Shown here: positions 1 through 64,000 of the stretch, piece after piece | How positions within the stretch are numbered: the stretch's first letter is position 1 | Layout: every line of letters begins with the position of its first letter | Assembly: GCA_902515765.1 (NCBI GenBank) | Contig: CABXVZ010000005.1 | Coordinates: forward strand, 1-64,000 | Direction: 5' to 3' | Length of the DNA stretch: 64,000 bases | Source: an uncultured Alphaproteobacteria bacterium | GTDB lineage: Bacteria; Pseudomonadota; Alphaproteobacteria; HIMB59 | Program-made: the position numbers and the translations under genes | Notes under the pieces: model-generated | What the model was told of the DNA's origin: nothing | Database searches by the model: none | Seen by the model: the letters and a program-made list of their open reading frames with translations, nothing else

Positions 1-1368
1 TGTGTTTCTAAAGTATATCCCACAAGAAGTCATACTGTTGCTGCCCAGGGTGGTATCGGTGCTGCTTTAGCTAATATGGGCGAAGACAGTTGGCAATGGC
101 ATATGTATGACACTGTCAAAGGCTCAGATTGGTTAGGCGATCAAGATAGTATTGAATATTTATGTTCTAATGCTGTTGATTCCATTGTTGAGTTAGAGCA
201 TTACGGAATGCCTTTCTCTAGAACTGAAGATGGTAAAATTTATCAAAGACCTTTTGGTGGGCATATGACTAAAAATGGAAAAGGCGCCCCTGCCAGCAGA
301 GCGTGCGCTGCAGCAGATAGAACAGGCCATGCCCTTCTTCATACACTTTACCAACAAAGTCTTAAAAATAACGTTGATTTTTATAACGAATATTTTGCAG
401 TTGATCTTCTAAAGGATAATAATGACACTATTTGTGGTCTTTTGGCCATTAACGTTGAAGACGGAACCTTACACCGCTTCATTGCAAAAATGACTATCTT
501 GGCTACTGGAGGTTATGGAAGAATATTTCAATCCTCTACCAGTGCACATATATGTACTGGTGATGGTGCAGGTATTGCCCTAAGAGCAGGCCTACCCTTG
601 TCAGATATGGAATTTATTCAATTTCACCCTACTGGTATTTACGGAGTAGGTGTTTTAATTTCAGAGGCTGCAAGGGGAGAAGGTGGAGTTTTAAAAAATA
701 ATGAAGGAACAAGATTTATGTTAGAGTATGCCCCAAATGCAAAAGACCTTGCTGCAAGAGATGTCATTTCAAGGTTCATCAGCAAAGAGATTAGTGCAGG
801 TAGAGGATGTGGGCCAAACAAAGATTATATCAACCTTCACCTAGAGCATCTAGATGCAGACATGCTTGCAAAAAGACTTCCAGGTATTTCTGAGTCAGTG
901 AAAGCATTCTGTGGCAGAGATGTCTCTAAAGAACCAATCCCAGTAATACCAACTGTTCATTATTGTATGGGAGGAATTCCAACTAATTTCAAGGCTGAAG
1001 TTTTAAAACCTACTGACTCAAACTCAGAGGAAATATGTGAAGGCATAATGGCAATTGGTGAAACAGCATGCGCTTCAGTTCATGGAGCTAACCGACTGGG
1101 CACCAATGCTCTTGCTGAACTTGTAGTTTTTGGTAGAGGAGCTGCAATACAAACGGGACAAGTTATAGACCAAAATGAATCTCTCAGAATGCCCTCCCAA
1201 GCTCATACAAATTTAGTTATCGAAAGACTTCAAGCTATTAAAAGCAATAAGGGAGATATATCTGTAGGAGAGCTTCGAGAAAAAATGCAAAAGACAGTTC
1301 AAAAAAGATTTGGAGTTTATAGAGAAAGTGAAGCTTTCATTAAAAAATTATCCATGAGAAGATGGTAG
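1..1368 (+). CDS. sdhA: Succinate dehydrogenase flavoprotein subunit, 5' end outside window and 3' end truncated
   Basis: Reading frame 1 is open from base 1 ([27 protein letters not shown]...) into the listed ORF. SdhA motifs: [41 protein letters not shown]. Stops about 140 aa short of usual SdhA length. Confidence 0.93.
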
Positions 1369-1705
1369 TCATTATAATATTTGCTATTAATATGATATAT
1401 GTAGTTAGGTAAACATTCTTAATATCCATGCCAAGTGCATAAGACCATAAAAAGTATTTGAACCCGTTTAATAAATGATGGTTAAAAATAAAAAACCATA
1501 AAATAAAAATTAATTTTATTGGGATGAAATTAATAAAAGTCATTAATAATGAATTTAGTTGCGGACTTATATTTACGCTACCTAGCAAAATAGCAAAAAA
1601 AGGTAAAGAAAAAGCAAAGGCGATCATGCCTATTCTACTTGATATAGAAAATATCATCGTCAAAAAAGGTCTATAAATTTGTAGATGTGGGGATAGTGGA
1701 GCCAT
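1340..1705 (-). CDS. sdhC: Succinate dehydrogenase cytochrome b556 subunit
   Basis: N-terminus [12 protein letters not shown] is the SdhC signature; three hydrophobic segments; [13 protein letters not shown] matches the haem-ligand region. Confidence 0.85.
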
Positions 1706-1868
1706 TTTTTCTAAATATAGACAAATAAATTTTATAGTAAAAACTTATTATTTTATTAATTCATGCGTCTTATGAATAAGTAGGATTGTGGAAAAATTGT
1801 TAATTAAATGTCAATTTTCTTTGATTTTTGAATCATCAATTGAATTTAAAGTGTTTATTATTGAATTT

Positions 1869-1957
1869 GGTCGTCTATTGAAGCTTTGGTTTCTTGGGCG
1901 CTGGGTCTCACCCCGCATGAGAAAACTTTATTTTTTAATGAAGTTGGCGCCCCGACC
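1869..1957 (+). ncRNA. Unassigned multi-stem structured RNA candidate upstream of dctQM
   Basis: GGTCG(1869-1873)/CGACC(1953-1957); GGGCGC(1896-1901)/GCGCCC(1947-1952); GGGT/ACCC or alternative TCTCA/TGAGA; AACTTTAT(1924-1931)/ATGAAGTT(1938-1945). GC-rich island in an AT-rich intergenic region. Confidence 0.5.
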
Positions 1958-2005
1958 TACTTTTACTTATATCATATAAAGAACTTGCGTATATAATTCG
2001 CGTTT

Positions 2006-2545
2006 ATGTCAGTATTAGCCCAAATATCAAGAGTTATTGATAAAGTAAATTCCTACATAGGCAATCTTTGTGCAATTTTTGCTTTTTCAATGGTAATTGT
2101 CGTCTTCACTGTTGTGGTTTTGAGGTATGGATTCAATATTGGTTTTATCTGGATGCAAGAGGTTTATGTTTGGCTACATAGTTTTGTATTTATGCTAGGT
2201 GCAGGATTTACCTATTTAGCTAATGAGCATGTTCGCATAGATGTGTTTTACCGCGATGCTTCAAAAAAATATAAAGCAACAGTTGATTTGCTTGGTAACG
2301 TGATATTGCTATTACCTTTTCTTTATATTATATGGAAATATAGTTATCCTTTTGTTTATCGATCATTTTTAATGGGAGAAGTCTCTAGGGAAGCGGGAGG
2401 CATGCCTGCCTTATTTGTACTTAAAAGTGCCATACTTTGGTTTTGTTTAGTTTTATTTCTCCAAGTTATTTCGAATATATGTAAATCTTTGTTAACCTTA
2501 TCTAATACCTCGTCTCCTTTAATATCAGAAAATAGAAATAAATGA
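2006..2545 (+). CDS. TRAP transporter small permease subunit (DctQ family)
   Basis: Four hydrophobic segments, GFIWMQEVYVWLHSFVFMLGAGFTY; followed by a DctM homologue with 4-nt overlap. Confidence 0.9.
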   Translation: MSVLAQISRVIDKVNSYIGNLCAIFAFSMVIVVFTVVVLRYGFNIGFIWMQEVYVWLHSFVFMLGAGFTYLANEHVRIDVFYRDASKKYKATVDLLGNVILLLPFLYIIWKYSYPFVYRSFLMGEVSREAGGMPALFVLKSAILWFCLVLFLQVISNICKSLLTLSNTSSPLISENRNK

Positions 2546-3918
2546 TAACTCCTGAAATCCTTTCTATCATAATGTTTTTGACTACTTTAGGGTTATTGCT
2601 TTTTGGTTTTCCAGTTGCCTTCACTCTCGCTGGCTCCGCTCTTATATTTGGATTTCTAGGTGATGCCCTAGAAGTATTTAATTTTAGAATGATTGGATTT
2701 TTTCCCCAAAGAATATTTGGAACAATGATCAACGAGCCTTTGGTGGCTGTTCCTTTGTTTATCTTTATGGGAATAATGCTTGAAAAAACCAAAATTGCAG
2801 CTGGACTATTACAATCAATTGGCGAGCTTTTTGGATCTACTAAAGGAGGACTTGGTATTGGCGTTGTGATAGTTGGTATGTTGCTAGCGGCCTCTACTGG
2901 GATTGTGGGAGCTACCGTTGTGACTATGGGAATGTTGTCTTTACCTTCAATGATGAAGGCAGGCTATGACCAAAAAATTGCTACAGGTACAATTTGTGCA
3001 GCTGGAACCCTAGGCCAAATAATACCTCCTTCAATTGTTCTTGTTTTATTAGCAACAATTTTACAGGGCGCTAATGAGGAGGCTGCGATGCTTGTTGGTA
3101 ATCTTGCCCCTGAGCCTGTTACTGCAATTGATTTATTTGCAGGTGCTCTTTTACCTGGGCTGCTTTTAGTTGTTTTATTTATCATTTTTATTTATTTTTA
3201 TGCCCGTATAAATCCAAGTTCTTGTCCTCCAGTTGAGACCAATAAATCAAGAGGTGAGATATATTTGGAAGCTGCAAAATCAATTATTCCTCCCCTTACT
3301 TTAATTGTACTGGTATTAGGTTCGATATTATTTGGTGTGGCCACACCTACTGAGTCTGCATCAGTGGGGGCAGTGGGAGCAGCAATTATTGCCCTGATGA
3401 AAGGGGAGTTAAATTATAAAAATTTAAAAGAAACTGCATTAGGAACTGTGAAGTTAAGTTCTTTTGTTTTTGTTATCCTCATAGGAGCCTCAATGTTTTC
3501 ATTAGTATTTCGTGGCTTTGGAGGTGATGAGATGATTGAGCATTTTCTTGGAGGTCTACCTGGCGGTCTTTATGGTGCCTTAATAGTAGTCATGTTAGTA
3601 ATATTTCTTTTAGGATTTTTTCTTGATTATATAGAAATAATATTTGTAATAGTTCCCTTAGTTGGTCCAATTTTAATAGCTAATGGAGCTGATCCTTTGT
3701 GGTTAGGAATTTTAATTTCTTTAAATCTTCAGACTAGCTTCCTAACTCCTCCTTTTGGTTTTTCACTTTTCTTTTTGAGGGGTGTAGCACCAGATGAAAT
3801 CCAAACTCGAAATATGTATAAAGGAGTTATTCCTTTTATAGGAATTCAAATATTAGCAATTTTCATAGTTGGTTTTTTTCCAGAGATTGCTACCTGGTTG
3901 CCAGATAAAATGTTTTAA
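2542..3918 (+). CDS. TRAP transporter large permease subunit (DctM family)
   Basis: Polytopic; GIVGATVVTMGMLSLPSMMKAGYDQKIATGTICAAGTLGQIIPPSI is typical of DctM. Confidence 0.94.
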   Translation: MITPEILSIIMFLTTLGLLLFGFPVAFTLAGSALIFGFLGDALEVFNFRMIGFFPQRIFGTMINEPLVAVPLFIFMGIMLEKTKIAAGLLQSIGELFGSTKGGLGIGVVIVGMLLAASTGIVGATVVTMGMLSLPSMMKAGYDQKIATGTICAAGTLGQIIPPSIVLVLLATILQGANEEAAMLVGNLAPEPVTAIDLFAGALLPGLLLVVLFIIFIYFYARINPSSCPPVETNKSRGEIYLEAAKSIIPPLTLIVLVLGSILFGVATPTESASVGAVGAAIIALMKGELNYKNLKETALGTVKLSSFVFVILIGASMFSLVFRGFGGDEMIEHFLGGLPGGLYGALIVVMLVIFLLGFFLDYIEIIFVIVPLVGPILIANGADPLWLGILISLNLQTSFLTPPFGFSLFFLRGVAPDEIQTRNMYKGVIPFIGIQILAIFIVGFFPEIATWLPDKMF

Positions 3919-3923
3919 CAATC

Positions 3924-3949
3924 ATCATCCCCGAAATCTCGGGGATGAT
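3924..3949. terminator. Bidirectional terminator between convergent TRAP genes
   Basis: Perfect 11-bp stem ATCATCCCCGA-aatc-TCGGGGATGAT with AT-rich flanks. Confidence 0.85.
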
Positions 3950-3966
3950 ATAATTTAAAGTAATTT

Positions 3967-5094
3967 TTAAGAAGAAGGATACGCAAATGGTAGACTTCTA
4001 ACTCTCATGTACTCTCTTTCAGAAGTGTTAGTCCATCTAAGAATAGTAGATCTAAACTCAACAATATGAGAGAAGAGTTCCTGAGATATGGAATCTTCAG
4101 ATGCGATTGAACTACAAACTTCACCCGCTCTTTGGCCAAGCGCATTCATAACTTCATCTGGTAATTGTCTCATTTGAACGCCATGCTCATTAATCAGCTT
4201 TTGATAAGCACTGTCATTTATAGCTTGGAACATTGATAATACTTCCATGTTTACCGCCTTTGAAGCAACAGTAATTAGTTCTTTAGTTGCGTCATCCAGC
4301 TTCTCCCATTCAAACATATCGATTGAACAGTCAAGAATAGTTGCTGGTTCGTGCCAACCTGGGTTATAGTAATATTTAGCAGCTTGATGTAAGCCTTTAC
4401 CTAAATCTGCGGCTGGGCCAATCCACTCAGTAGCATCAATAGCGCCTGAAGCAAGAGATGGTAGAACGTCAGCACCGGCTAATAGAACAGTATTTGCACC
4501 AAAAGATTTTAATACTTCTCCACCAAGTCCCGGCATTCTAATTTTTAAGCCATCAAAATCAGAGATAGCGTTTATTTCTTTATTAAACCATCCCCCCATT
4601 TGATTACCAGTGTTACCCATTGGTAGGAATTTAACACCAATAGAATTATAAGCTTTATCCGCTGCCTCAATACCTCCACCATAGTAACACCATGCATTTT
4701 GCTCTTGAGCAGTTAAACCAAAAGGTAGTGCTGCAGAAAAAGATGGGGCCATACTGATGTTTGTCCAGTAGTAACCTGCACCATAAGCCATTTGAGCTGC
4801 ACCTGATCTAACTGCATCAAGAGACTCAAGGGGTGGAACAAGTTCACCTCCATGATAAACTGTTATCTTTAATTTATCAGATTGATTATTAACGTAGCTA
4901 GCAAATCTATCTATTGCCTTACCTAGTCCACTTGCTTTACCAAACGCAGAGCAGGCAATCCATTCCATATGCCCACCAGATATAGCTGGAGCAGGAAATG
5001 ATGAAACCGCTGCGGCACCCAGTGCTGCAGCACTAGCGCCTTTCAGGAAGCTTCTTCTTTTCATAGGCTTGCTATTCTTTATCTTTTTAGCCAT
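3967..5094 (-). CDS. TRAP transporter substrate-binding protein, TakP-like (2-oxo acid type), Tat-type signal
   Basis: Tat-like N-terminus RRSFLKGASAAALG; DFDGLKIRMPGLGGEVLKSFGANTVLL; ASGAIDATEWIGP. Confidence 0.9.
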   Translation of the reverse strand: MAKKIKNSKPMKRRSFLKGASAAALGAAAVSSFPAPAISGGHMEWIACSAFGKASGLGKAIDRFASYVNNQSDKLKITVYHGGELVPPLESLDAVRSGAAQMAYGAGYYWTNISMAPSFSAALPFGLTAQEQNAWCYYGGGIEAADKAYNSIGVKFLPMGNTGNQMGGWFNKEINAISDFDGLKIRMPGLGGEVLKSFGANTVLLAGADVLPSLASGAIDATEWIGPAADLGKGLHQAAKYYYNPGWHEPATILDCSIDMFEWEKLDDATKELITVASKAVNMEVLSMFQAINDSAYQKLINEHGVQMRQLPDEVMNALGQRAGEVCSSIASEDSISQELFSHIVEFRSTILRWTNTSEREYMRVRSLPFAYPSS

Positions 5095-5122
5095 AATTAT
5101 TCCCTCCTATAATTATAAATAA

Positions 5123-6016
5123 TTAATTATTTTTATTAGTGATTATTATACCAATAATTACAGAAACAATTCCAGCGTAATGATAGGTCTCAAGTGTCTC
5201 TTGAAATACTAAATAGGCAAGAATACCGCCAAATATAGGCATCAAATGTAAAAAGGGTCCAGATTTATTTGGGCCTATTAATGCCACTCCCGTGTTCCAG
5301 CAAATATAAGAAAATATGCTTGGAAAAATACCTGTATAGCCGATCACCAGTAATGTTTTCTGATTAAATTCCAAATAGTTATTTTGAACAAAAATATCAA
5401 ATAAGAATACTGGAAATAATAAAATTACAGTAAAGACAAATGATAGGTATAAAAAGCTAAAACCCGAAACTCCAGTTTCATTTTTTTTTAAAAAAATTGA
5501 ATAAAGAGCCCATGAGGTTACTGCTAATAAAATGAATAAATCACCTGAGTAAAACTCAGAGTTTAATATATTTTGATAGTTTCCTTTAGCTATAACAAAA
5601 CTAACTCCTAATAAGGAAATAATTACACCAATCATTTGATAAATATTTGTCTCAGATTTATAGATTAATTTATTGAGTAAAATAATTAGCATGGGTGTTG
5701 TGGTTATAACCAAAAGAGAATTTATAACAGTTGTAGCAGTTAAACCTATGTAGACTAGAGTGTTGAAAAGAGTAGGGCCTGTTAATATTATTAGAAATAT
5801 CATTCCAGGCTGTTTTTTTAGAAGTAGTAAATCCTTAATTGCTTTTTGAAGACAAAACGGAGTTAAAATTATAAAAGCAATTACCCACCTATAAAAAGCC
5901 AGTGACAGAGGAGATACAAGATTTTCTAAAGAGGAGAGTCTGCCAATAATAAAATTACCTGACCAAAAAAGGGAAGCGAAACATAAAAAGATTGCTGCCT
6001 TTAAAGAATTACTCAC
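5123..6016 (-). CDS. EamA/DMT superfamily transporter
   Basis: About 10 hydrophobic helices, N-terminal FASLFWSGNFIIGR, paired EamA repeats. Confidence 0.88.
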   Translation of the reverse strand: MSNSLKAAIFLCFASLFWSGNFIIGRLSSLENLVSPLSLAFYRWVIAFIILTPFCLQKAIKDLLLLKKQPGMIFLIILTGPTLFNTLVYIGLTATTVINSLLVITTTPMLIILLNKLIYKSETNIYQMIGVIISLLGVSFVIAKGNYQNILNSEFYSGDLFILLAVTSWALYSIFLKKNETGVSGFSFLYLSFVFTVILLFPVFLFDIFVQNNYLEFNQKTLLVIGYTGIFPSIFSYICWNTGVALIGPNKSGPFLHLMPIFGGILAYLVFQETLETYHYAGIVSVIIGIIITNKNN

Positions 6017-6025
6017 AAAAAAATA

Positions 6026-7174
6026 TTATAATCTTTCTATAGCCATAGCTAATCCCTGGCCCCCACCAATACACATGCTAGCGACACCGAATTTTTGTTT
6101 TGTCCTTTTTAATTGATGGGCAAGTGTAGTAAGAATTCTTGTTCCAGAACATCCAATGGGATGACCTAATGCAATAGCACCTCCAACAATATTTAGTTTA
6201 TTCGGATCTATCTTTAAAGATCGCTGAACAGCCACTGAAGTTGCCGCGAAAGCCTCATTAATTTCAATTAAGTCAAAAAAGCCAATTTTTACAGACATTT
6301 TTTTCATTAACTTTTGTATAGCAGTAATGGGTGTGACTCCCATGAAGTCAGGATTCCCAGCCGAAGCAGACCAATCTAAGACCTTAGCTAATGGCTTAAT
6401 TTTATTTGTTTTGATGTAATCACTAGATGCCAATACAAGAAAAGCAGCTCCATCATTTAAGGATGAAGCATTACCTGCCGTAACAGTACCTGTTTTTTTA
6501 AACGCAGCTTTTAATTGACTCAGTTTACTTAAAGTTGTGTCACTACGAACCTGATCTTTGTAATCAGATTTAATTAATTCATTTTTAAAATACTTATTTT
6601 TTTGTGCTTTATAAGTTTTGAGGTAAGATTGATAAGCATACTGGTCTTGTTCCTGTCTTGTTACTGTATATTTACGAGAAACATTTTCTGCAGTTATTCC
6701 CATATGCTCTTTTGAAAAAGCATCCGTTAATCCGTCATTAACGAGAGTATCGATGAAAATATTATTTCCTAATTTTTTTTCACCCGTTCTACTTAAATAG
6801 GCATGACGTGCCCTTGACATGCTTTCTTGTCCACCAGCCAAGATTAAGTCAGCTTCAGAAGTAAATATTTTAGTTGCCCCATCAATTGCAGCCCTCAATC
6901 CACTTCCACAGACTTGATTAACTACATAGGCAAAAGATGACTGTTGTAAACCTGAACTCAGGGCAACTTGTCTAGCTGTATTCATTCCTAAACCACTTGT
7001 TAGAACTTGACCGAGCACTAAACCCTCTATGTCTTTTACATTTATTTTAGGATTTCTATCTAATAAACCTTTTACACAGCTAACACCAAGGTCCACTGAT
7101 TCAATTTTTTTGTAATTACCTAAGTAGGCTCCAATAGGAGTTCTTGCTCCATCAATAATATAAACTTCTTTCAT
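6026..7174 (-). CDS. Acetyl-CoA C-acetyltransferase (thiolase)
   Basis: DGARTPIGAYLG, NQVCGSGLRAA, EAFAATSVAV, GGAIALGHPIGCSGTRI, CIGGGQGLAM thiolase motifs. Confidence 0.95.
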   Translation of the reverse strand: MKEVYIIDGARTPIGAYLGNYKKIESVDLGVSCVKGLLDRNPKINVKDIEGLVLGQVLTSGLGMNTARQVALSSGLQQSSFAYVVNQVCGSGLRAAIDGATKIFTSEADLILAGGQESMSRARHAYLSRTGEKKLGNNIFIDTLVNDGLTDAFSKEHMGITAENVSRKYTVTRQEQDQYAYQSYLKTYKAQKNKYFKNELIKSDYKDQVRSDTTLSKLSQLKAAFKKTGTVTAGNASSLNDGAAFLVLASSDYIKTNKIKPLAKVLDWSASAGNPDFMGVTPITAIQKLMKKMSVKIGFFDLIEINEAFAATSVAVQRSLKIDPNKLNIVGGAIALGHPIGCSGTRILTTLAHQLKRTKQKFGVASMCIGGGQGLAMAIERL

Positions 7175-9088
7175 CTATTTTATTTTTAAACTCTTATACT
7201 CCTGAACTGACTCTGGGTTTGCTAATGCTCCCAAATTTTGGACTTTATCATTATTAATTATTTTTTTGACAAGAATTTCTGAATTTTTACCACTTTTTGT
7301 TCTAGGAATATCCTTGATAACATATGTTCTCCATGGAACATGACGAGGACTTAGTGTTGATTTTAGGTGTTTTTTTATAGTTTCTTCAAAATTATTAGGT
7401 CTTTTGGTTAAAGTTGATTTTAAAAATAAAATAATTTTTTCATCATTGTCAGTTATAAAGCCTGTGGCAAGGCAATCTACAATCCAATTAAATTTTTGAA
7501 GACTATTATAAATCTCACTAGTACCTATCCTTACTCCCCCTGGATTTAAGGTGGCATCCGACCTGCCATATATAATATATCCACCATTGACTGTTTTTTT
7601 TACGTAATCACCATGAGACCAAATATTTTTAAATTTATTAAAATATGCAGATTTATATTTACTAAAGTTTTTATCATTCCAAAAATATACTGGTTTAGAA
7701 GGAAAAGGAGTTTTGCATACTAGTTCTCCTGTCGATTTAGTTGGCTTGCCTTTTTCATTGAAAATATCAATATTCATTCCAAGTCCAGGTCCTTGAATTT
7801 CACCAGCGTAAACAGGCAATGTAGGAACACCTAACATAAAGCATGAAACTATGTCAGTACCTCCACTGACAGAATGTATAAAGGATTTAGAATTTAATTT
7901 TTTATTCATAAATTTAAATGTCTCAGGACTTAAAGGTGATCCGGTTGATATGAAACATTTTAAGTTTTTTAAAATATTTATTTTTTTACTTTTATAATTG
8001 TTCTGAATAATTTCATAAATTTTTGCACCTGCTCCTAACATTGTAGATTTTGTTTTTTTAGTAAGATTAATTATCCGATCAACTTTAGGATAGAACGGGG
8101 AACCATCATAGAGAACAATAGAAGAACCTAATAATAAGTTAGAGACGGTCCAATTCCACATCATCCAACCGCAAGTGGTCAAAAAAAACATTTTATCAGT
8201 TTTTTTTACATTAGTGTGAAGAGAGAGCTCCTTTAAGTGTTGTAATAAAGACCCTCCATGTCCATGTGTAATACACTTTGGTAGTCCAGTTGTTCCGCTA
8301 GAGTAAAGCACGTACAGAGGATGATTAAAGTCTAATTGTGATATAGGTGATTGGTGATGAAATTTTTTATTTTTATAAATTTTTTTTAGTGGAGATTGAC
8401 TATTGGATGGATAAGAGGTTCTTATAATTTTGGGGCTACTAAGTACTTTTTTTATTTTGGCGGTATGTTTTGAGTAATTATATTTTTTTCCATTATGGTA
8501 ATAATAATCCCCTATTATTAAAATCTTGGGTTTGAGTTGAGAAAACCTGTCAACAACAGCCTGGAATCCAAAATCAGGAGAGCAAGAAGACCAAACCGCT
8601 CCGATTTTTGAGGCTGCAAGTAAGCTGATGATTGTATCTGGGATATTGGGTAAATAGCCTGCAATAACATCACCGGGACGAACGTTGAGAGACTTAAAAT
8701 AATTACTAAGGCTATTAACTTTTAGATTGAGCTCTTTGTAATTTATATTTTCCTGATATTCATTTTCTCCAATAAATTGTATCGCTAAATCCAGAGAATT
8801 ATTTCTAGAGATTAATTCATAATAATTAATTTTACATTTATCAAAAAACTTAGCTCTCCAAAACTGATGACTTGGTTTATAATTTTGAAGAATTTTATTT
8901 TTTTTTATTGAGATATCAAAAAATTCAACTATCAAATTCCAAAATTGATCGGGATGTTTATTTGTCCACTTCCACAACTTTTCATAACTCGTAAATTTTT
9001 TTTTATATTTTATCTCAATTAACTTTTGAAATTTGAATAGGTTTGTTGTTTGAATTTGTCTTTTAGAAGGCTGGTAAAGTTTATTCAT
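7175..9088 (-). CDS. Acetoacetate-CoA ligase (acetoacetyl-CoA synthetase)
   Basis: AMP-binding YSSGTTGLPK; WSSCSPDFGFQAVVDRFSQLKPKIL and YEKLWKWTNKHPDQFW typical of AACS. Start placed at MNKLYQPSKRQ, which avoids the thioesterase overlap. Confidence 0.9.
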   Translation of the reverse strand: MNKLYQPSKRQIQTTNLFKFQKLIEIKYKKKFTSYEKLWKWTNKHPDQFWNLIVEFFDISIKKNKILQNYKPSHQFWRAKFFDKCKINYYELISRNNSLDLAIQFIGENEYQENINYKELNLKVNSLSNYFKSLNVRPGDVIAGYLPNIPDTIISLLAASKIGAVWSSCSPDFGFQAVVDRFSQLKPKILIIGDYYYHNGKKYNYSKHTAKIKKVLSSPKIIRTSYPSNSQSPLKKIYKNKKFHHQSPISQLDFNHPLYVLYSSGTTGLPKCITHGHGGSLLQHLKELSLHTNVKKTDKMFFLTTCGWMMWNWTVSNLLLGSSIVLYDGSPFYPKVDRIINLTKKTKSTMLGAGAKIYEIIQNNYKSKKINILKNLKCFISTGSPLSPETFKFMNKKLNSKSFIHSVSGGTDIVSCFMLGVPTLPVYAGEIQGPGLGMNIDIFNEKGKPTKSTGELVCKTPFPSKPVYFWNDKNFSKYKSAYFNKFKNIWSHGDYVKKTVNGGYIIYGRSDATLNPGGVRIGTSEIYNSLQKFNWIVDCLATGFITDNDEKIILFLKSTLTKRPNNFEETIKKHLKSTLSPRHVPWRTYVIKDIPRTKSGKNSEILVKKIINNDKVQNLGALANPESVQEYKSLKIK

Positions 9089-9089
9089 T

Positions 9090-9479
9090 TTATTTGAATA
9101 AAGATTTGAGATCTTGAGGTATTTTCTTTGGTTGACCGAGTGGGCTAACACATACCAATATAATCTGAGAAATAAAAATAACTTTATTATTTCTAAGTAT
9201 ATTTTGTTCTAACTCAAAAGATGCATTATTGATTTTAAGAAATTTCGATTGAACAATAAGCTCATCTTCTAATTTAGCTGGATGAATATAATCACAGTTA
9301 ATTTTTTTTACTATAAATAAACAATCATAATCATCATTTAATTTTTTTAGACTAAAGCCTAAATCATTAATTAAATTAGTTCTGGCTCGTTCGGTAAATT
9401 TTAAATAATTGGCGTAGTATACAACTCCTCCTGAGTCCGTATCCTCGTAATAGATTTTTAACTTAAATTCATACATCAT
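9090..9479 (-). CDS. YbgC/4-hydroxybenzoyl-CoA-type acyl-CoA thioesterase
   Basis: YYEDTDSGGVVYYANYLKFTERAR hot-dog thioesterase signature. Confidence 0.93.
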   Translation of the reverse strand: MMYEFKLKIYYEDTDSGGVVYYANYLKFTERARTNLINDLGFSLKKLNDDYDCLFIVKKINCDYIHPAKLEDELIVQSKFLKINNASFELEQNILRNNKVIFISQIILVCVSPLGQPKKIPQDLKSLFK

Positions 9480-9556
9480 GTTGTAAGTCCTAAATAAATC
9501 AAATATGTAAGTGAAATAATAGCTATACCAAAAATTAAATATTTATATTCATTCAT
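9476..9556 (-). CDS. 26-aa single-TM small protein candidate
   Basis: MNEYKYLIFGIAIISLTYLIYLGLTT; stop TGA overlaps the start of the thioesterase ORF (ATGATG). Below the ORF-track size cutoff. Confidence 0.45.
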   Translation of the reverse strand: MNEYKYLIFGIAIISLTYLIYLGLTT

Positions 9557-9616
9557 GCTTTGATCTATTTAATATAGTTAATGAAGAGAATATATATATC
9601 GAAAATATAAATTTTT

Positions 9617-10798
9617 TTAAAACGAATAACTTGAATAAACTTTTATATTATTTTCATCTTTAAACGAAGATTGATGGATATCTTCCTCTAAATTCAATGG
9701 AAGGTAAATATCTATGCCTCCTCTAATTTGCGAAAGGAAACGACTTTCGTAGTTAAAGGTTAAAGCTCTAGAGTTTTTTTCGAGGTCGCTTTGAATTGAT
9801 AGAAAATACTGGGTATCCTCAATATCATTGAGAACTAGTCTTGCTCCATAAAATAAATCATTTTGAAAACCATGATGAGATTTTGAACCTCTACTATCAC
9901 TTGAATATTCGATAATATTTGCCAGATCCCAATTTTTTTCAAATACGCCATATAAGGAGTGCTCTATTCCAAGAATAGAGCCCTGATATTCCTCAATGAT
10001 ACCATTGGCATTATACTGATTACTTCGAGAAATAATTTCACCCTTAAATAAATAGTCACCCTTCGTTGCTTGTAAATCAAGTCCTATTTGAGTTATTTCA
10101 GAATAATTAGGAACTAGAGTATTTGAGACTACATTGAAGGCAGGATCTTTTGTATTACCTTTATAATAAGATAAACCATAGTCATATTCATTTAAATAAC
10201 CAGACCATCTCAATGCTATTCCTATATTATTATTATCTGCACCTTTAGAGTATAGGTTAGAACTTGATATATTCAGTGACTGTTGAGATCTAATATCAGA
10301 CCTAGGGTAAATATTTGATTGGGAGGGAAGTATATAAAAATCTAATTCGCTAGATGATAAATATTTTTTAAGATTGATCATAGGTTGGCCAATCTTTTTA
10401 CTTATTGCTAAGCCTGAAGAAAAGTCTTTAGAATTAATAACATCAACAGGGTTAAAGAATTCATTTTTTCCCCAAAAAATAATATTATTTCCAATGAGAA
10501 CATTCATGTCTGATAAAGAATAATCTAAATAAGCTTCATTGAAATTAATGTTAGAGGAAGAATTTGGATCAGACTCCTTGGCATCAATCTTAATTTTTCC
10601 AGACAGATTATTGTTTTCAAAAAAATAGTTATATTCTAACCTAACAGAATTAAGATAATTTTTTCTGTTGTCGTTAGAAATATCTTTAGAGAAAAAAGTA
10701 GAGCTAATTTCGACTTCTCCATAATGCTCTGTATAAATTTCAGACAATAAATTTGGGGAATTAAAAAATATTAGGAATAAAAATAGTAGTTTTTTCAT
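9617..10798 (-). CDS. Predicted outer-membrane beta-barrel protein linked to RND exporter
   Basis: Signal peptide, alternating polar/aromatic strands, operonic with LolA-like and MMPL genes. Confidence 0.65.
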   Translation of the reverse strand: MKKLLFLFLIFFNSPNLLSEIYTEHYGEVEISSTFFSKDISNDNRKNYLNSVRLEYNYFFENNNLSGKIKIDAKESDPNSSSNINFNEAYLDYSLSDMNVLIGNNIIFWGKNEFFNPVDVINSKDFSSGLAISKKIGQPMINLKKYLSSSELDFYILPSQSNIYPRSDIRSQQSLNISSSNLYSKGADNNNIGIALRWSGYLNEYDYGLSYYKGNTKDPAFNVVSNTLVPNYSEITQIGLDLQATKGDYLFKGEIISRSNQYNANGIIEEYQGSILGIEHSLYGVFEKNWDLANIIEYSSDSRGSKSHHGFQNDLFYGARLVLNDIEDTQYFLSIQSDLEKNSRALTFNYESRFLSQIRGGIDIYLPLNLEEDIHQSSFKDENNIKVYSSYSF

Positions 10799-11601
10799 CT
10801 AGCCATTTTGGCTAATTTTTCTGGGTTAAAATCGTTAACTGATAGATTGGTTTGAAATTCGTAATTTTCCCAAGTTATATTCGTAGATTTTCCAGTCTGT
10901 AAATTAATCATCTCTAAAATGTCCGCTCTCCAAAACTTTTCGAGATATTTTTGATAATTTTTGAAGTTTAACTCTTTTTCAAGATCGCCTCTTCTATTGT
11001 GAAATTTAACAGTTTGGTACCTCAGTTCATCAATATCTATGTATATTACTCGCATAGAATAGCCGGATTTCTTATTCTTTGGAGTTGCTTCAATAACGTG
11101 GCATTGAAGGGTGGAGTCTGCTGGACACGCAATCTCCTCTAACCATACAAAGTTATAATCTTCAGGCTCGTCAGTTGATAAATCTTCATAGGAAAATTCA
11201 GAAGATACAAACTTTCCAGTTCTATTAGACGAGGATATTCTTTTTACTCTTTTTAGGGCTGGGAGATATAACCACTGATCATCATCTTTAGGTTCTATGT
11301 TTGCGTGTGTGAGCAATGAAGTACCCTTGACATCTCTGGGCTCACTAAAAACAATAATGCTTTTATCTCCTAAAGTTTCATCCAACTCTTCAAAAATAAA
11401 ATTTTTAAAGCTTCTGACACTTTCATTGCCTGATTTATCTTTGAGTATCATTTTACCTTCAACAGTGCTGTCAATAAAACCATTATCTAAAGCAATACTT
11501 TTTTCAATGATCTCTAAACCTTTTTCCTCAGCAGATTGAGAGAAGGCATTATTAAAAATTATAGTTAAAAGAATAGTTAAAATTAAAGTTATATTTTTCA
11601 T
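10795..11601 (-). CDS. Outer membrane lipoprotein-sorting protein family
   Basis: Signal peptide; DDQWLYLPALKRVKRISSSNRTGKFVSSEFSYEDL typical of this family. Confidence 0.87.
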   Translation of the reverse strand: MKNITLILTILLTIIFNNAFSQSAEEKGLEIIEKSIALDNGFIDSTVEGKMILKDKSGNESVRSFKNFIFEELDETLGDKSIIVFSEPRDVKGTSLLTHANIEPKDDDQWLYLPALKRVKRISSSNRTGKFVSSEFSYEDLSTDEPEDYNFVWLEEIACPADSTLQCHVIEATPKNKKSGYSMRVIYIDIDELRYQTVKFHNRRGDLEKELNFKNYQKYLEKFWRADILEMINLQTGKSTNITWENYEFQTNLSVNDFNPEKLAKMAR

Positions 11602-13904
11602 ACTGTTTTCCTTTTTATTTTAAAGTTGTCTACCCAAATCAATACTGGTGGCAGTAATAAATAATCTACTACTAATGCGAAGACTACCGTTATTGCTGTT
11701 AATTGCGCCATATCTTTGTTAACTGCAAAACCTGATTGGGCCAATACACAAAAACCTAAAAAAAGACCAATAGTGGTAGTGGTTAAGGCCATACCAACTT
11801 TGTTAAATGCCTCTCTAACACTATCTTCAGGCGATTTACCATTTTTACGAGCTTTGGCATATTTCAACATGAAGTGGACTGAGTCATCCACAACTATGCC
11901 TAGGGTCATTGCTACAACAATAGAAACAGCTAAGGTAACCGAGCCAGTAAAATAACCCCATAAGCCAAAAGCCATAGCTGCAGGTAGTAGGTTTGGTATT
12001 AAGCTCATTAACCCATACTTAACGTTTCTAATGACTAGTAAAATAATGAATGAAATACCTATAAGAGCCAGACCTGTCCCCTTTAGCATAGCTGGGACAT
12101 CACGGGAAGAAATTCTTGAGAAAACTTGAGAAGTGCCGGTAGATTTTGTATTGAGCTCAGGCGCGTTTTCATCAAACCAATTTTGGACTTTCTCATCAAG
12201 TTCTAGGAAGCCTTTTGTAGTGGTCTTAGCGACATTAGCAGTGACTCTTAATGCTGATTTATCAACATTTATTTGGTCAGTTAAGTCCAATCCATATCCA
12301 AGAGATAGTTCATAAAGAAATAAGTATTGGGCGGCCTCAAGTTCTGATTCAGGAACTTTATAAAAAGCTTCGTTATCATCATTCATATTTTGGTTTAATC
12401 TTTTTACGACATCCGTGTAGGACCTCACACTAGATATGTTGGGTTGGCTTCTAAGAAAGTTAACTAAAGATTCTACTTTTAATAAATACTCCGGATCATT
12501 AACTCCATTTTCGGCACCCGAGTTAACTGAATATTCTAGAGCATTCAACCCTGCAAAGTTATCTTCATAATAGTCAATTGACTGTCTGAGTTCGTACTCT
12601 GGCCCAAAGTATCTTAAGAAATCATCTTCTAGTGATATTTTTGATATTCCAAAAATTAAAATTGCAACTAAGCCTACTGTGAAAGCTAGCAAAGAATTTT
12701 TTCTTTTAATAACAAACTCCGCTAAAAAACTCATACTTTTATCCATACCTGCTTGCTTATTTTGTTTTTTCAAAGGTAATAGACTAATTAAAGCTGGAAG
12801 CATTGTAAGTGTATAGAATAAAGCTGCTATGACGCCAACGAAAACAATATTTCCTAATTGTCTAAATGGAGGAGATATAGAAAAGTTTAAAGATAGAAAT
12901 CCTATAGCTGTTGTAAGACAAGCAACAGTAATTGCAGGTCCATGATCAACAATTGACCTTCTAACCCATTCGTTTCTATCAGGTGTTACAGTCATGGTCT
13001 GCCTTACAGAGGAGAGTATGTGTACAGCGCTTGCAACTGCTAATGTCATAACCATCAAAGGTGCAACAACAGTAGCGTTATTGATGTTTGTCCCAGACCA
13101 TCCTAAAGCTCCTAGTGAAGAGCCAGCACATAAAATTATAATAATAAAGATTAATCCCACACCAAATATAGTTCTCAGAATAATGGCTACAGCGATGAGA
13201 GTTACTAAAATCATCATAGGAGTAAGCTTAGCTGTATCGTCTTGACCAGAAATACTATATTGGTTATTTAGGGGAACAAATCCAACCATTCTAACTTCAA
13301 TATTGGGAAACTGGCTTTCAAATTCTTGCTTAAGAACTTCAACCTCATCCATGACATATGGAATTTCAACAATTGCATCTTTGCCCGGAAGCCGGAATAA
13401 AATATTTACCTGAGATATTGAATTGTCGTCATTAATAAAGGCATTTTGTAATTCAATTCTTGAATTTGCTACTTTTTTTGCATAATTTGCATCCTCTTCG
13501 GAAATATTATCAATATCTGTAATCAAATCTTCAACAACTAAACTGTCTTCTTCCGCATAACTATTTTGATAGTTAGTAAGTGAATAAACAGTCCTAACAT
13601 ATGGCAATAACCAAGCTTTTTCAGTGAGTTGTCCGATTGCATTTAAAGTTTCAGGGGTAAAAATATTCCCATCCTTAGGTGAAATGACAAAGGCTAAATT
13701 ATCGTCTTTGGAGTATTCTGATTCAAAATTATCAAGGGCAATTCTATCTGGGTTATTTTTATCAAAGAAAACTCTGGCATCAGTATCGAATTTTATGTTG
13801 GGAGCTCCTGCCATAAGTCCTAAGGCAATAATTAAACCAAAAAAAATAAAATAAAGACGTCTTTTTATGACAAGCTCAGCAAGTGTAGGGAAAAAATTTT
13901 TCAT
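11598..13904 (-). CDS. MMPL/RND family exporter
   Basis: Two RND repeats with large periplasmic loops; VDDSVHFMLKYAKARKNG and GPAITVACLTTAIGFLSL. Confidence 0.92.
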   Translation of the reverse strand: MKNFFPTLAELVIKRRLYFIFFGLIIALGLMAGAPNIKFDTDARVFFDKNNPDRIALDNFESEYSKDDNLAFVISPKDGNIFTPETLNAIGQLTEKAWLLPYVRTVYSLTNYQNSYAEEDSLVVEDLITDIDNISEEDANYAKKVANSRIELQNAFINDDNSISQVNILFRLPGKDAIVEIPYVMDEVEVLKQEFESQFPNIEVRMVGFVPLNNQYSISGQDDTAKLTPMMILVTLIAVAIILRTIFGVGLIFIIIILCAGSSLGALGWSGTNINNATVVAPLMVMTLAVASAVHILSSVRQTMTVTPDRNEWVRRSIVDHGPAITVACLTTAIGFLSLNFSISPPFRQLGNIVFVGVIAALFYTLTMLPALISLLPLKKQNKQAGMDKSMSFLAEFVIKRKNSLLAFTVGLVAILIFGISKISLEDDFLRYFGPEYELRQSIDYYEDNFAGLNALEYSVNSGAENGVNDPEYLLKVESLVNFLRSQPNISSVRSYTDVVKRLNQNMNDDNEAFYKVPESELEAAQYLFLYELSLGYGLDLTDQINVDKSALRVTANVAKTTTKGFLELDEKVQNWFDENAPELNTKSTGTSQVFSRISSRDVPAMLKGTGLALIGISFIILLVIRNVKYGLMSLIPNLLPAAMAFGLWGYFTGSVTLAVSIVVAMTLGIVVDDSVHFMLKYAKARKNGKSPEDSVREAFNKVGMALTTTTIGLFLGFCVLAQSGFAVNKDMAQLTAITVVFALVVDYLLLPPVLIWVDNFKIKRKTV

Positions 13905-13977
13905 TCAGAATAAGTACATTATTAAATTGAAAAATATATTAAATTTTAAACATTGATCTATGATTTTATTACATAGA

Positions 13978-14628
13978 TCATATGAAAATAGAAACATCTA
14001 ACTTTTTAAAACGCTTACTGCAAAGGCTGAAGTTATCATCGATATGGAATAGACCTGGAAATGCAACACACTTAATTTTTGCTTTGTGGGCGGACAAAGT
14101 GCTCTCAACTGAGTCTTCTATAGCTATGCACTCTGAGGGATGTGTTTCTAAATCATTAAGTGCTTTTAAGTAGATGTCTGGTTCTGGTTTTGGCTTCTTG
14201 ATTAAACTGTTATTACCGATGAAATCAAAATCTTCTCTAATAATTTTTTTATTAAGAGTTGTAAAGACAGAGTCAATATTCTCAATTGTAGTAGATGTTA
14301 CAAGGCCTGTTTTGATATTATTTCTTCTAGCATATTCTAAAACATCTAAGACTCCTTCTCGTGGTAAGGTAATGCGGGATCTTAATTTTTCATTATAAAT
14401 TGCTGTCTTTCTTTCTCTAATTTTTTTGGCATCAACATTTGTATTATTTTTTTCAGCAAAATCTTCAATTCTTTTAGTTCCGCCAGATTTTTTTAATAAT
14501 TGTTTATATCTCTCTTGATCCCAATGCCAATCTAGCCCTATCTCTTTGAAAGCCTGATTAAAGGACTCTCTTTGTATATTAGATGTCTCTATTAATGTTC
14601 CAATTGAACCAAATAAAAGTGCTTTCAT
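13978..14628 (-). CDS. HAD-superfamily (CbbY-like) hydrolase
   Basis: Variant first HAD motif LLFGSIGTLIET, TGLVTSTT, KPEPDIYLKAL, CIAIEDSVES. Confidence 0.87.
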   Translation of the reverse strand: MKALLFGSIGTLIETSNIQRESFNQAFKEIGLDWHWDQERYKQLLKKSGGTKRIEDFAEKNNTNVDAKKIRERKTAIYNEKLRSRITLPREGVLDVLEYARRNNIKTGLVTSTTIENIDSVFTTLNKKIIREDFDFIGNNSLIKKPKPEPDIYLKALNDLETHPSECIAIEDSVESTLSAHKAKIKCVAFPGLFHIDDNFSLCSKRFKKLDVSIFI

Positions 14629-14669
14629 AATTTTTTAATATGTAACAGGACTTAAAATTAATTCACTAA

Positions 14670-14876
14670 TTAAATTGAGCTTAAAGACATTTTCTTTGAA
14701 TATTTTTTTTTCGGAGCACTTTTTATGACTGCTTGACCGCACCGCATTACTCCCCTTTTTTTATCAAATGTCATTTGGGGTTCGCCGTACAATTTCCACC
14801 CATTAGATATCGCTTCTGTTACTCGATGACAAAATTCTGACGTGTCATCATCTGTGATAAATCTAAAACCTTTCAT
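14670..14876 (-). CDS. Small DUF1737-like protein
   Basis: FRFITDDDTSEFCHRVTEAISNGWKLYGEPQMTF. Confidence 0.65.
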   Translation of the reverse strand: MKGFRFITDDDTSEFCHRVTEAISNGWKLYGEPQMTFDKKRGVMRCGQAVIKSAPKKKYSKKMSLSSI

Positions 14877-15025
14877 TAATACTCCTTATTTTAAAGTAAG
14901 CTGCCAATAAAAGTTAATGATAATCAAATAATCAATATTCTCAATATAGATTTAGGTATTAGAAATTATTTGATGATGTTTTTAAAATCTATGAATTTAT
15001 TTAAAAGTAAATAAAATCAGGAAAA

Positions 15026-15100
15026 GGTTCCGTGGTGTAACGGATAGCACAAATGACTTCGGATCATTTAGTCAGGGTTCGAATCCTTGCGGGACCGCCA
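15026..15100 (+). tRNA. tRNA-Arg (anticodon TCG), CCA encoded
   Basis: Cloverleaf: GGTTCCG/CGGGACC acceptor, anticodon loop CTTCGGA between AATGA/TCATT, T-loop TTCGAAT, 3' GCCA. Confidence 0.93.
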
Positions 15101-16525
15101 AAATGTCTTAAGTAAATTTGGAAACTTCAGCAAGTTTAAGTTTAAATCTTCAGGAAATGTTTGAAAGACTTTATGTAGGACTTTAATTATGACAAAAGTA
15201 ATTATAAAGCTCATAATTGTATCGCTTAAAAAGTGATCCCCTTCCATAATTCTTAATAAAGACATCAGACCAATAGCTACATAGGCAAATGTGTTCCAAG
15301 TTGTTTTATTAAATATTAGAAGCAAAGCTAATGATAATGTAAAAAAAGAAACGTCTCCTGAAACAAAACTACAATTAGTATCGCAATAATTAACATTCAA
15401 CCATGGGATAGTAAAGGGTTCCTCACCACCAAATTGAATAGTATCGTTGGGTCTTGCTCTGCCCCAAAGATTTTTAAAGATTGAATTAACAACAACTCCT
15501 GTCCCTACGATTAGACATGTAAAGAGATAAGTCCAATCTCTAACAGGGATATCTAAAATCTTTTCTTTGTATTTTATTTGTTTAACGATAGCTGCCAAAG
15601 GTATGAAAAAAACCAAAAGTGCCAAGAGCGGCATTATCATTTTTCTGATAAAATAAATAAACCAATCACTTTCTGAGGCTATAAAGCTACCGTCCTGACC
15701 ATAAAATAGGCCACTTACTGTAATGTCTAAATTTGGAAATAAGAAAAATAAAATTGAAAGTAGCAAGGTTATGGTGAGCGTCTTAAAATAGAAGTTAAAA
15801 TTCAAGTATAGAGAAAATATATTTTTAAAGATTTTATTAACATATCCAAATATTTGTTCTATTTCATCTTTTGGTGTGTAAATTTTTTCTTTCAAGTCGA
15901 AAAGTTTATTTTTACTGAAGAATTTATTACGCACAAATATAGTACTCAAATAGGCAACTATGACGCCACCGAAAATATCGCTAATAAAGTGTGCTCCGAT
16001 AATCACTCGAGTTGATGCAATAATAATAGCCAATGTAATTAAAAAGTTCTTAATCTTGGGAAAGAGGAAAAATAAGCAAAATATAAAAGCAAAAATAGTA
16101 GTTGTATGGCCTGAAGGAAAAGAGTGCCACCTTGAGTCAAAATTTAGAATATCAAGACCTTTCATATCAAATCCATTATATAAGATCGGTCTCGGCCGGC
16201 CGATAATATGTTTAGCTATTTGAGCAATAACGCCACTGAGGAGAATTGAAAAAAATATAAATAGACTAATATCCCCAACCGAGGCAATAATCTTATTTTT
16301 ATTATTTACTATTTTTATCCCCCCCCAAATAATTATTGTAGGTATAAAAAAATATAACGAGTCACCAAAATGAGTAAGAGAAGAAAATAAAGATTTAGTT
16401 TGAGAGTTGATTTCATAAAAGAAACTTGAGATCGCGTAATCAAAAAAGAAAAAAAATATTAGGCCAAATACAAGATATAAACATACTCTTTTCTCATTTT
16501 TGTTTAATTCTAAAAAGAAATTCAT
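15068..16525 (-). CDS. Two-domain PAP2-superfamily membrane phosphatase
   Basis: Domain 1: GRPRP, SFPSGHTT, STRVIIGAHFISD. Domain 2: WGRARP, SFVSGD, LRIMEGDHFLSD. Confidence 0.87.
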   Translation of the reverse strand: MNFFLELNKNEKRVCLYLVFGLIFFFFFDYAISSFFYEINSQTKSLFSSLTHFGDSLYFFIPTIIIWGGIKIVNNKNKIIASVGDISLFIFFSILLSGVIAQIAKHIIGRPRPILYNGFDMKGLDILNFDSRWHSFPSGHTTTIFAFIFCLFFLFPKIKNFLITLAIIIASTRVIIGAHFISDIFGGVIVAYLSTIFVRNKFFSKNKLFDLKEKIYTPKDEIEQIFGYVNKIFKNIFSLYLNFNFYFKTLTITLLLSILFFLFPNLDITVSGLFYGQDGSFIASESDWFIYFIRKMIMPLLALLVFFIPLAAIVKQIKYKEKILDIPVRDWTYLFTCLIVGTGVVVNSIFKNLWGRARPNDTIQFGGEEPFTIPWLNVNYCDTNCSFVSGDVSFFTLSLALLLIFNKTTWNTFAYVAIGLMSLLRIMEGDHFLSDTIMSFIITFVIIKVLHKVFQTFPEDLNLNLLKFPNLLKTFWRSRKDSNPD

Positions 16526-18009
16526 AATTTTTTAAAATTTATGTTTATAAAAGACTTTTGGTGCAAATCTAATACTGTTTTATTTACAGAGTTTATATCA
16601 TTAATAGGTAAATCTGTTAAAGAAGTAAAAGTTAGCTGAATATTGCATTCAGGCTTAAAATTTAGGTAGATATTATCTTCAAAATAAAGAGAGAGTAATG
16701 GTGACTTATTCTCAATAATTTTTAATTTACTTTCTTCCATCGAACACTTCAGATCGTTTTCTAGAGTCTGAGATATGACATTTGGTATGAGTTGATCATT
16801 ATACTGATAATAAAAAAAACCCGCTGTCAAAGAAAACACCATTATAAATGAAAATAGAGCAGTCTTATGAATTTCTATAATTGATTGTGCATGAATAAAA
16901 AACATAGGGTTAAATAAGGAAAATAAAATAACAGCTCCATAAAAAAAATAATTTTCAAAAGGAACGTCTTCAATGCTCAGATAAAAGGAAGTATCAGTAT
17001 AAATAATTAAGATAGGAATAATAAATAATGATAAGTAAATAAGTTTTGTCCATTTCATTTGGACAAATTCTAAAGTACGAAAAATATAAATAGAAATTAA
17101 TGGTAATATAAATACTAACAATCCCAAATTCATTTCTTTAGAAAAAATAAAAACAATTATGGAAATAAAAATTATTAATAAAAAAAATAAAAGATCTCTG
17201 TTCCAATTAAGTTTCTTAAATATATTAAAAAAAAATGCAATAAATAGTATCCCCGTAAGAGGCAGTAGTATTGGGATAATATATGTCAGCCTATCTAAAA
17301 CAAGTTTGAGGGAGTAATGTATATTTAAAAGTGATGTTTCTTGACCAAGTCTATTAATTATTAAAAGCACAATTGCTACAATATAAAGAAAAGAAATATT
17401 TGAAATAATACTCAATCTTTTTTCTTTTTCTAATTTGAAGTTTATTAATTTAATTACACTTAGGACAGTGATAATAATGAGGCAATAAAAATTACCCATT
17501 AACAATGCTATTAAACTAAAAATATTTAAAGAGATTAAATTAGTTATTTTATTTTCTTCTAAAGTCTTGAAAAGAAAATATAGGATAAATAAATTTAATA
17601 AACCCGATAAAAGAAAACCCTGTATAGTTAAAAAAGAAAATAAGATTCCTCCACTTATTAAAAATGCCCCTATGGGATTCCACAGGTCTAAATCATAAAA
17701 TTTTAATTTAATAATTTTATAAGTGATAAAAACAATTAAGAGGAGATATAAAAAATTTATTACTCTTAATATTTGATATTGACCAGACATCAACGAACCA
17801 ATTATTGAATAGAAAGCTTTATAGATGAGAAAATGTAAATCTATTATTTTAGAAAACGATAAATTGGTTTCATCTTTAATAGAAATTATAAACCCTATGT
17901 CTTGGTTAGAAATTAATGGCGTGAACACGGATAAAACTCCAAGCAATAAGAAGAAAAAAATAAGATAAAAGAATGTCGGAATTTTTTCTGGGAATCTAAA
18001 TATGGACAT
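16522..18009 (-). CDS. Polytopic membrane protein, glycosyltransferase-like
   Basis: 495 aa, many TM helices with a C-terminal soluble domain; 4-nt overlap with the PAP2 gene. Confidence 0.5.
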   Translation of the reverse strand: MSIFRFPEKIPTFFYLIFFFLLLGVLSVFTPLISNQDIGFIISIKDETNLSFSKIIDLHFLIYKAFYSIIGSLMSGQYQILRVINFLYLLLIVFITYKIIKLKFYDLDLWNPIGAFLISGGILFSFLTIQGFLLSGLLNLFILYFLFKTLEENKITNLISLNIFSLIALLMGNFYCLIIITVLSVIKLINFKLEKEKRLSIISNISFLYIVAIVLLIINRLGQETSLLNIHYSLKLVLDRLTYIIPILLPLTGILFIAFFFNIFKKLNWNRDLLFFLLIIFISIIVFIFSKEMNLGLLVFILPLISIYIFRTLEFVQMKWTKLIYLSLFIIPILIIYTDTSFYLSIEDVPFENYFFYGAVILFSLFNPMFFIHAQSIIEIHKTALFSFIMVFSLTAGFFYYQYNDQLIPNVISQTLENDLKCSMEESKLKIIENKSPLLSLYFEDNIYLNFKPECNIQLTFTSLTDLPINDINSVNKTVLDLHQKSFININFKKL

Positions 18010-18094
18010 GTTTCAATTTACTAAATTTAGTAGCATATTGGCTGTATTAATTCTATATATAGTGGTTATTTCAATTTTCTTGATGTTATTTTAA
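18008..18094 (+). CDS. 28-aa hydrophobic small ORF
   Basis: MFQFTKFSSILAVLILYIVVISIFLMLF; divergent from and touching the start of the minus-strand gene. Confidence 0.3.
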   Translation: MFQFTKFSSILAVLILYIVVISIFLMLF

Positions 18095-18220
18095 GGCCCA
18101 ATTATAGTCCTTCTAAGAGAGAAAATCTCTATTTTTACAGCCTTATAGAAGCGGCTTTTTTCTTAGTGGGCCACTTCTTTCTTTAAAAGGGTTAGGACAA
18201 TTAGTTCTAACCCTTTTTTT
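18095..18220 (+). ncRNA. Candidate structured small RNA ending in a strong terminator
   Basis: GGCCCA(18095-18100)/TGGGCC(18167-18172) closing an 11-bp stem (18113-18123 with 18156-18166), then terminator GGGTTAGGAC-AATTA-GTTCTAACCC-TTTTTTT. Confidence 0.5.
18185..18220 (+). terminator. Rho-independent terminator
   Basis: 10-bp stem 18189-18198/18204-18213, 5-nt loop, T7. Confidence 0.9.
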
Positions 18221-18244
18221 AATTATGTAATATCTTTGCGTCTT

Positions 18245-18373
18245 ATGCTTAAATTGATCTTCATGGCAATATTTTTTTTTCTTGGATATTTTCTTGCTGA
18301 TACTGAGTTAGTTGAAATACCTTTTGAAAAAATACCTTATATTGAAAATTTATACGAGGTAGTTGATGATTAA
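18245..18373 (+). CDS. 42-aa small membrane protein candidate coupled to the aminotransferase
   Basis: MLKLIFMAIFFFLGYFLADTELVEIPFEKIPYIENLYEVVDD; stop overlaps the aminotransferase start (ATGATTAA). Confidence 0.55.
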   Translation: MLKLIFMAIFFFLGYFLADTELVEIPFEKIPYIENLYEVVDD

Positions 18374-19712
18374 TACAGACAGTGTATTGCATGGTTTTAC
18401 AGATTTAAAAAATTTAGATGACCTAGGTCCAATAGTCCTTAATCAAGCAAAGGGTATCTATGTGTACGATCAAAGTGGTAAAAAATATTTAGATGCAAAT
18501 TCAGGGCTGTGGAATTCTGTTGTGGGCTTTGATCACCCTAGAATGATAGAAGTTGCTAAAAAACAATATGAAAAATTTTCAGGTTATCATTCTTTTTTTG
18601 GCAGAATTTCAGAACCGGCTGTGAGACTTGCAGATAAACTAATTGAAATATCTCCTTTTTCACGAGGAAAAGTTTTTTTTACTAATTCAGGCTCTGAAGC
18701 AAATGATACAACAGTTAAACTCTTATGGTTTATCAACCGTCGCAAAGGTAAACCTCAACGAAGAAAAATTATCACACGTATCAATTCTTATCATGGGGTG
18801 ACCGCAGTATCGGCTTCTATGACAGGGAAACCTTATAATAGTGAATTTGGATTGCCTTTAGAAGGTTTTATTCATTCTGCTTGTCCCCATTATTGGAAAT
18901 TTGGCCATGAGGGTGAAAGTGAAGAGGCTTTTACTATTAGGATGGGAGAGGATTTAGAAAATATTATTCAAAAAGAAGGACCTGAAAGTATTGCAGGCTT
19001 CTTCGCTGAGCCAGTTATGGGTGCTGGAGGTGTTATCCCTCCATCCCAGGGTTACTTTGATTTAGTACAAACAATTTTAAAAAGATACGATATTCCATTC
19101 ATAGCTGATGAGGTGATTTGTGGTTTTGGAAGAACAGGAAATTTATGGGGCTCTCAGACATATAATATACAGCCAGACATTGTTATAGCTTCGAAATGTA
19201 TCACATCAGGTTTTTTTCCTTTGGGGGCAGTTATTCTGGGAGAAAGAATGACCCAACAAATGATGGATGCCTCCTATGAAGCTGAAGAGTTTTTTCATGG
19301 ATTTACTGCAGGCGGTCATCCGGTTGGATGCGCTTTAGCATTAGAGGCAATTGATATTATAATTAATGAAAAAATGATTGAGAATGTAAGAAGATTAGAA
19401 CCTATTTTTATGGGTGGATTAAAGAAATTTGAAGGATTGGATCATATCGGTGAGGCCAGAGGAGTTGGTCTTATGGGTGCTCTTGAAATGGTTCAAGATA
19501 AAAAATCAAAAAAATCTTTTGATGGTTCCATCTCAATTGGTGAAAGAGTAGCTAACAAGTGTATAGAGAATGGACTAATTTGTAGACCTCTTGGTCCTTC
19601 CATAGTTTTATGTCCACCTTTTATTACTACAGACGATGAAATGGAAATTATATTTGATACTTTAGATAAAACTTTAAAAAAGGTTTTTAGCGAAGTTAAG
19701 TCTTTAATATAA
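18366..19712 (+). CDS. Class III (PLP-dependent) omega-aminotransferase
   Basis: FFTNSGSEANDTTVKL, FIADEVICGFGRTG, IASKCITSGFFPLGAV. ATG at 18366 preferred over TTG at 18363. Confidence 0.93.
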   Translation: MINTDSVLHGFTDLKNLDDLGPIVLNQAKGIYVYDQSGKKYLDANSGLWNSVVGFDHPRMIEVAKKQYEKFSGYHSFFGRISEPAVRLADKLIEISPFSRGKVFFTNSGSEANDTTVKLLWFINRRKGKPQRRKIITRINSYHGVTAVSASMTGKPYNSEFGLPLEGFIHSACPHYWKFGHEGESEEAFTIRMGEDLENIIQKEGPESIAGFFAEPVMGAGGVIPPSQGYFDLVQTILKRYDIPFIADEVICGFGRTGNLWGSQTYNIQPDIVIASKCITSGFFPLGAVILGERMTQQMMDASYEAEEFFHGFTAGGHPVGCALALEAIDIIINEKMIENVRRLEPIFMGGLKKFEGLDHIGEARGVGLMGALEMVQDKKSKKSFDGSISIGERVANKCIENGLICRPLGPSIVLCPPFITTDDEMEIIFDTLDKTLKKVFSEVKSLI

Positions 19713-20667
19713 CTGAGCCAGTCGTTTTTCGACTTTCTATATCGATATGTGCCTGAGCTACTTCCTCAAGTTTGTATTCCGTGATATTTTTAAATTCAAT
19801 TATTTTTGTTTCAATCATCTCAAATAGCATGGCGCTTGATTGAAGAAGCCACTTACGATTAGCATAGAAATGAAAAAGAGTAGGGCGAGTTAAATGAAGA
19901 GAGCCCGTCATTAAATCAGACATTTGTAATTTTTTATACATTCCAGATGATTGCCCAAAGGAAACAACAGTTCCATGTTTTTTTAGACATTTAAAAGAAT
20001 CAAACATAGTATCTTGGCCAACACTATCGTATACAACATCAACTCCTTCATTATTAGTGAGGGCTTGAACTACACTTAAAAATTTTTGATCTTTATAATT
20101 AATCATTTTTGCATAACCATTACTAGTAGCTATACTGCATTTGTGGTCTGAGCCTGCCGTCCCTATAAGATGACATCCTATACTGTTAATCCATTGGCCT
20201 GCAATTAAACCAACGCCTCCAGCAGCAGCATGAAATAAAACTTTATGATGAGGCTCTAATTTAAAACTATCCAATACAAGATATTTAACGGTTAATCCTT
20301 TTAGGATAGCAGATGCTGCAATTTCGTATGAAATACTATCAGGAATTAAAACTGCTAAGTTTTCATCAATAACTCTATGTGTTGAGTAAGCGTTATTCGC
20401 CTGAGCATAAGCAACACGATCGCCGACTTTAAAATTTTCTACGTTTTGTCCAATAGCCTCTATTTCGCCTGCTCCCTCTGAGCCTAAAACTAAGTTTTGT
20501 TCATAAGGCCAAGGATAAAGCCCCTCTCTAAAATAAATATCAATAAAATTAACACCAATAGAATGATTTTTAATTAAAACTTCATTTGGTTTTAAATTAG
20601 GTAATTCAAAATCTATTTTTTGTAATACATTTACTCCACCCGGCTTTTTTGCAACTATAGAATGCAT
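19696..20667 (-). CDS. NADPH:quinone oxidoreductase (zinc-independent MDR family)
   Basis: VLGSEGAGEIEAIG, KVLFHAAAGGVGLIAGQW, VDVVYDSVGQDTF-like motifs. Confidence 0.9.
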   Translation of the reverse strand: MHSIVAKKPGGVNVLQKIDFELPNLKPNEVLIKNHSIGVNFIDIYFREGLYPWPYEQNLVLGSEGAGEIEAIGQNVENFKVGDRVAYAQANNAYSTHRVIDENLAVLIPDSISYEIAASAILKGLTVKYLVLDSFKLEPHHKVLFHAAAGGVGLIAGQWINSIGCHLIGTAGSDHKCSIATSNGYAKMINYKDQKFLSVVQALTNNEGVDVVYDSVGQDTMFDSFKCLKKHGTVVSFGQSSGMYKKLQMSDLMTGSLHLTRPTLFHFYANRKWLLQSSAMLFEMIETKIIEFKNITEYKLEEVAQAHIDIESRKTTGSVILKT

Positions 20668-20718
20668 TAAGGCAATTTATACTATCCTCATATATGAATA
20701 AATATTAATTTCTAAAGA

Positions 20719-20746
20719 CTTGAAAAAATTTCTTTCAATCCCAAAT
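20719..20746 (+). promoter_or_regulatory. Sigma-32-type heat-shock promoter
   Basis: CTTGAAA-N14-CCCAAAT upstream of an hsp20 gene. Confidence 0.65.
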
Positions 20747-20801
20747 TAATTAAAGAAGTTGCCATTAGGGGCTTTTTTATAAACAACGCAGGTTTAAAAA
20801 A

Positions 20802-20838
20802 CTGCAATTTAAATTAACGCTTAAGGAGGTTAATTATG
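20802..20838 (+). promoter_or_regulatory. Candidate RNA thermometer hairpin covering the Shine-Dalgarno
   Basis: AATTAAC-gcttaaggag-GTTAATT dyad holding AAGGAG next to the ATG at 20836. Confidence 0.45.
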
Positions 20839-21282
20839 ACTACATTTGACTTATCTCCATTATGGAGATCATCAGTGGGATTTGATGAGTTTGATAGACT
20901 TTTCGACTCTGTATTTTCTACAAATAATAAGGGTGCTTCATATCCACCTTACAATATCGCTAAGCACGATAAAAATATTTATCAGATTACAATGGCTATT
21001 GCTGGATTTGATCAACATCAAATTAATATTTCTCAGGAAGGTAATTTGCTTACAGTCAAAGGAGTTATGGGCAATGATAAAGAAGAGGATAAAACTGAAT
21101 TTCTTTATCGAGGTATTGCCAATAGAAACTTTGAGAGAAAATTTGAGTTAGCTGATACTGTAAAAGTTATCAAAGCTGATTTAAAAAATGGATTGCTAAG
21201 TATTGATCTGGAAAGAGAGATACCTGAGCATCAAAAGCCAAGAAATATTCAAATTAATACTGACAAACTTTTGTCAGCTTAA
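20836..21282 (+). CDS. Hsp20/alpha-crystallin small heat-shock protein (IbpA-like)
   Basis: FDLSPLWRSSVGFDEFDRLF, YPPYNIAKHDKNIYQITMAIAGF, RNFERKFELAD, GLLSIDLEREIPE. Confidence 0.95.
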   Translation: MTTFDLSPLWRSSVGFDEFDRLFDSVFSTNNKGASYPPYNIAKHDKNIYQITMAIAGFDQHQINISQEGNLLTVKGVMGNDKEEDKTEFLYRGIANRNFERKFELADTVKVIKADLKNGLLSIDLEREIPEHQKPRNIQINTDKLLSA

Positions 21283-21289
21283 TAAAAAT

Positions 21290-21315
21290 GGGGGCACTAA
21301 GCCCCCTTTTTTTTT
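21290..21315 (+). terminator. Rho-independent terminator after hsp20
   Basis: GGGGGC-actaa-GCCCCC followed by T9. Confidence 0.92.
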
Positions 21316-21316
21316 A

Positions 21317-21910
21317 TTAGTCTAATTGAGAAGCAACAAATTCCCAGTTTACTAGATTATCGAGAAATGCCTTTAAGTAGTCAGGGCGTTTATTTCTATA
21401 ATCAATATAATAAGAATGTTCCCACACATCACATCCCAAAATAGGCTTCATCCCATCAACTAAAGGGTTAGAAGCATTGGGGGACTTTGTGACAACTAGC
21501 TTGCCATTGTCAATAGCTAGCCAAGCCCAACCTGAGCCAAATTGTGTTGTGCCTGCTTGAACAAAAGCTTCCTTGAATTGATCCACACCACCAAAGTCAG
21601 AGATAATTCTGCTTTCTAGCTCAGAAGGTATAGCGCCTCCACCACTGGGTTTCATACATTGCCAAAATAAAATATGATTCCAGTGTTGGCCTGCATTATT
21701 AAAAATTCCAGCCATAGTGCTCTCTTTAGATGATTTAACAACAATATCCTCTAATGAAGCGTCTTGTAAGTCTGAGTCTTTGACCAAGTTGTTTAAATTA
21801 GTTACATAAGTTTGATGATGTTTGCCGTGATGAAAATCCAGGGTTTCCGAAGACATATACGGTGCAAGGGCATCATTTGCATAGGGTAAATTAGGTAGTT
21901 CAAAAGCCAT
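21317..21910 (-). CDS. sodB: Fe/Mn superoxide dismutase
   Basis: FELPNLPYANDALAPYMSSETLDFHHGKHHQTYV, GCDVWEHSYYIDYRNKRPDYL. Confidence 0.96.
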   Translation of the reverse strand: MAFELPNLPYANDALAPYMSSETLDFHHGKHHQTYVTNLNNLVKDSDLQDASLEDIVVKSSKESTMAGIFNNAGQHWNHILFWQCMKPSGGGAIPSELESRIISDFGGVDQFKEAFVQAGTTQFGSGWAWLAIDNGKLVVTKSPNASNPLVDGMKPILGCDVWEHSYYIDYRNKRPDYLKAFLDNLVNWEFVASQLD

Positions 21911-22003
21911 ATTTGTTTCCTTTTATTAATATCATGTTCTTATTTTTTATATTATTGGATCTACGTTGACAACCTTTGAGCAAAAGTACTAATCTTTTTA
22001 AAA

Positions 22004-22801
22004 ATGAGTAATATCATTAGTGTTCAATCAAGCGTATTTAATGACCTTGTAGGTAATCAAGCTGCGAGACATATTTTAAGTAATAGAAACTATAATTTTT
22101 ATGAAATCCCCACTGTAATTTTAACTTCTCATAAAGCCTACAAAAACTCTCTCCAATTGCATACGGAAAACCTAAATCCCTGGAAAATATTTTCTAGTGT
22201 CAAAAAAACATACAAATTAAAAAAACAAGACTTAACAATTGTTGGATATATTCCAAATGTTGAGACTTCAAAATATATTTCAAAAATAATTGTAGATCAG
22301 AAAAGAATTTTATTAGATCCTGTTATGGGGGATGTGGGAGTTGGATTATATATTAGCAAGGATGTTGCACAATTTTTTAGAAACACAATAACTAAAGTAT
22401 CTTTTATTTCTGCCAACTTTTTTGAATGGTCATATCTAAATTATAGAAATATTAATAATTATGAACTGCCTTTAATTATTGAAGATTTAAAAAAATTTTC
22501 TAATACGCATAACACACAATTACTCATTAGAAGTATTCCTTATAAAGGGAAGCTATTAAATATACTGTGTCACAAAAATAAAGTTTGGGGGATAACAACA
22601 CCTCACTTAAATTTTAAAAATAGATTTCATGGAGCAGGGGACTTATCTACTGCTCTTTATGCTCACTATATAAATGAAAAGGTTTCTTTGAAACAAACTC
22701 TAGAAAATGTAACCGGGAATATTTATAATTTATTAGCTAAGAAAAAGTCGAAATCAAGTCGAGGTGTTTTTTTTAAGGCTAAGAGCTTAAGTAATCTTTA
22801 A
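22004..22801 (+). CDS. Pyridoxal kinase (PdxY/PdxK-like)
   Basis: ISVQSSVFNDLVGNQAA, ILLDPVMGDVGVGLY, FHGAGDLSTALYAHY. Confidence 0.87.
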   Translation: MSNIISVQSSVFNDLVGNQAARHILSNRNYNFYEIPTVILTSHKAYKNSLQLHTENLNPWKIFSSVKKTYKLKKQDLTIVGYIPNVETSKYISKIIVDQKRILLDPVMGDVGVGLYISKDVAQFFRNTITKVSFISANFFEWSYLNYRNINNYELPLIIEDLKKFSNTHNTQLLIRSIPYKGKLLNILCHKNKVWGITTPHLNFKNRFHGAGDLSTALYAHYINEKVSLKQTLENVTGNIYNLLAKKKSKSSRGVFFKAKSLSNL

Positions 22802-23810
22802 TTAAAATCTCAGCTATTTGGACAGTATTAAGAGCAGCTCCTTTTCTTAAATTATCGGAAACACACCAGAAATTTAAACCATTTTTAATTGTCGGATCTC
22901 TTCTAATCCGACTGACATATACTGGATCTAAACCAGCAGATTCAACTGGAGTTACGTAACCTTCATCGGCCCTATAATCAATCATTTTTAAACCTGGAGC
23001 TGATTTAAAAATATCTCGTACTTGATCTTCTTCGTACTCTTTTTCAAATTCTAAATTAACAGCCAATGAATGAGAGACAAATACTGGAACCCTAACACAT
23101 GTTGCTGTAAGTTCTATTTTAGGGTCCAGAATTTTTTTTGTTTCATTGTACATTTTCCATTCTTCTTTTGTTTGGCCATCCTCTAAAAAGATATCAATAT
23201 GAGGAATGACGTTGAATGCAATTTGTTTAGTAAATTTTTCTTTGACAACAGCCTCATTTGAATAAATTGATTTTGTTTGATTAAATAATTCGTCTGCAGC
23301 TTCTTTGCCCGCACCTGAGACTGATTGATAGGTCGAAACAACAATTCGTTTAATTGTAAATTGATCATGCAGAGGTTTGACAGCTACCAACATTCCCATT
23401 GTGGAGCAATTAGGATTTGAAATAATATTTTTAGTTCTAAAATTCTTTAAGGCTTCAGGATTCACCTCTGCAACCACTAAAGGAACTTCGGGATCAGTTC
23501 TAAAATGAGATGTATTATCAATAACAATACAACCTTGCTTTGCTGCCTTTGGAGCAAATTCACTAGAAATTTTAGCACCAGGAGAGAAAATGGCTATGTC
23601 AGTATCTGAAAAATCATATTCTGCTAAGTCACCAACTACGACTGATTTATTTTCACCATAATTGATTGTGCTTCCCTTAGAACGAGAAGAAGCCAAAGCA
23701 ATTAGATCAGAATATTGAATTTCTTTTTCATCAATAATATCTAAAACTTCTCTTCCCACATTACCAGTAGCACCAACAACTGCAATTTTAGGTTTTTTTG
23801 AAGAAGACAA
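22779..23810 (-). CDS. asd: Aspartate-semialdehyde dehydrogenase
   Basis: KIAVVGATGNVGREVL, IISNPNCSTMGMLVAVKPLHD. Confidence 0.96.
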   Translation of the reverse strand: MSSSKKPKIAVVGATGNVGREVLDIIDEKEIQYSDLIALASSRSKGSTINYGENKSVVVGDLAEYDFSDTDIAIFSPGAKISSEFAPKAAKQGCIVIDNTSHFRTDPEVPLVVAEVNPEALKNFRTKNIISNPNCSTMGMLVAVKPLHDQFTIKRIVVSTYQSVSGAGKEAADELFNQTKSIYSNEAVVKEKFTKQIAFNVIPHIDIFLEDGQTKEEWKMYNETKKILDPKIELTATCVRVPVFVSHSLAVNLEFEKEYEEDQVRDIFKSAPGLKMIDYRADEGYVTPVESAGLDPVYVSRIRRDPTIKNGLNFWCVSDNLRKGAALNTVQIAEILIKDYLSS

Positions 23811-23811
23811 A

Positions 23812-24894
23812 TTAAATTCTCTCGATAATTAGATCGCCCATTTTAGAGCAAGATACTAAGGTTTGATTTTCATCTGTATAAATGTCACCTGTTCTAAATT
23901 CCTCTGAAAGAACCTTTTGAACAGCATTCTCTAGCTTGTCAGACAATTCCGGTTTATTGAGATTATATTTCAACATCATAGAAAGGCTTAATATAGTAGC
24001 TATCGGATTGGCTTTATCTTGACCCGCTATATCTGGGGCACTCCCATGGACTGGCTCAAAAAGACCATGCCTTTTACCATTAACTTCAGCACCTAGGGAA
24101 GCTGAAGGCAACATTCCTAGAGAACCAGTAAGCATGGCAGCACAGTCACTAAGAAGGTCACCAAAAAGATTATCAGTAACAATTACATCAAATTGTTTTG
24201 GGTTCCTCACTAGTTGCATAGCACAGTTATCGGCTAACATGTTTTCTAGTTGAACTTCAGAAAAATCATTGTGTGTTTCTTTAACAACGTTTCTCCAAAG
24301 GACACCTGTTTCCATTACATTGGCTTTTTCTACAGAGGTAACCTTATTGTTTCTTTTTTTTGCTAAATCAAATGCTACTCGCGCTATACGATCAATCTCA
24401 TAGTCATGGTAGACTTGTGTGTCGACAGCTTTTTTTCCATCTGATGTTTCTTCTATACCGCGTGGCTGCCCGAAATACACACCCCCTGTCAATTCTCTTA
24501 CGATCATTATATCTAAATTATTAACTACTTCTTTTTTCAAAGTTGAGGCTGAAACAAGAGCTTCGAAAACAAGGGCTGGTCTTAAATTAGCGAATAGTTC
24601 TAACTCTTTTCTTAAACCTAATAAGCCAGCTTCTGGCCTTTTTGATCTTTCAACATCATCCCACTTTGAACCTCCAACCGCACCTAACAATATGGCGTCA
24701 GAATTTTTGGCTTTTTCTAAAACAACAGGTGTTAAGGGTTCTCCATTGGCGTCATAAGACGCCCCACCAACTAATTCTTTTTCATAGATAGCATCTAGTC
24801 CTTGTTCATTTAATTTATCTATAACTCTTATTGCTTGGTCAGCAACTTCTACACCTATGCCATCACCTGGCAAAACTAAAATTTTAGAACTCAT
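23812..24894 (-). CDS. leuB: 3-isopropylmalate dehydrogenase
   Basis: LPGDGIGVEVADQA, VRELTGGVYFGQPRG, NLFGDLLSDCAAMLTGSLGMLPSA. Confidence 0.97.
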   Translation of the reverse strand: MSSKILVLPGDGIGVEVADQAIRVIDKLNEQGLDAIYEKELVGGASYDANGEPLTPVVLEKAKNSDAILLGAVGGSKWDDVERSKRPEAGLLGLRKELELFANLRPALVFEALVSASTLKKEVVNNLDIMIVRELTGGVYFGQPRGIEETSDGKKAVDTQVYHDYEIDRIARVAFDLAKKRNNKVTSVEKANVMETGVLWRNVVKETHNDFSEVQLENMLADNCAMQLVRNPKQFDVIVTDNLFGDLLSDCAAMLTGSLGMLPSASLGAEVNGKRHGLFEPVHGSAPDIAGQDKANPIATILSLSMMLKYNLNKPELSDKLENAVQKVLSEEFRTGDIYTDENQTLVSCSKMGDLIIERI

Positions 24895-25503
24895 TTATTT
24901 ATCCTTAAATAACCAAGGTTTTTGATTTTGTTTTTCATCTTCATAATTACTAATCTTGTCTTGGTAACCAAGAGTAATACCAATGTCATCGAGACCCTGA
25001 AGGAGTCTCTCTTTTCTAAATTCTTCAATTTCAAAATTGAAAGAGTGATTACCTGCCTTAATAGTTTGCTGGGGTAGGTCGATATGAAATTCTGTTTGGT
25101 TTGACGCTGCTGTCATTAACTGATCTAACTGCTCTGGGGTAACAACAATAGGCAAAATGCCATTTTGGAAACAATTATTGTAGAAGATATCTGCAAAACT
25201 TGTTGATACTACACACTTAATTCCAAAATCTTTAAGTGACCAGGGGGCATGCTCTCGACTTGATCCACATCCAAAGTTATCACCTGCAACAAGAATTTTA
25301 GATTGATCATAAGGAGATGTGTTTAAGACAAAATCTTTAATAAGTTTTCCATCATTATCATATCTCATTTCATAAAATAAACTGACACCCAACCCTGTTC
25401 TTTTAATTGTTTTTAAAAATTGTTTAGGAATGATCATGTCTGTATCAATGTTAACTATTGGCAAGGGTGCTGCAATACCTTTTAGATTATTAAACTTATC
25501 CAT
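24895..25503 (-). CDS. leuD: 3-isopropylmalate dehydratase small subunit
   Basis: [29 protein letters not shown]; start at MDKFNNLKG. Confidence 0.96.
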
Positions 25504-25504
25504 A

Positions 25505-26914
25505 TTAAATAAAGTCTCTGATATCTGAAATATTACCTTTAATAGCGGAGGCTGCTGCAAGCTCTGGGCTCATTAAATGAGTTCTTCCCCCTCGGCCTTG
25601 TCTACCTTCAAAATTTCTATTAGAAGTTGAGGCACATCGTTCACCAGGTTTTAATTGGTCAGGATTCATGCCAAGACACATAGAGCACCCAGCATCACGC
25701 CATTCAAAACCAGCATCAATAAAAATCTTACTCAGACCTTCCTCTTCAGCTTGCTTTTTAACTAAACCTGATCCGGGAACAATCATTCCGCTAATGTGAC
25801 TTGAAATTTTTTTATCTTTGACTATCAACGCTACATTTCTTAAATCTTCAATTCTTCCGTTGGTGCAAGACCCAATAAAAATTTTATCTAATTTTATATC
25901 AGTAATTTTAGTTCCTGATTTCAAACCCATATAGTCTAATGATCTTTGAATACTTTTTTGTTTATTTTCTGTCTTACCGCTAGATGGATCAGGAACAAAT
26001 CCACTAACAGCTACAACATCTTCAGGGCTTGTTCCCCAAGTCACCATTGGATCTATTTCATCACTATTAATGATAAGTTCATTATCGTAAAAAGCATCTT
26101 GATCGCTAGGCAAAGAGGACCAGTACTCGATCGCTTTTTCCCAGTGATCCTTTGATGGGGCGTAAGGCCTTCCTTTGATATAATCAAAGGTAATTTGATC
26201 TGGAGCTATTAATCCTGCTCTGGCTCCTGCTTCGATACTCATATTGCAAATTGTCATTCTGCTTTCCATTGATAGGGGTTTTAAAGATGTACCAGCATAT
26301 TCAATAACGTGGCCATTGCCTCCCGCAGTACCGATTTGTCCTATTATATAAAGTATTAAATCTTTTGAAGTTACACCGAATGGAAGTTTTCCATTTACTG
26401 CAATACGCATATTTTTGGCAGGTTTTTGAACGATTGTTTGAGTTGCCAAAACATGTTCAACTTCACTTGTTCCTATTCCAAAAGCCAAAGCACCAAAAGC
26501 CCCGTGAGTCGATGTATGACTGTCTCCACATACCATAGTCATTCCAGGTTGGGTTATTCCTTGCTCAGGGCCTATAATGTGAACAATACCTTGTCTTCTG
26601 TCAGATAGCTCAAAATATTCGATATTATGTTCTTTTGTATTTTTAGCTAATGTTTCAACCTGTATACGACTTTGTTCGTCTGAAATATTTTCTCTATTAA
26701 TAGTAGGAACGTTGTGATCAGCGGTAGCAAACGTGGCTTCAGGTCTTCTAACTTTTCTATTGGATAGATTTAGACCTTCAAAAGCTTGAGGGCTTGTTAC
26801 CTCATGCACAAGATGTCGATCAATATACAAAAGGCTTGTGCCATCATCTCGTTGGCCGACTAAATGATCAGACCAAATTTTATCAAAAAGTGTTTTTGGG
26901 CCGTTGTTGCTCAA
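25505..26914 (-). CDS. leuC: 3-isopropylmalate dehydratase large subunit
   Basis: [49 protein letters not shown]. Confidence 0.97.
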
Positions 26915-26927
26915 GATGAAATTTAAA

Positions 26928-27512
26928 TTAGGTTTTAGACTCAGCCTCTTCTGCTTTTTCTTCAGAAGGTACTTCTTCTTTTGATTCTTCTTGTGGAGCC
27001 GAGTCCTCGGTCTTAGTCTCTTCTACAACCTCTGTAGGTGCCTCTTCAGCAACAGGTGCATCTGAAGAAGATGTATCTTCAGCTTTTTCTGCTGGGGCTT
27101 CTACAACATCTTCAATTGAAGAAACATATTGCTCATCATCATACGCTCGACCGTCAGTTCTTTCAGAAATTCTAGCTTTTTTACCAGATAATTCTCTTAG
27201 GTAATAAAGTTTAGCTCTTCTGACATCTCCTACTTTAATTCTTTCAATTGACTCAATAACATTGCTGTAAAGAGGAAAAACTCTTTCTACACCTTCACCG
27301 CTAGATATTTTTCTAACAGAAAAAGATGAATTCAAACCATTATTCTTTTTTCCAATGCAAACGCCTTGAAAAGCCTGAACTCTTTCTTTGTTTCCTTCTT
27401 TAATCTTAACGTTAACTTTGACAGTGTCTCCTGGACCAAAATCTGTAACTTTTGATTTTTTTAAAATTTGTTGAATTTGTGATTGTTCGTAATTTTTAAT
27501 TATTTCATTCAT
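26928..27512 (-). CDS. rplS: Ribosomal protein bL19 with acidic C-terminal extension
   Basis: [29 protein letters not shown]...[15 protein letters not shown], followed by an E/P/A-rich tail. Confidence 0.95.
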
Positions 27513-27562
27513 TGTATACTCCATCCAATATTTAAAATGTGGGTGGTATTAGAGCGGGTATT

Positions 27563-28288
27563 CTACTCATTTTTGTTTTTTTTTAAATACTTTTTAAATA
27601 AATCTGGTCTATTTTTTTGTGTATTTTCTAAGGAATTCTCTTTCTTCCAGTCCTCAATGTCAGCATGATGACCACTAGTAAGAGTTAGAGGGACTTCAAG
27701 AGACTTATTATTAGGAGCAATCCAAGGGTTTGGTCTCGTGAATTGATCGTGTTCTAAGAGGTCATTATGGAAAGATTCTTCTATATGTGTTTTTTCATTG
27801 CCTAGTACATTGGGTTGAAGTCTCATGAAAGACTCAATAAATAACTGAGATGCAATTTCTCCACCGTTTAAAATAACATCGCTTACAGAAATTTCTTCAA
27901 AACCATAATAATCTATAACTCTTTGGTCGATCCCCTCGTACCTTCCATTTAATATTATAAAATCAGTAACTTGGGTATTTTGAGTTAAATATTGTTGGGT
28001 AAGTTTTATACCTTTTGCAGAGAAACAAATCTTGGTAGATTTTTCTAAATAGTTTCTATCAAAATTTTCTTCAATAGCTTTAGAAATAATATCAGGTCTA
28101 AGAACCATTCCAGGGCCTCCACTAAATGGTTTGTCATCAACTGAGTTTGCAGACAAATCACTATATTCTCTAATATTAATAGTATTAATTTTAAATAATT
28201 TATTTTTAAAAGCTTTACCTAATAAGCCCACTTCTAACATACTAGAAAAACTCTCAGGAAATAGAGTTAGTAAATTAAATGTTGTCAT
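27563..28288 (-). CDS. trmD: tRNA (guanine-N1)-methyltransferase
   Basis: NLLTLFPESF, DKPFSGGPGMVLRP, ILNGRYEGIDQRV. Confidence 0.96.
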   Translation of the reverse strand: MTTFNLLTLFPESFSSMLEVGLLGKAFKNKLFKINTINIREYSDLSANSVDDKPFSGGPGMVLRPDIISKAIEENFDRNYLEKSTKICFSAKGIKLTQQYLTQNTQVTDFIILNGRYEGIDQRVIDYYGFEEISVSDVILNGGEIASQLFIESFMRLQPNVLGNEKTHIEESFHNDLLEHDQFTRPNPWIAPNNKSLEVPLTLTSGHHADIEDWKKENSLENTQKNRPDLFKKYLKKNKNE

Positions 28289-28785
28289 TATGATTTTATA
28301 GTAATTTTTTTTTCAGAGATATTTACTGAAGGGAAATTTTGCTCTGTAAATCTAAAGAATTCATTTTTAGAACTTTTTAGAAAATAAATTTCCAATAAGT
28401 CTCCTGCTCCAAAATTTACAACTGACACTACTCTTCCCACTATTTCATTTTTATTATTGATAACATCAAGGTTTTCAAGGTCATGAAAGTAATATTCATT
28501 TTCTTTGGTAGGGTTTAGTTTTTCTTTTTGTAAGAAAATATTTTTGTTTACGTAAAATTCAACGTCTGTTCTATTATCAATGTTATTTATACTGATTATT
28601 GGACTTTTTTTATCAAAAGAGATAATCTTAATTTTAATGGTGCTTTCATCATCTAAATAGAATGAATCGAACTTATTAATATCTCTATCATCATTTAAAA
28701 AACAATGGAGTCTTAGCAGGCCTTTTGTTCCCTTAGGCCTGCCAATTTTACCAACCTGAATAAATTTACTTTTGGAGAGAGACAA
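28288..28785 (-). CDS. rimM: Ribosome maturation factor RimM
   Basis: FIQVGKIGRPKGTKGLLRL; TTG start at 28785 preferred, just after the rpsP stop. Confidence 0.88.
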   Translation of the reverse strand: MSLSKSKFIQVGKIGRPKGTKGLLRLHCFLNDDRDINKFDSFYLDDESTIKIKIISFDKKSPIISINNIDNRTDVEFYVNKNIFLQKEKLNPTKENEYYFHDLENLDVINNKNEIVGRVVSVVNFGAGDLLEIYFLKSSKNEFFRFTEQNFPSVNISEKKITIKS

Positions 28786-28792
28786 CTTGTTT

Positions 28793-29398
28793 CTATTCTT
28801 TGGGTTTCTCTTCTTCAGTTTTTTCTTCCACAACCTCAGGTTCAGCAGGAGTCTCTTCAGTTGGAGCCGCGGTTTCTTCTGTGGCTACTTCTTCTGCGGG
28901 CGCAGGTGTTTCTTCAGCTGGTGCTTCCTTTGCTGGAACCTCAGGAGTTGCTTCCTCTTGATTAGATTGCTCTTCAGTTTCTACAGGGGTGTCCTCAGCT
29001 GGTTTTTCTGCTTCAGCTTTTGCTGCTTCTGCTGCAACTTTAGCATCTTCTTCGGCTTTTAAGGCTGCCTCTTCTTTGGTCTTTACTCTTTCTTGAGCTT
29101 TTTTCTTTGGTAAATGTTTTTTTGTTTTTTCAGTAACCTTTGGTGCTTCCATCATACCTAGATCAGAGAGAATACGTTGCATTCTCTCAGTAGGCTGTGC
29201 TCCCACTTTAAGCCAATGTTCAGCCCTTTCCTTACTAAGGACTACTCTTTCCTTGTGATCCTTTGGTACCATCGGATTAAAATTTCCAATTTTCTCGATA
29301 AAATTACCATCTCTTGGTGCTCTTTCATCGGCTACCACTATCCTGTAAAAAGGCCTCTTTTTAGAGCCTCCTCTTGCTAGTCTTATTTTTGTTGCCAT
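28793..29398 (-). CDS. rpsP: Ribosomal protein bS16 with long acidic/Ala-Pro C-terminal extension
   Basis: [30 protein letters not shown], then about 90 aa E/A/P-rich tail. Confidence 0.95.
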
Positions 29399-29416
29399 GA
29401 TTTCTCCTTTCTTGTT

Positions 29417-30769
29417 TTATTCAATCGTTGGCATTTGGTTTCCACCTAATAAACCTTTTAATTTATTGGCAAAGCCTGGCTTTTGAGCTTGTTTCATAAG
29501 TTTTTTAGTTTGCTCAAATTGTTTTAGAAGTCTGTTGACCTCATGAACCTGTCGACCAGAACCAGTCGCTATTCTTCTTTTTCTAGAAGCTTTTAACAAA
29601 TCTGGTTCGATTCTCTCCTCTTTTGTCATGGAGCGAATAATTGCTATTTGATGATCTATAATTTTTTCATCAAAATCATTATTTGCCATCATATTTTTAA
29701 TTTTACTCACGCCCGGCATGTATGACATCATTCCAGACATACCTCCCATTTTTTTCATTTGTAAAAATTGTTTTAGCAAGTCGTTGATGCTAAATTTTCC
29801 ACTCATCATTTGAGATTGGAGATTTTCCATTTCTTTTTCATCAAAGTCTTTTTGAGCTTTTTCTACAAAAGAGACTACGTCTCCCATCCCCAAAATTCTT
29901 GAAGCAATACGATCAGGATGAAAGACCTCAAAATCCTCAATATTTTCTCCAGAACCAAAAAAGCGAATAGGAAGACCTGTTTGATATTTTGCAGAAAGTG
30001 CCACTCCCCCTCGAGGATCAGCGTCTAATCTAGTTAATATAAAACCAGATAAGGGTGCAGTATTATTAAATGCTTCTACAACACTAAGTGCCTGCTGACC
30101 CATCATAGAATCTAAAACTAATAAATTTTCTTGGGGTTCTGCTATTTGATAAATAGCCTTTAATTCTGAAAGGAGTTCTTCATCAGTACTAATACGACCA
30201 GAGGTATCTATAATTAAAATATCAGATAAAAGTTTCTGACTTTGATTAATTGCATTTTTAACAATCTCTTCAACACCACTACTTTCTGACTCAATAAATT
30301 GAATGTTATTATTTTTTGATAAAATGCGAAGTTGCTCTATCGCAGCAGGTCTTCTTAAGTCAGTTGAAACTAAAGATACAGTTTTATTGAGACTTTTTTG
30401 ACAATAATTTGCGAGCTTGGCAACTGAAGTTGTTTTACCCGCACCCTGTAATCCACACATTAAGAATACTGAGGGTTTATTTTTAAAGTTAAGTTCGCTA
30501 CTTTGAGTGCCTAGTATTTCAGTTAGCTCATCACTAACTATTTTAACAACCTGTTGACCTGGCTGAACATTTTCAATAACTTTTTGGCCTATGGCTTTCT
30601 CTTGGATATTTTTAATTAAATCTTTTGAAACCTTTAAGGATACATCCGCCTCTAGTAAGGCTACTCTAACCTCTCTTAAGGTGGTCTCAAGGTCTTTTTC
30701 AGTAATTGCACCTTTGTTAGAAAGGCTTTGAAAAATTCCTGTAATTTTATTTGTTATATTTTCTAGCAT
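29417..30769 (-). CDS. ffh: Signal recognition particle protein Ffh
   Basis: GLQGAGKTTSVAKLA, DTSGR, LTRLDADPRGGVAL, Met-rich M domain. Confidence 0.97.
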   Translation of the reverse strand: MLENITNKITGIFQSLSNKGAITEKDLETTLREVRVALLEADVSLKVSKDLIKNIQEKAIGQKVIENVQPGQQVVKIVSDELTEILGTQSSELNFKNKPSVFLMCGLQGAGKTTSVAKLANYCQKSLNKTVSLVSTDLRRPAAIEQLRILSKNNNIQFIESESSGVEEIVKNAINQSQKLLSDILIIDTSGRISTDEELLSELKAIYQIAEPQENLLVLDSMMGQQALSVVEAFNNTAPLSGFILTRLDADPRGGVALSAKYQTGLPIRFFGSGENIEDFEVFHPDRIASRILGMGDVVSFVEKAQKDFDEKEMENLQSQMMSGKFSINDLLKQFLQMKKMGGMSGMMSYMPGVSKIKNMMANNDFDEKIIDHQIAIIRSMTKEERIEPDLLKASRKRRIATGSGRQVHEVNRLLKQFEQTKKLMKQAQKPGFANKLKGLLGGNQMPTIE

Positions 30770-30787
30770 TTTAAAAATAAAAAAAAT

Positions 30788-30810
30788 CGGCGGATGATAC
30801 TCATCGGCCG
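30788..30810 (-). terminator. Terminator-like hairpin in the ffh leader
   Basis: Minus strand: CGGCcGATGA-gta-TCATCcGCCG then A and TTTTTTTT, with the U-tract just upstream of the ffh ATG. Confidence 0.6.
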
Positions 30811-30860
30811 ACTAAATTTTTCTTTATTAACAGAAGATTTTATATCACTATAGGCGCCTC

Positions 30861-31673
30861 ATGAAAATACCTTTTATTAAAGCTCATGGCGCTGGAAATG
30901 ACTTTATCATTATTGATAAAAATGTTGATATTATTAAAAAATCCAAAAAAATGATCAAAAAACTTTGTGATCGCCGATTTGGCATCGGATGCGATCAACT
31001 TATTCTTTTGAAGAAATATCCCTCATACCACCGAGTTTATTTTTACAATTCAGATGGTTCTCTAGGAAAAAATTGTGGAAATGGACTTAGGTGTGTTTAC
31101 AAGTATTTATCTGAAACAAAGAAATACAAAAAAGTCATTATTAAAAGTCATAACTTTAATCACCTTGGTACTAAAATTGGAAAAGATTACAAAATTAATG
31201 TCGGAGAAGTTTCTCTTGCTTGGAAAAAAATTCCGTTATCCAAAAAAATGGATACACAAAATATTTTTCTTAAAAGTATTAAAATACCTGGAGTTATAAA
31301 AATTATGTCTGCTAATATTGGCAATCCTCATTGTGTTGTTCTTGTTAAAAATATTGATTCTATTGATTTAGAAAGACTAGGTCCCAAGCTTGTAAAACAC
31401 TCTCTTTTTCCAAATCAAGCCAATATCACTTTTGTTGAAAAAATAAATTCCTGTTCTATTAAAGTTTTATTTTGGGAGCGAGGAGGTGGTCATACATTGG
31501 CTTGTGGTTCTGGCACTTGTGCCACTGCATTTGTTCTCCATCATAATAATTTAGTAGGGCCAAAAATAAGAATTAAAACTGAACAATCTTTTCTCGAAAC
31601 AGATATTCAAGATAAAATGGTCTACCTCAAAGGTCCTGCAGAAATTATTTATCAATCAGTTATTCAACTTTGA
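30861..31673 (+). CDS. dapF: Diaminopimelate epimerase
   Basis: FIKAHGAGNDFIIID, GKNCGNGLRCVYKYL, ACGSGTCATAF. Confidence 0.96.
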   Translation: MKIPFIKAHGAGNDFIIIDKNVDIIKKSKKMIKKLCDRRFGIGCDQLILLKKYPSYHRVYFYNSDGSLGKNCGNGLRCVYKYLSETKKYKKVIIKSHNFNHLGTKIGKDYKINVGEVSLAWKKIPLSKKMDTQNIFLKSIKIPGVIKIMSANIGNPHCVVLVKNIDSIDLERLGPKLVKHSLFPNQANITFVEKINSCSIKVLFWERGGGHTLACGSGTCATAFVLHHNNLVGPKIRIKTEQSFLETDIQDKMVYLKGPAEIIYQSVIQL

Positions 31674-32878
31674 TGAACAAAGTAATTAATTTTGGGTGTC
31701 GCTTAAATAATTTTGAGGGAAAAAAGATTGAAGAATTACTTTCACAAAAAGATGAACGCATCATTGTTATAAATTCTTGTGCTGTCACTAATGAGACTGA
31801 GAGAAAAGTCAGGCAAACAATTAGAAAAATTAAAAAACAGAATCCTAACTCAAAATTAGTATTAACTGGATGTGCCGCTCAAATTTCTCCTTCAATTTAT
31901 AACCAAATGAAAGAAGTTGATCACCTAGTTGATAATATTAATAAATTAAAACCTGAAGCTTGGAATAATATTTTTGATGAAAATCCAGAAGACAACTTTA
32001 TCCAAGATATATTTGATGAAGTAAATGATGCCGCTCCCACTCTACAAGGAGAGAGTCATAAGGCTCGAGAAAGCCTTGTAATTCAGCAAGGATGTAATCA
32101 CCGCTGCACATTTTGTATAATACCCTTTGGGAGAGGTAACAATCGTAGTTTTGATCCAAAGTTCTTAATTAATGAGGTGAGAAGGATTGTGGATAAAGGA
32201 GTTAAGGAAATAGTTCTGACTGGAGTTGATATTTCGGACTATGGTAGTGACTTTGATAGTCATTATTGTATGAGCGAACTTATAATGGATATCTTGAATG
32301 AAACAAAATTAAAAAGAATTAGGCTTTCTTCTATTGATTGTGTGGAAATAGATAAACATTTTGATCAAGTCATTCAAGATCCTCGAGTTATGCCCCATTT
32401 ACATCTTAGCATTCAAGCAGGGGATAATATGATTTTAAAAAGAATGAAGAGAAGACACAATGCTGATGATGTTAGAAATTTTGTTCAGCACTGTAGAAGT
32501 TTGAGAAGAGATATAACATTTGGTGCAGACATTATTGCAGGTTTCCCCACTGAAACAGATGAAATGTTTTTTAATACTTATAAACTCTTACAAGAGTGTA
32601 AAATTTCCCACTTACATATTTTTCCTTTTTCTCCAAAAAAAAATACTCCTGCCGCTAGAATGCCTCAATTACAAAAATCAATTATAAAACAAAGAGCACA
32701 CAAATTAAGAAAGCTAGGAGAGGAACTATTAGATGAAGTAAAAAAAGAATTATATCTTCCTCGAAAGGTATTAATTGAAGAAGTAAATACAGGAGCGGTG
32801 GTGGGATATGATCAAAATTATATCAAACACCAAATACCTATGATTGGTTTGCCAATAGGAGAAATAGTAACGGCTTAA
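31670..32878 (+). CDS. mtaB: MiaB-like tRNA methylthiotransferase (MtaB type)
   Basis: Radical-SAM motif CNHRCTFCIIPFGRG; VINSCAVTNETERKVRQTIRK. Confidence 0.94.
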   Translation: MMNKVINFGCRLNNFEGKKIEELLSQKDERIIVINSCAVTNETERKVRQTIRKIKKQNPNSKLVLTGCAAQISPSIYNQMKEVDHLVDNINKLKPEAWNNIFDENPEDNFIQDIFDEVNDAAPTLQGESHKARESLVIQQGCNHRCTFCIIPFGRGNNRSFDPKFLINEVRRIVDKGVKEIVLTGVDISDYGSDFDSHYCMSELIMDILNETKLKRIRLSSIDCVEIDKHFDQVIQDPRVMPHLHLSIQAGDNMILKRMKRRHNADDVRNFVQHCRSLRRDITFGADIIAGFPTETDEMFFNTYKLLQECKISHLHIFPFSPKKNTPAARMPQLQKSIIKQRAHKLRKLGEELLDEVKKELYLPRKVLIEEVNTGAVVGYDQNYIKHQIPMIGLPIGEIVTA

Positions 32879-33696
32879 TGTTTTTTTTAAAAAAAATATT
32901 TCAAAAAAAATTAAATATAGAAGAAGTAGAAGATTTACTTTTTGAAAGTGGTGTAGAGCCCAAATTTGCAGATATGATTATTACAAAAATTAAAGAAAGT
33001 GGATCTAAGGAAGATGATTTGAGGAGATTAATTAAATCAGAACTTCTATCCCAATTTGGAGAAAAACAATTTGGAAATTTTAAACCTAAAGCAAAAAGTT
33101 TAATGGTTGTAGCTGGGAATAATGGGTCAGGAAAAACTACTTTTATTGGAAAATTTATTCAATATTTTCAACAAAATGGGCTTCAGCCAGCAGTAATTGC
33201 TGCTGATACTTTTAGGGCTGCCGCTATGGAGCAGCTTGAACACTTTGCTAATCGATTTAATGTTCCCATTGTAAGAGGCGCCGATAAAGAAGATCCCTCT
33301 GCAGTTGTATATCGGGGTATAGATCAATTATTAGAAAATGATGTCATTATTGTTGACACCTCCGGTCGCCAGCACAACAATAAAAATTTAATGGGGGAGT
33401 TACAAAAAATATCAAATATTATTAATAAGAAATCAGATCAATTTGTAGATATCAAAAATCTTTTAACGATTGATGCTAATACAGGTCTAGCTTCAAAACA
33501 TATTATAAGTGGCTTTCAAGAATATTTACCCTTAGATGGCATTATTATAAATAAAGTAGATTCAAATTCAAAATATGGAGCTTTGCTTTCTATACTGAAT
33601 GATTTCAATATACCTATTATTTTTGAGGGGTACGGTGAAGACATGAATGATTTAAGAGAGTTTCATTTTGAAGAATATTTAGATAGACTCCTATAA
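32878..33696 (+). CDS. ftsY: SRP receptor FtsY
   Basis: GNNGSGKTTFIGKF, DTFRAAAMEQLEHFANR, DTSGRQHNNKNLMGEL. Confidence 0.95.
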   Translation: MFFLKKIFQKKLNIEEVEDLLFESGVEPKFADMIITKIKESGSKEDDLRRLIKSELLSQFGEKQFGNFKPKAKSLMVVAGNNGSGKTTFIGKFIQYFQQNGLQPAVIAADTFRAAAMEQLEHFANRFNVPIVRGADKEDPSAVVYRGIDQLLENDVIIVDTSGRQHNNKNLMGELQKISNIINKKSDQFVDIKNLLTIDANTGLASKHIISGFQEYLPLDGIIINKVDSNSKYGALLSILNDFNIPIIFEGYGEDMNDLREFHFEEYLDRLL

Positions 33697-33698
33697 AT

Positions 33699-34235
33699 AT
33701 GAAACAGCTTTTTGAATTTTTTCCCTTAATTGTCTTTTTTGTAGTTTATTACAAGTCAGATAAAGATCTCTATTTAAGTATCACCGCTGTAATTATTGCC
33801 ACTCTGGTTTCTTTGGTGGCCCTGTATATTAAAGAAAGAAAAATTTCTACAATGATGCTCGTAAGCACGGTAATCTTAGTAGTTTTTGGTGGACTGAGTA
33901 TTTTTTTGAAAAATGATATTTTTTTTAAAATGAAGCCAACAATTATTAATGCACTATTTGCTATAATATTAATTGGAAGTACCTTCTTTAATAAACCTGT
34001 ACTGAAAATGCTGCTGAACTCGTCTATGAAATTAACAGATCAGGGTTGGTCGTTGATGAATAAACTCTGGTCAGGGTTTTTTATTTTTCTAGCTTTGCTC
34101 AATGAAATTGTTTGGAGAACTCAAACAACTGACGTTTGGGTAAATTTTAAAGTTTTTGGTATCATGGGGATTACTATTGTCTTTACTATTATTCAGATAC
34201 CTCTTTTAAAAAAACATTTTATAGATCTTGACTAA
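33699..34235 (+). CDS. Septation protein A / YciB family
   Basis: FFPLIVFFVVYYKSD, LNEIVWRTQTTDVWVNFKVFG. Confidence 0.9.
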   Translation: MKQLFEFFPLIVFFVVYYKSDKDLYLSITAVIIATLVSLVALYIKERKISTMMLVSTVILVVFGGLSIFLKNDIFFKMKPTIINALFAIILIGSTFFNKPVLKMLLNSSMKLTDQGWSLMNKLWSGFFIFLALLNEIVWRTQTTDVWVNFKVFGIMGITIVFTIIQIPLLKKHFIDLD

Positions 34236-35388
34236 GAGCTTTTATTCCAGGTAAATCGTTTTCTTCTAATGCTTCTAAAAAAGCACCCCCAGCAGTAGAA
34301 ACAAAGTGATACTTATCAAAACTAACACCTGCCAAATTAATAGCTAAAAGAGTATCTCCCCCTCCTATTATAACATCAACTTTTACCTCACTAAGAAGCT
34401 TAGCAAGCTCAATAGAAGCCCTTGCAAAAAAAGTATCTTCAATTTTTCCTAGAGGCCCATTCCATAAAATAAGTTCACTCTTATGAATGAGTGATGTTAA
34501 TAGCTTCAAAGATTCATCAGAGAGGTCTAATATTTTGAAATTATCCAAAGAAGAAAGATTATCAATCGTAGAGGTATCCTGATTATCAAGGACAACGTCT
34601 GAAGGTAGATGAATCTCACATTTTTTTTCTTGAGCTGAAGCATAGATTTGTTTAATCATTTTTTCTGATCCTTCTTCTAATAATGAAGAACCAACAGGTA
34701 TGCCTTTAAATTTTAAAAAATTATTAGACATGGCACCACCTATAAAAATATTTGCACAAGATTTTGTCAAAGAAAGTAGTGTACTAATTTTTGTTGATAC
34801 TTTAGATCCCCCTATGATTGCTAATTTTTTTTTGGTAGAATTTTTGATTTCCTTAATAGCTAAAACTTCTTTTTCAAAATTAAATCCTGAGACAGAAGTA
34901 ATATTTTTTGGCATTCTATTTACAGATGAATGACTTCGATGGGAAGCAGAGAAAGCCTCGTTGATATACAAATCTAGGTGATCAGTAATTAATTTACTAA
35001 AGGTTAATTCGTTATCTATTTCTCCTTTAAAGAATCTTATGTTTTCTAAAAGAGTTATTTGATGATTTAAATTTAGAAAGTCTGATAATCCATTTTTTGA
35101 AAATGTTTCATAAGTTAATAAATTTAAATTTACATCTAACACTTCTGAAAATTGATCTATTAAAAATTGAAAAGAAAATTTTTCATCAAAATTTTCTTTG
35201 GGTCTTCCAAAATGAGAGAGGAGTAAGATTTTACAATTCTGATTTTTAACAAAATTAATTGTATCTCGGGCTCTTATTAGCCTTGTATTGTCCGTAATTA
35301 TAAAATGTTCATCGACAGGAATATTAAAATCAACTCGTATTCCTACCGTTTTAATATTATTAAAATTAATTCTCGATAAACTTTTCAT
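34219..35388 (-). CDS. pgk: Phosphoglycerate kinase
   Basis: VGIRVDFNIPV, LLLSHFGRPK, LENIRFFKGE, FVSTAGGAFLEALE. Confidence 0.96.
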   Translation of the reverse strand: MKSLSRINFNNIKTVGIRVDFNIPVDEHFIITDNTRLIRARDTINFVKNQNCKILLLSHFGRPKENFDEKFSFQFLIDQFSEVLDVNLNLLTYETFSKNGLSDFLNLNHQITLLENIRFFKGEIDNELTFSKLITDHLDLYINEAFSASHRSHSSVNRMPKNITSVSGFNFEKEVLAIKEIKNSTKKKLAIIGGSKVSTKISTLLSLTKSCANIFIGGAMSNNFLKFKGIPVGSSLLEEGSEKMIKQIYASAQEKKCEIHLPSDVVLDNQDTSTIDNLSSLDNFKILDLSDESLKLLTSLIHKSELILWNGPLGKIEDTFFARASIELAKLLSEVKVDVIIGGGDTLLAINLAGVSFDKYHFVSTAGGAFLEALEENDLPGIKALSQDL

Positions 35389-35431
35389 CTTTATTCACAA
35401 TTTTTTAATCATTTTGCAGTAGATTACTACC

Positions 35432-35476
35432 ACTATATATAGTATAAAATTACGCATAAAGGGAACTATATAGAGT
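35432..35476. promoter_or_regulatory. Two related AT-palindromic boxes upstream of gcrA
   Basis: ACTATATATAGT (35432-35443) and ACTATATAGAGT (35465-35476), 33 bp apart. Confidence 0.35.
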
Positions 35477-35487
35477 AGGTAAAAATT

Positions 35488-35961
35488 ATGTCTTGGAACA
35501 CACAAAAAGTCGAAGATCTTAAAAAACTCTGGAATGAAGGAGTAGCTACAAGCCGAATTGGTGAGCAGCTTGGTTTTACTAAAAATGCCGTTATTGGAAA
35601 AGCTTTTAGATTAGGCCTAGAAAGAAGGCAAAACTCTAGAAAAAAGACCTCCCAAAATCATCAGTTTTCCTCAGTCACAATGTATAGAGAATCAAGTAGT
35701 AGCTCTGCTACACAAAACAGCGTAAGAAGAGAGCCCACAAGAAGAAGAGAAAAATTTAGCTTTAAGAAAAGCATTGTAGGTACAGGTAATTTTAAATCTT
35801 GCCAATGGCCTATAGGAGACCCACTAGAAGAAGGTTTTCACTATTGTGGATGTCAAAATATTCCAACAAAACCTTACTGTATTGATCACTATAAAAAAGC
35901 CTACAACGTAGATGAAAAATACTTAGACAGACTTCTAGATTTTTTACACGAAAAAAACTAG
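35488..35961 (+). CDS. gcrA: GcrA cell-cycle regulator
   Basis: SWNTQKVEDLKKLWNEGVATSRIGEQLGFTKNAVIGKAFRLGL; C-terminal CQWPIGDP...CGCQ...PYCIDHYKKAY. Confidence 0.94.
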   Translation: MSWNTQKVEDLKKLWNEGVATSRIGEQLGFTKNAVIGKAFRLGLERRQNSRKKTSQNHQFSSVTMYRESSSSSATQNSVRREPTRRREKFSFKKSIVGTGNFKSCQWPIGDPLEEGFHYCGCQNIPTKPYCIDHYKKAYNVDEKYLDRLLDFLHEKN

Positions 35962-35988
35962 TTTCAATACTAACTTGCTTATTAGTCT

Positions 35989-36065
35989 TGGCGCGCTTGG
36001 CAGGAATCGAACCTGCGACCCCCAGATTAGGAATCTGGTGCTCTATCCTACTGAGCTACAAGCGC
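35989..36065 (-). tRNA. tRNA-Arg (anticodon CCT), CCA encoded
   Basis: Minus strand GCGCTTGTAGCTCAGTAGGATAGAGCACCAGATTCCTAATCTGGGGGTCGCAGGTTCGATTCCTGCCAAGCGCGCCA. Confidence 0.95.
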
Positions 36066-36146
36066 AAATTTTTAATATAAACATTTTTAAAATTAGGTAA
36101 TAGAATTTTTTTGGTCTTCCAAATGAAAGTGATATAAAATCTATAT

Positions 36147-36386
36147 ATGTATTACGATGAAAATGACAATGATGATAGCACCTTATTAGGTAGATTAACT
36201 GAACTTAATAGGTCCTTAAGTCAAATGATGAGAAACACTAGCGAAAGAAATATTGTTGAGAAATTACATACATATCAGCTTGCAATAAAAAAAACTTTAA
36301 GTGTAATGACAAAGAAACAACTAAGCACTATTTCAGAGTCTTCTAATGAATACGAGGATAGGCTCGAAAGAGGCGATTTAGAATAA
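36147..36386 (+). CDS. Small hypothetical protein
   Basis: 79-aa ORF between tRNA and recX, predicted helical, no recognised motif. Confidence 0.5.
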   Translation: MYYDENDNDDSTLLGRLTELNRSLSQMMRNTSERNIVEKLHTYQLAIKKTLSVMTKKQLSTISESSNEYEDRLERGDLE

Positions 36387-36402
36387 TTATTCAATAAGAA
36401 TA

Positions 36403-36891
36403 ATGAAACAAGATGCAGATAAGTATTTATTTAATGAGGCAGTAAAGTATTTAGGGAAATATCCTTCAACTAAAAAAAAAATTGAAGAATACCTCCACAA
36501 AAAGGTCATGAATAAGAAAACATATCAAAGAGCAATTTTTCCTAATGATATATCTAAAAAGGAACTAATCAGCGGCATAGTTGATAAACTTGATGAACTC
36601 AAAATCATTAACGAAGATCATTATTTGGAAAGTCTTTTTCACTATTATGAAAAATCACTTTTTTCTTTGAGAAAAATTAAAAATAAATTATTTCAAAAGG
36701 GATTTGATCAGAGATTAATTGAAGAATTTATTTCTGAAAAACTTAATGAAAACACAGATCTAGAACTAAACATTCTTAAAAAATATATTGAAAGAAAAAA
36801 ATTGAATAATCTAGATAATGTAAGTTTAAAGAAAAAACTTTATCAGCAGATTTTTTCTGAGGATTCTATTTATAAGGTTATTAAAGATTAA
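36403..36891 (+). CDS. recX: RecX-family regulatory protein
   Basis: AVKYLGKYPSTKKKIEEYL..., IIDKLDELKIINEDHYLESLF-like, RKIKNKLFQKGFDQRLIEEFI. Confidence 0.82.
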   Translation: MKQDADKYLFNEAVKYLGKYPSTKKKIEEYLHKKVMNKKTYQRAIFPNDISKKELISGIVDKLDELKIINEDHYLESLFHYYEKSLFSLRKIKNKLFQKGFDQRLIEEFISEKLNENTDLELNILKKYIERKKLNNLDNVSLKKKLYQQIFSEDSIYKVIKD

Positions 36892-36893
36892 AG

Positions 36894-37151
36894 CTATTTA
36901 GTAGTAGGTGCTTCTATAGTTTTTGTAGTTTCATCAGCTGGTACTGCTGTAGTTTCAGGGGTTTCTTCTTTTTTAACTTTTTTAACAATTATTTGTTTTC
37001 CACGATACATACCTGTACTTAAATCAATATGATGCGGTCTTCTCAATTCGCCTGATTTTTTATCTTCTGCAAAGGATTGTGTGCCAGCTCTGTGGTGAGA
37101 GCGTCTCATATTCCTTTTGGACGGTGTGGTTTTTCTTTTTGGTACTGCCAT
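36894..37151 (-). CDS. rpmF: Ribosomal protein bL32 with C-terminal extension
   Basis: [19 protein letters not shown]...[18 protein letters not shown], then a T/P/E-rich tail. Confidence 0.95.
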
Positions 37152-37196
37152 AATAGAGCGCTAACATAATAAAAATTTGTATAAATTACAATAATA

Positions 37197-37541
37197 ATGT
37201 ATAAATCTGCCACCATGGTACAGGAAATGATTGATTTAGGTCACAAAAGAACGTGCCCTCATTGTGGTGCTAAATATTATGATTTTTACCAAGAAGAGCT
37301 GGAATGCCCTCAATGTGGTAAATCCATAGAGGCTGTAAATATTACTAAGCCAAAAAGAGGAAGAAAAGCAGGCGTTACTATCGCTGCAACCCCTTCCAAA
37401 ACCAACAAAGATAATGATGAACTCAAAGATCTTATTGAAGAAACTGATGATAGTGCCACTTCTCCTGGGGAAGATGCTGAAAACTTAGCTGAGGATATTA
37501 GTATCGATATTCCTAAAGATAAGAACGAAGATACTATCTAA
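37197..37541 (+). CDS. FYDLN-acid (TIGR02300-like) zinc-ribbon protein
   Basis: LGHKRTCPHCGAKYYDFYQEELECPQCGKSIE plus acidic tail. Confidence 0.85.
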   Translation: MYKSATMVQEMIDLGHKRTCPHCGAKYYDFYQEELECPQCGKSIEAVNITKPKRGRKAGVTIAATPSKTNKDNDELKDLIEETDDSATSPGEDAENLAEDISIDIPKDKNEDTI

Positions 37542-37542
37542 A

Positions 37543-38256
37543 TTATCTTTTATTTAATATTTCTACAATTTTAGCTGAAGACTCTTCAAACTTCATATCT
37601 GAAGATATTGCAAATTCCCTTGCGTATCTCTCAAAAGCCACCTGGAACATTTGTCTTTCACTATAAGACTGCTCTGTTTGATCATCTTTTCTAAAAAGGT
37701 CTCTTACAACTTCTGATAATAATTTAATATTTCCAGAATTAATTTTTTGGTCATACTCTTGAGCTCTACGAGACCACATAGCTTTTTTAATTTTAGGTTT
37801 TTGCTTTAAGATGGATAGGGTTCTAGTCATGGAAGGTTTACTTGTAATATTTCTTAGTCCAATTAACTTAGCTTTTGAAAAAGGAACTCTGATTGTCAAT
37901 TTGTCTTGAAAAAATTGAATAACATATAATTGCTCTTCTACTAAATCATATTGGAATTTTTCAATAGTAAGAATTCTGCCAACACCATGTGTAGGGTATA
38001 CAATATTTTCTCCACCCTTAAATTCCTGAGGGGCAATAATTTTTTTAATTTTAGGAGCCTTAGGTGTGATAATTTTTCTAACAACTTTTTTAGCTACTTT
38101 TTTAGCTAACTTTTTGACAGTTTTTTTTGCAACTTTTTTAATTACCTTAGACTTAACAACTTTCTTAGCAGAAGGAACTTTTTTCTTTGCAATAGTTTTT
38201 TTTGCAACTTTCTTTTTTACAGTTTTTTTTGTAGTCGATTTTTTTTTAACAGGCAT
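37543..38256 (-). CDS. CarD/CdnL-family RNAP-binding regulator with Lys-rich N-terminal tail
   Basis: KGGENIVYPTHGVGRILTIEKFQ CarD domain after about 78 aa of K/V/A repeats. Confidence 0.92.
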   Translation of the reverse strand: MPVKKKSTTKKTVKKKVAKKTIAKKKVPSAKKVVKSKVIKKVAKKTVKKLAKKVAKKVVRKIITPKAPKIKKIIAPQEFKGGENIVYPTHGVGRILTIEKFQYDLVEEQLYVIQFFQDKLTIRVPFSKAKLIGLRNITSKPSMTRTLSILKQKPKIKKAMWSRRAQEYDQKINSGNIKLLSEVVRDLFRKDDQTEQSYSERQMFQVAFERYAREFAISSDMKFEESSAKIVEILNKR

Positions 38257-38588
38257 TATTCTGCTCCTTTTTCACTGAAATATTTTTCAAATTTATTTTC
38301 AACACCTTCATAATCTTTGGCATCGGCTGGTGATTCTTTTTTAGTTGTAATGTTGGGCCAAGTTTGGGAATACTTCTCATTGATATCTAACCATTTCGTT
38401 CCATCATCTAAATTGTCTGGAACAATAGCTTCTACAGGACATTCAGGCTCACAAACACCACAATCAATACATTCATCTGGGTTTATTACAAGCATGTTTT
38501 CTCCCTCATAAAAACAATCTACAGGGCACACTTCGACACAATCCATAAATTTACACTTAATGCATTTGTCATTTACAAGATATGTCAT
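38256..38588 (-). CDS. fdxA: 7Fe ferredoxin (FdxA-like)
   Basis: [47 protein letters not shown]. Confidence 0.95.
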
Positions 38589-39019
38589 AGGGAGCTTTTT
38601 ACTCTATTTCTTATTAAGATAAAATCCTTATCCTCCAATCCTAATAAAGTAGAAATTGTTCTTACAGTTGAGGTTTCTAGCTGATCTTCATTTTCATCTA
38701 ACATTAATACCTGCCAACAAATCAATATAATATCCATACGTTGCTCATAGGATAGAGATGATTTCAGTCTCATGGCGTACTGTGATAAATCAGTGTTAAA
38801 ATGTTGATTATCAATTAACTTTTGAAATTCCTCTTTGTTTGTATTTTTTGGAATTTGAAAATAAAATTCAATTAGTTCTGCCGACAATTCGATCTCATCC
38901 GGTGTAATTACATGATCAGCAATTATGATTTCATAGATAAGGTTATAGAGGTCGTTATTGATTGAATTTTCTTCTTTTTTTTTGTCTTGATTAAAAGGTT
39001 GAAAGAACTTATTTAGCAT
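38585..39019 (-). CDS. TerB-like protein
   Basis: [27 protein letters not shown]; short helical protein. Confidence 0.7.
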
Positions 39020-41555
39020 TAATATCTCTTAATTGGTTAAATGGGTTATTAAATAAATTTTTAGTTGGTGTTTTTTTTACTTTTTTTTGATGGGTTTTCA
39101 ACGTTTTTTTATTCTTCTCAATAGATGGGCTCTTATTAATTTTAATTTTTTTAGATATTACTAAATCATTTTCTTCAACTTCTTGGATTGAAAAAGATCT
39201 ATTCTGCAAAATGTTAATTAATTTATCTTTTTTGATTCCTAATAAATTAGATAAATCCATTGGAAGTGAGAACGGTCCACGATTTTCTCTTTTAAAAAGC
39301 TGTTTTTCAAATTCGTTAAAAATATCTATTCTAATAAGTAAGTCATTTTGTTGAATAAAACCTAAGAAAGATACTAATTTTTCATTAAGCTTATTCTCGA
39401 TATTGAGAGTAGCATTACCATCTTTAGGGATATAAGAGTCTAATGAAAGATTTTCACCGTGAAATATATTCCAAAGATAAAATTTTACTTTCATATATTC
39501 TGGTCTTATAAGCTCAGTATTGAATATAACATTTTTACCTAAACGAAAATTTATAGCATGAATTTCTTTTCTTTTACTCTCTTCTATCAATTTAAATTCG
39601 TCTAGTATGTTAATTTGATAGAAATTAAATTGATTTTCATTAAGTTTAAAAATAAAGCCTCTCTCTTGCGCAGTCTCATTGAACTTATTTAAATTTGAAG
39701 TTAAATCAATTTTTTGGAGATAATTACTTTCAAGCCAGTCAGAAATTTTATCTGAAATCTGTTTGGTCTGCTCTTGAGAGATTAGGTCTTTATCTTTAAT
39801 AATTTCAATTTTTGGCTTTAAAAGTTCTTCACCTTTAACAATTGATGCAATATTAGTCTCCCCCCATGAAATGAAAAGATCGTTAAAGACTCCTTTATCA
39901 TCAAGAGAGGGGTTTAAGGATAGACTCTCAATTGGAGCCGAAATAAAGTTTTCAACGTTTAAAGTCATATGATGGGAGATTTGATCTTTTATTATTTTTT
40001 GGTAATTGCTAGTTAATATATCTTGAAATTTTTTATCAAAAGATATTTTAAATCCAGAAATAACTCCTATTTTTTCTTCTTTTATCATAACATAAGTGTT
40101 GTTACTTATAGAAATATTTTTTTCACTAATATTTAAATTTTGTACCATTTGACTTTTATTTTTATCAATAAACTTTTGCATAAGGCTTTGGTGTATCTCT
40201 TCTGATAACTTGTCTTCGATATTTTTAACTTTTTGAACCAAAAAAGAACTTGGAATCCATTGCTTTTGGTTAGTTATATAAAGCCATATTCTTGTTTCAT
40301 TTAAAGTATAAATCAAATCGTCAATGCTTCCTGAATAATCTTCAAGTCGAGAAATATTTTTATTTAAAAAATCTTCACCTAGTTTCCATTTATTACTTTT
40401 TAGTTCTTGAAAAATATCTGTGAGTAATGAAATGTGTTTTTCCTCGGAAATATTTTGATAATCAGGGATACGGCATACATCCCAAAGTTGTTTTAAAGAA
40501 ATTGAATCTTCAAAGCTTGATGCTAGTGTTTTGTTTTTTAAAAAACCAAATAAGAATTTTTGATCTTCGGCATCTTTCTTGAGAATGAGTCTTTGATTTT
40601 TTGGTATCTTTAAAAGCGAGTTTTTAAGATCATATGAAGATTTAAAAGAAAGGAGATGATTTCTCCAAAATATTTTTTTTACAGGTTCAAATTTATGGGC
40701 TTGGATGTTGTCAATAGTTTCCATATTAGAAAACTTCGCGCTCAGAGTTGAGCCAAAATATCCTGATTTTGTATATCGTCCAGCACGTCCTGCTATTTGT
40801 GCAACTTCCATATCATTCAAAGGTCTTACATACTTTCCATCGAATTTCTCTAAACCAGAAAAGTAGACTTGGTTAATATTCAGATTAAGTCCCATTCCAA
40901 TTGCATCTGTTGCTACAATGTAATCTACCTCTCCGTCCTCATAAAGTTTAACTTGGGAATTCCTAGTTTTAGGGCTCAAAGCACCTGCCACTAAAGCAAC
41001 CCCGCCTTTTAAACTTCTAATTTGCTCTGCTATTTCATAAAGGCCTATTAAGTTAAAAGCAATGATAGCCGATCGTGGTTTAATGTTTTGAATTTTTTTG
41101 TGACCAATAAAATTTAATTGGGAGAAACGAGTTTTGAATTTTATTTCTGCATCAGGAATCAATTCTTTAATAATTTCCTCCATAGTTAGGGAGCCAAGAA
41201 AAATAGTTCTTTGTTCCCCGCGAGAATATAAGAGTCGTTGCGTAAATATATGACCTCTTTCATAGTCAGCAGATAATTGAATCTCATCGACACAAATAAA
41301 TTCAAAGAAGTCATCTGGCATAGACTCCACTGTACAAAAAAAATATTTGGCATCTTTAGGAATTATTTTTTCTTCACCCGTGATTAATGCAATTTGATCA
41401 ATAGGGTATAATTTACAGGCTTTATCATAGTTTTCTCTCGCTAAAAGGCGCAAAGGGAAACCAAAAACACCATTTTTGAATGAAAACATTTGTTCAAACG
41501 CATAAAAAGTTTTTCCTGTGTTGGTAGGACCTAAAATAATTTCAATTTGGCTCAT
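39009..41555 (-). CDS. Suv3-like (mitochondrial degradosome-type) helicase
   Basis: ILGPTNTGKTFYAFEQM, FGFPLRLLARENYDK, VATDAIGMGLNLNINQVYFSGL, QIAGRAGRYTKSGYFG. Confidence 0.92.
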   Translation of the reverse strand: MSQIEIILGPTNTGKTFYAFEQMFSFKNGVFGFPLRLLARENYDKACKLYPIDQIALITGEEKIIPKDAKYFFCTVESMPDDFFEFICVDEIQLSADYERGHIFTQRLLYSRGEQRTIFLGSLTMEEIIKELIPDAEIKFKTRFSQLNFIGHKKIQNIKPRSAIIAFNLIGLYEIAEQIRSLKGGVALVAGALSPKTRNSQVKLYEDGEVDYIVATDAIGMGLNLNINQVYFSGLEKFDGKYVRPLNDMEVAQIAGRAGRYTKSGYFGSTLSAKFSNMETIDNIQAHKFEPVKKIFWRNHLLSFKSSYDLKNSLLKIPKNQRLILKKDAEDQKFLFGFLKNKTLASSFEDSISLKQLWDVCRIPDYQNISEEKHISLLTDIFQELKSNKWKLGEDFLNKNISRLEDYSGSIDDLIYTLNETRIWLYITNQKQWIPSSFLVQKVKNIEDKLSEEIHQSLMQKFIDKNKSQMVQNLNISEKNISISNNTYVMIKEEKIGVISGFKISFDKKFQDILTSNYQKIIKDQISHHMTLNVENFISAPIESLSLNPSLDDKGVFNDLFISWGETNIASIVKGEELLKPKIEIIKDKDLISQEQTKQISDKISDWLESNYLQKIDLTSNLNKFNETAQERGFIFKLNENQFNFYQINILDEFKLIEESKRKEIHAINFRLGKNVIFNTELIRPEYMKVKFYLWNIFHGENLSLDSYIPKDGNATLNIENKLNEKLVSFLGFIQQNDLLIRIDIFNEFEKQLFKRENRGPFSLPMDLSNLLGIKKDKLINILQNRSFSIQEVEENDLVISKKIKINKSPSIEKNKKTLKTHQKKVKKTPTKNLFNNPFNQLRDINAK

Positions 41556-41585
41556 AGTTTTAAAAAAGTTATCACAAATAAGATG

Positions 41586-41613
41586 TTGACATAATTAAAT
41601 ACTTTTTTAATGT
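41586..41613 (+). promoter_or_regulatory. Sigma-70-type promoter for the H1-like gene
   Basis: TTGACA-N16-TAATGT. Confidence 0.5.
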
Positions 41614-41686
41614 TTTTTTTAGTAAATGAATATTTTTAAATATTCGTTTTATACTTGCTAGTAAGTATAAAAGTAAGGAGGCTATA

Positions 41687-42085
41687 ATGGCTGTAAAAAA
41701 GAAAAAAGCTGCCAAGAAGAAAGCAGCTCCTAAGAAAAAAGCTGCTAAGAAAAAGGTAGCGCCTAAGAAAAAAGCTGCAAAAAAGAAAGCAGCACCTAAG
41801 CGTAAAGCTGCAAAAAAGAAAGCAGCTCCTAAAAAGAGAAAAGCCACTAAGAAAAAAGCTGTAAAGCGTAAAGCAGCTAAGAAAAAAGTAGCGCCTAAGC
41901 GTAAAGCGGCTAAGAAAAAAGCAGCTCCTAAGCGTAAATCAGCTAAGAAAAAAGCGGCTCCCAAGAAAAAGAAGGCTGCACCTAAAAAGAAAAAAGCTGC
42001 CAAGAAGAAAGCAGCGCCTAAGCGTAAAGCGGCTAAGAAAAAAGCAGCTCCTAAAAAGAGAAAAGCTTCAAGAAAAAGAAGATAA
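41687..42085 (+). CDS. Histone H1-like Lys/Ala-rich protein
   Basis: Repeats of AKKKAAPKRKAAKKKAAPKK over 132 aa; SD AAGGAGG upstream. Confidence 0.88.
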   Translation: MAVKKKKAAKKKAAPKKKAAKKKVAPKKKAAKKKAAPKRKAAKKKAAPKKRKATKKKAVKRKAAKKKVAPKRKAAKKKAAPKRKSAKKKAAPKKKKAAPKKKKAAKKKAAPKRKAAKKKAAPKKRKASRKRR

Positions 42086-42114
42086 ATTTCTTAGTTTTAA
42101 ATATTTAAAACTTC

Positions 42115-42145
42115 AAAAGCGGGTTATAATCACCCGCTTTTTTTT
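42115..42145 (+). terminator. Rho-independent terminator after the H1-like gene
   Basis: AAAAGCGGGT-tataatc-ACCCGCTTTTTTTT. Confidence 0.9.
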
Positions 42146-42748
42146 ATGATTGAAATTAAAAATTTATCTTTCGCTAGAGGCAATAACCTCATATTTCAAA
42201 ATGTTTCCTTTGTGGTCAAGCCAAATGAGTTAGTTGTTTTAAAAGGTGCTAATGGGCAAGGTAAAACAACTCTGCTATCAAATATTGTAAATTTTTTAGA
42301 GCCTTTGGAAGGTGAAATTCTTTATCATGGTAAGTCGGTTGATGGTCACACCGCATCACAATGTTTTTTATACATTGGTGAGAATAATTTTGCCTACGAT
42401 AATTTATCCTTAAATGAAAATATTAAATATTGGCTAGCCATTCATAACGTTAATTTTTCTCAAGAAATAAGAGACAAAAGTATTAATTTTTTATTCGGTG
42501 AATTAAATCTCAAATTAAGGTTCTATCAACTCTCTTATGGACAAAAAAAGAAGTTGCAGCTACTCTTGTTAATGTTAGTAAACAAACCTGTATGGGTTTT
42601 AGATGATCCTTTTAATGGTTTAGATCAGGATACAATAAACAAAATAACATCATTATTATCAAGGAAACTGGAAGATGATGGAATAATATTAATATCTAGC
42701 CATAAAGATATATCGATACCTAATCATTCAATTTATGAGCTCAAATGA
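42146..42748 (+). CDS. ccmA: Haem exporter ATP-binding protein CcmA
   Basis: LKGANGQGKTTLL, LSYGQKKKLQLLLLML, WVLDDPFNGLD. Confidence 0.92.
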   Translation: MIEIKNLSFARGNNLIFQNVSFVVKPNELVVLKGANGQGKTTLLSNIVNFLEPLEGEILYHGKSVDGHTASQCFLYIGENNFAYDNLSLNENIKYWLAIHNVNFSQEIRDKSINFLFGELNLKLRFYQLSYGQKKKLQLLLLMLVNKPVWVLDDPFNGLDQDTINKITSLLSRKLEDDGIILISSHKDISIPNHSIYELK

Positions 42749-43404
42749 TTAAAAATTTTTTAAAGCTTGTTAAAAATGAATTTACATTAATGTTAAGAGG
42801 TAGTGTTTTTACAATTGTTTTATACTCACTTTTATTAATTGCTGCTTCAATATTCTCCCTGGCTCTGAGGCACGTATCTTTTGATATAGAAATCGCAATT
42901 GCTTTCTTATGGGTTATCATTTTTTTTATATCTCTGATAAAAGTCGAGAAAGTTTACGCAACTGATTTTTCAGAATCAAAATTGCAACAGTATATTTTAT
43001 CTCCCTTTGCTTTAGAGATCGTTGTTTTTTTAAAAAACATCATGATTTACTTTAACCTATTATTTTTATTTATTATTTTTTCCCCGATTATTCTTATTAT
43101 TTTAGGCATTCAATTATCTTATCTACTCCCTATTAATATATTGTTAGCCTTATCACTACTGAGCATCATTTTTATATCTTCTATGACTGCCTCAATTACA
43201 ATTTCTAAAAATAATAAATTATCTATAACAAGTGTTTTGACCTTGCCCCTCTTTATCCCAATTTTAATTGTCTCAATGGCGCTAACTGATGTTGTGGATT
43301 TTCAATTAAATAAAATGTATTTATTTTTCGTGGCTTATTTTTTACTAAATTTAGCTTTTTCTCCTTTACTAACCAGTTTTGCTTTGAAAAAACTATCAGT
43401 CTAA
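42745..43404 (+). CDS. ccmB: Haem exporter protein CcmB
   Basis: Polytopic CcmB-like protein between ccmA and ccmC. Confidence 0.9.
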   Translation: MIKNFLKLVKNEFTLMLRGSVFTIVLYSLLLIAASIFSLALRHVSFDIEIAIAFLWVIIFFISLIKVEKVYATDFSESKLQQYILSPFALEIVVFLKNIMIYFNLLFLFIIFSPIILIILGIQLSYLLPINILLALSLLSIIFISSMTASITISKNNKLSITSVLTLPLFIPILIVSMALTDVVDFQLNKMYLFFVAYFLLNLAFSPLLTSFALKKLSV

Positions 43405-44111
43405 TGTTTGCAATAACCCCAAATACTTTATCAACTTTTCTAAATTCTATATCTAAATACATTGTGCTTTTAATGATCTTGCTTTTAGGTTTCTCAGCTA
43501 TTTTGATAATTCTTTTAGAAAATGATTATTATCAAGGAGTTTCCTTTAAGATATTGTTTATTCATGTGCCAGCAGCCTGGCTCTCTTTACTAATATTTTC
43601 AACAATGGGTATTAGTAGTATTATTGGTCTTGTATTTAAATCTCCTACTTCCTTTACTATCTCTAGAGCAATTTCTCCCATTGGCCTAATAATGAGCATA
43701 ATCGTCCTTGTAACAGGGTCAATTTGGGGAAATCTTACATGGGGTACATATTGGGTTTGGGATGCAAGATTAACTTCTATGCTGATACTTTCCTTTATCT
43801 ACTTAGGTCATATTCTTCTACTCTACTCCTTTGATCATTTTCAAAAGGCTGACTTTGCAGCTTCAATCTTGGCTATAATTGGTCTAGTTAATTTGCCAAT
43901 AGTTAAGTTTTCGGTTGATTGGTGGACTACTTTACATCAAGGCAGCACAGTTTTTAGGGTTGGTGGTCCCAGCATTACAAGTGATTATTTAATAACGCTT
44001 TTAGTAAGCTTTTTTGCATTGTTTTTATTGTGTATTTACTGGTTTTCAAATATTTTTTATATAATTATTGAGAATAGGAAAATAGAAAGATCAAAATTGC
44101 TTAATCAATGA
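43404..44111 (+). CDS. ccmC: Haem exporter protein CcmC
   Basis: WGNLTWGTYWVWDARLTSMLIL WWD motif. Confidence 0.95.
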   Translation: MFAITPNTLSTFLNSISKYIVLLMILLLGFSAILIILLENDYYQGVSFKILFIHVPAAWLSLLIFSTMGISSIIGLVFKSPTSFTISRAISPIGLIMSIIVLVTGSIWGNLTWGTYWVWDARLTSMLILSFIYLGHILLLYSFDHFQKADFAASILAIIGLVNLPIVKFSVDWWTTLHQGSTVFRVGGPSITSDYLITLLVSFFALFLLCIYWFSNIFYIIIENRKIERSKLLNQ

Positions 44112-44248
44112 CAAGTCTTGAATTTGTATTTCTAAGTTATGGTTTCTTCTCTTTTGTTTGTGCTGTGACAACGATAATAATTATGCTTCTTAAGAAAAAA
44201 GTCTTTAATAGAAGTAGTGCGCATTATCAAGCTCAACAATCAGATTAA
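44108..44248 (+). CDS. ccmD: CcmD small haem-exporter subunit (46 aa), absent from the ORF track
   Basis: MTSLEFVFLSYGFFSFVCAVTTIIIMLLKKKVFNRSSAHYQAQQSD; single TM, 4-nt overlap with ccmC. Confidence 0.8.
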   Translation: MTSLEFVFLSYGFFSFVCAVTTIIIMLLKKKVFNRSSAHYQAQQSD

Positions 44249-44669
44249 GAAAAGATTTATTTTTTTAATTATTATATTTGTCTGTTTTTCATCATCCATT
44301 GTCTTAATTAGCTACTCCTTAAAAGACCAAATAGCCTATTTTGTATCTCCCTCTGAACTTTATCAAATGAAAGATTTAGATGATCGATACTTAAGAGTAG
44401 GCGGGTTGGTCAAAGAAGGTTCTTTAAAATTTGAAAATAATATTTGGAAATTTGAAATCATTGATGAAGAAAATAAGTCTATCAAAGTAGAATTTTCTAA
44501 AACGTTACCTAACCTGGTTGAAGAAAATAAAGGGATTATTGTTGAGGGTAGAATTCTTAAAGAAAATTTATTTATTGCTGAAATTGTTTTAGCCAAACAT
44601 GATGAAAACTATATGCCCCAAAGTGCAATTGATAAGATGCAAGAAGATGGTATTTGGAGAGGCAATTAA
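44217..44669 (+). CDS. ccmE: Haem chaperone CcmE
   Basis: RVGGLVKEGSL, AEIVLAKHDENYMP haem-binding motif; exact start uncertain. Confidence 0.93.
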   Translation: MRIIKLNNQIKKRFIFLIIIFVCFSSSIVLISYSLKDQIAYFVSPSELYQMKDLDDRYLRVGGLVKEGSLKFENNIWKFEIIDEENKSIKVEFSKTLPNLVEENKGIIVEGRILKENLFIAEIVLAKHDENYMPQSAIDKMQEDGIWRGN

Positions 44670-46502
44670 TTGATTTCTAATCTAGGAAATTTTTTTTTAT
44701 TTTTTTCACTTTTTAGTACTATGATTTTTTATACGGGCTGGTCAAAAAAAATTTTTACATCTGATAGAGCTTTTTTGAATCTTATTTATGTCATAAGTGC
44801 ATCCCCTTTTTTGGTGTTAGTAATTGGCTTTGCTATATCGGACTATACTGTTCTTAATATTTTTCAAAATTCTTATATTGATGATCCAATTTTCTATAAA
44901 GTAACATCGGCTTGGGGAAGTCATGAAGGTTCAATCTTGCTCTGGATTTTTTTAATTAATATTTACGGAATATTTTTTTTAAAAACAAATAATAATAAAG
45001 AGATACATAAACAAATCATATTTATATCCAGCCTATTTATTTTATATTTATTAATTAGCTCTAACCCATTTCAAAAAATAGAACTTGATACAACATTAGA
45101 AGGACTTGGTTTAAATCCTATTTTGCAGCATCTTTTATTTATAATTCATCCCCCTACACTTTTCTTAGGATATATAGGATTGATAATTCCCTTTGTCCTA
45201 GCATCTCATATTTTAATTTCTAAAAATTTCTCGGAAGATCTATTTAATCAAATGTTATTTTGGTCAAAATTATCATGGTTTTTTTTAACATTTGGAATAG
45301 TTCTTGGTTCTTATTGGGCTTATTCAGAACTTGGTTGGGGAGGATGGTGGTTTTGGGATCCTGTAGAAAATATATCCCTCATACCTTGGTTGCTTAATAC
45401 GGCTCTCATCCATTCGCTTCAAGTCTCTATCAAAAGCAATCAGTTAAAATTGTGGTCTTTAAATTTAGCATTGTATAGTTTTATTGCGGCCGTTTTTGGG
45501 ACATTTCTAGTAAGGTCAAATTTAATAGTTTCAGTTCATAGTTTTGCAACAGATCCACTAAGAGGGTTGTTTTTAATCATGATAATAGCTTATCTGTTTA
45601 TAGTTACCTTACGATTAAATATCAAAAGTGTTAATTATTTTAACCAGGATACATTTAAAATTATGAGTAAGGAAACTTTTTTACTATTAAATAATATTTT
45701 TTTTATCGCAGCTGCTTTAACTGTACTCGTTGGAACAATCTATCCTTTGTTTAGTGAGATAATCTATAATTCTTCTGTATCAATTGGGGCACCCTACTAT
45801 AATTTTGCTTTTAACCTTTTGATGGCACCTATTATCTTACTCATGGCATTTGCTCCTCAAATTAAATGGGGAGAACATAAGAGGAAAAACAATCAAACTT
45901 TTTATATAATTGCTATTTCAATTGCAATAACAGCTATTGTTTTCTACTTGCAGGAAAATATTTTTTTTGCACTAAGTGTGTTTATTACAATACCTTTATT
46001 TATAAAAAGTTTCTTAGTGTTTTTTAAAAAGATTTCTAAAGATGAAGGTTTTTTTGCACAATGGCTAGCACATTTAAGTATTGGACTTTTTATAGTTGCT
46101 GCTGTGTACACGGAGCAATTTGACTATGAAAAGAATATTACTTTTGAAAAAGGAGATAGTAGCGAAATAGTATTCGATGAGGGTACTTCTTTATTGCTTG
46201 AAAATATTAAAGATAGCGACCTTAGTAATCATCAAAAAATATCTGTTGATTTAATAGTCGTGGAAAAAAATTCAAAGTATTCCTTGTCTCCCTCTAAAAA
46301 TATTTATCAACCATCGGGACAGGTGACCAATGAAGTAAGCACTGCTAACAGATATTTAGATCAATATTATGCAACAATTTCTATGATAGAAAGTGATAAA
46401 GTGTCTATAAACCTTGTTTATAAGCCTTTTATTAACCTATTGTGGATTAGTTCAATATTATTGGTCTTTTCAATATTTTTATCAATAATAAAAAGAAAAT
46501 GA
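44670..46502 (+). CDS. ccmF: Haem lyase subunit CcmF
   Basis: WGSHEGSILLW, GWGGWWFWDPVENISLIPWL. Confidence 0.96.
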   Translation: MISNLGNFFLFFSLFSTMIFYTGWSKKIFTSDRAFLNLIYVISASPFLVLVIGFAISDYTVLNIFQNSYIDDPIFYKVTSAWGSHEGSILLWIFLINIYGIFFLKTNNNKEIHKQIIFISSLFILYLLISSNPFQKIELDTTLEGLGLNPILQHLLFIIHPPTLFLGYIGLIIPFVLASHILISKNFSEDLFNQMLFWSKLSWFFLTFGIVLGSYWAYSELGWGGWWFWDPVENISLIPWLLNTALIHSLQVSIKSNQLKLWSLNLALYSFIAAVFGTFLVRSNLIVSVHSFATDPLRGLFLIMIIAYLFIVTLRLNIKSVNYFNQDTFKIMSKETFLLLNNIFFIAAALTVLVGTIYPLFSEIIYNSSVSIGAPYYNFAFNLLMAPIILLMAFAPQIKWGEHKRKNNQTFYIIAISIAITAIVFYLQENIFFALSVFITIPLFIKSFLVFFKKISKDEGFFAQWLAHLSIGLFIVAAVYTEQFDYEKNITFEKGDSSEIVFDEGTSLLLENIKDSDLSNHQKISVDLIVVEKNSKYSLSPSKNIYQPSGQVTNEVSTANRYLDQYYATISMIESDKVSINLVYKPFINLLWISSILLVFSIFLSIIKRK

Positions 46503-46981
46503 AAAAAAATTTATTTCTTCCCTTTATTGGTCTTTTTATTTTAGCAATTTGTGCCTTCTATTATTTCAATCAAGCGCCCTCTCAAAAATTAGAGGCTAAA
46601 CAAGTACCGGCAGTATTATTTGAGTCAAAAGATTTTTATATGAATGAATTAATAGATACACAAAATCTCGGGGATTTTTATATCATCAATTTTTTTGCAT
46701 CATGGTGTAAGCCTTGTCTAGCCGAACATCCCTTGCTCATGGAGCTACAATCAAAAGGTATAAAGATTATTGGTGTAAATTTTAGAGATGATGAAGATAA
46801 TTTTATCGATTGGATAGAAGAAAACGGTAATCCTTTTGAATATATAATTCGCGATGATGGATCGATAGCATACGAGATGGGCCTCATCGGAGTACCAGAA
46901 ACGTATTTTATTAACAACAAAATAATTCAAAAGAAAATTCAAGGACCTTTATTTTATGAAGATATTGAAACATACCTCTAA
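46499..46981 (+). CDS. ccmG: Thiol:disulfide interchange protein CcmG/DsbE
   Basis: FFASWCKPCLAEHPLL, GVPETYFINN. Confidence 0.94.
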   Translation: MKKNLFLPFIGLFILAICAFYYFNQAPSQKLEAKQVPAVLFESKDFYMNELIDTQNLGDFYIINFFASWCKPCLAEHPLLMELQSKGIKIIGVNFRDDEDNFIDWIEENGNPFEYIIRDDGSIAYEMGLIGVPETYFINNKIIQKKIQGPLFYEDIETYL

Positions 46982-47327
46982 TTTTTTATTAGTCATATTT
47001 TTATTAAGTTTATTTTCTATAGGTTATTCCAATGAAAATAAATTAAATGACTATTTTAAAACAATACGTTGCCTTGTTTGTGAGGGTCAAAGTATACATG
47101 AATCAGATACTGAATTTGCAATTAATTTAAAAGAACAAATTAAAATTAAAACTAATTCTGGAATGTCTATAAAAGAAATTAATCAAGAGTTAGTTGAGAT
47201 TTATGGTGAGCAAATTTCATTTAATCCCTCCAAAAATCATTTTTTGCTTTGGGTTATGCCTTTAATTTTAGTCTTAGTCATTTTTATATTTATCAGAAAT
47301 AAACTTAAGTTTTTTTATAAAAAATAA
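46956..47327 (+). CDS. ccmH: CcmH (CcmL-type) thioreductase
   Basis: IRCLVCEGQSIHESDTEFA, YGEQISFNPS, C-terminal TM. Confidence 0.92.
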   Translation: MKILKHTSNFLLVIFLLSLFSIGYSNENKLNDYFKTIRCLVCEGQSIHESDTEFAINLKEQIKIKTNSGMSIKEINQELVEIYGEQISFNPSKNHFLLWVMPLILVLVIFIFIRNKLKFFYKK

Positions 47328-47342
47328 ATAATTGAAACAGAT

Positions 47343-48185
47343 CTACCTAATTAAGCTATGTGTATTAATTTTTAATTTTTTTCGTTCTTGAGATGGTAAG
47401 TGCTTGTTCAATTGCCGATTAATGATGCTAAACAAGCCAATTAAAACTAGAGTAAGTAAAATAAAATAAAAGCCTACAATTGGGTAAGGAACAAAAGGAT
47501 TAAATGTTTTATCAGCAAAGTAACTTGCATAGTAAATTGCATCCCCTTTTTGCTGCCATGCAGGGAAGCCGGTAAAAAAAACTAGTGTCGTGGCGTGAAA
47601 CATAAAAATGGCTTCATTGGTATAAGATGGCCATGCCAAACGAAGCATAGTTGGCCAAATAATTCGTTTAAATTTTTTAATTCCTGTAAGGCCAAATGCA
47701 TCAGCTGACTCTATATCCTGACTGGGGACAGCTCGGAGTGCGCCGTAAAAAATTTCACCCGCATAGGCAGATGTATTAAAAAATAATACAATGAGAGCTC
47801 CTAACCAAGCCTTGGTAAACCAGCGGGTTTCTAGAGTGATAGTGACAAAACCCAAATCAAGATCAACTCCCAGCTTTGGTAAAATTACAAATAATTCATA
47901 GGCAAAAAAGAATTGAATAAATAAAGGCGATCCCCTAAATATAAAAATAAAGGTACGTGAAAAATTACTAAAAAGCCAGAAATTTGAATTTTTTCCTAGA
48001 GCTAAAATAGTTGAAAGAAAAAAACCTAAAAGCAGTGCAAGAATAGCAAAATATATATTCCAGATCATTCCAGAACCGATTAATACAAATTGTTCACAAA
48101 GAGTGATGTCTGCTTTGGGTAAGAGACGCTCTCCATAACCAATAGACCTTAGACCGTAATCAGAAAGAGTTTGTAAACAGCTCAT
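47343..48185 (-). CDS. Polar amino-acid ABC transporter permease (HisM-like)
   Basis: SAYAGEIFYGALRAVPSQDIESADAFGLTG. Confidence 0.92.
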   Translation of the reverse strand: MSCLQTLSDYGLRSIGYGERLLPKADITLCEQFVLIGSGMIWNIYFAILALLLGFFLSTILALGKNSNFWLFSNFSRTFIFIFRGSPLFIQFFFAYELFVILPKLGVDLDLGFVTITLETRWFTKAWLGALIVLFFNTSAYAGEIFYGALRAVPSQDIESADAFGLTGIKKFKRIIWPTMLRLAWPSYTNEAIFMFHATTLVFFTGFPAWQQKGDAIYYASYFADKTFNPFVPYPIVGFYFILLTLVLIGLFSIINRQLNKHLPSQERKKLKINTHSLIR

Positions 48186-48186
48186 C

Positions 48187-49053
48187 TTAATTAGATTTTC
48201 CTGCCATTGTTGCTTGACCTAAAGAAAGTCGAAAAGTTAGTTTATCAAAAACTAATTGTGATAAGTAAGTTAGTAATAAATAAAATATTAGAAGTACTCC
48301 AAAATACCAAGCGCGCCAATCAGGGTGAGGATATTCGTATACACCTGTTTTAATTCCCCCAAGTTCTTTAGCCCAATAGACAATATCTTCAATTCCTAAA
48401 AGGAAAAGAAGCGGTGTGGCTTTGATAAGTATCATCCATAAGTTAGAAAGGCCTGGCAGAGCGTAAACCCACATTTGTTTTAAAAGTATTCTCCTAAAAA
48501 TTTGACGAGGTGAAAAACCAAAAGCTTCTCCAGTTTCTAATTGAGCTTTGGGAACTGCTGACATTGCACCCAAAAGAACATTGCCTGTAAATGCTCCAAA
48601 AACAAAACCAAAAGCTAATAAAGCAAGTGAAAATCCATAAAAGTCATGTACCCACTCACTAGCTGAACTTAAGGGAAGTTTAGCAGCTGTACAAACGACA
48701 AAATCATTACCTTGTCTGACAGCTTCTGTGACTTCGGGACAAAGAACCTTATGGCGCAAATATTCAAAAGCTTGATCAAGAGCAATAGGAATGAATAGAA
48801 AAAAAACTATATCTGGTATTCCTCTTATCATTGCGAGGTAGGTTTTGCCCAAATAACGAAATAATCTAATGGATGATCTACATGCAATTGCTCCTGCAAA
48901 TCCAAAAGCCATTGCTAAAGGTGCGGCCAAGGTGATCAAACCCATAACAACCAAAAAGGAAACATAAAAAGACATATGTTTTACTGTGGTGATGTAACAA
49001 AAAAGCCAAATCAAACCTTCTAAGGTTTTAGGGTCTGCGCAGTAACTAAACAT
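48187..49053 (-). CDS. Polar amino-acid ABC transporter permease (HisQ-like)
   Basis: TGNVLLGAMSAVPKAQLETGEAFGFSPRQIFRRI; start at MFSYCADPK preferred. Confidence 0.9.
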   Translation of the reverse strand: MFSYCADPKTLEGLIWLFCYITTVKHMSFYVSFLVVMGLITLAAPLAMAFGFAGAIACRSSIRLFRYLGKTYLAMIRGIPDIVFFLFIPIALDQAFEYLRHKVLCPEVTEAVRQGNDFVVCTAAKLPLSSASEWVHDFYGFSLALLAFGFVFGAFTGNVLLGAMSAVPKAQLETGEAFGFSPRQIFRRILLKQMWVYALPGLSNLWMILIKATPLLFLLGIEDIVYWAKELGGIKTGVYEYPHPDWRAWYFGVLLIFYLLLTYLSQLVFDKLTFRLSLGQATMAGKSN

Positions 49054-50143
49054 TACTTTTACTTTCGTTATCAACTAAAGTTTGAGGAAAAAAATCTGTA
49101 ATTAAAGAGTGTCTTTTTCCTGTGATGATTTCTTCAATGCCAAACTTACCAGCCAAAGGTGCATTTGTTATTCCTGAATGCATAACAGCTACATATACTC
49201 CTTTAATTTTTTCCTCAAGATGGTTTTGAAGTCGACCGATCTTGGGTCTGCCATCAATAGGCAGAGGGCGTCTTCCAAGAGTGTAATGCTCTAAAGTCAT
49301 GAAGCCATTATAGTTAAGCCTTGCATCCATGTCTTGAACAAGTTTCTCGGCCGCCTCTTTTATATTACTCTCTTTACTTGCATCGTCATCAAACTTACCT
49401 CCAATTACTAAACGTCCTAGATCGTCTTGTCGTGCATGAAAATCTTTTCCAGTGATGGGGTACTGCAGTATTAATTTTGGAAGAGGGTTTGTGTATGCCA
49501 AAAGTCCAAGGGTAGAACTCATCTTGAAATTAATATTTATAGTCGAGAGTAAATCAGGGGTGCCAAGCCCAGCAGCAATAATCACCTCATCACTGTAGAT
49601 GATACCTTGATCAGTTTCTACTCCGATGACCTTATTTTCTTTAAAGATTAGTTTTTTAACATTAGATTTTTTAATTTGAGATCCACTAGCTTTAATTAAT
49701 ACATCGGCTGCTTTAGAGCCTTCTATAGCTAAATCATTTTCACCAAACCCTGCAATTTCAGGTCTGTTATAAAGATTGGGTAAATATTCCTCAAGTTTTA
49801 ATTTTTTTACATCACTGACGGAATGTCCCCAAATTTGGTGCTGGGCAATGGTTTCACTCAGATCGTCTTTATCCATATCCCAAAAAAAAGCACCTTTTGA
49901 AGAAATTGTTAGATGTTTTATATCCTCTATTAATTTTGACCAGTATTTCAAATTGGCCAACCGAAAAGCTGCATACTTTTTGTCATTAGGGGAATATCCA
50001 TTGACCCAACCCCAAGTGTTGCTAGTAGCTTGTTCTTTATCAGTTGAAAGGGTTCCCGTAATTTGAGTGATTTCAATTACCCCCCTTAAATGAGCATGAT
50101 AAGCAAATGAGGCGCCAACTATCCCTCCACCGACTATAATCAT
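49046..50143 (-). CDS. FAD-dependent oxidoreductase (DAO/DadA-like)
   Basis: MIIVGGGIVGASFAYHAH; LGRRPLPIDGRPKIGR; SGITNAPLAGKFGIEEI. Confidence 0.9.
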   Translation of the reverse strand: MIIVGGGIVGASFAYHAHLRGVIEITQITGTLSTDKEQATSNTWGWVNGYSPNDKKYAAFRLANLKYWSKLIEDIKHLTISSKGAFFWDMDKDDLSETIAQHQIWGHSVSDVKKLKLEEYLPNLYNRPEIAGFGENDLAIEGSKAADVLIKASGSQIKKSNVKKLIFKENKVIGVETDQGIIYSDEVIIAAGLGTPDLLSTININFKMSSTLGLLAYTNPLPKLILQYPITGKDFHARQDDLGRLVIGGKFDDDASKESNIKEAAEKLVQDMDARLNYNGFMTLEHYTLGRRPLPIDGRPKIGRLQNHLEEKIKGVYVAVMHSGITNAPLAGKFGIEEIITGKRHSLITDFFPQTLVDNESKSNV

Positions 50144-50224
50144 AATAAGCGGAACTTTGCTATGACCATCAAATGGCTAATTGCATAATTGCTGAGAAAA
50201 AAAAATATAATAGGTAAATTAAAA

Positions 50225-50257
50225 GAATATGAAGACAGTGATACCGTCTTCATATTC
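50225..50257 (-). terminator. Terminator downstream of the amino-acid-binding protein gene
   Basis: Perfect 12-bp stem GAATATGAAGAC/GTCTTCATATTC; minus strand continues TTTTAATT. Confidence 0.8.
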
Positions 50258-50278
50258 ATTTATTTTATTCAAATGGTC

Positions 50279-51001
50279 TTAAAAAGTATTAGCATCGTTG
50301 CCAAACCACTTTTTGATCAAAGCGTTAAGAGATCCATCTTCTTTCATAGAGCTAATAGCTTTGTCCATTGTAGCTTTCAGATCTCCATCAGATTCACGAA
50401 TTCCCATTCCAACGCCGCCGCCAATGGAAACTTCACCAACATTAGCAAACTCACCACCTGACTCAGCAATAATGGAAGCAAGGTAATCGCCATCTGCTAA
50501 AACAGCATCAGCTTCACCATTTTGAACTGCGGAAATAGTTTCTTCTGCAGTAGCAAATTCAACCAGGGTAGCACCACTTTCGGCAACATAGCCTGCTTGA
50601 ATAGTTGCAGTCTGTGCAGCAATTACGCCACCTTCAAGGTCAACATCTGATCCACTCATACCCATATAAACTGATGGTGATGGTGGAAAATAATCTTGTG
50701 TAAAGTCAATAACTTCATCGCGTTCTGCTGTAATTGACATACCAGCAATAATCGTATCGTAGTTACCTGATACTAAGTTAGGAATGATAGAGTCCCACTC
50801 GTTGATAACCCAAACACAATCTAAGTTTGCACGAATACAAAGCATATCGCCAACATCTTTTTCAAATCCATCTACTTCGCCATTATCATTGATAAAGTTG
50901 TATGGAGGGTAGGCTCCTTCTGTGCCCATTCTTACGGTGTCAGCATACGCAGAACTAACCATAAAGAAGGCAGCAAGAGCTGACAGTATTATTTTTTTCA
51001 T
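50279..51001 (-). CDS. Polar amino-acid ABC transporter substrate-binding protein
   Basis: Signal peptide; RMGTEGAYPPYNFINDNGEVDGFEKDVGDMLC; SITAERDEVIDFTQDYF. Confidence 0.95.
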   Translation of the reverse strand: MKKIILSALAAFFMVSSAYADTVRMGTEGAYPPYNFINDNGEVDGFEKDVGDMLCIRANLDCVWVINEWDSIIPNLVSGNYDTIIAGMSITAERDEVIDFTQDYFPPSPSVYMGMSGSDVDLEGGVIAAQTATIQAGYVAESGATLVEFATAEETISAVQNGEADAVLADGDYLASIIAESGGEFANVGEVSIGGGVGMGIRESDGDLKATMDKAISSMKEDGSLNALIKKWFGNDANTF

Positions 51002-51173
51002 AATTTTTCTCCTTGTTCTTCCTCTATGAGATTGAATAATAATAATAAAATATAAACTATATTATGCTAAATAGATAAACTTTTTCTATAATCGCTATAT
51101 AATTCTCTTAAAATCGCGGACTAACCAACATTTATAAATAAATTTTAGCTTATATATAAACAATTTTAATTTA

Positions 51174-52082
51174 CTAATGAGATCTCGGATCGTTAAGACC
51201 TGCATGGCGGTAAGCGGAAGTAACAGTATTTCTTAATAAACAAGCAATTGTCATGGGGCCTACTCCACCAGGAACAGGTGTAATCTTAGAGGCCTTTTCT
51301 GAGGCGCTCGCAAAATCTACATCTCCCACAATTTTACTTCCCTCACTCCCGTCTTCTTTAGTGACAGGAATACGATTAATACCTACATCTATGACAACAG
51401 CGCCTTCTTTTAACCATTTGGCATCAACCATCTCAGGACGACCCACTGCTACAACAACTACGTCTGCTTGTGCGCAAACAGATTCTATGTCTTTTGTTTT
51501 GGAATGGACAATAGTGACAGTACAAGACTCCTCAATCAGTAACTGAGACATGGGCTTACCTACAATATTTGATCTTCCCACTACAACAGCATTTTTCCCT
51601 CTAAGATCACCCACTTGATCTTTTAAAAGTAGTAAAGACCCTAAAGGCGTACAGGGAATAAAGGCTCTTTTTAACATATCACCTCCGATTGAAAGCCTTC
51701 CCGCGTTAATAGCATGAAAACCATCAACGTCTTTTTCTACCACAATAGTATCAATAACTTTTCTCTCGTCGATTTGTTTGGGTAGGGGGAGTTGCACAAG
51801 TATTCCATGAACTGTGCTATCGTTATTGAGATCTTCGATAAGTTTAAGGAGTGTTTTTTGATCGGTGCTCTCATCTAACTTGTAATCTTTAGTTTTAATA
51901 TTGCATTCCTTAGCCATTTTTGATTTTTGACCCACATAAACCTTACTTGCAGGATTTTCTCCCACTAAAACAACGGCTAAACACGGATCTACTTGTTTTT
52001 GACTAATTAATTTGTCTGAGTCTTCTTTGACCTCTGCTCTAATTTTTGCCGCAAAAGCTTTTCCATCAATAATGTCTGCCAT
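51174..52082 (-). CDS. folD: Methylenetetrahydrofolate dehydrogenase/cyclohydrolase
   Basis: GILVQLPLPKQID, VVGRSNIVGKPMSQLL, TPVPGGVGPMTIACLLRNT. Confidence 0.97.
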   Translation of the reverse strand: MADIIDGKAFAAKIRAEVKEDSDKLISQKQVDPCLAVVLVGENPASKVYVGQKSKMAKECNIKTKDYKLDESTDQKTLLKLIEDLNNDSTVHGILVQLPLPKQIDERKVIDTIVVEKDVDGFHAINAGRLSIGGDMLKRAFIPCTPLGSLLLLKDQVGDLRGKNAVVVGRSNIVGKPMSQLLIEESCTVTIVHSKTKDIESVCAQADVVVVAVGRPEMVDAKWLKEGAVVIDVGINRIPVTKEDGSEGSKIVGDVDFASASEKASKITPVPGGVGPMTIACLLRNTVTSAYRHAGLNDPRSH

Positions 52083-52093
52083 TTTTTCCTCCT

Positions 52094-52381
52094 CTATTGA
52101 CCTCTAGGCCAGTATTCAATTAGTAAATCTTTCAATAAATAAATTATCAATATCAATAGCACCGGTGAAATATCAATCCCCCCCAAGTTTGGTAAATACC
52201 TTCTAATGTAATTTAGTGGAGGGTCTGTAAGTTTTTGAAAACTCTCATAGACTTTCCATAAAAACACATTTTGGCTATTGAGTATATTGAAGTGAAACAA
52301 CCACGATACAACAACATAAAAGAAAACTATAAGCGTATAGAAATCTATTATTCTTACTAAAAATAGTAACAGTGAATTCAC
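52094..52381 (-). CDS. YggT-family membrane protein
   Basis: KLTDPPLNYIRRYLPNLGGIDISPVLLIL. Confidence 0.9.
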   Translation of the reverse strand: MNSLLLFLVRIIDFYTLIVFFYVVVSWLFHFNILNSQNVFLWKVYESFQKLTDPPLNYIRRYLPNLGGIDISPVLLILIIYLLKDLLIEYWPRGQ

Positions 52382-52403
52382 GTGGATAAATTATAAAAAT
52401 TTG

Positions 52404-53168
52404 TCATTCACGTCTATTAAATAAGAAATTACGACACCGCTCTGATTGGGGATTTGTAAAAACTGTGTCAGGATGTCCTTGTTCCTCAACTAGTCCGTTG
52501 TGCAAAAAGATAACGTTGTTAGAAACTTTTCGTGCAAATTCCATTTCGTGAGTTACCACTAACATCGTCTTTCCTCCTTCCGCTAATTTACGCATGACAG
52601 ATAAAACCTCGTCTACTAACTCAGGGTCTAGGGAAGAAGTGGGCTCATCAAATAATAATATTTCAGGAGAGATAGCAAGTGCTCGAGCGATAGCAGCTCT
52701 CTGTTGCTGCCCACCTGATAGATGAGCTGGATACTCTTGAGCCTTTTCTTCTATTCCCACAAGTTTTAGTAATTCCATAGCTTCGGCCTCGGACTCCACC
52801 TTATCTTTTCCTAAAACATTAACAGGTGCCTCGATAATATTTTCTAAAATATTCATATGAGACCAAAGATTAAAACTTTGAAAAACCATTCCTAAATTTT
52901 TTCTAATAGAGATAATTTTTGATTGAAGTTCTTTGTTGGGATTTGCTAAATCCACTTTTTTGCAATCTATAATTTGCCCACACACATCTATTATTCCAGA
53001 GTTAGGAATTTCTAAAAAATTGATACATCTTAAAAGTGTACTTTTCCCAGATCCCGAACTCCCAATAATACTGATGACATCACCTTGATTAGCGAGCAAA
53101 TCAACACCTTGTAATACCTTATTATCACCAAAACTTTTCTCTAATCTGCTTAACTCTAATATTTTCAT
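52404..53168 (-). CDS. Polar amino-acid ABC transporter ATP-binding protein (HisP-like)
   Basis: Walker A GSSGSGKSTLL; LSGGQQQRAAIARALA; FDEPTSSLDPELVDEVL. Confidence 0.95.
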   Translation of the reverse strand: MKILELSRLEKSFGDNKVLQGVDLLANQGDVISIIGSSGSGKSTLLRCINFLEIPNSGIIDVCGQIIDCKKVDLANPNKELQSKIISIRKNLGMVFQSFNLWSHMNILENIIEAPVNVLGKDKVESEAEAMELLKLVGIEEKAQEYPAHLSGGQQQRAAIARALAISPEILLFDEPTSSLDPELVDEVLSVMRKLAEGGKTMLVVTHEMEFARKVSNNVIFLHNGLVEEQGHPDTVFTNPQSERCRNFLFNRRE

Positions 53169-53392
53169 TTCTTACTTAATATCTCATTTTTTCTAATTCA
53201 TTGGTATTGTTAGAAGATAAACGTAAATAATAATAGATATAAATAATATAACTTTGCCCTAAATTATTAGTTAATTTTAAAATGTAATAAAATCAATGCT
53301 TTTTTATAGTAAATTTAATTTTTTCAATATTTAAATTATATTTTTATGCAAATTAAGCATATAGTTATGTCCTAAAGGTTTAGAAGTATTTG

Positions 53393-53860
53393 ATGAACTA
53401 TGAAGAACATAAAACTGGTAATCAAGACATGGAATCAGTTCAAGAATATGGAGACAACGATTCAAAGACTGTTAACGTCGGTGCCGGAGTGAGAATTGAG
53501 GGACGAATTGACGGAGCAGAAGTTTCAGACATCTCTGGAACTCTGAGTGGAACAATTAACTCTTCAAACATAAATTTAAATAGTTCAGGAATTTTTAATG
53601 GAGATATGTCAGGAAGTGACATAACTATCTCAGGCAACGTTGAAGGTGATATAAACAGTGATCAATATTTGATTGTTAACCAATCAGCTAACATTAAAGG
53701 GACGATAGAATATTCATCATTGCAAGTGAGTTATGGTGCCAAAATACAAGGGACAATTAGACATAAGGGTAGTGTTCATTCATACACACCCAATATAGAG
53801 CCTATTGAAAAAGAAGATGAAACTGAAAATCATGAAAATGATCATGAAGAGGATGTTTAA
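53393..53860 (+). CDS. Bactofilin-family protein (1)
   Basis: VGAGVRIEGRIDGAEVSDISGTLSGTINSSNINLNSSGIFNGDMSGSDITISGNVEGDI beta-helix repeats. Confidence 0.88.
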   Translation: MNYEEHKTGNQDMESVQEYGDNDSKTVNVGAGVRIEGRIDGAEVSDISGTLSGTINSSNINLNSSGIFNGDMSGSDITISGNVEGDINSDQYLIVNQSANIKGTIEYSSLQVSYGAKIQGTIRHKGSVHSYTPNIEPIEKEDETENHENDHEEDV

Positions 53861-54243
53861 TGTCAATATTTGGTAGTAACGAAAAAAAAGTTGAGGAAAA
53901 AACAACTTTTAATTTTGATATAGATAAAGAAAATATTAATCAGTCTAATCTAGCTAAAGATATCAAGATTCATGGCTCTATTGAGGCTAAAGATTATATT
54001 GATTTTGCTGGACATATTACTGGCACAATAAAATCATCAACAATTTATTTAAAACCTGATTCATATGTTAAAGGAACTATTACTGGAGATACGATTACGA
54101 TAGAGGGGGAGGTTGATGGAGACATACAGGCAAAAGATCTGCACATTAAATCAACTGCTAAAATTAAAGGAAATATTCGTTATACTAATATTGATATTCA
54201 AAATGGTAGCATTATCAATGCAGACCTTTTTTATTCATCTTAA
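53860..54243 (+). CDS. Bactofilin-family protein (2)
   Basis: IHGSIEAKDYIDFAGHITGTIKSSTIYLKPDSYVKGTITGDTITIEGEVDGDIQAKDLHI; abuts bactofilin 1. Confidence 0.88.
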   Translation: MSIFGSNEKKVEEKTTFNFDIDKENINQSNLAKDIKIHGSIEAKDYIDFAGHITGTIKSSTIYLKPDSYVKGTITGDTITIEGEVDGDIQAKDLHIKSTAKIKGNIRYTNIDIQNGSIINADLFYSS

Positions 54244-54333
54244 AAATGATAATTTAATCAAATTTTTTTTTGGAAGGAGAACTTAACGTCCGAAAATAAT
54301 ACTTATAAGTTTACCGCTAAAATCGTAATTGGA

Positions 54334-54693
54334 TTGGTAGGTTTGTGGGCTCTGATGACTCCCATACTTTATATATTTGGCACAACTATTTATTTTCCTT
54401 TTAAAATATCTGGGGGTGGAGAAATACCCTATCATCGACTTCAAGCAGTGAGACTTGCTGTTTGCTTAACATTCTCTTATTTTGCATTTAAATTCTTATT
54501 CGTAGAATACTCTAAATTATACCCCATACGATTTTTAGATATATTTTTAAAATCACTAACTTTAACTAGTCTCATGGTTTATTTAAGTCTGGGTTTAGAA
54601 ATTGGTGAGTATGTTTTAGTGATTTACTTTTTTGCTTTTTCAATAATAACACACATTATTTCTGGGAAAAAATTTAGAAAATATTTTAGCTAA
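54334..54693 (+). CDS. Small membrane protein downstream of bactofilins
   Basis: Four hydrophobic segments; the true start may be the ACG at 54286. Confidence 0.55.
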   Translation: MVGLWALMTPILYIFGTTIYFPFKISGGGEIPYHRLQAVRLAVCLTFSYFAFKFLFVEYSKLYPIRFLDIFLKSLTLTSLMVYLSLGLEIGEYVLVIYFFAFSIITHIISGKKFRKYFS

Positions 54694-54710
54694 TTTATAA
54701 GATACAGAAC

Positions 54711-55904
54711 TTAAAATTTAAGTTTATTTTTTTTGAGTCTAAGTGCATTGAGTTTAATAAAACCCTCGGCATCTCTTTGATCATAGTTAGAAGACTCAAA
54801 GGTTGCTAAGTCTTTATCATAGAGGCTGTTAGGTGATTGTCTTCCGATTACAATCACATTTCCTTTGTATAAAACGAGTTTGACTTGACCGTTAACTCTT
54901 TTTTGAGTTTGATCGATAGCTTTTTGCATCATCACTCTTTCAGGAGCAAACCAGTAACCATTATATATTAATCTTGCATATTTTGGCATGAGCTCATCTT
55001 TGGTAAAAACTTCTTCTCTGTCCAATGTGATACTTTCCATAGCGCGGTGTGCCTTTAATAGAATAGTGCCCCCCGGGGTTTCATAAACACCTCTCGACTT
55101 TATTCCTACATATCTGTTTTCTACAATATCTACTCTGCCAATGCCATTAGATGCCGATAGTTTATTTAATTTTTCCAGTAAATTAAAAGGGGAGAGTTTT
55201 TTTCCATTAATTGCAACGGGATCACCCTTTTCAAATTGAATGGTAATAACTGTCTCTTTGTTAGGTGCGGTTTGAGGGCTTTTAGAAATACCAAATACAT
55301 TTTCGGGAGGTCTCTTCCAAGGATCTTCTAAAATTTTTCCTTCCGCTGATCGGTGGAGCACATTCGCATCGACGCTATAAGGCGACTCAGTTCGGTTATG
55401 CTTCATAATCGGAATTTTATTTTTAGCAGCAAAGTCTAATAACTTAGTTCTCGACGAAAGATCCCACTCTCTCCAAGGTGCAATCACTTTAATTTTAGGA
55501 TTGAGTGCATAATAAGAAAATTCAAACCTAACCTGGTCATTACCTTTACCCGTAGCACCATGCGAGACGGAGTCTGATTTTTCACTTTTAGCAATTTCAA
55601 TTTGTCTTTTTGCAATTAAGGGTCTGGCAATAGATGTGCCTAGAAGATATTCCCCTTCATATATTGTATTGCAACGAAACATAGGAAATACATAATCGCG
55701 AACAAATTCTTCTTTGAGATTTTCAATATAGGTTTTTTTAGCACCTAGTTTTTTTGCTTTAGCTTTGGCCTCAGTGAGTTCCGCACCTTGCCCCAGGTCT
55801 GCGGCGTAGGCAATAACATCGGCGTTATATTCTGTTTGTAACCATTTTAAAATAACACTGGTATCAAGACCACCTGAGTAGGCTAGGATAATTTTTGATT
55901 TCAT
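54711..55904 (-). CDS. argG: Argininosuccinate synthase
   Basis: [32 protein letters not shown]. Confidence 0.97.
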
Positions 55905-55905
55905 T

Positions 55906-56385
55906 TTATGAGCAATCTTGTTGCAAAGAATTATAAGCTTTAGTAAAACCTATAAGTGTGTACGTGTCTGTCGTCTCAGTTCCTCTTTGAGAATAGCCTA
56001 CCACTGTCATAGCTTTGCCAGCTTTCATGGCATCCACAATAATACTGTCATCTTTCATAGACCAAGCAGAATCGTTTTCTCCAAAGAACTGAAAATTATT
56101 ATTATCAATACTAACTTTGACGTATTTGTCAGGATCATAAGGATAGCCGCCGTCAATGCGAACGTATTCAGCATTTCCCTCTTTAAAGACATAAAATAAT
56201 ACTGTTCCTCTAGATGTGTAATCACCTGACTCTTTAAGAGGAATTTGAAAAATAGAACAGCCACTATTGCCTACTTTCTTTAAACTCCATTTACCGTGAT
56301 CATGTTTAAAAGATAGCTCATGAGCAACGAGCGATCCTTTCACTAAAAGGATTGCAAAAAAGAATAGAAATATTTTTTTAATCAT
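55906..56385 (-). CDS. Invasion-associated locus B (IalB)-like periplasmic protein
   Basis: Signal peptide [64 protein letters not shown]. Confidence 0.75.
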
Positions 56386-56460
56386 ATGAAATTTGATGAA
56401 CGAATATACCAATTAAGATAGATTTTTAAAATAATAAATAGATAATATTATGGATAGATC

Positions 56461-57057
56461 ATGGCCAAAGTAAAAAATCCATTTATAGAAGCTCTCGCCA
56501 AAGTTGCCGAAAGCCAAGATATTAGCAGTTTCAAAAAAATATTTGATTATTTCTGCCCGAGACTTAAATCTTTTTTGATGAAATCTGGCGCAGATGAAGC
56601 TATTGCAGAAGAGATTATTCAAGAAACCATGACAATTATATGGACTAAAGCAGATTATTATGACCCAAAAGTGGCTTCGCCTAGCACTTGGATTTACACA
56701 ATTGCTAGAAATAAGAAGATAGATATTTTAAGAAAGTCTCGAAAGGCTATTTTAGAGGACATAGATACTGCAATTCTACCTCCTGTTGAGTCTAAAGCAG
56801 ATGAAAACATCGAGCATGATCAAAAATTTGAAATGATAGCACAATATCTAGATGATCTACCTGAAGACCAACTCAATTTATTGAAAATGAACTTCTTTGA
56901 AGAAAAATCTCACGGTGAAATTTCTGAAATTACCAAAATCCCCCTAGGAACCGTTAAGTCGAGAATTCGATTAGCTTTGGAGAAAATCCGCGGCAGATTG
57001 GAACAAGATGGCACAATGGCTAATCTAAATGAGGGTAATAACAGTAATATTAATTAA
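56461..57057 (+). CDS. ECF RNA polymerase sigma factor (RpoE/ECF11-like)
   Basis: DEAIAEEIIQETMTIIWTKADYYDPKVASPSTWIYTIARNKKIDILRK; SEITKIPLGTVKSRIRLALEKIRG. Confidence 0.92.
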   Translation: MAKVKNPFIEALAKVAESQDISSFKKIFDYFCPRLKSFLMKSGADEAIAEEIIQETMTIIWTKADYYDPKVASPSTWIYTIARNKKIDILRKSRKAILEDIDTAILPPVESKADENIEHDQKFEMIAQYLDDLPEDQLNLLKMNFFEEKSHGEISEITKIPLGTVKSRIRLALEKIRGRLEQDGTMANLNEGNNSNIN

Positions 57058-57062
57058 ATAAA

Positions 57063-57674
57063 ATGACTTTTGAAATTTTAACAAATTCAACTAATTCGCA
57101 GGCTAGCCTGTTATTTCAACAGTGTTTAGCGGAAATAGTTCCTGAAAATAGGCTTATCCAAAGAGCAAAAGATGAGGTCTCAGGATATTTTTTAGAGAGA
57201 ATTGAGACAACTGATATATCTGATGATCTTTGGATGAAAGTAATCAATGTTAATGAGTCAAAGAAAAAATCTCACTTTGTTATAGACTCCGATCCTTTTT
57301 TGAGTCAACTCCCAAGAACTCTTCAAGCTCACTTGGCAGATAAAAAAATTAATTGGAAATCTTTTAAAGATGTCAAGATTGCATCTATCCTTCCTAAAGA
57401 AAAAAATGAAAAACTAGAATTAATCCATGTGATGCCAGGAGCTAAGATTCCTCAACACACCCATGAAGGGAACGAAAGTTTTTTAGTTTTGCATGGTTCC
57501 TACAGCGACGAGTATGGAAGTTATAAACAAGGAACAGTCCAAGTAAGAAGTGACGATCATAATCATACACCTGTGGGAAATGCTCGAACTGGTTGTATTG
57601 GCCTCGCCTACACACACGGTAAAATCAAATTTTCTGGAAAATTTGGTAAACTTTTAAATCTAGTCGCTAATTAA
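57063..57674 (+). CDS. ChrR-like cupin anti-sigma factor
   Basis: Follows the ECF gene; cupin HVMPGAKIPQHTHEGNESFLVLHGSYSDEYG. Confidence 0.82.
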   Translation: MTFEILTNSTNSQASLLFQQCLAEIVPENRLIQRAKDEVSGYFLERIETTDISDDLWMKVINVNESKKKSHFVIDSDPFLSQLPRTLQAHLADKKINWKSFKDVKIASILPKEKNEKLELIHVMPGAKIPQHTHEGNESFLVLHGSYSDEYGSYKQGTVQVRSDDHNHTPVGNARTGCIGLAYTHGKIKFSGKFGKLLNLVAN

Positions 57675-57681
57675 TCTTAAT

Positions 57682-58080
57682 TTAGAAAAAATAAAGTATA
57701 TGCGCTGGGGCAATACCTGCTGTTAAAATTAGTCGCAAAATAAAATAATCTGTTCCAATAATTTTTTCTTTGAAGTAGAAAAAAAAGTCAAAACATAAAA
57801 CTATGAAGTAGCCAATAATAAAAAGACCAATAGTTTCCTGAAATTTAAAATCTAATGCTAAAATACAAAATACATATATAGCAGGACAAACGCTAAATAT
57901 AATTGCAATATTATTTTTAGAATGTAAATAGACACCCCAATATACAGCTCCTAGAAAAGATAAAATGACAGTTGAGTAATGAATAAACATTTGTTTATCA
58001 AAATCCAAAAAAATTAAATCAATATTATAAAAACAAAGATAGAAAGGAATTAAACCTGGAATGCCCACTAGGTAGATCAT
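57682..58080 (-). CDS. DUF3429-like membrane protein
   Basis: Small 4-TM protein, SFLGAVYWGVYL. Confidence 0.65.
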   Translation of the reverse strand: MIYLVGIPGLIPFYLCFYNIDLIFLDFDKQMFIHYSTVILSFLGAVYWGVYLHSKNNIAIIFSVCPAIYVFCILALDFKFQETIGLFIIGYFIVLCFDFFFYFKEKIIGTDYFILRLILTAGIAPAHILYFF

Positions 58081-58319
58081 GAATGATCAATTTTATCTAT
58101 TTGTTCCGCCAAATCTAGATCTCTTTGAGTGACTTCATTTTTATCATGGGAAATAAGTTCAATAATTACAGTGTTATATTCCAAGATAATTTTGGGGTGA
58201 TGGTTTTTTTTCTCAGCCAACAGAGCAACCTGGCTTACAAAAGCAAAGCTTTGCCGATAGTTTTTAAATGTAAAAGTCTTGGTTAAAAAACCCTTTTCAT
58301 CTTTTGGCCACGGGGTCAT
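58077..58319 (-). CDS. Pterin-4a-carbinolamine dehydratase
   Basis: TFTFKNYRQSFAFVSQVALLAEKKNHHPKIILEYNTVIIELISHDKNEVTQRDLDLAEQID. Confidence 0.9.
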   Translation of the reverse strand: MTPWPKDEKGFLTKTFTFKNYRQSFAFVSQVALLAEKKNHHPKIILEYNTVIIELISHDKNEVTQRDLDLAEQIDKIDHS

Positions 58320-58323
58320 TCAA

Positions 58324-59364
58324 TTAGGGAGCAGGAGAGGGGTTATTTTCATGAATTGCGTTAATATCTTTAATAATTTCATCCGATAAATCTATGTGAA
58401 CAGAGTTAATATTTTCCTCTAGCTGTTTCATGTTTGTGGCACCAATAATATTACTATCAACGAATGGCTGCATGTTCACAAATGCTAAAGACATTTGAGT
58501 GAGACTCATTTCATATTTTTGTGCAATCTTATAATACTCTTCCACTGCTAATTGGGAGCGGGTTCCTTGGTATCGAGGAAAATTTTTACCATATAATTTT
58601 AATCGGGAGCCTTCTGGCATTTGTCCGTTTAAGTATTTTCCTGATAGCATTCCAAATGCTAAAGGAGAATATGCGAGCAAACCTACTTTTTCTCGAACAG
58701 ACATTTCTGCCATCCCCACCTCATAGGTTCTATTGATTAAGCTGTAAGGATTTTGTACAGAAACTACTCTTGGAAATTTATGGGTGGAGGAAAGATGTAA
58801 GTATTTAGAAAGCCCATAAGGCGTTTCATTGGAGAGTCCAAGATAGCGAATTTTACCTTGATCAACAAATTTTTGAGCAGTAGCAAGAATATCTTCAAAG
58901 GCAGTCCAGCTTCCTTCGTTTTTGTTATGTCTGTATCCTAGTTTACTGAAAAAATTTGTTGAGCGCTCTGGCCAATGTAATTGGTACAAATCAATGTAGT
59001 CCGTTTTTAATCTTTTCAGACTACCTTCAAGAGCTTGTGTAATATTTTTCGAGTTAAATTGGTTGCCTCCTCCTCTGATCCACAAAACTCCGGGGCCTGC
59101 AACCTTAGTTGCCAAAATGACTTTGTCTCGATTACTTCTTTCCTCGAACCAATTGCCAATCATAGTTTCCGTTTTTGTATAGGTATGTTCTTTGGTGGGA
59201 ACTGCATACAGCTCAGCGGTATCAAAAAAATTAATATCTTTATCTAGAGAATAGTCCATTTGTTCAAAAGCCTCTTTTTGGGTGTTTTGCTCTCCCCAAG
59301 TCATTGTTCCAAGGCAAATTAAACTCACTTTGAGATCTGTATTTCCTAGTATTTTAAATTTCAT
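58324..59364 (-). CDS. Aldo/keto reductase (Tas-like)
   Basis: CLGTMTWGEQNTQKEAFEQMDYSLDKDINFFDTAELY; DYIDLYQLHWPER. Confidence 0.93.
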   Translation of the reverse strand: MKFKILGNTDLKVSLICLGTMTWGEQNTQKEAFEQMDYSLDKDINFFDTAELYAVPTKEHTYTKTETMIGNWFEERSNRDKVILATKVAGPGVLWIRGGGNQFNSKNITQALEGSLKRLKTDYIDLYQLHWPERSTNFFSKLGYRHNKNEGSWTAFEDILATAQKFVDQGKIRYLGLSNETPYGLSKYLHLSSTHKFPRVVSVQNPYSLINRTYEVGMAEMSVREKVGLLAYSPLAFGMLSGKYLNGQMPEGSRLKLYGKNFPRYQGTRSQLAVEEYYKIAQKYEMSLTQMSLAFVNMQPFVDSNIIGATNMKQLEENINSVHIDLSDEIIKDINAIHENNPSPAP

Positions 59365-59435
59365 AAAAGATTAATACGGTTTTACTTGAAAATTATCAAG
59401 TTAATAGCCATATTAGGAATATATAAGGAGAACAA

Positions 59436-60143
59436 ATGGTTGAATTAAAACAAAATACATATGCTAAATCCCAATCGACAGCCATCGATCAGGGTTTAAG
59501 AGAGTATATGCTGAAAGTTTATAACTACATGACTTCTGGTCTTGCTATCAGTGGTTTAGTGGCATGGAGTTTTTCTAAGTCTCCTGCAATTATGAATGCA
59601 ATTTATGGAACAGGACTTCAATGGGTTATAATGCTGGCTCCCCTTGGATTTATTTTCTTCTTGGGTGCAAGATTACAAAAAATGTCACTTTCTGCAGCAC
59701 AAATGACTTTTTGGGCATTCGCAGCAGTTATGGGAATGTCGATGTCTTATATATTCATTGTCTACACTGGTGTCAGTATCGTAAGAGTCTTTTTGATTAC
59801 CTGCAGTACCTTTGCAGCAATGAGCATCTATGGATATACCACAAAAAGAGATCTTACTAAGCTTGGTTCATTCTTAATTATGGGTTTAATTGGTATTATT
59901 CTTGCGAGCATAGTTAACATCTTTATGAAAAGCTCTGCGATGCACTTTATAATTTCATGTGTGGGTGTTTTAGTTTTTGTTGGCTTAACTGCTTATGACA
60001 CACAAAAGATTAAATCCACTTACTACCAAGTAGCAGGCACTAACTTTGCAGGTAAAGCAGCAATAATGGGTGCTTTAACTCTGTATTTAGACTTCATTAA
60101 TTTATTTGTCTTGTTGATGCAGTTGTTTGGTCAAAGAAGATAA
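59436..60143 (+). CDS. Bax inhibitor-1/YccA-family membrane protein
   Basis: Seven TM; GLREYMLKVYNYMTSGLAISGLVAW; GLTAYDTQKIK; LYLDFINLFVLLMQLFG. Confidence 0.95.
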   Translation: MVELKQNTYAKSQSTAIDQGLREYMLKVYNYMTSGLAISGLVAWSFSKSPAIMNAIYGTGLQWVIMLAPLGFIFFLGARLQKMSLSAAQMTFWAFAAVMGMSMSYIFIVYTGVSIVRVFLITCSTFAAMSIYGYTTKRDLTKLGSFLIMGLIGIILASIVNIFMKSSAMHFIISCVGVLVFVGLTAYDTQKIKSTYYQVAGTNFAGKAAIMGALTLYLDFINLFVLLMQLFGQRR

Positions 60144-60165
60144 ACTTTAAATAAAATATTTCATT

Positions 60166-60195
60166 AAGGAGGGCTTTGTCCCTCCTTTTTTTTTG
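60166..60195 (+). terminator. Rho-independent terminator
   Basis: AAGGAGGG-ctttgt-CCCTCCTTTTTTTTTT. Confidence 0.92.
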
Positions 60196-60231
60196 CGTAT
60201 CTTTTTTATTCTAAAATAATAATATCCCTCG

Positions 60232-61116
60232 GTGAATAGTTACATTCTTGCTATAGGTGCTGCTGCTATATGGTCCATGGTTGCGCTATCCGCAACACGA
60301 ATTGTGAGATACTTTGGCAGTTATAATTATAATTTACTTCGCCTCTTAGGCATTATCATTTTTTTATTTCCCTATGTTTACATAAATTGGGAGTCTATTT
60401 ATTTTAATCAGTCAATATTCAGTGCGATTGTTCTCTCTTCCATCATTGGAATTATTATAGGCGATACGTTTTTATTTATTTGTTTGAAAAGATTAGGACC
60501 TCGAAGACAAGCATTACTATTTTCAATGCAGATTCCATTTACAATTATTTTAGCGGAGGTTTTTCTTCAAACTCTGCCCTCTCTAATAGAGCTGATAGGG
60601 TGTTCTTTAATTTTTTTAGGAATACTGATAGCAATTCAATTTAACAAAACCATACCCGATGATGATCTTGAAAATATTCAAGGCAATAAGTATGCGGGTT
60701 TATTTGCAGGCATAGGCCTAGCTCTCTGCCAGTCTATTGGAATAATTTTAATGAAGCCCGCTTTACAGTCTACAGATCCTATTGTTGTTTCTTATCTTCG
60801 AGTAATAGTGGCTGCAGTTATCATGTTTGGGAGTTTATTTTTTATTAAAAATAATCAATTGTGGGAGAGGATGAAAAATCTTAAAAAAACAGTTTTTAGT
60901 ATTTTTTTGGGTTTTATGGGAATGGGCGTTGGTATGACCATGCTAATTATTGCTTTAAAAAATGGAAATCCGGGAGTAATTTCAACCCTTTCCAGCACTA
61001 TGCCGATTATGATTATCCCTATTTTATGGATCGTTACTAAAAATTATGCGGGTCATCTTGCAGTTGTAGGGGCTAGCTTAACCTGTGTGGGTACAGGAAT
61101 TATTTTTTTAAGTTAG
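60232..61116 (+). CDS. EamA/DMT superfamily transporter
   Basis: Ten TM; GIIIGDTFLFICLKRLGPRRQALLFSMQIPFTIILAEVFL. Non-ATG start. Confidence 0.88.
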   Translation: MNSYILAIGAAAIWSMVALSATRIVRYFGSYNYNLLRLLGIIIFLFPYVYINWESIYFNQSIFSAIVLSSIIGIIIGDTFLFICLKRLGPRRQALLFSMQIPFTIILAEVFLQTLPSLIELIGCSLIFLGILIAIQFNKTIPDDDLENIQGNKYAGLFAGIGLALCQSIGIILMKPALQSTDPIVVSYLRVIVAAVIMFGSLFFIKNNQLWERMKNLKKTVFSIFLGFMGMGVGMTMLIIALKNGNPGVISTLSSTMPIMIIPILWIVTKNYAGHLAVVGASLTCVGTGIIFLS

Positions 61117-61544
61117 TCTGCACCTTTTTCAACATTTACAATTTTTAATTCTTTTGATTGTTTAATTTGTGTTTGTAAAATTTTATTAAGGGGGTCTTTT
61201 CCTAAATGTTTTTTGAATTGTTTTTGGCTTTTAATTGCTTGATCCGTATTTCCTTCTGTAATAGCAACTAAGGCATCTCTTAGGTGAGAGAGGCCCTTTT
61301 GTTCATTGGAGAGTTTGTATCTCATATAGGCTGTTCTGGGGTAAATGAATAATTTAGTAAAAGCGTAAGAGAATAAAATAAGCAAAACAATAAAAGTAAT
61401 AAAAACAAATAAAAATTGAACAATAGGAATACTTAATTGCCAAATTCCTAATACTAAAGAGAGATTACCAGCATTATTAAAAAAGTAAAAAAGAGAGCCA
61501 TAGCCAGCTACAAATATTATTAAGATTAGCAATAGTCTAATCAT
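61113..61544 (-). CDS. HemY N-terminal-domain protein, short
   Basis: Two N-terminal TM segments as in HemY_N; downstream of mic60-like gene; only 143 aa. Confidence 0.65.
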   Translation of the reverse strand: MIRLLLILIIFVAGYGSLFYFFNNAGNLSLVLGIWQLSIPIVQFLFVFITFIVLLILFSYAFTKLFIYPRTAYMRYKLSNEQKGLSHLRDALVAITEGNTDQAIKSQKQFKKHLGKDPLNKILQTQIKQSKELKIVNVEKGAD

Positions 61545-62338
61545 TAAATCATATTCTCCAAAAATAACTGATTAGTGTAATAAAGCTGAGCTAAATCATA
61601 TGTGGATTGAAAATATATTTTTTGATCAGAGCTTAATTTTTCAAACTCCACTATGGCATTTGCATATTGTCTATTTAGAATGGCATTAATATAAGAAGCA
61701 AGGGAGCTAGATTTGCTTTTTGCTATGTTGATCTCAAAAATGTTAGAAATAATATTCTTCATCCATTTCATATTATTATTTTTCATAAACTCATTTTGAA
61801 CAAAGTTTTGCTCACTTTGGGAGAGTTTTTGTAAGAGATAGGTGTAATCAGGTAGAGTTAATAACTCTTCAAATTTTTGATCTCTAAAAAAAAGATATTG
61901 ATTTTGAAGTTTTTGAACTTGTTTATTTCTTAATTGCTGTTGATCGATGTGAGTAATAATTTGATTGATCGATAATATAAGATCGTATGCCTCATCATTT
62001 GATAGAACAACTTTTTGAGGTGCTTGCTTGGTTTCAACATTAGAGGTTTGAGGAATATTCTGTACATTTTCTGCTAATTCTAAAATTAAATTTTCTAATC
62101 GATCCACCTTATCTTGTAATTCCTTGTTACCTGAGTCTGAAGGAGTTGGTATTTCAGTGATAATTTCTTTTTCTATAGGGCTTGGTGTAGGCGACTGTGA
62201 GGAAAAGCTAAATTTTAAAATATTATTTTTATATAAATAACCCGCACCAGCCACTATGATGATGAGAAGAATGATGATGAGAAAAAGATTTCGCTGCCAA
62301 AAGCTCTTTTTCACTGAATCTTTTTGATTTTCAGCCAT
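61544..62338 (-). CDS. Mitofilin/Mic60-like inner-membrane protein, short
   Basis: N-terminal TM, Pro/Ser-rich linker, short coiled coil (NKELQDKVDRLENLILELAENV); gene order tsaD / mic60 / hemY. Confidence 0.6.
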   Translation of the reverse strand: MAENQKDSVKKSFWQRNLFLIIILLIIIVAGAGYLYKNNILKFSFSSQSPTPSPIEKEIITEIPTPSDSGNKELQDKVDRLENLILELAENVQNIPQTSNVETKQAPQKVVLSNDEAYDLILSINQIITHIDQQQLRNKQVQKLQNQYLFFRDQKFEELLTLPDYTYLLQKLSQSEQNFVQNEFMKNNNMKWMKNIISNIFEINIAKSKSSSLASYINAILNRQYANAIVEFEKLSSDQKIYFQSTYDLAQLYYTNQLFLENMI

Positions 62339-62367
62339 GAATTAAGAATCTATATTTTTTTATATTA

Positions 62368-63384
62368 ATGAAAGTTTTAGCAATAGAAAGTTCTTGTGAT
62401 GATACGTCTTTCTCAGTAGTGAGTGATGATAAAAGTATTGATTTTATTAAGACAATTAATCACCGCAAATTCCATAAAAAGCATGGTGGGGTTATACCAG
62501 AAATGGCTGCAAGACAGCATTTAGATATTATGGACAATTTACAAAAATCTATCAAAAAGTTCGACTTCAAAAAGATAGATTCCATTGCAGCTACTTACGG
62601 ACCAGGACTGATTGGGGGGCTTATCGTCGGTTCTTCATTTGCAAAGGGTCTATCAATAGCTAGACAAAGAAAACTGATACCCATTAATCATCTTCAAGCT
62701 CATTTATTATCTCCTCGTCTAACCTCAAATTTATCTTTTCCCTATCTCTGTCTTTTAGTCTCTGGGGGGAACACAGCATTGGTGATAGTTAAGAGCCCAA
62801 AAAAATTTGTAACTTTGGGTTCAACAATTGATGACTCTGCAGGAGAGTGTTTTGATAAAGTATCAAAAGCCTTAGGACTCGGATATCCTGGTGGGCCAAT
62901 TATAGAAAAGCTCGCTTTAAAGGGAGACCACCATAAGTACAAACTTCCTTTGCCCCTTACAAAAGTGAGGAATTGCAACTTTTCTTTTTCTGGTCTTAAG
63001 ACAGCAGCAATTGATATTATTAATAAAAATAAAAATAATAAAAGATTTCTGGAAAATTTTTGTGCATCCTTTCAGTACACTGTAGGAGAGATATTTCAAA
63101 AGAAGATAAGAAATTCACTAGATGTTATGAATAATGAGGGCATAAAATTTAAAGATTTTTCTATTTGTGGTGGTGTTGCGGCTAATCAATATTTAAATAA
63201 GTTAATCAAAGGTTTTATAATTGAAAGAAATATAAATTTTCATCAGGTTCCCTTATCATTGTGTACCGATAACGCAGCTATGATTGGGTGGAATGCGATA
63301 GAGTTAATGCAATATGGAAAATTAAAGTTAAATGATTATAATATCAGACCAACACCTAATATTTTGATACATGAAAATTTCTAA
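62368..63384 (+). CDS. tsaD: tRNA N6-threonylcarbamoyladenosine synthase TsaD
   Basis: LAIESSCDDTSFSVV, HGGVIPEMAARQHL, GGVAANQYL. Confidence 0.97.
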   Translation: MKVLAIESSCDDTSFSVVSDDKSIDFIKTINHRKFHKKHGGVIPEMAARQHLDIMDNLQKSIKKFDFKKIDSIAATYGPGLIGGLIVGSSFAKGLSIARQRKLIPINHLQAHLLSPRLTSNLSFPYLCLLVSGGNTALVIVKSPKKFVTLGSTIDDSAGECFDKVSKALGLGYPGGPIIEKLALKGDHHKYKLPLPLTKVRNCNFSFSGLKTAAIDIINKNKNNKRFLENFCASFQYTVGEIFQKKIRNSLDVMNNEGIKFKDFSICGGVAANQYLNKLIKGFIIERNINFHQVPLSLCTDNAAMIGWNAIELMQYGKLKLNDYNIRPTPNILIHENF

Positions 63385-63808
63385 TACAAAAAAAAATCAT
63401 TGGCTAATAAAATCAGAGCCTGAGAGTTGGTCTTGGGATCAACAAAAAAAGAAAAAGACAGAACATTGGGATGGTGTTCGAAACTATCAGGCAGCCAACT
63501 ATATGAAACAAATGAAAATAGGAGATGAATGCTTATTCTACCATTCGGTATCTGAGAAGGCCATAAAGGGCATTGTAAAGGTCTCTAAGGAGTATTACCC
63601 CGACCCTTCTGATAAAAAAGGGATCTTTGGAATGGTGGATGTAACTTATGTTAAAAATTTAAAGGAAGTATACTTATCTGAAATAAAGGCTGATCCTTTT
63701 TTTGATGATTTTCCATTAGTGAAACAATCTCGATTAAGTGTGATGCCTGTTTCATTGAGAGAATGGAAGAAATTGATTAAGATGAGTGAAAAAAATGAAA
63801 GATTTTAA
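63371..63808 (+). CDS. EVE-domain protein
   Basis: HWLIKSEPESWSWDQQ...HWDGVRNYQAANYMKQMKIGDECLFYHS. Confidence 0.94.
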   Translation: MKISNTKKNHWLIKSEPESWSWDQQKKKKTEHWDGVRNYQAANYMKQMKIGDECLFYHSVSEKAIKGIVKVSKEYYPDPSDKKGIFGMVDVTYVKNLKEVYLSEIKADPFFDDFPLVKQSRLSVMPVSLREWKKLIKMSEKNERF

Positions 63809-64000
63809 CCTTAAAAACCCTCTACTTTCAAAAGAACAACATAACCAGATGTATAAAGAGTCTTTTGCGGACAAGGAGGCATTTTGGTCCAAAATAGCTA
63901 ATCAGCAACTGACCTGGTTTAAACATTTTTCAAAGATTAAAGATACTAGTTTCGACGGCGATGTTTCTATTAAGTGGTTTGAGGACGGTGAATTAAATGT
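63795..64000 (+). CDS. Acetyl-CoA synthetase-like N-terminus, truncated by window end
   Basis: MKDFNLKNPLLSKEQHNQMYKESFADKEAFWSKIANQQLTWFKHFSKIKDTSF, ACS N-terminal pattern. Confidence 0.7.
   Translation, partial: MKDFNLKNPLLSKEQHNQMYKESFADKEAFWSKIANQQLTWFKHFSKIKDTSFDGDVSIKWFEDGELN

Follow-up and report, generated by a model that had tools for sequence, protein, structure and literature searches.

The window, that is, the whole stretch of 64,000 nucleotides that was analysed, is part of an AT-rich, alphaproteobacterial contig whose source genome is 64% complete, and the relatives of its dctQ gene include those in HIMB59 and in uncultured single cells labelled Pelagibacteraceae. A structured RNA sits in the divergent gap of ~300 nt between sdhC and dctQ, the latter being the first gene 3' of it. 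The genes and features of this region are as follows, in window coordinates.

1705-1340, minus strand: sdhC (Pfam)
1786-1794, minus strand: DnaA-box-like TTTTCCACA, in a conserved block upstream of the RNA (block identity 0.87)
1856-1861, plus strand: -10-like hexamer TATTAT, 7 nt upstream of the G that opens P1 (ten non-redundant flanks)
1869-1957, plus strand: structured RNA, 89 nt (model R1 matches 42 of 52 genus genomes, once each)
1869-1873, plus strand: 5' arm of P1, GGTCG, pairing with 1953-1957 (99% of cells paired)
1880-1893, plus strand: hairpin A, GAAGC-TTTG-GTTTC, a variable arm inside P1 (lower conservation, 0.48)
1896-1902, plus strand: 5' arm of P3, GGGCGCT, pairing with 1946-1952 (5 of 11 compensatory events)
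1906-1922, plus strand: hairpin B, TCTCA-CCCCGCA-TGAGA, the near-invariant core (core block identity 0.97)
1924-1945, plus strand: hairpin C, 1924-1932 pairing with 1937-1945 (3 compensatory events; 87-91% of cells paired)
1946-1952, plus strand: 3' arm of P3, GGCGCCC (covariation)
1953-1957, plus strand: 3' arm of P1, CGACC, contiguous with the 3' arm of P3
1992-1997, plus strand: -10-like TATAAT, 8 nt upstream of the dctQ start codon, an ATG at 2006 (block identity 0.91, against 0.55 in the preceding spacer)
2006-2545, plus strand: dctQ, TRAP small permease (Pfam DctQ, 5.8e-16)
2542-3918, plus strand: dctM (Pfam)
3967-5094, minus strand: dctP (Pfam)

At the edge of the contig an sdhA fragment (window 1-1337), which is joined to sdhC/sdhD and lacks its start, runs in the orientation opposite to that of all relatives, and the junction at ~1336 looks like a chimera from amplification or assembly. 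Two more conserved blocks, ATTATTTTATTAATTCATGC and TGTGGAAAAATTGTT, occupy the interval between sdhC and the RNA (window 1743-1802); the former is near the presumed sdhC promoter and the latter holds the DnaA-box-like site on the opposite strand. That site prompted consideration of a replication origin, an idea that was rejected: in the complete genome the GC-skew minimum falls at ~290 kb and the RNA at 246.5 kb, and a cluster of such boxes is absent from the locus.

The RNA consists of two helices, P1 and P3, and three hairpins, of which B and C are enclosed by P3. Its core pairings are GGGCGC 1896-1901 with GCGCCC 1947-1952 in P3, TCTCA 1906-1910 with TGAGA 1918-1922 in hairpin B, and GAAGC 1880-1884 with GTTTC 1889-1893 in hairpin A. 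The fold of the window sequence has z = -3.1 against shuffles on the plus strand and z = -1.9 on the minus strand, and it is more than a product of chance, as judged by these values and above all by conservation and covariation in relatives. A sequence-only reading of this DNA had named P1, P3 with their contiguous 3' arms, hairpin C, and two mutually exclusive small hairpins, all of which are present where it placed them; its list of elements was incomplete in that hairpin A was missed. The two small hairpins (GGGT 1903-1906 with ACCC 1910-1913, and TCTCA with TGAGA) are of nearly equal energy in the window, -30.1 versus -29.8 kcal/mol, but they do not form a conserved switch: only TCTCA/TGAGA is conserved, and the GGGT of its rival is private to the window, with GAAT, GAAC or TAT in its place in all relatives.

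The elements upstream of dctQ in relatives were gathered by DNA and protein searches, and an alignment of 22 distinct sequences (A2) was scored against the structure. In this alignment 90.1% of cells pair, versus 36-46% when the partners are slid by 1-3 columns, and double changes occur at 10 pairs, in 29 cells, versus 13.2 in shuffles and at most 19 when slid; the result holds when divergent members are included. When the changes are placed on a tree built from the adjacent dctQ genes, we reconstruct 11 both-sided compensatory events, two in P1, five in P3, three in hairpin C and one in hairpin A, so that the compensatory changes proposed earlier as a check in homologues do exist. Double changes in P1 can be seen in one relative (L063), where CG is replaced by UA and GC by AU, and one clade has a P1 of 7 bp and a P3 of 5 bp in place of 5 and 7, with the stack of 12 bp kept. 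Hairpin B is nearly unchanged, and its pairing therefore rests on constancy and not on covariation; it is retained even where hairpins A and C have been rewritten. The pair U1929-G1940 is indeed a G-U pair on the plus strand, as had been pointed out, and the preference for that strand is borne out among relatives by 34 G-U cells versus 10 A-C cells, an excess that makes the plus strand the likely RNA strand.

A divergent subtype is found at three loci (L110, 5668-5798; L111, 5889-6015; L112, 485-614), in which hairpin A is enlarged to ~60 nt with covarying base stems, hairpin C is rewritten, and P1, P3 and the core of hairpin B are kept. The -10-like hexamer before the RNA is less clearly placed in these three, and the TATAAT-like box before dctQ is retained, at a longer distance in two of them. 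In the enlarged hairpin A there is also a second loop that is conserved, AAGYGCAACCTT; a GGCAC located 3' of hairpin B could compete for P3.

Of the 52 genus genomes, 42 carry the RNA, each in a single copy as detected with model R1. The 15-mer at the core of hairpin B, CTCACCCCGCATGAG, occurs once per genome in an equal number, with a single mismatch in one. In G030, whose genome is complete, the RNA occurs exactly once. The ten genomes without the RNA also lack the dctQ ortholog and an intact sdhC, except G007, whose contig starts 34 nt before dctQ, so that the region is missing from these ten through assembly gaps and not through true loss. Beyond the genus, no credible relatives were found in 385 alphaproteobacteria (models R1 and R2) or, with R2, among 399 genomes of the phylum. 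The weak matches that were inspected most closely fall within protein genes or on the strand opposite them, namely a primase-like gene (G038), an xthA-type exonuclease gene (L116), a kup-type gene in antisense (L256) and a small gene adjoining mutS (L255), and their E-values are those that chance predicts for that many genomes. Viral contigs yielded 31 exact matches to the core 15-mer; the few inspected are coding DNA, and the full fold is convincing in none. In the sister family, dctQM is accompanied by a convergent dctP but lies close behind parC, and the RNA is absent; a suspected recoded TGA in its dctQ proved to be the ordinary stop of that gene before dctM.

The earlier proposal that this is a multi-helix RNA of no known class is supported by conservation and covariation in relatives and by the search of Rfam that it had suggested. 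At gathering score, tRNAs alone match Rfam 15 in the whole window; positions 1700-2050 match no family at E<=10, and for the elements of L111 and L052 there are chance-level matches only, far below gathering. No description of the RNA was found in the open-licence literature searched. It is well supported that the structured RNA is real, previously uncatalogued, restricted to one genus and new as a family.

We favour the reading of this genus-restricted element as a small RNA of ~90 nt with its own promoter, which we consider the most likely of the explanations at hand while holding it with about as much doubt as conviction. The apparent promoter is suggested, on sequence evidence, by the -10-like hexamer at its fixed spacing: at the 7-nt offset the hexamer averages 4.7 of 6 matches, at any other offset 3.6 at most, and none of 20,000 shuffles was as good. 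The second TATAAT, whose presence before dctQ had been remarked on, stands ~8 nt ahead of the ATG in all main-type genomes; with ordinary promoter geometry, transcription of dctQ would then begin on or beside the ATG, implying a leaderless mRNA. The possibility of a leaderless dctQ and a separate RNA, raised at first as a caveat, is now the favoured one. Sequence conservation, structure, strand, single copy and position are established for the RNA, and its transcription and start site we infer. Under this reading the RNA would be transcribed from its own promoter, with a first nucleotide that opens P1, the stem that closes the molecule, and with a separate 3' end. P1 and P3 would stack end to end, giving ~12 bp in total and displaying hairpin B, whose exposed, near-invariant CCCCGCA loop is probably the working part and may bind a protein or another RNA. 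The dctQM genes would be read mainly from the second promoter just downstream. A U-rich tail follows P1 in some species, and there is no conserved intrinsic terminator; lacking a canonical terminator after P1, the transcript may continue into dctQ. It counts against a small RNA that the element is always beside dctQ and was never found elsewhere, an adjacency that is hard to weigh because the whole locus is syntenic in the genus. When base-pairing targets in G030 were sought by a crude search for duplexes, the outcome was no better than that of the reversed-sequence control.

The principal alternative, which we rate as somewhat less probable but a serious competitor, is a cis-acting leader, either an orphan riboswitch or a protein-binding leader that would control dctQM and perhaps sense the carried substrate. 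The RNA is on the same strand as dctQ and 47-54 nt upstream of it at all 117 loci (many of them redundant), it has no copies elsewhere, and like an aptamer it is compact, multi-helical and invariant in its core. Furthermore, the nearest solved relatives of the dctP product include 2hzk (TakP, a 2-keto-acid protein), 7ug8 and 2zzv, binding proteins of the 2-keto-acid/lactate type, so that 2-keto acids or lactate would be the first candidate ligands of a leader. A conserved TATAAT, however, intervenes between the RNA and dctQ, the neighbourhood is syntenic throughout the genus, which makes adjacency weak evidence, and the sister family retains dctQM without the RNA. Of what is expected of a riboswitch, the conserved aptamer-like fold was found and an expression platform through which it could control the gene that follows was not: between the RNA and dctQ there was no conserved terminator, Shine-Dalgarno masking or conserved alternative pairing, and a terminator-like hairpin at 1943-1956 of the window is lost in L071, L072, L110 and L111. 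It is this lack of a platform that favours a separate small RNA over a leader, and a separately started RNA also fits better because its own ends close P1, whereas a riboswitch would have to act across the intervening promoter.

The locus could also be read as chiefly double-stranded regulatory DNA, with operator half-sites CTCA-N7-TGAG and promoters, in which the RNA fold would be a by-product. The CTCA and TGAG half-sites form an inverted repeat with just one wobble change across its four inner pairs, and promoter-like elements flank it; yet the compensation seen in P1, P3 and hairpin C far exceeds that in slid controls, the G-U excess is on one strand, and the non-palindromic loop is conserved to the same degree, so that this reading is strongly disfavoured and in our estimate very improbable. 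That the conserved feature is a short upstream ORF from the ATG inside hairpin B (CATGAGAAA) is scarcely credible and was rejected, for although the ATG is invariant and MRK-type peptides are encodable in several species, the frame changes between species, length and peptide vary as well, and all three frames are represented among the distances that separate the ATG from the end of P1.

In its compact covarying helices, its restriction to a lineage and its place before a single gene of a small, AT-rich genome, the RNA resembles the orphan structured RNAs of streamlined marine alphaproteobacteria (the rpsL motif and the pntA and SAR11_0636 elements; PMC2704228), but host group, sequence, architecture and gene all differ, there is no Rfam match, and a text search of that paper for a dct or TRAP motif found none. 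With multi-helix-junction riboswitch aptamers it shares helical junctions, an invariant core and a location close upstream of a transporter gene; unlike riboswitch aptamers in general, it has no expression platform that we could find and has a conserved promoter-like element before the gene. Its apparent own promoter, compact closed fold and single copy are reminiscent of bacterial trans-acting small RNAs and of 6S RNA, although, unlike the former, it has no terminator or target that could be found. Identity with 6S RNA was rejected, as the 89-nt branched fold lacks the long bulged 6S hairpin and the element has no Rfam match. The Rfam 6S model (RF00013) had no match in G030, G017 or G018, three near-complete genomes of the genus, which may have no 6S RNA or one that has diverged too far.

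As a tentative extension that we think doubtful at present, the RNA would represent a new class of regulatory RNAs that act in trans or are bound by protein, with the CCCCGCA hairpin as fixed recognition element or, if it acts in cis, a new class of riboswitch for an acid carried by the TRAP transporter. In either case, an RNA family absent from Rfam 15 is found in an abundant marine group that is related to HIMB59 and has small genomes with little space for non-coding sequence. That each genome has kept a single copy, its core almost unaltered, implies that the RNA has a real function. Given its anatomy (a putative start, the stems, the core loop and a candidate partner gene), the question of small RNA versus riboswitch is directly testable.
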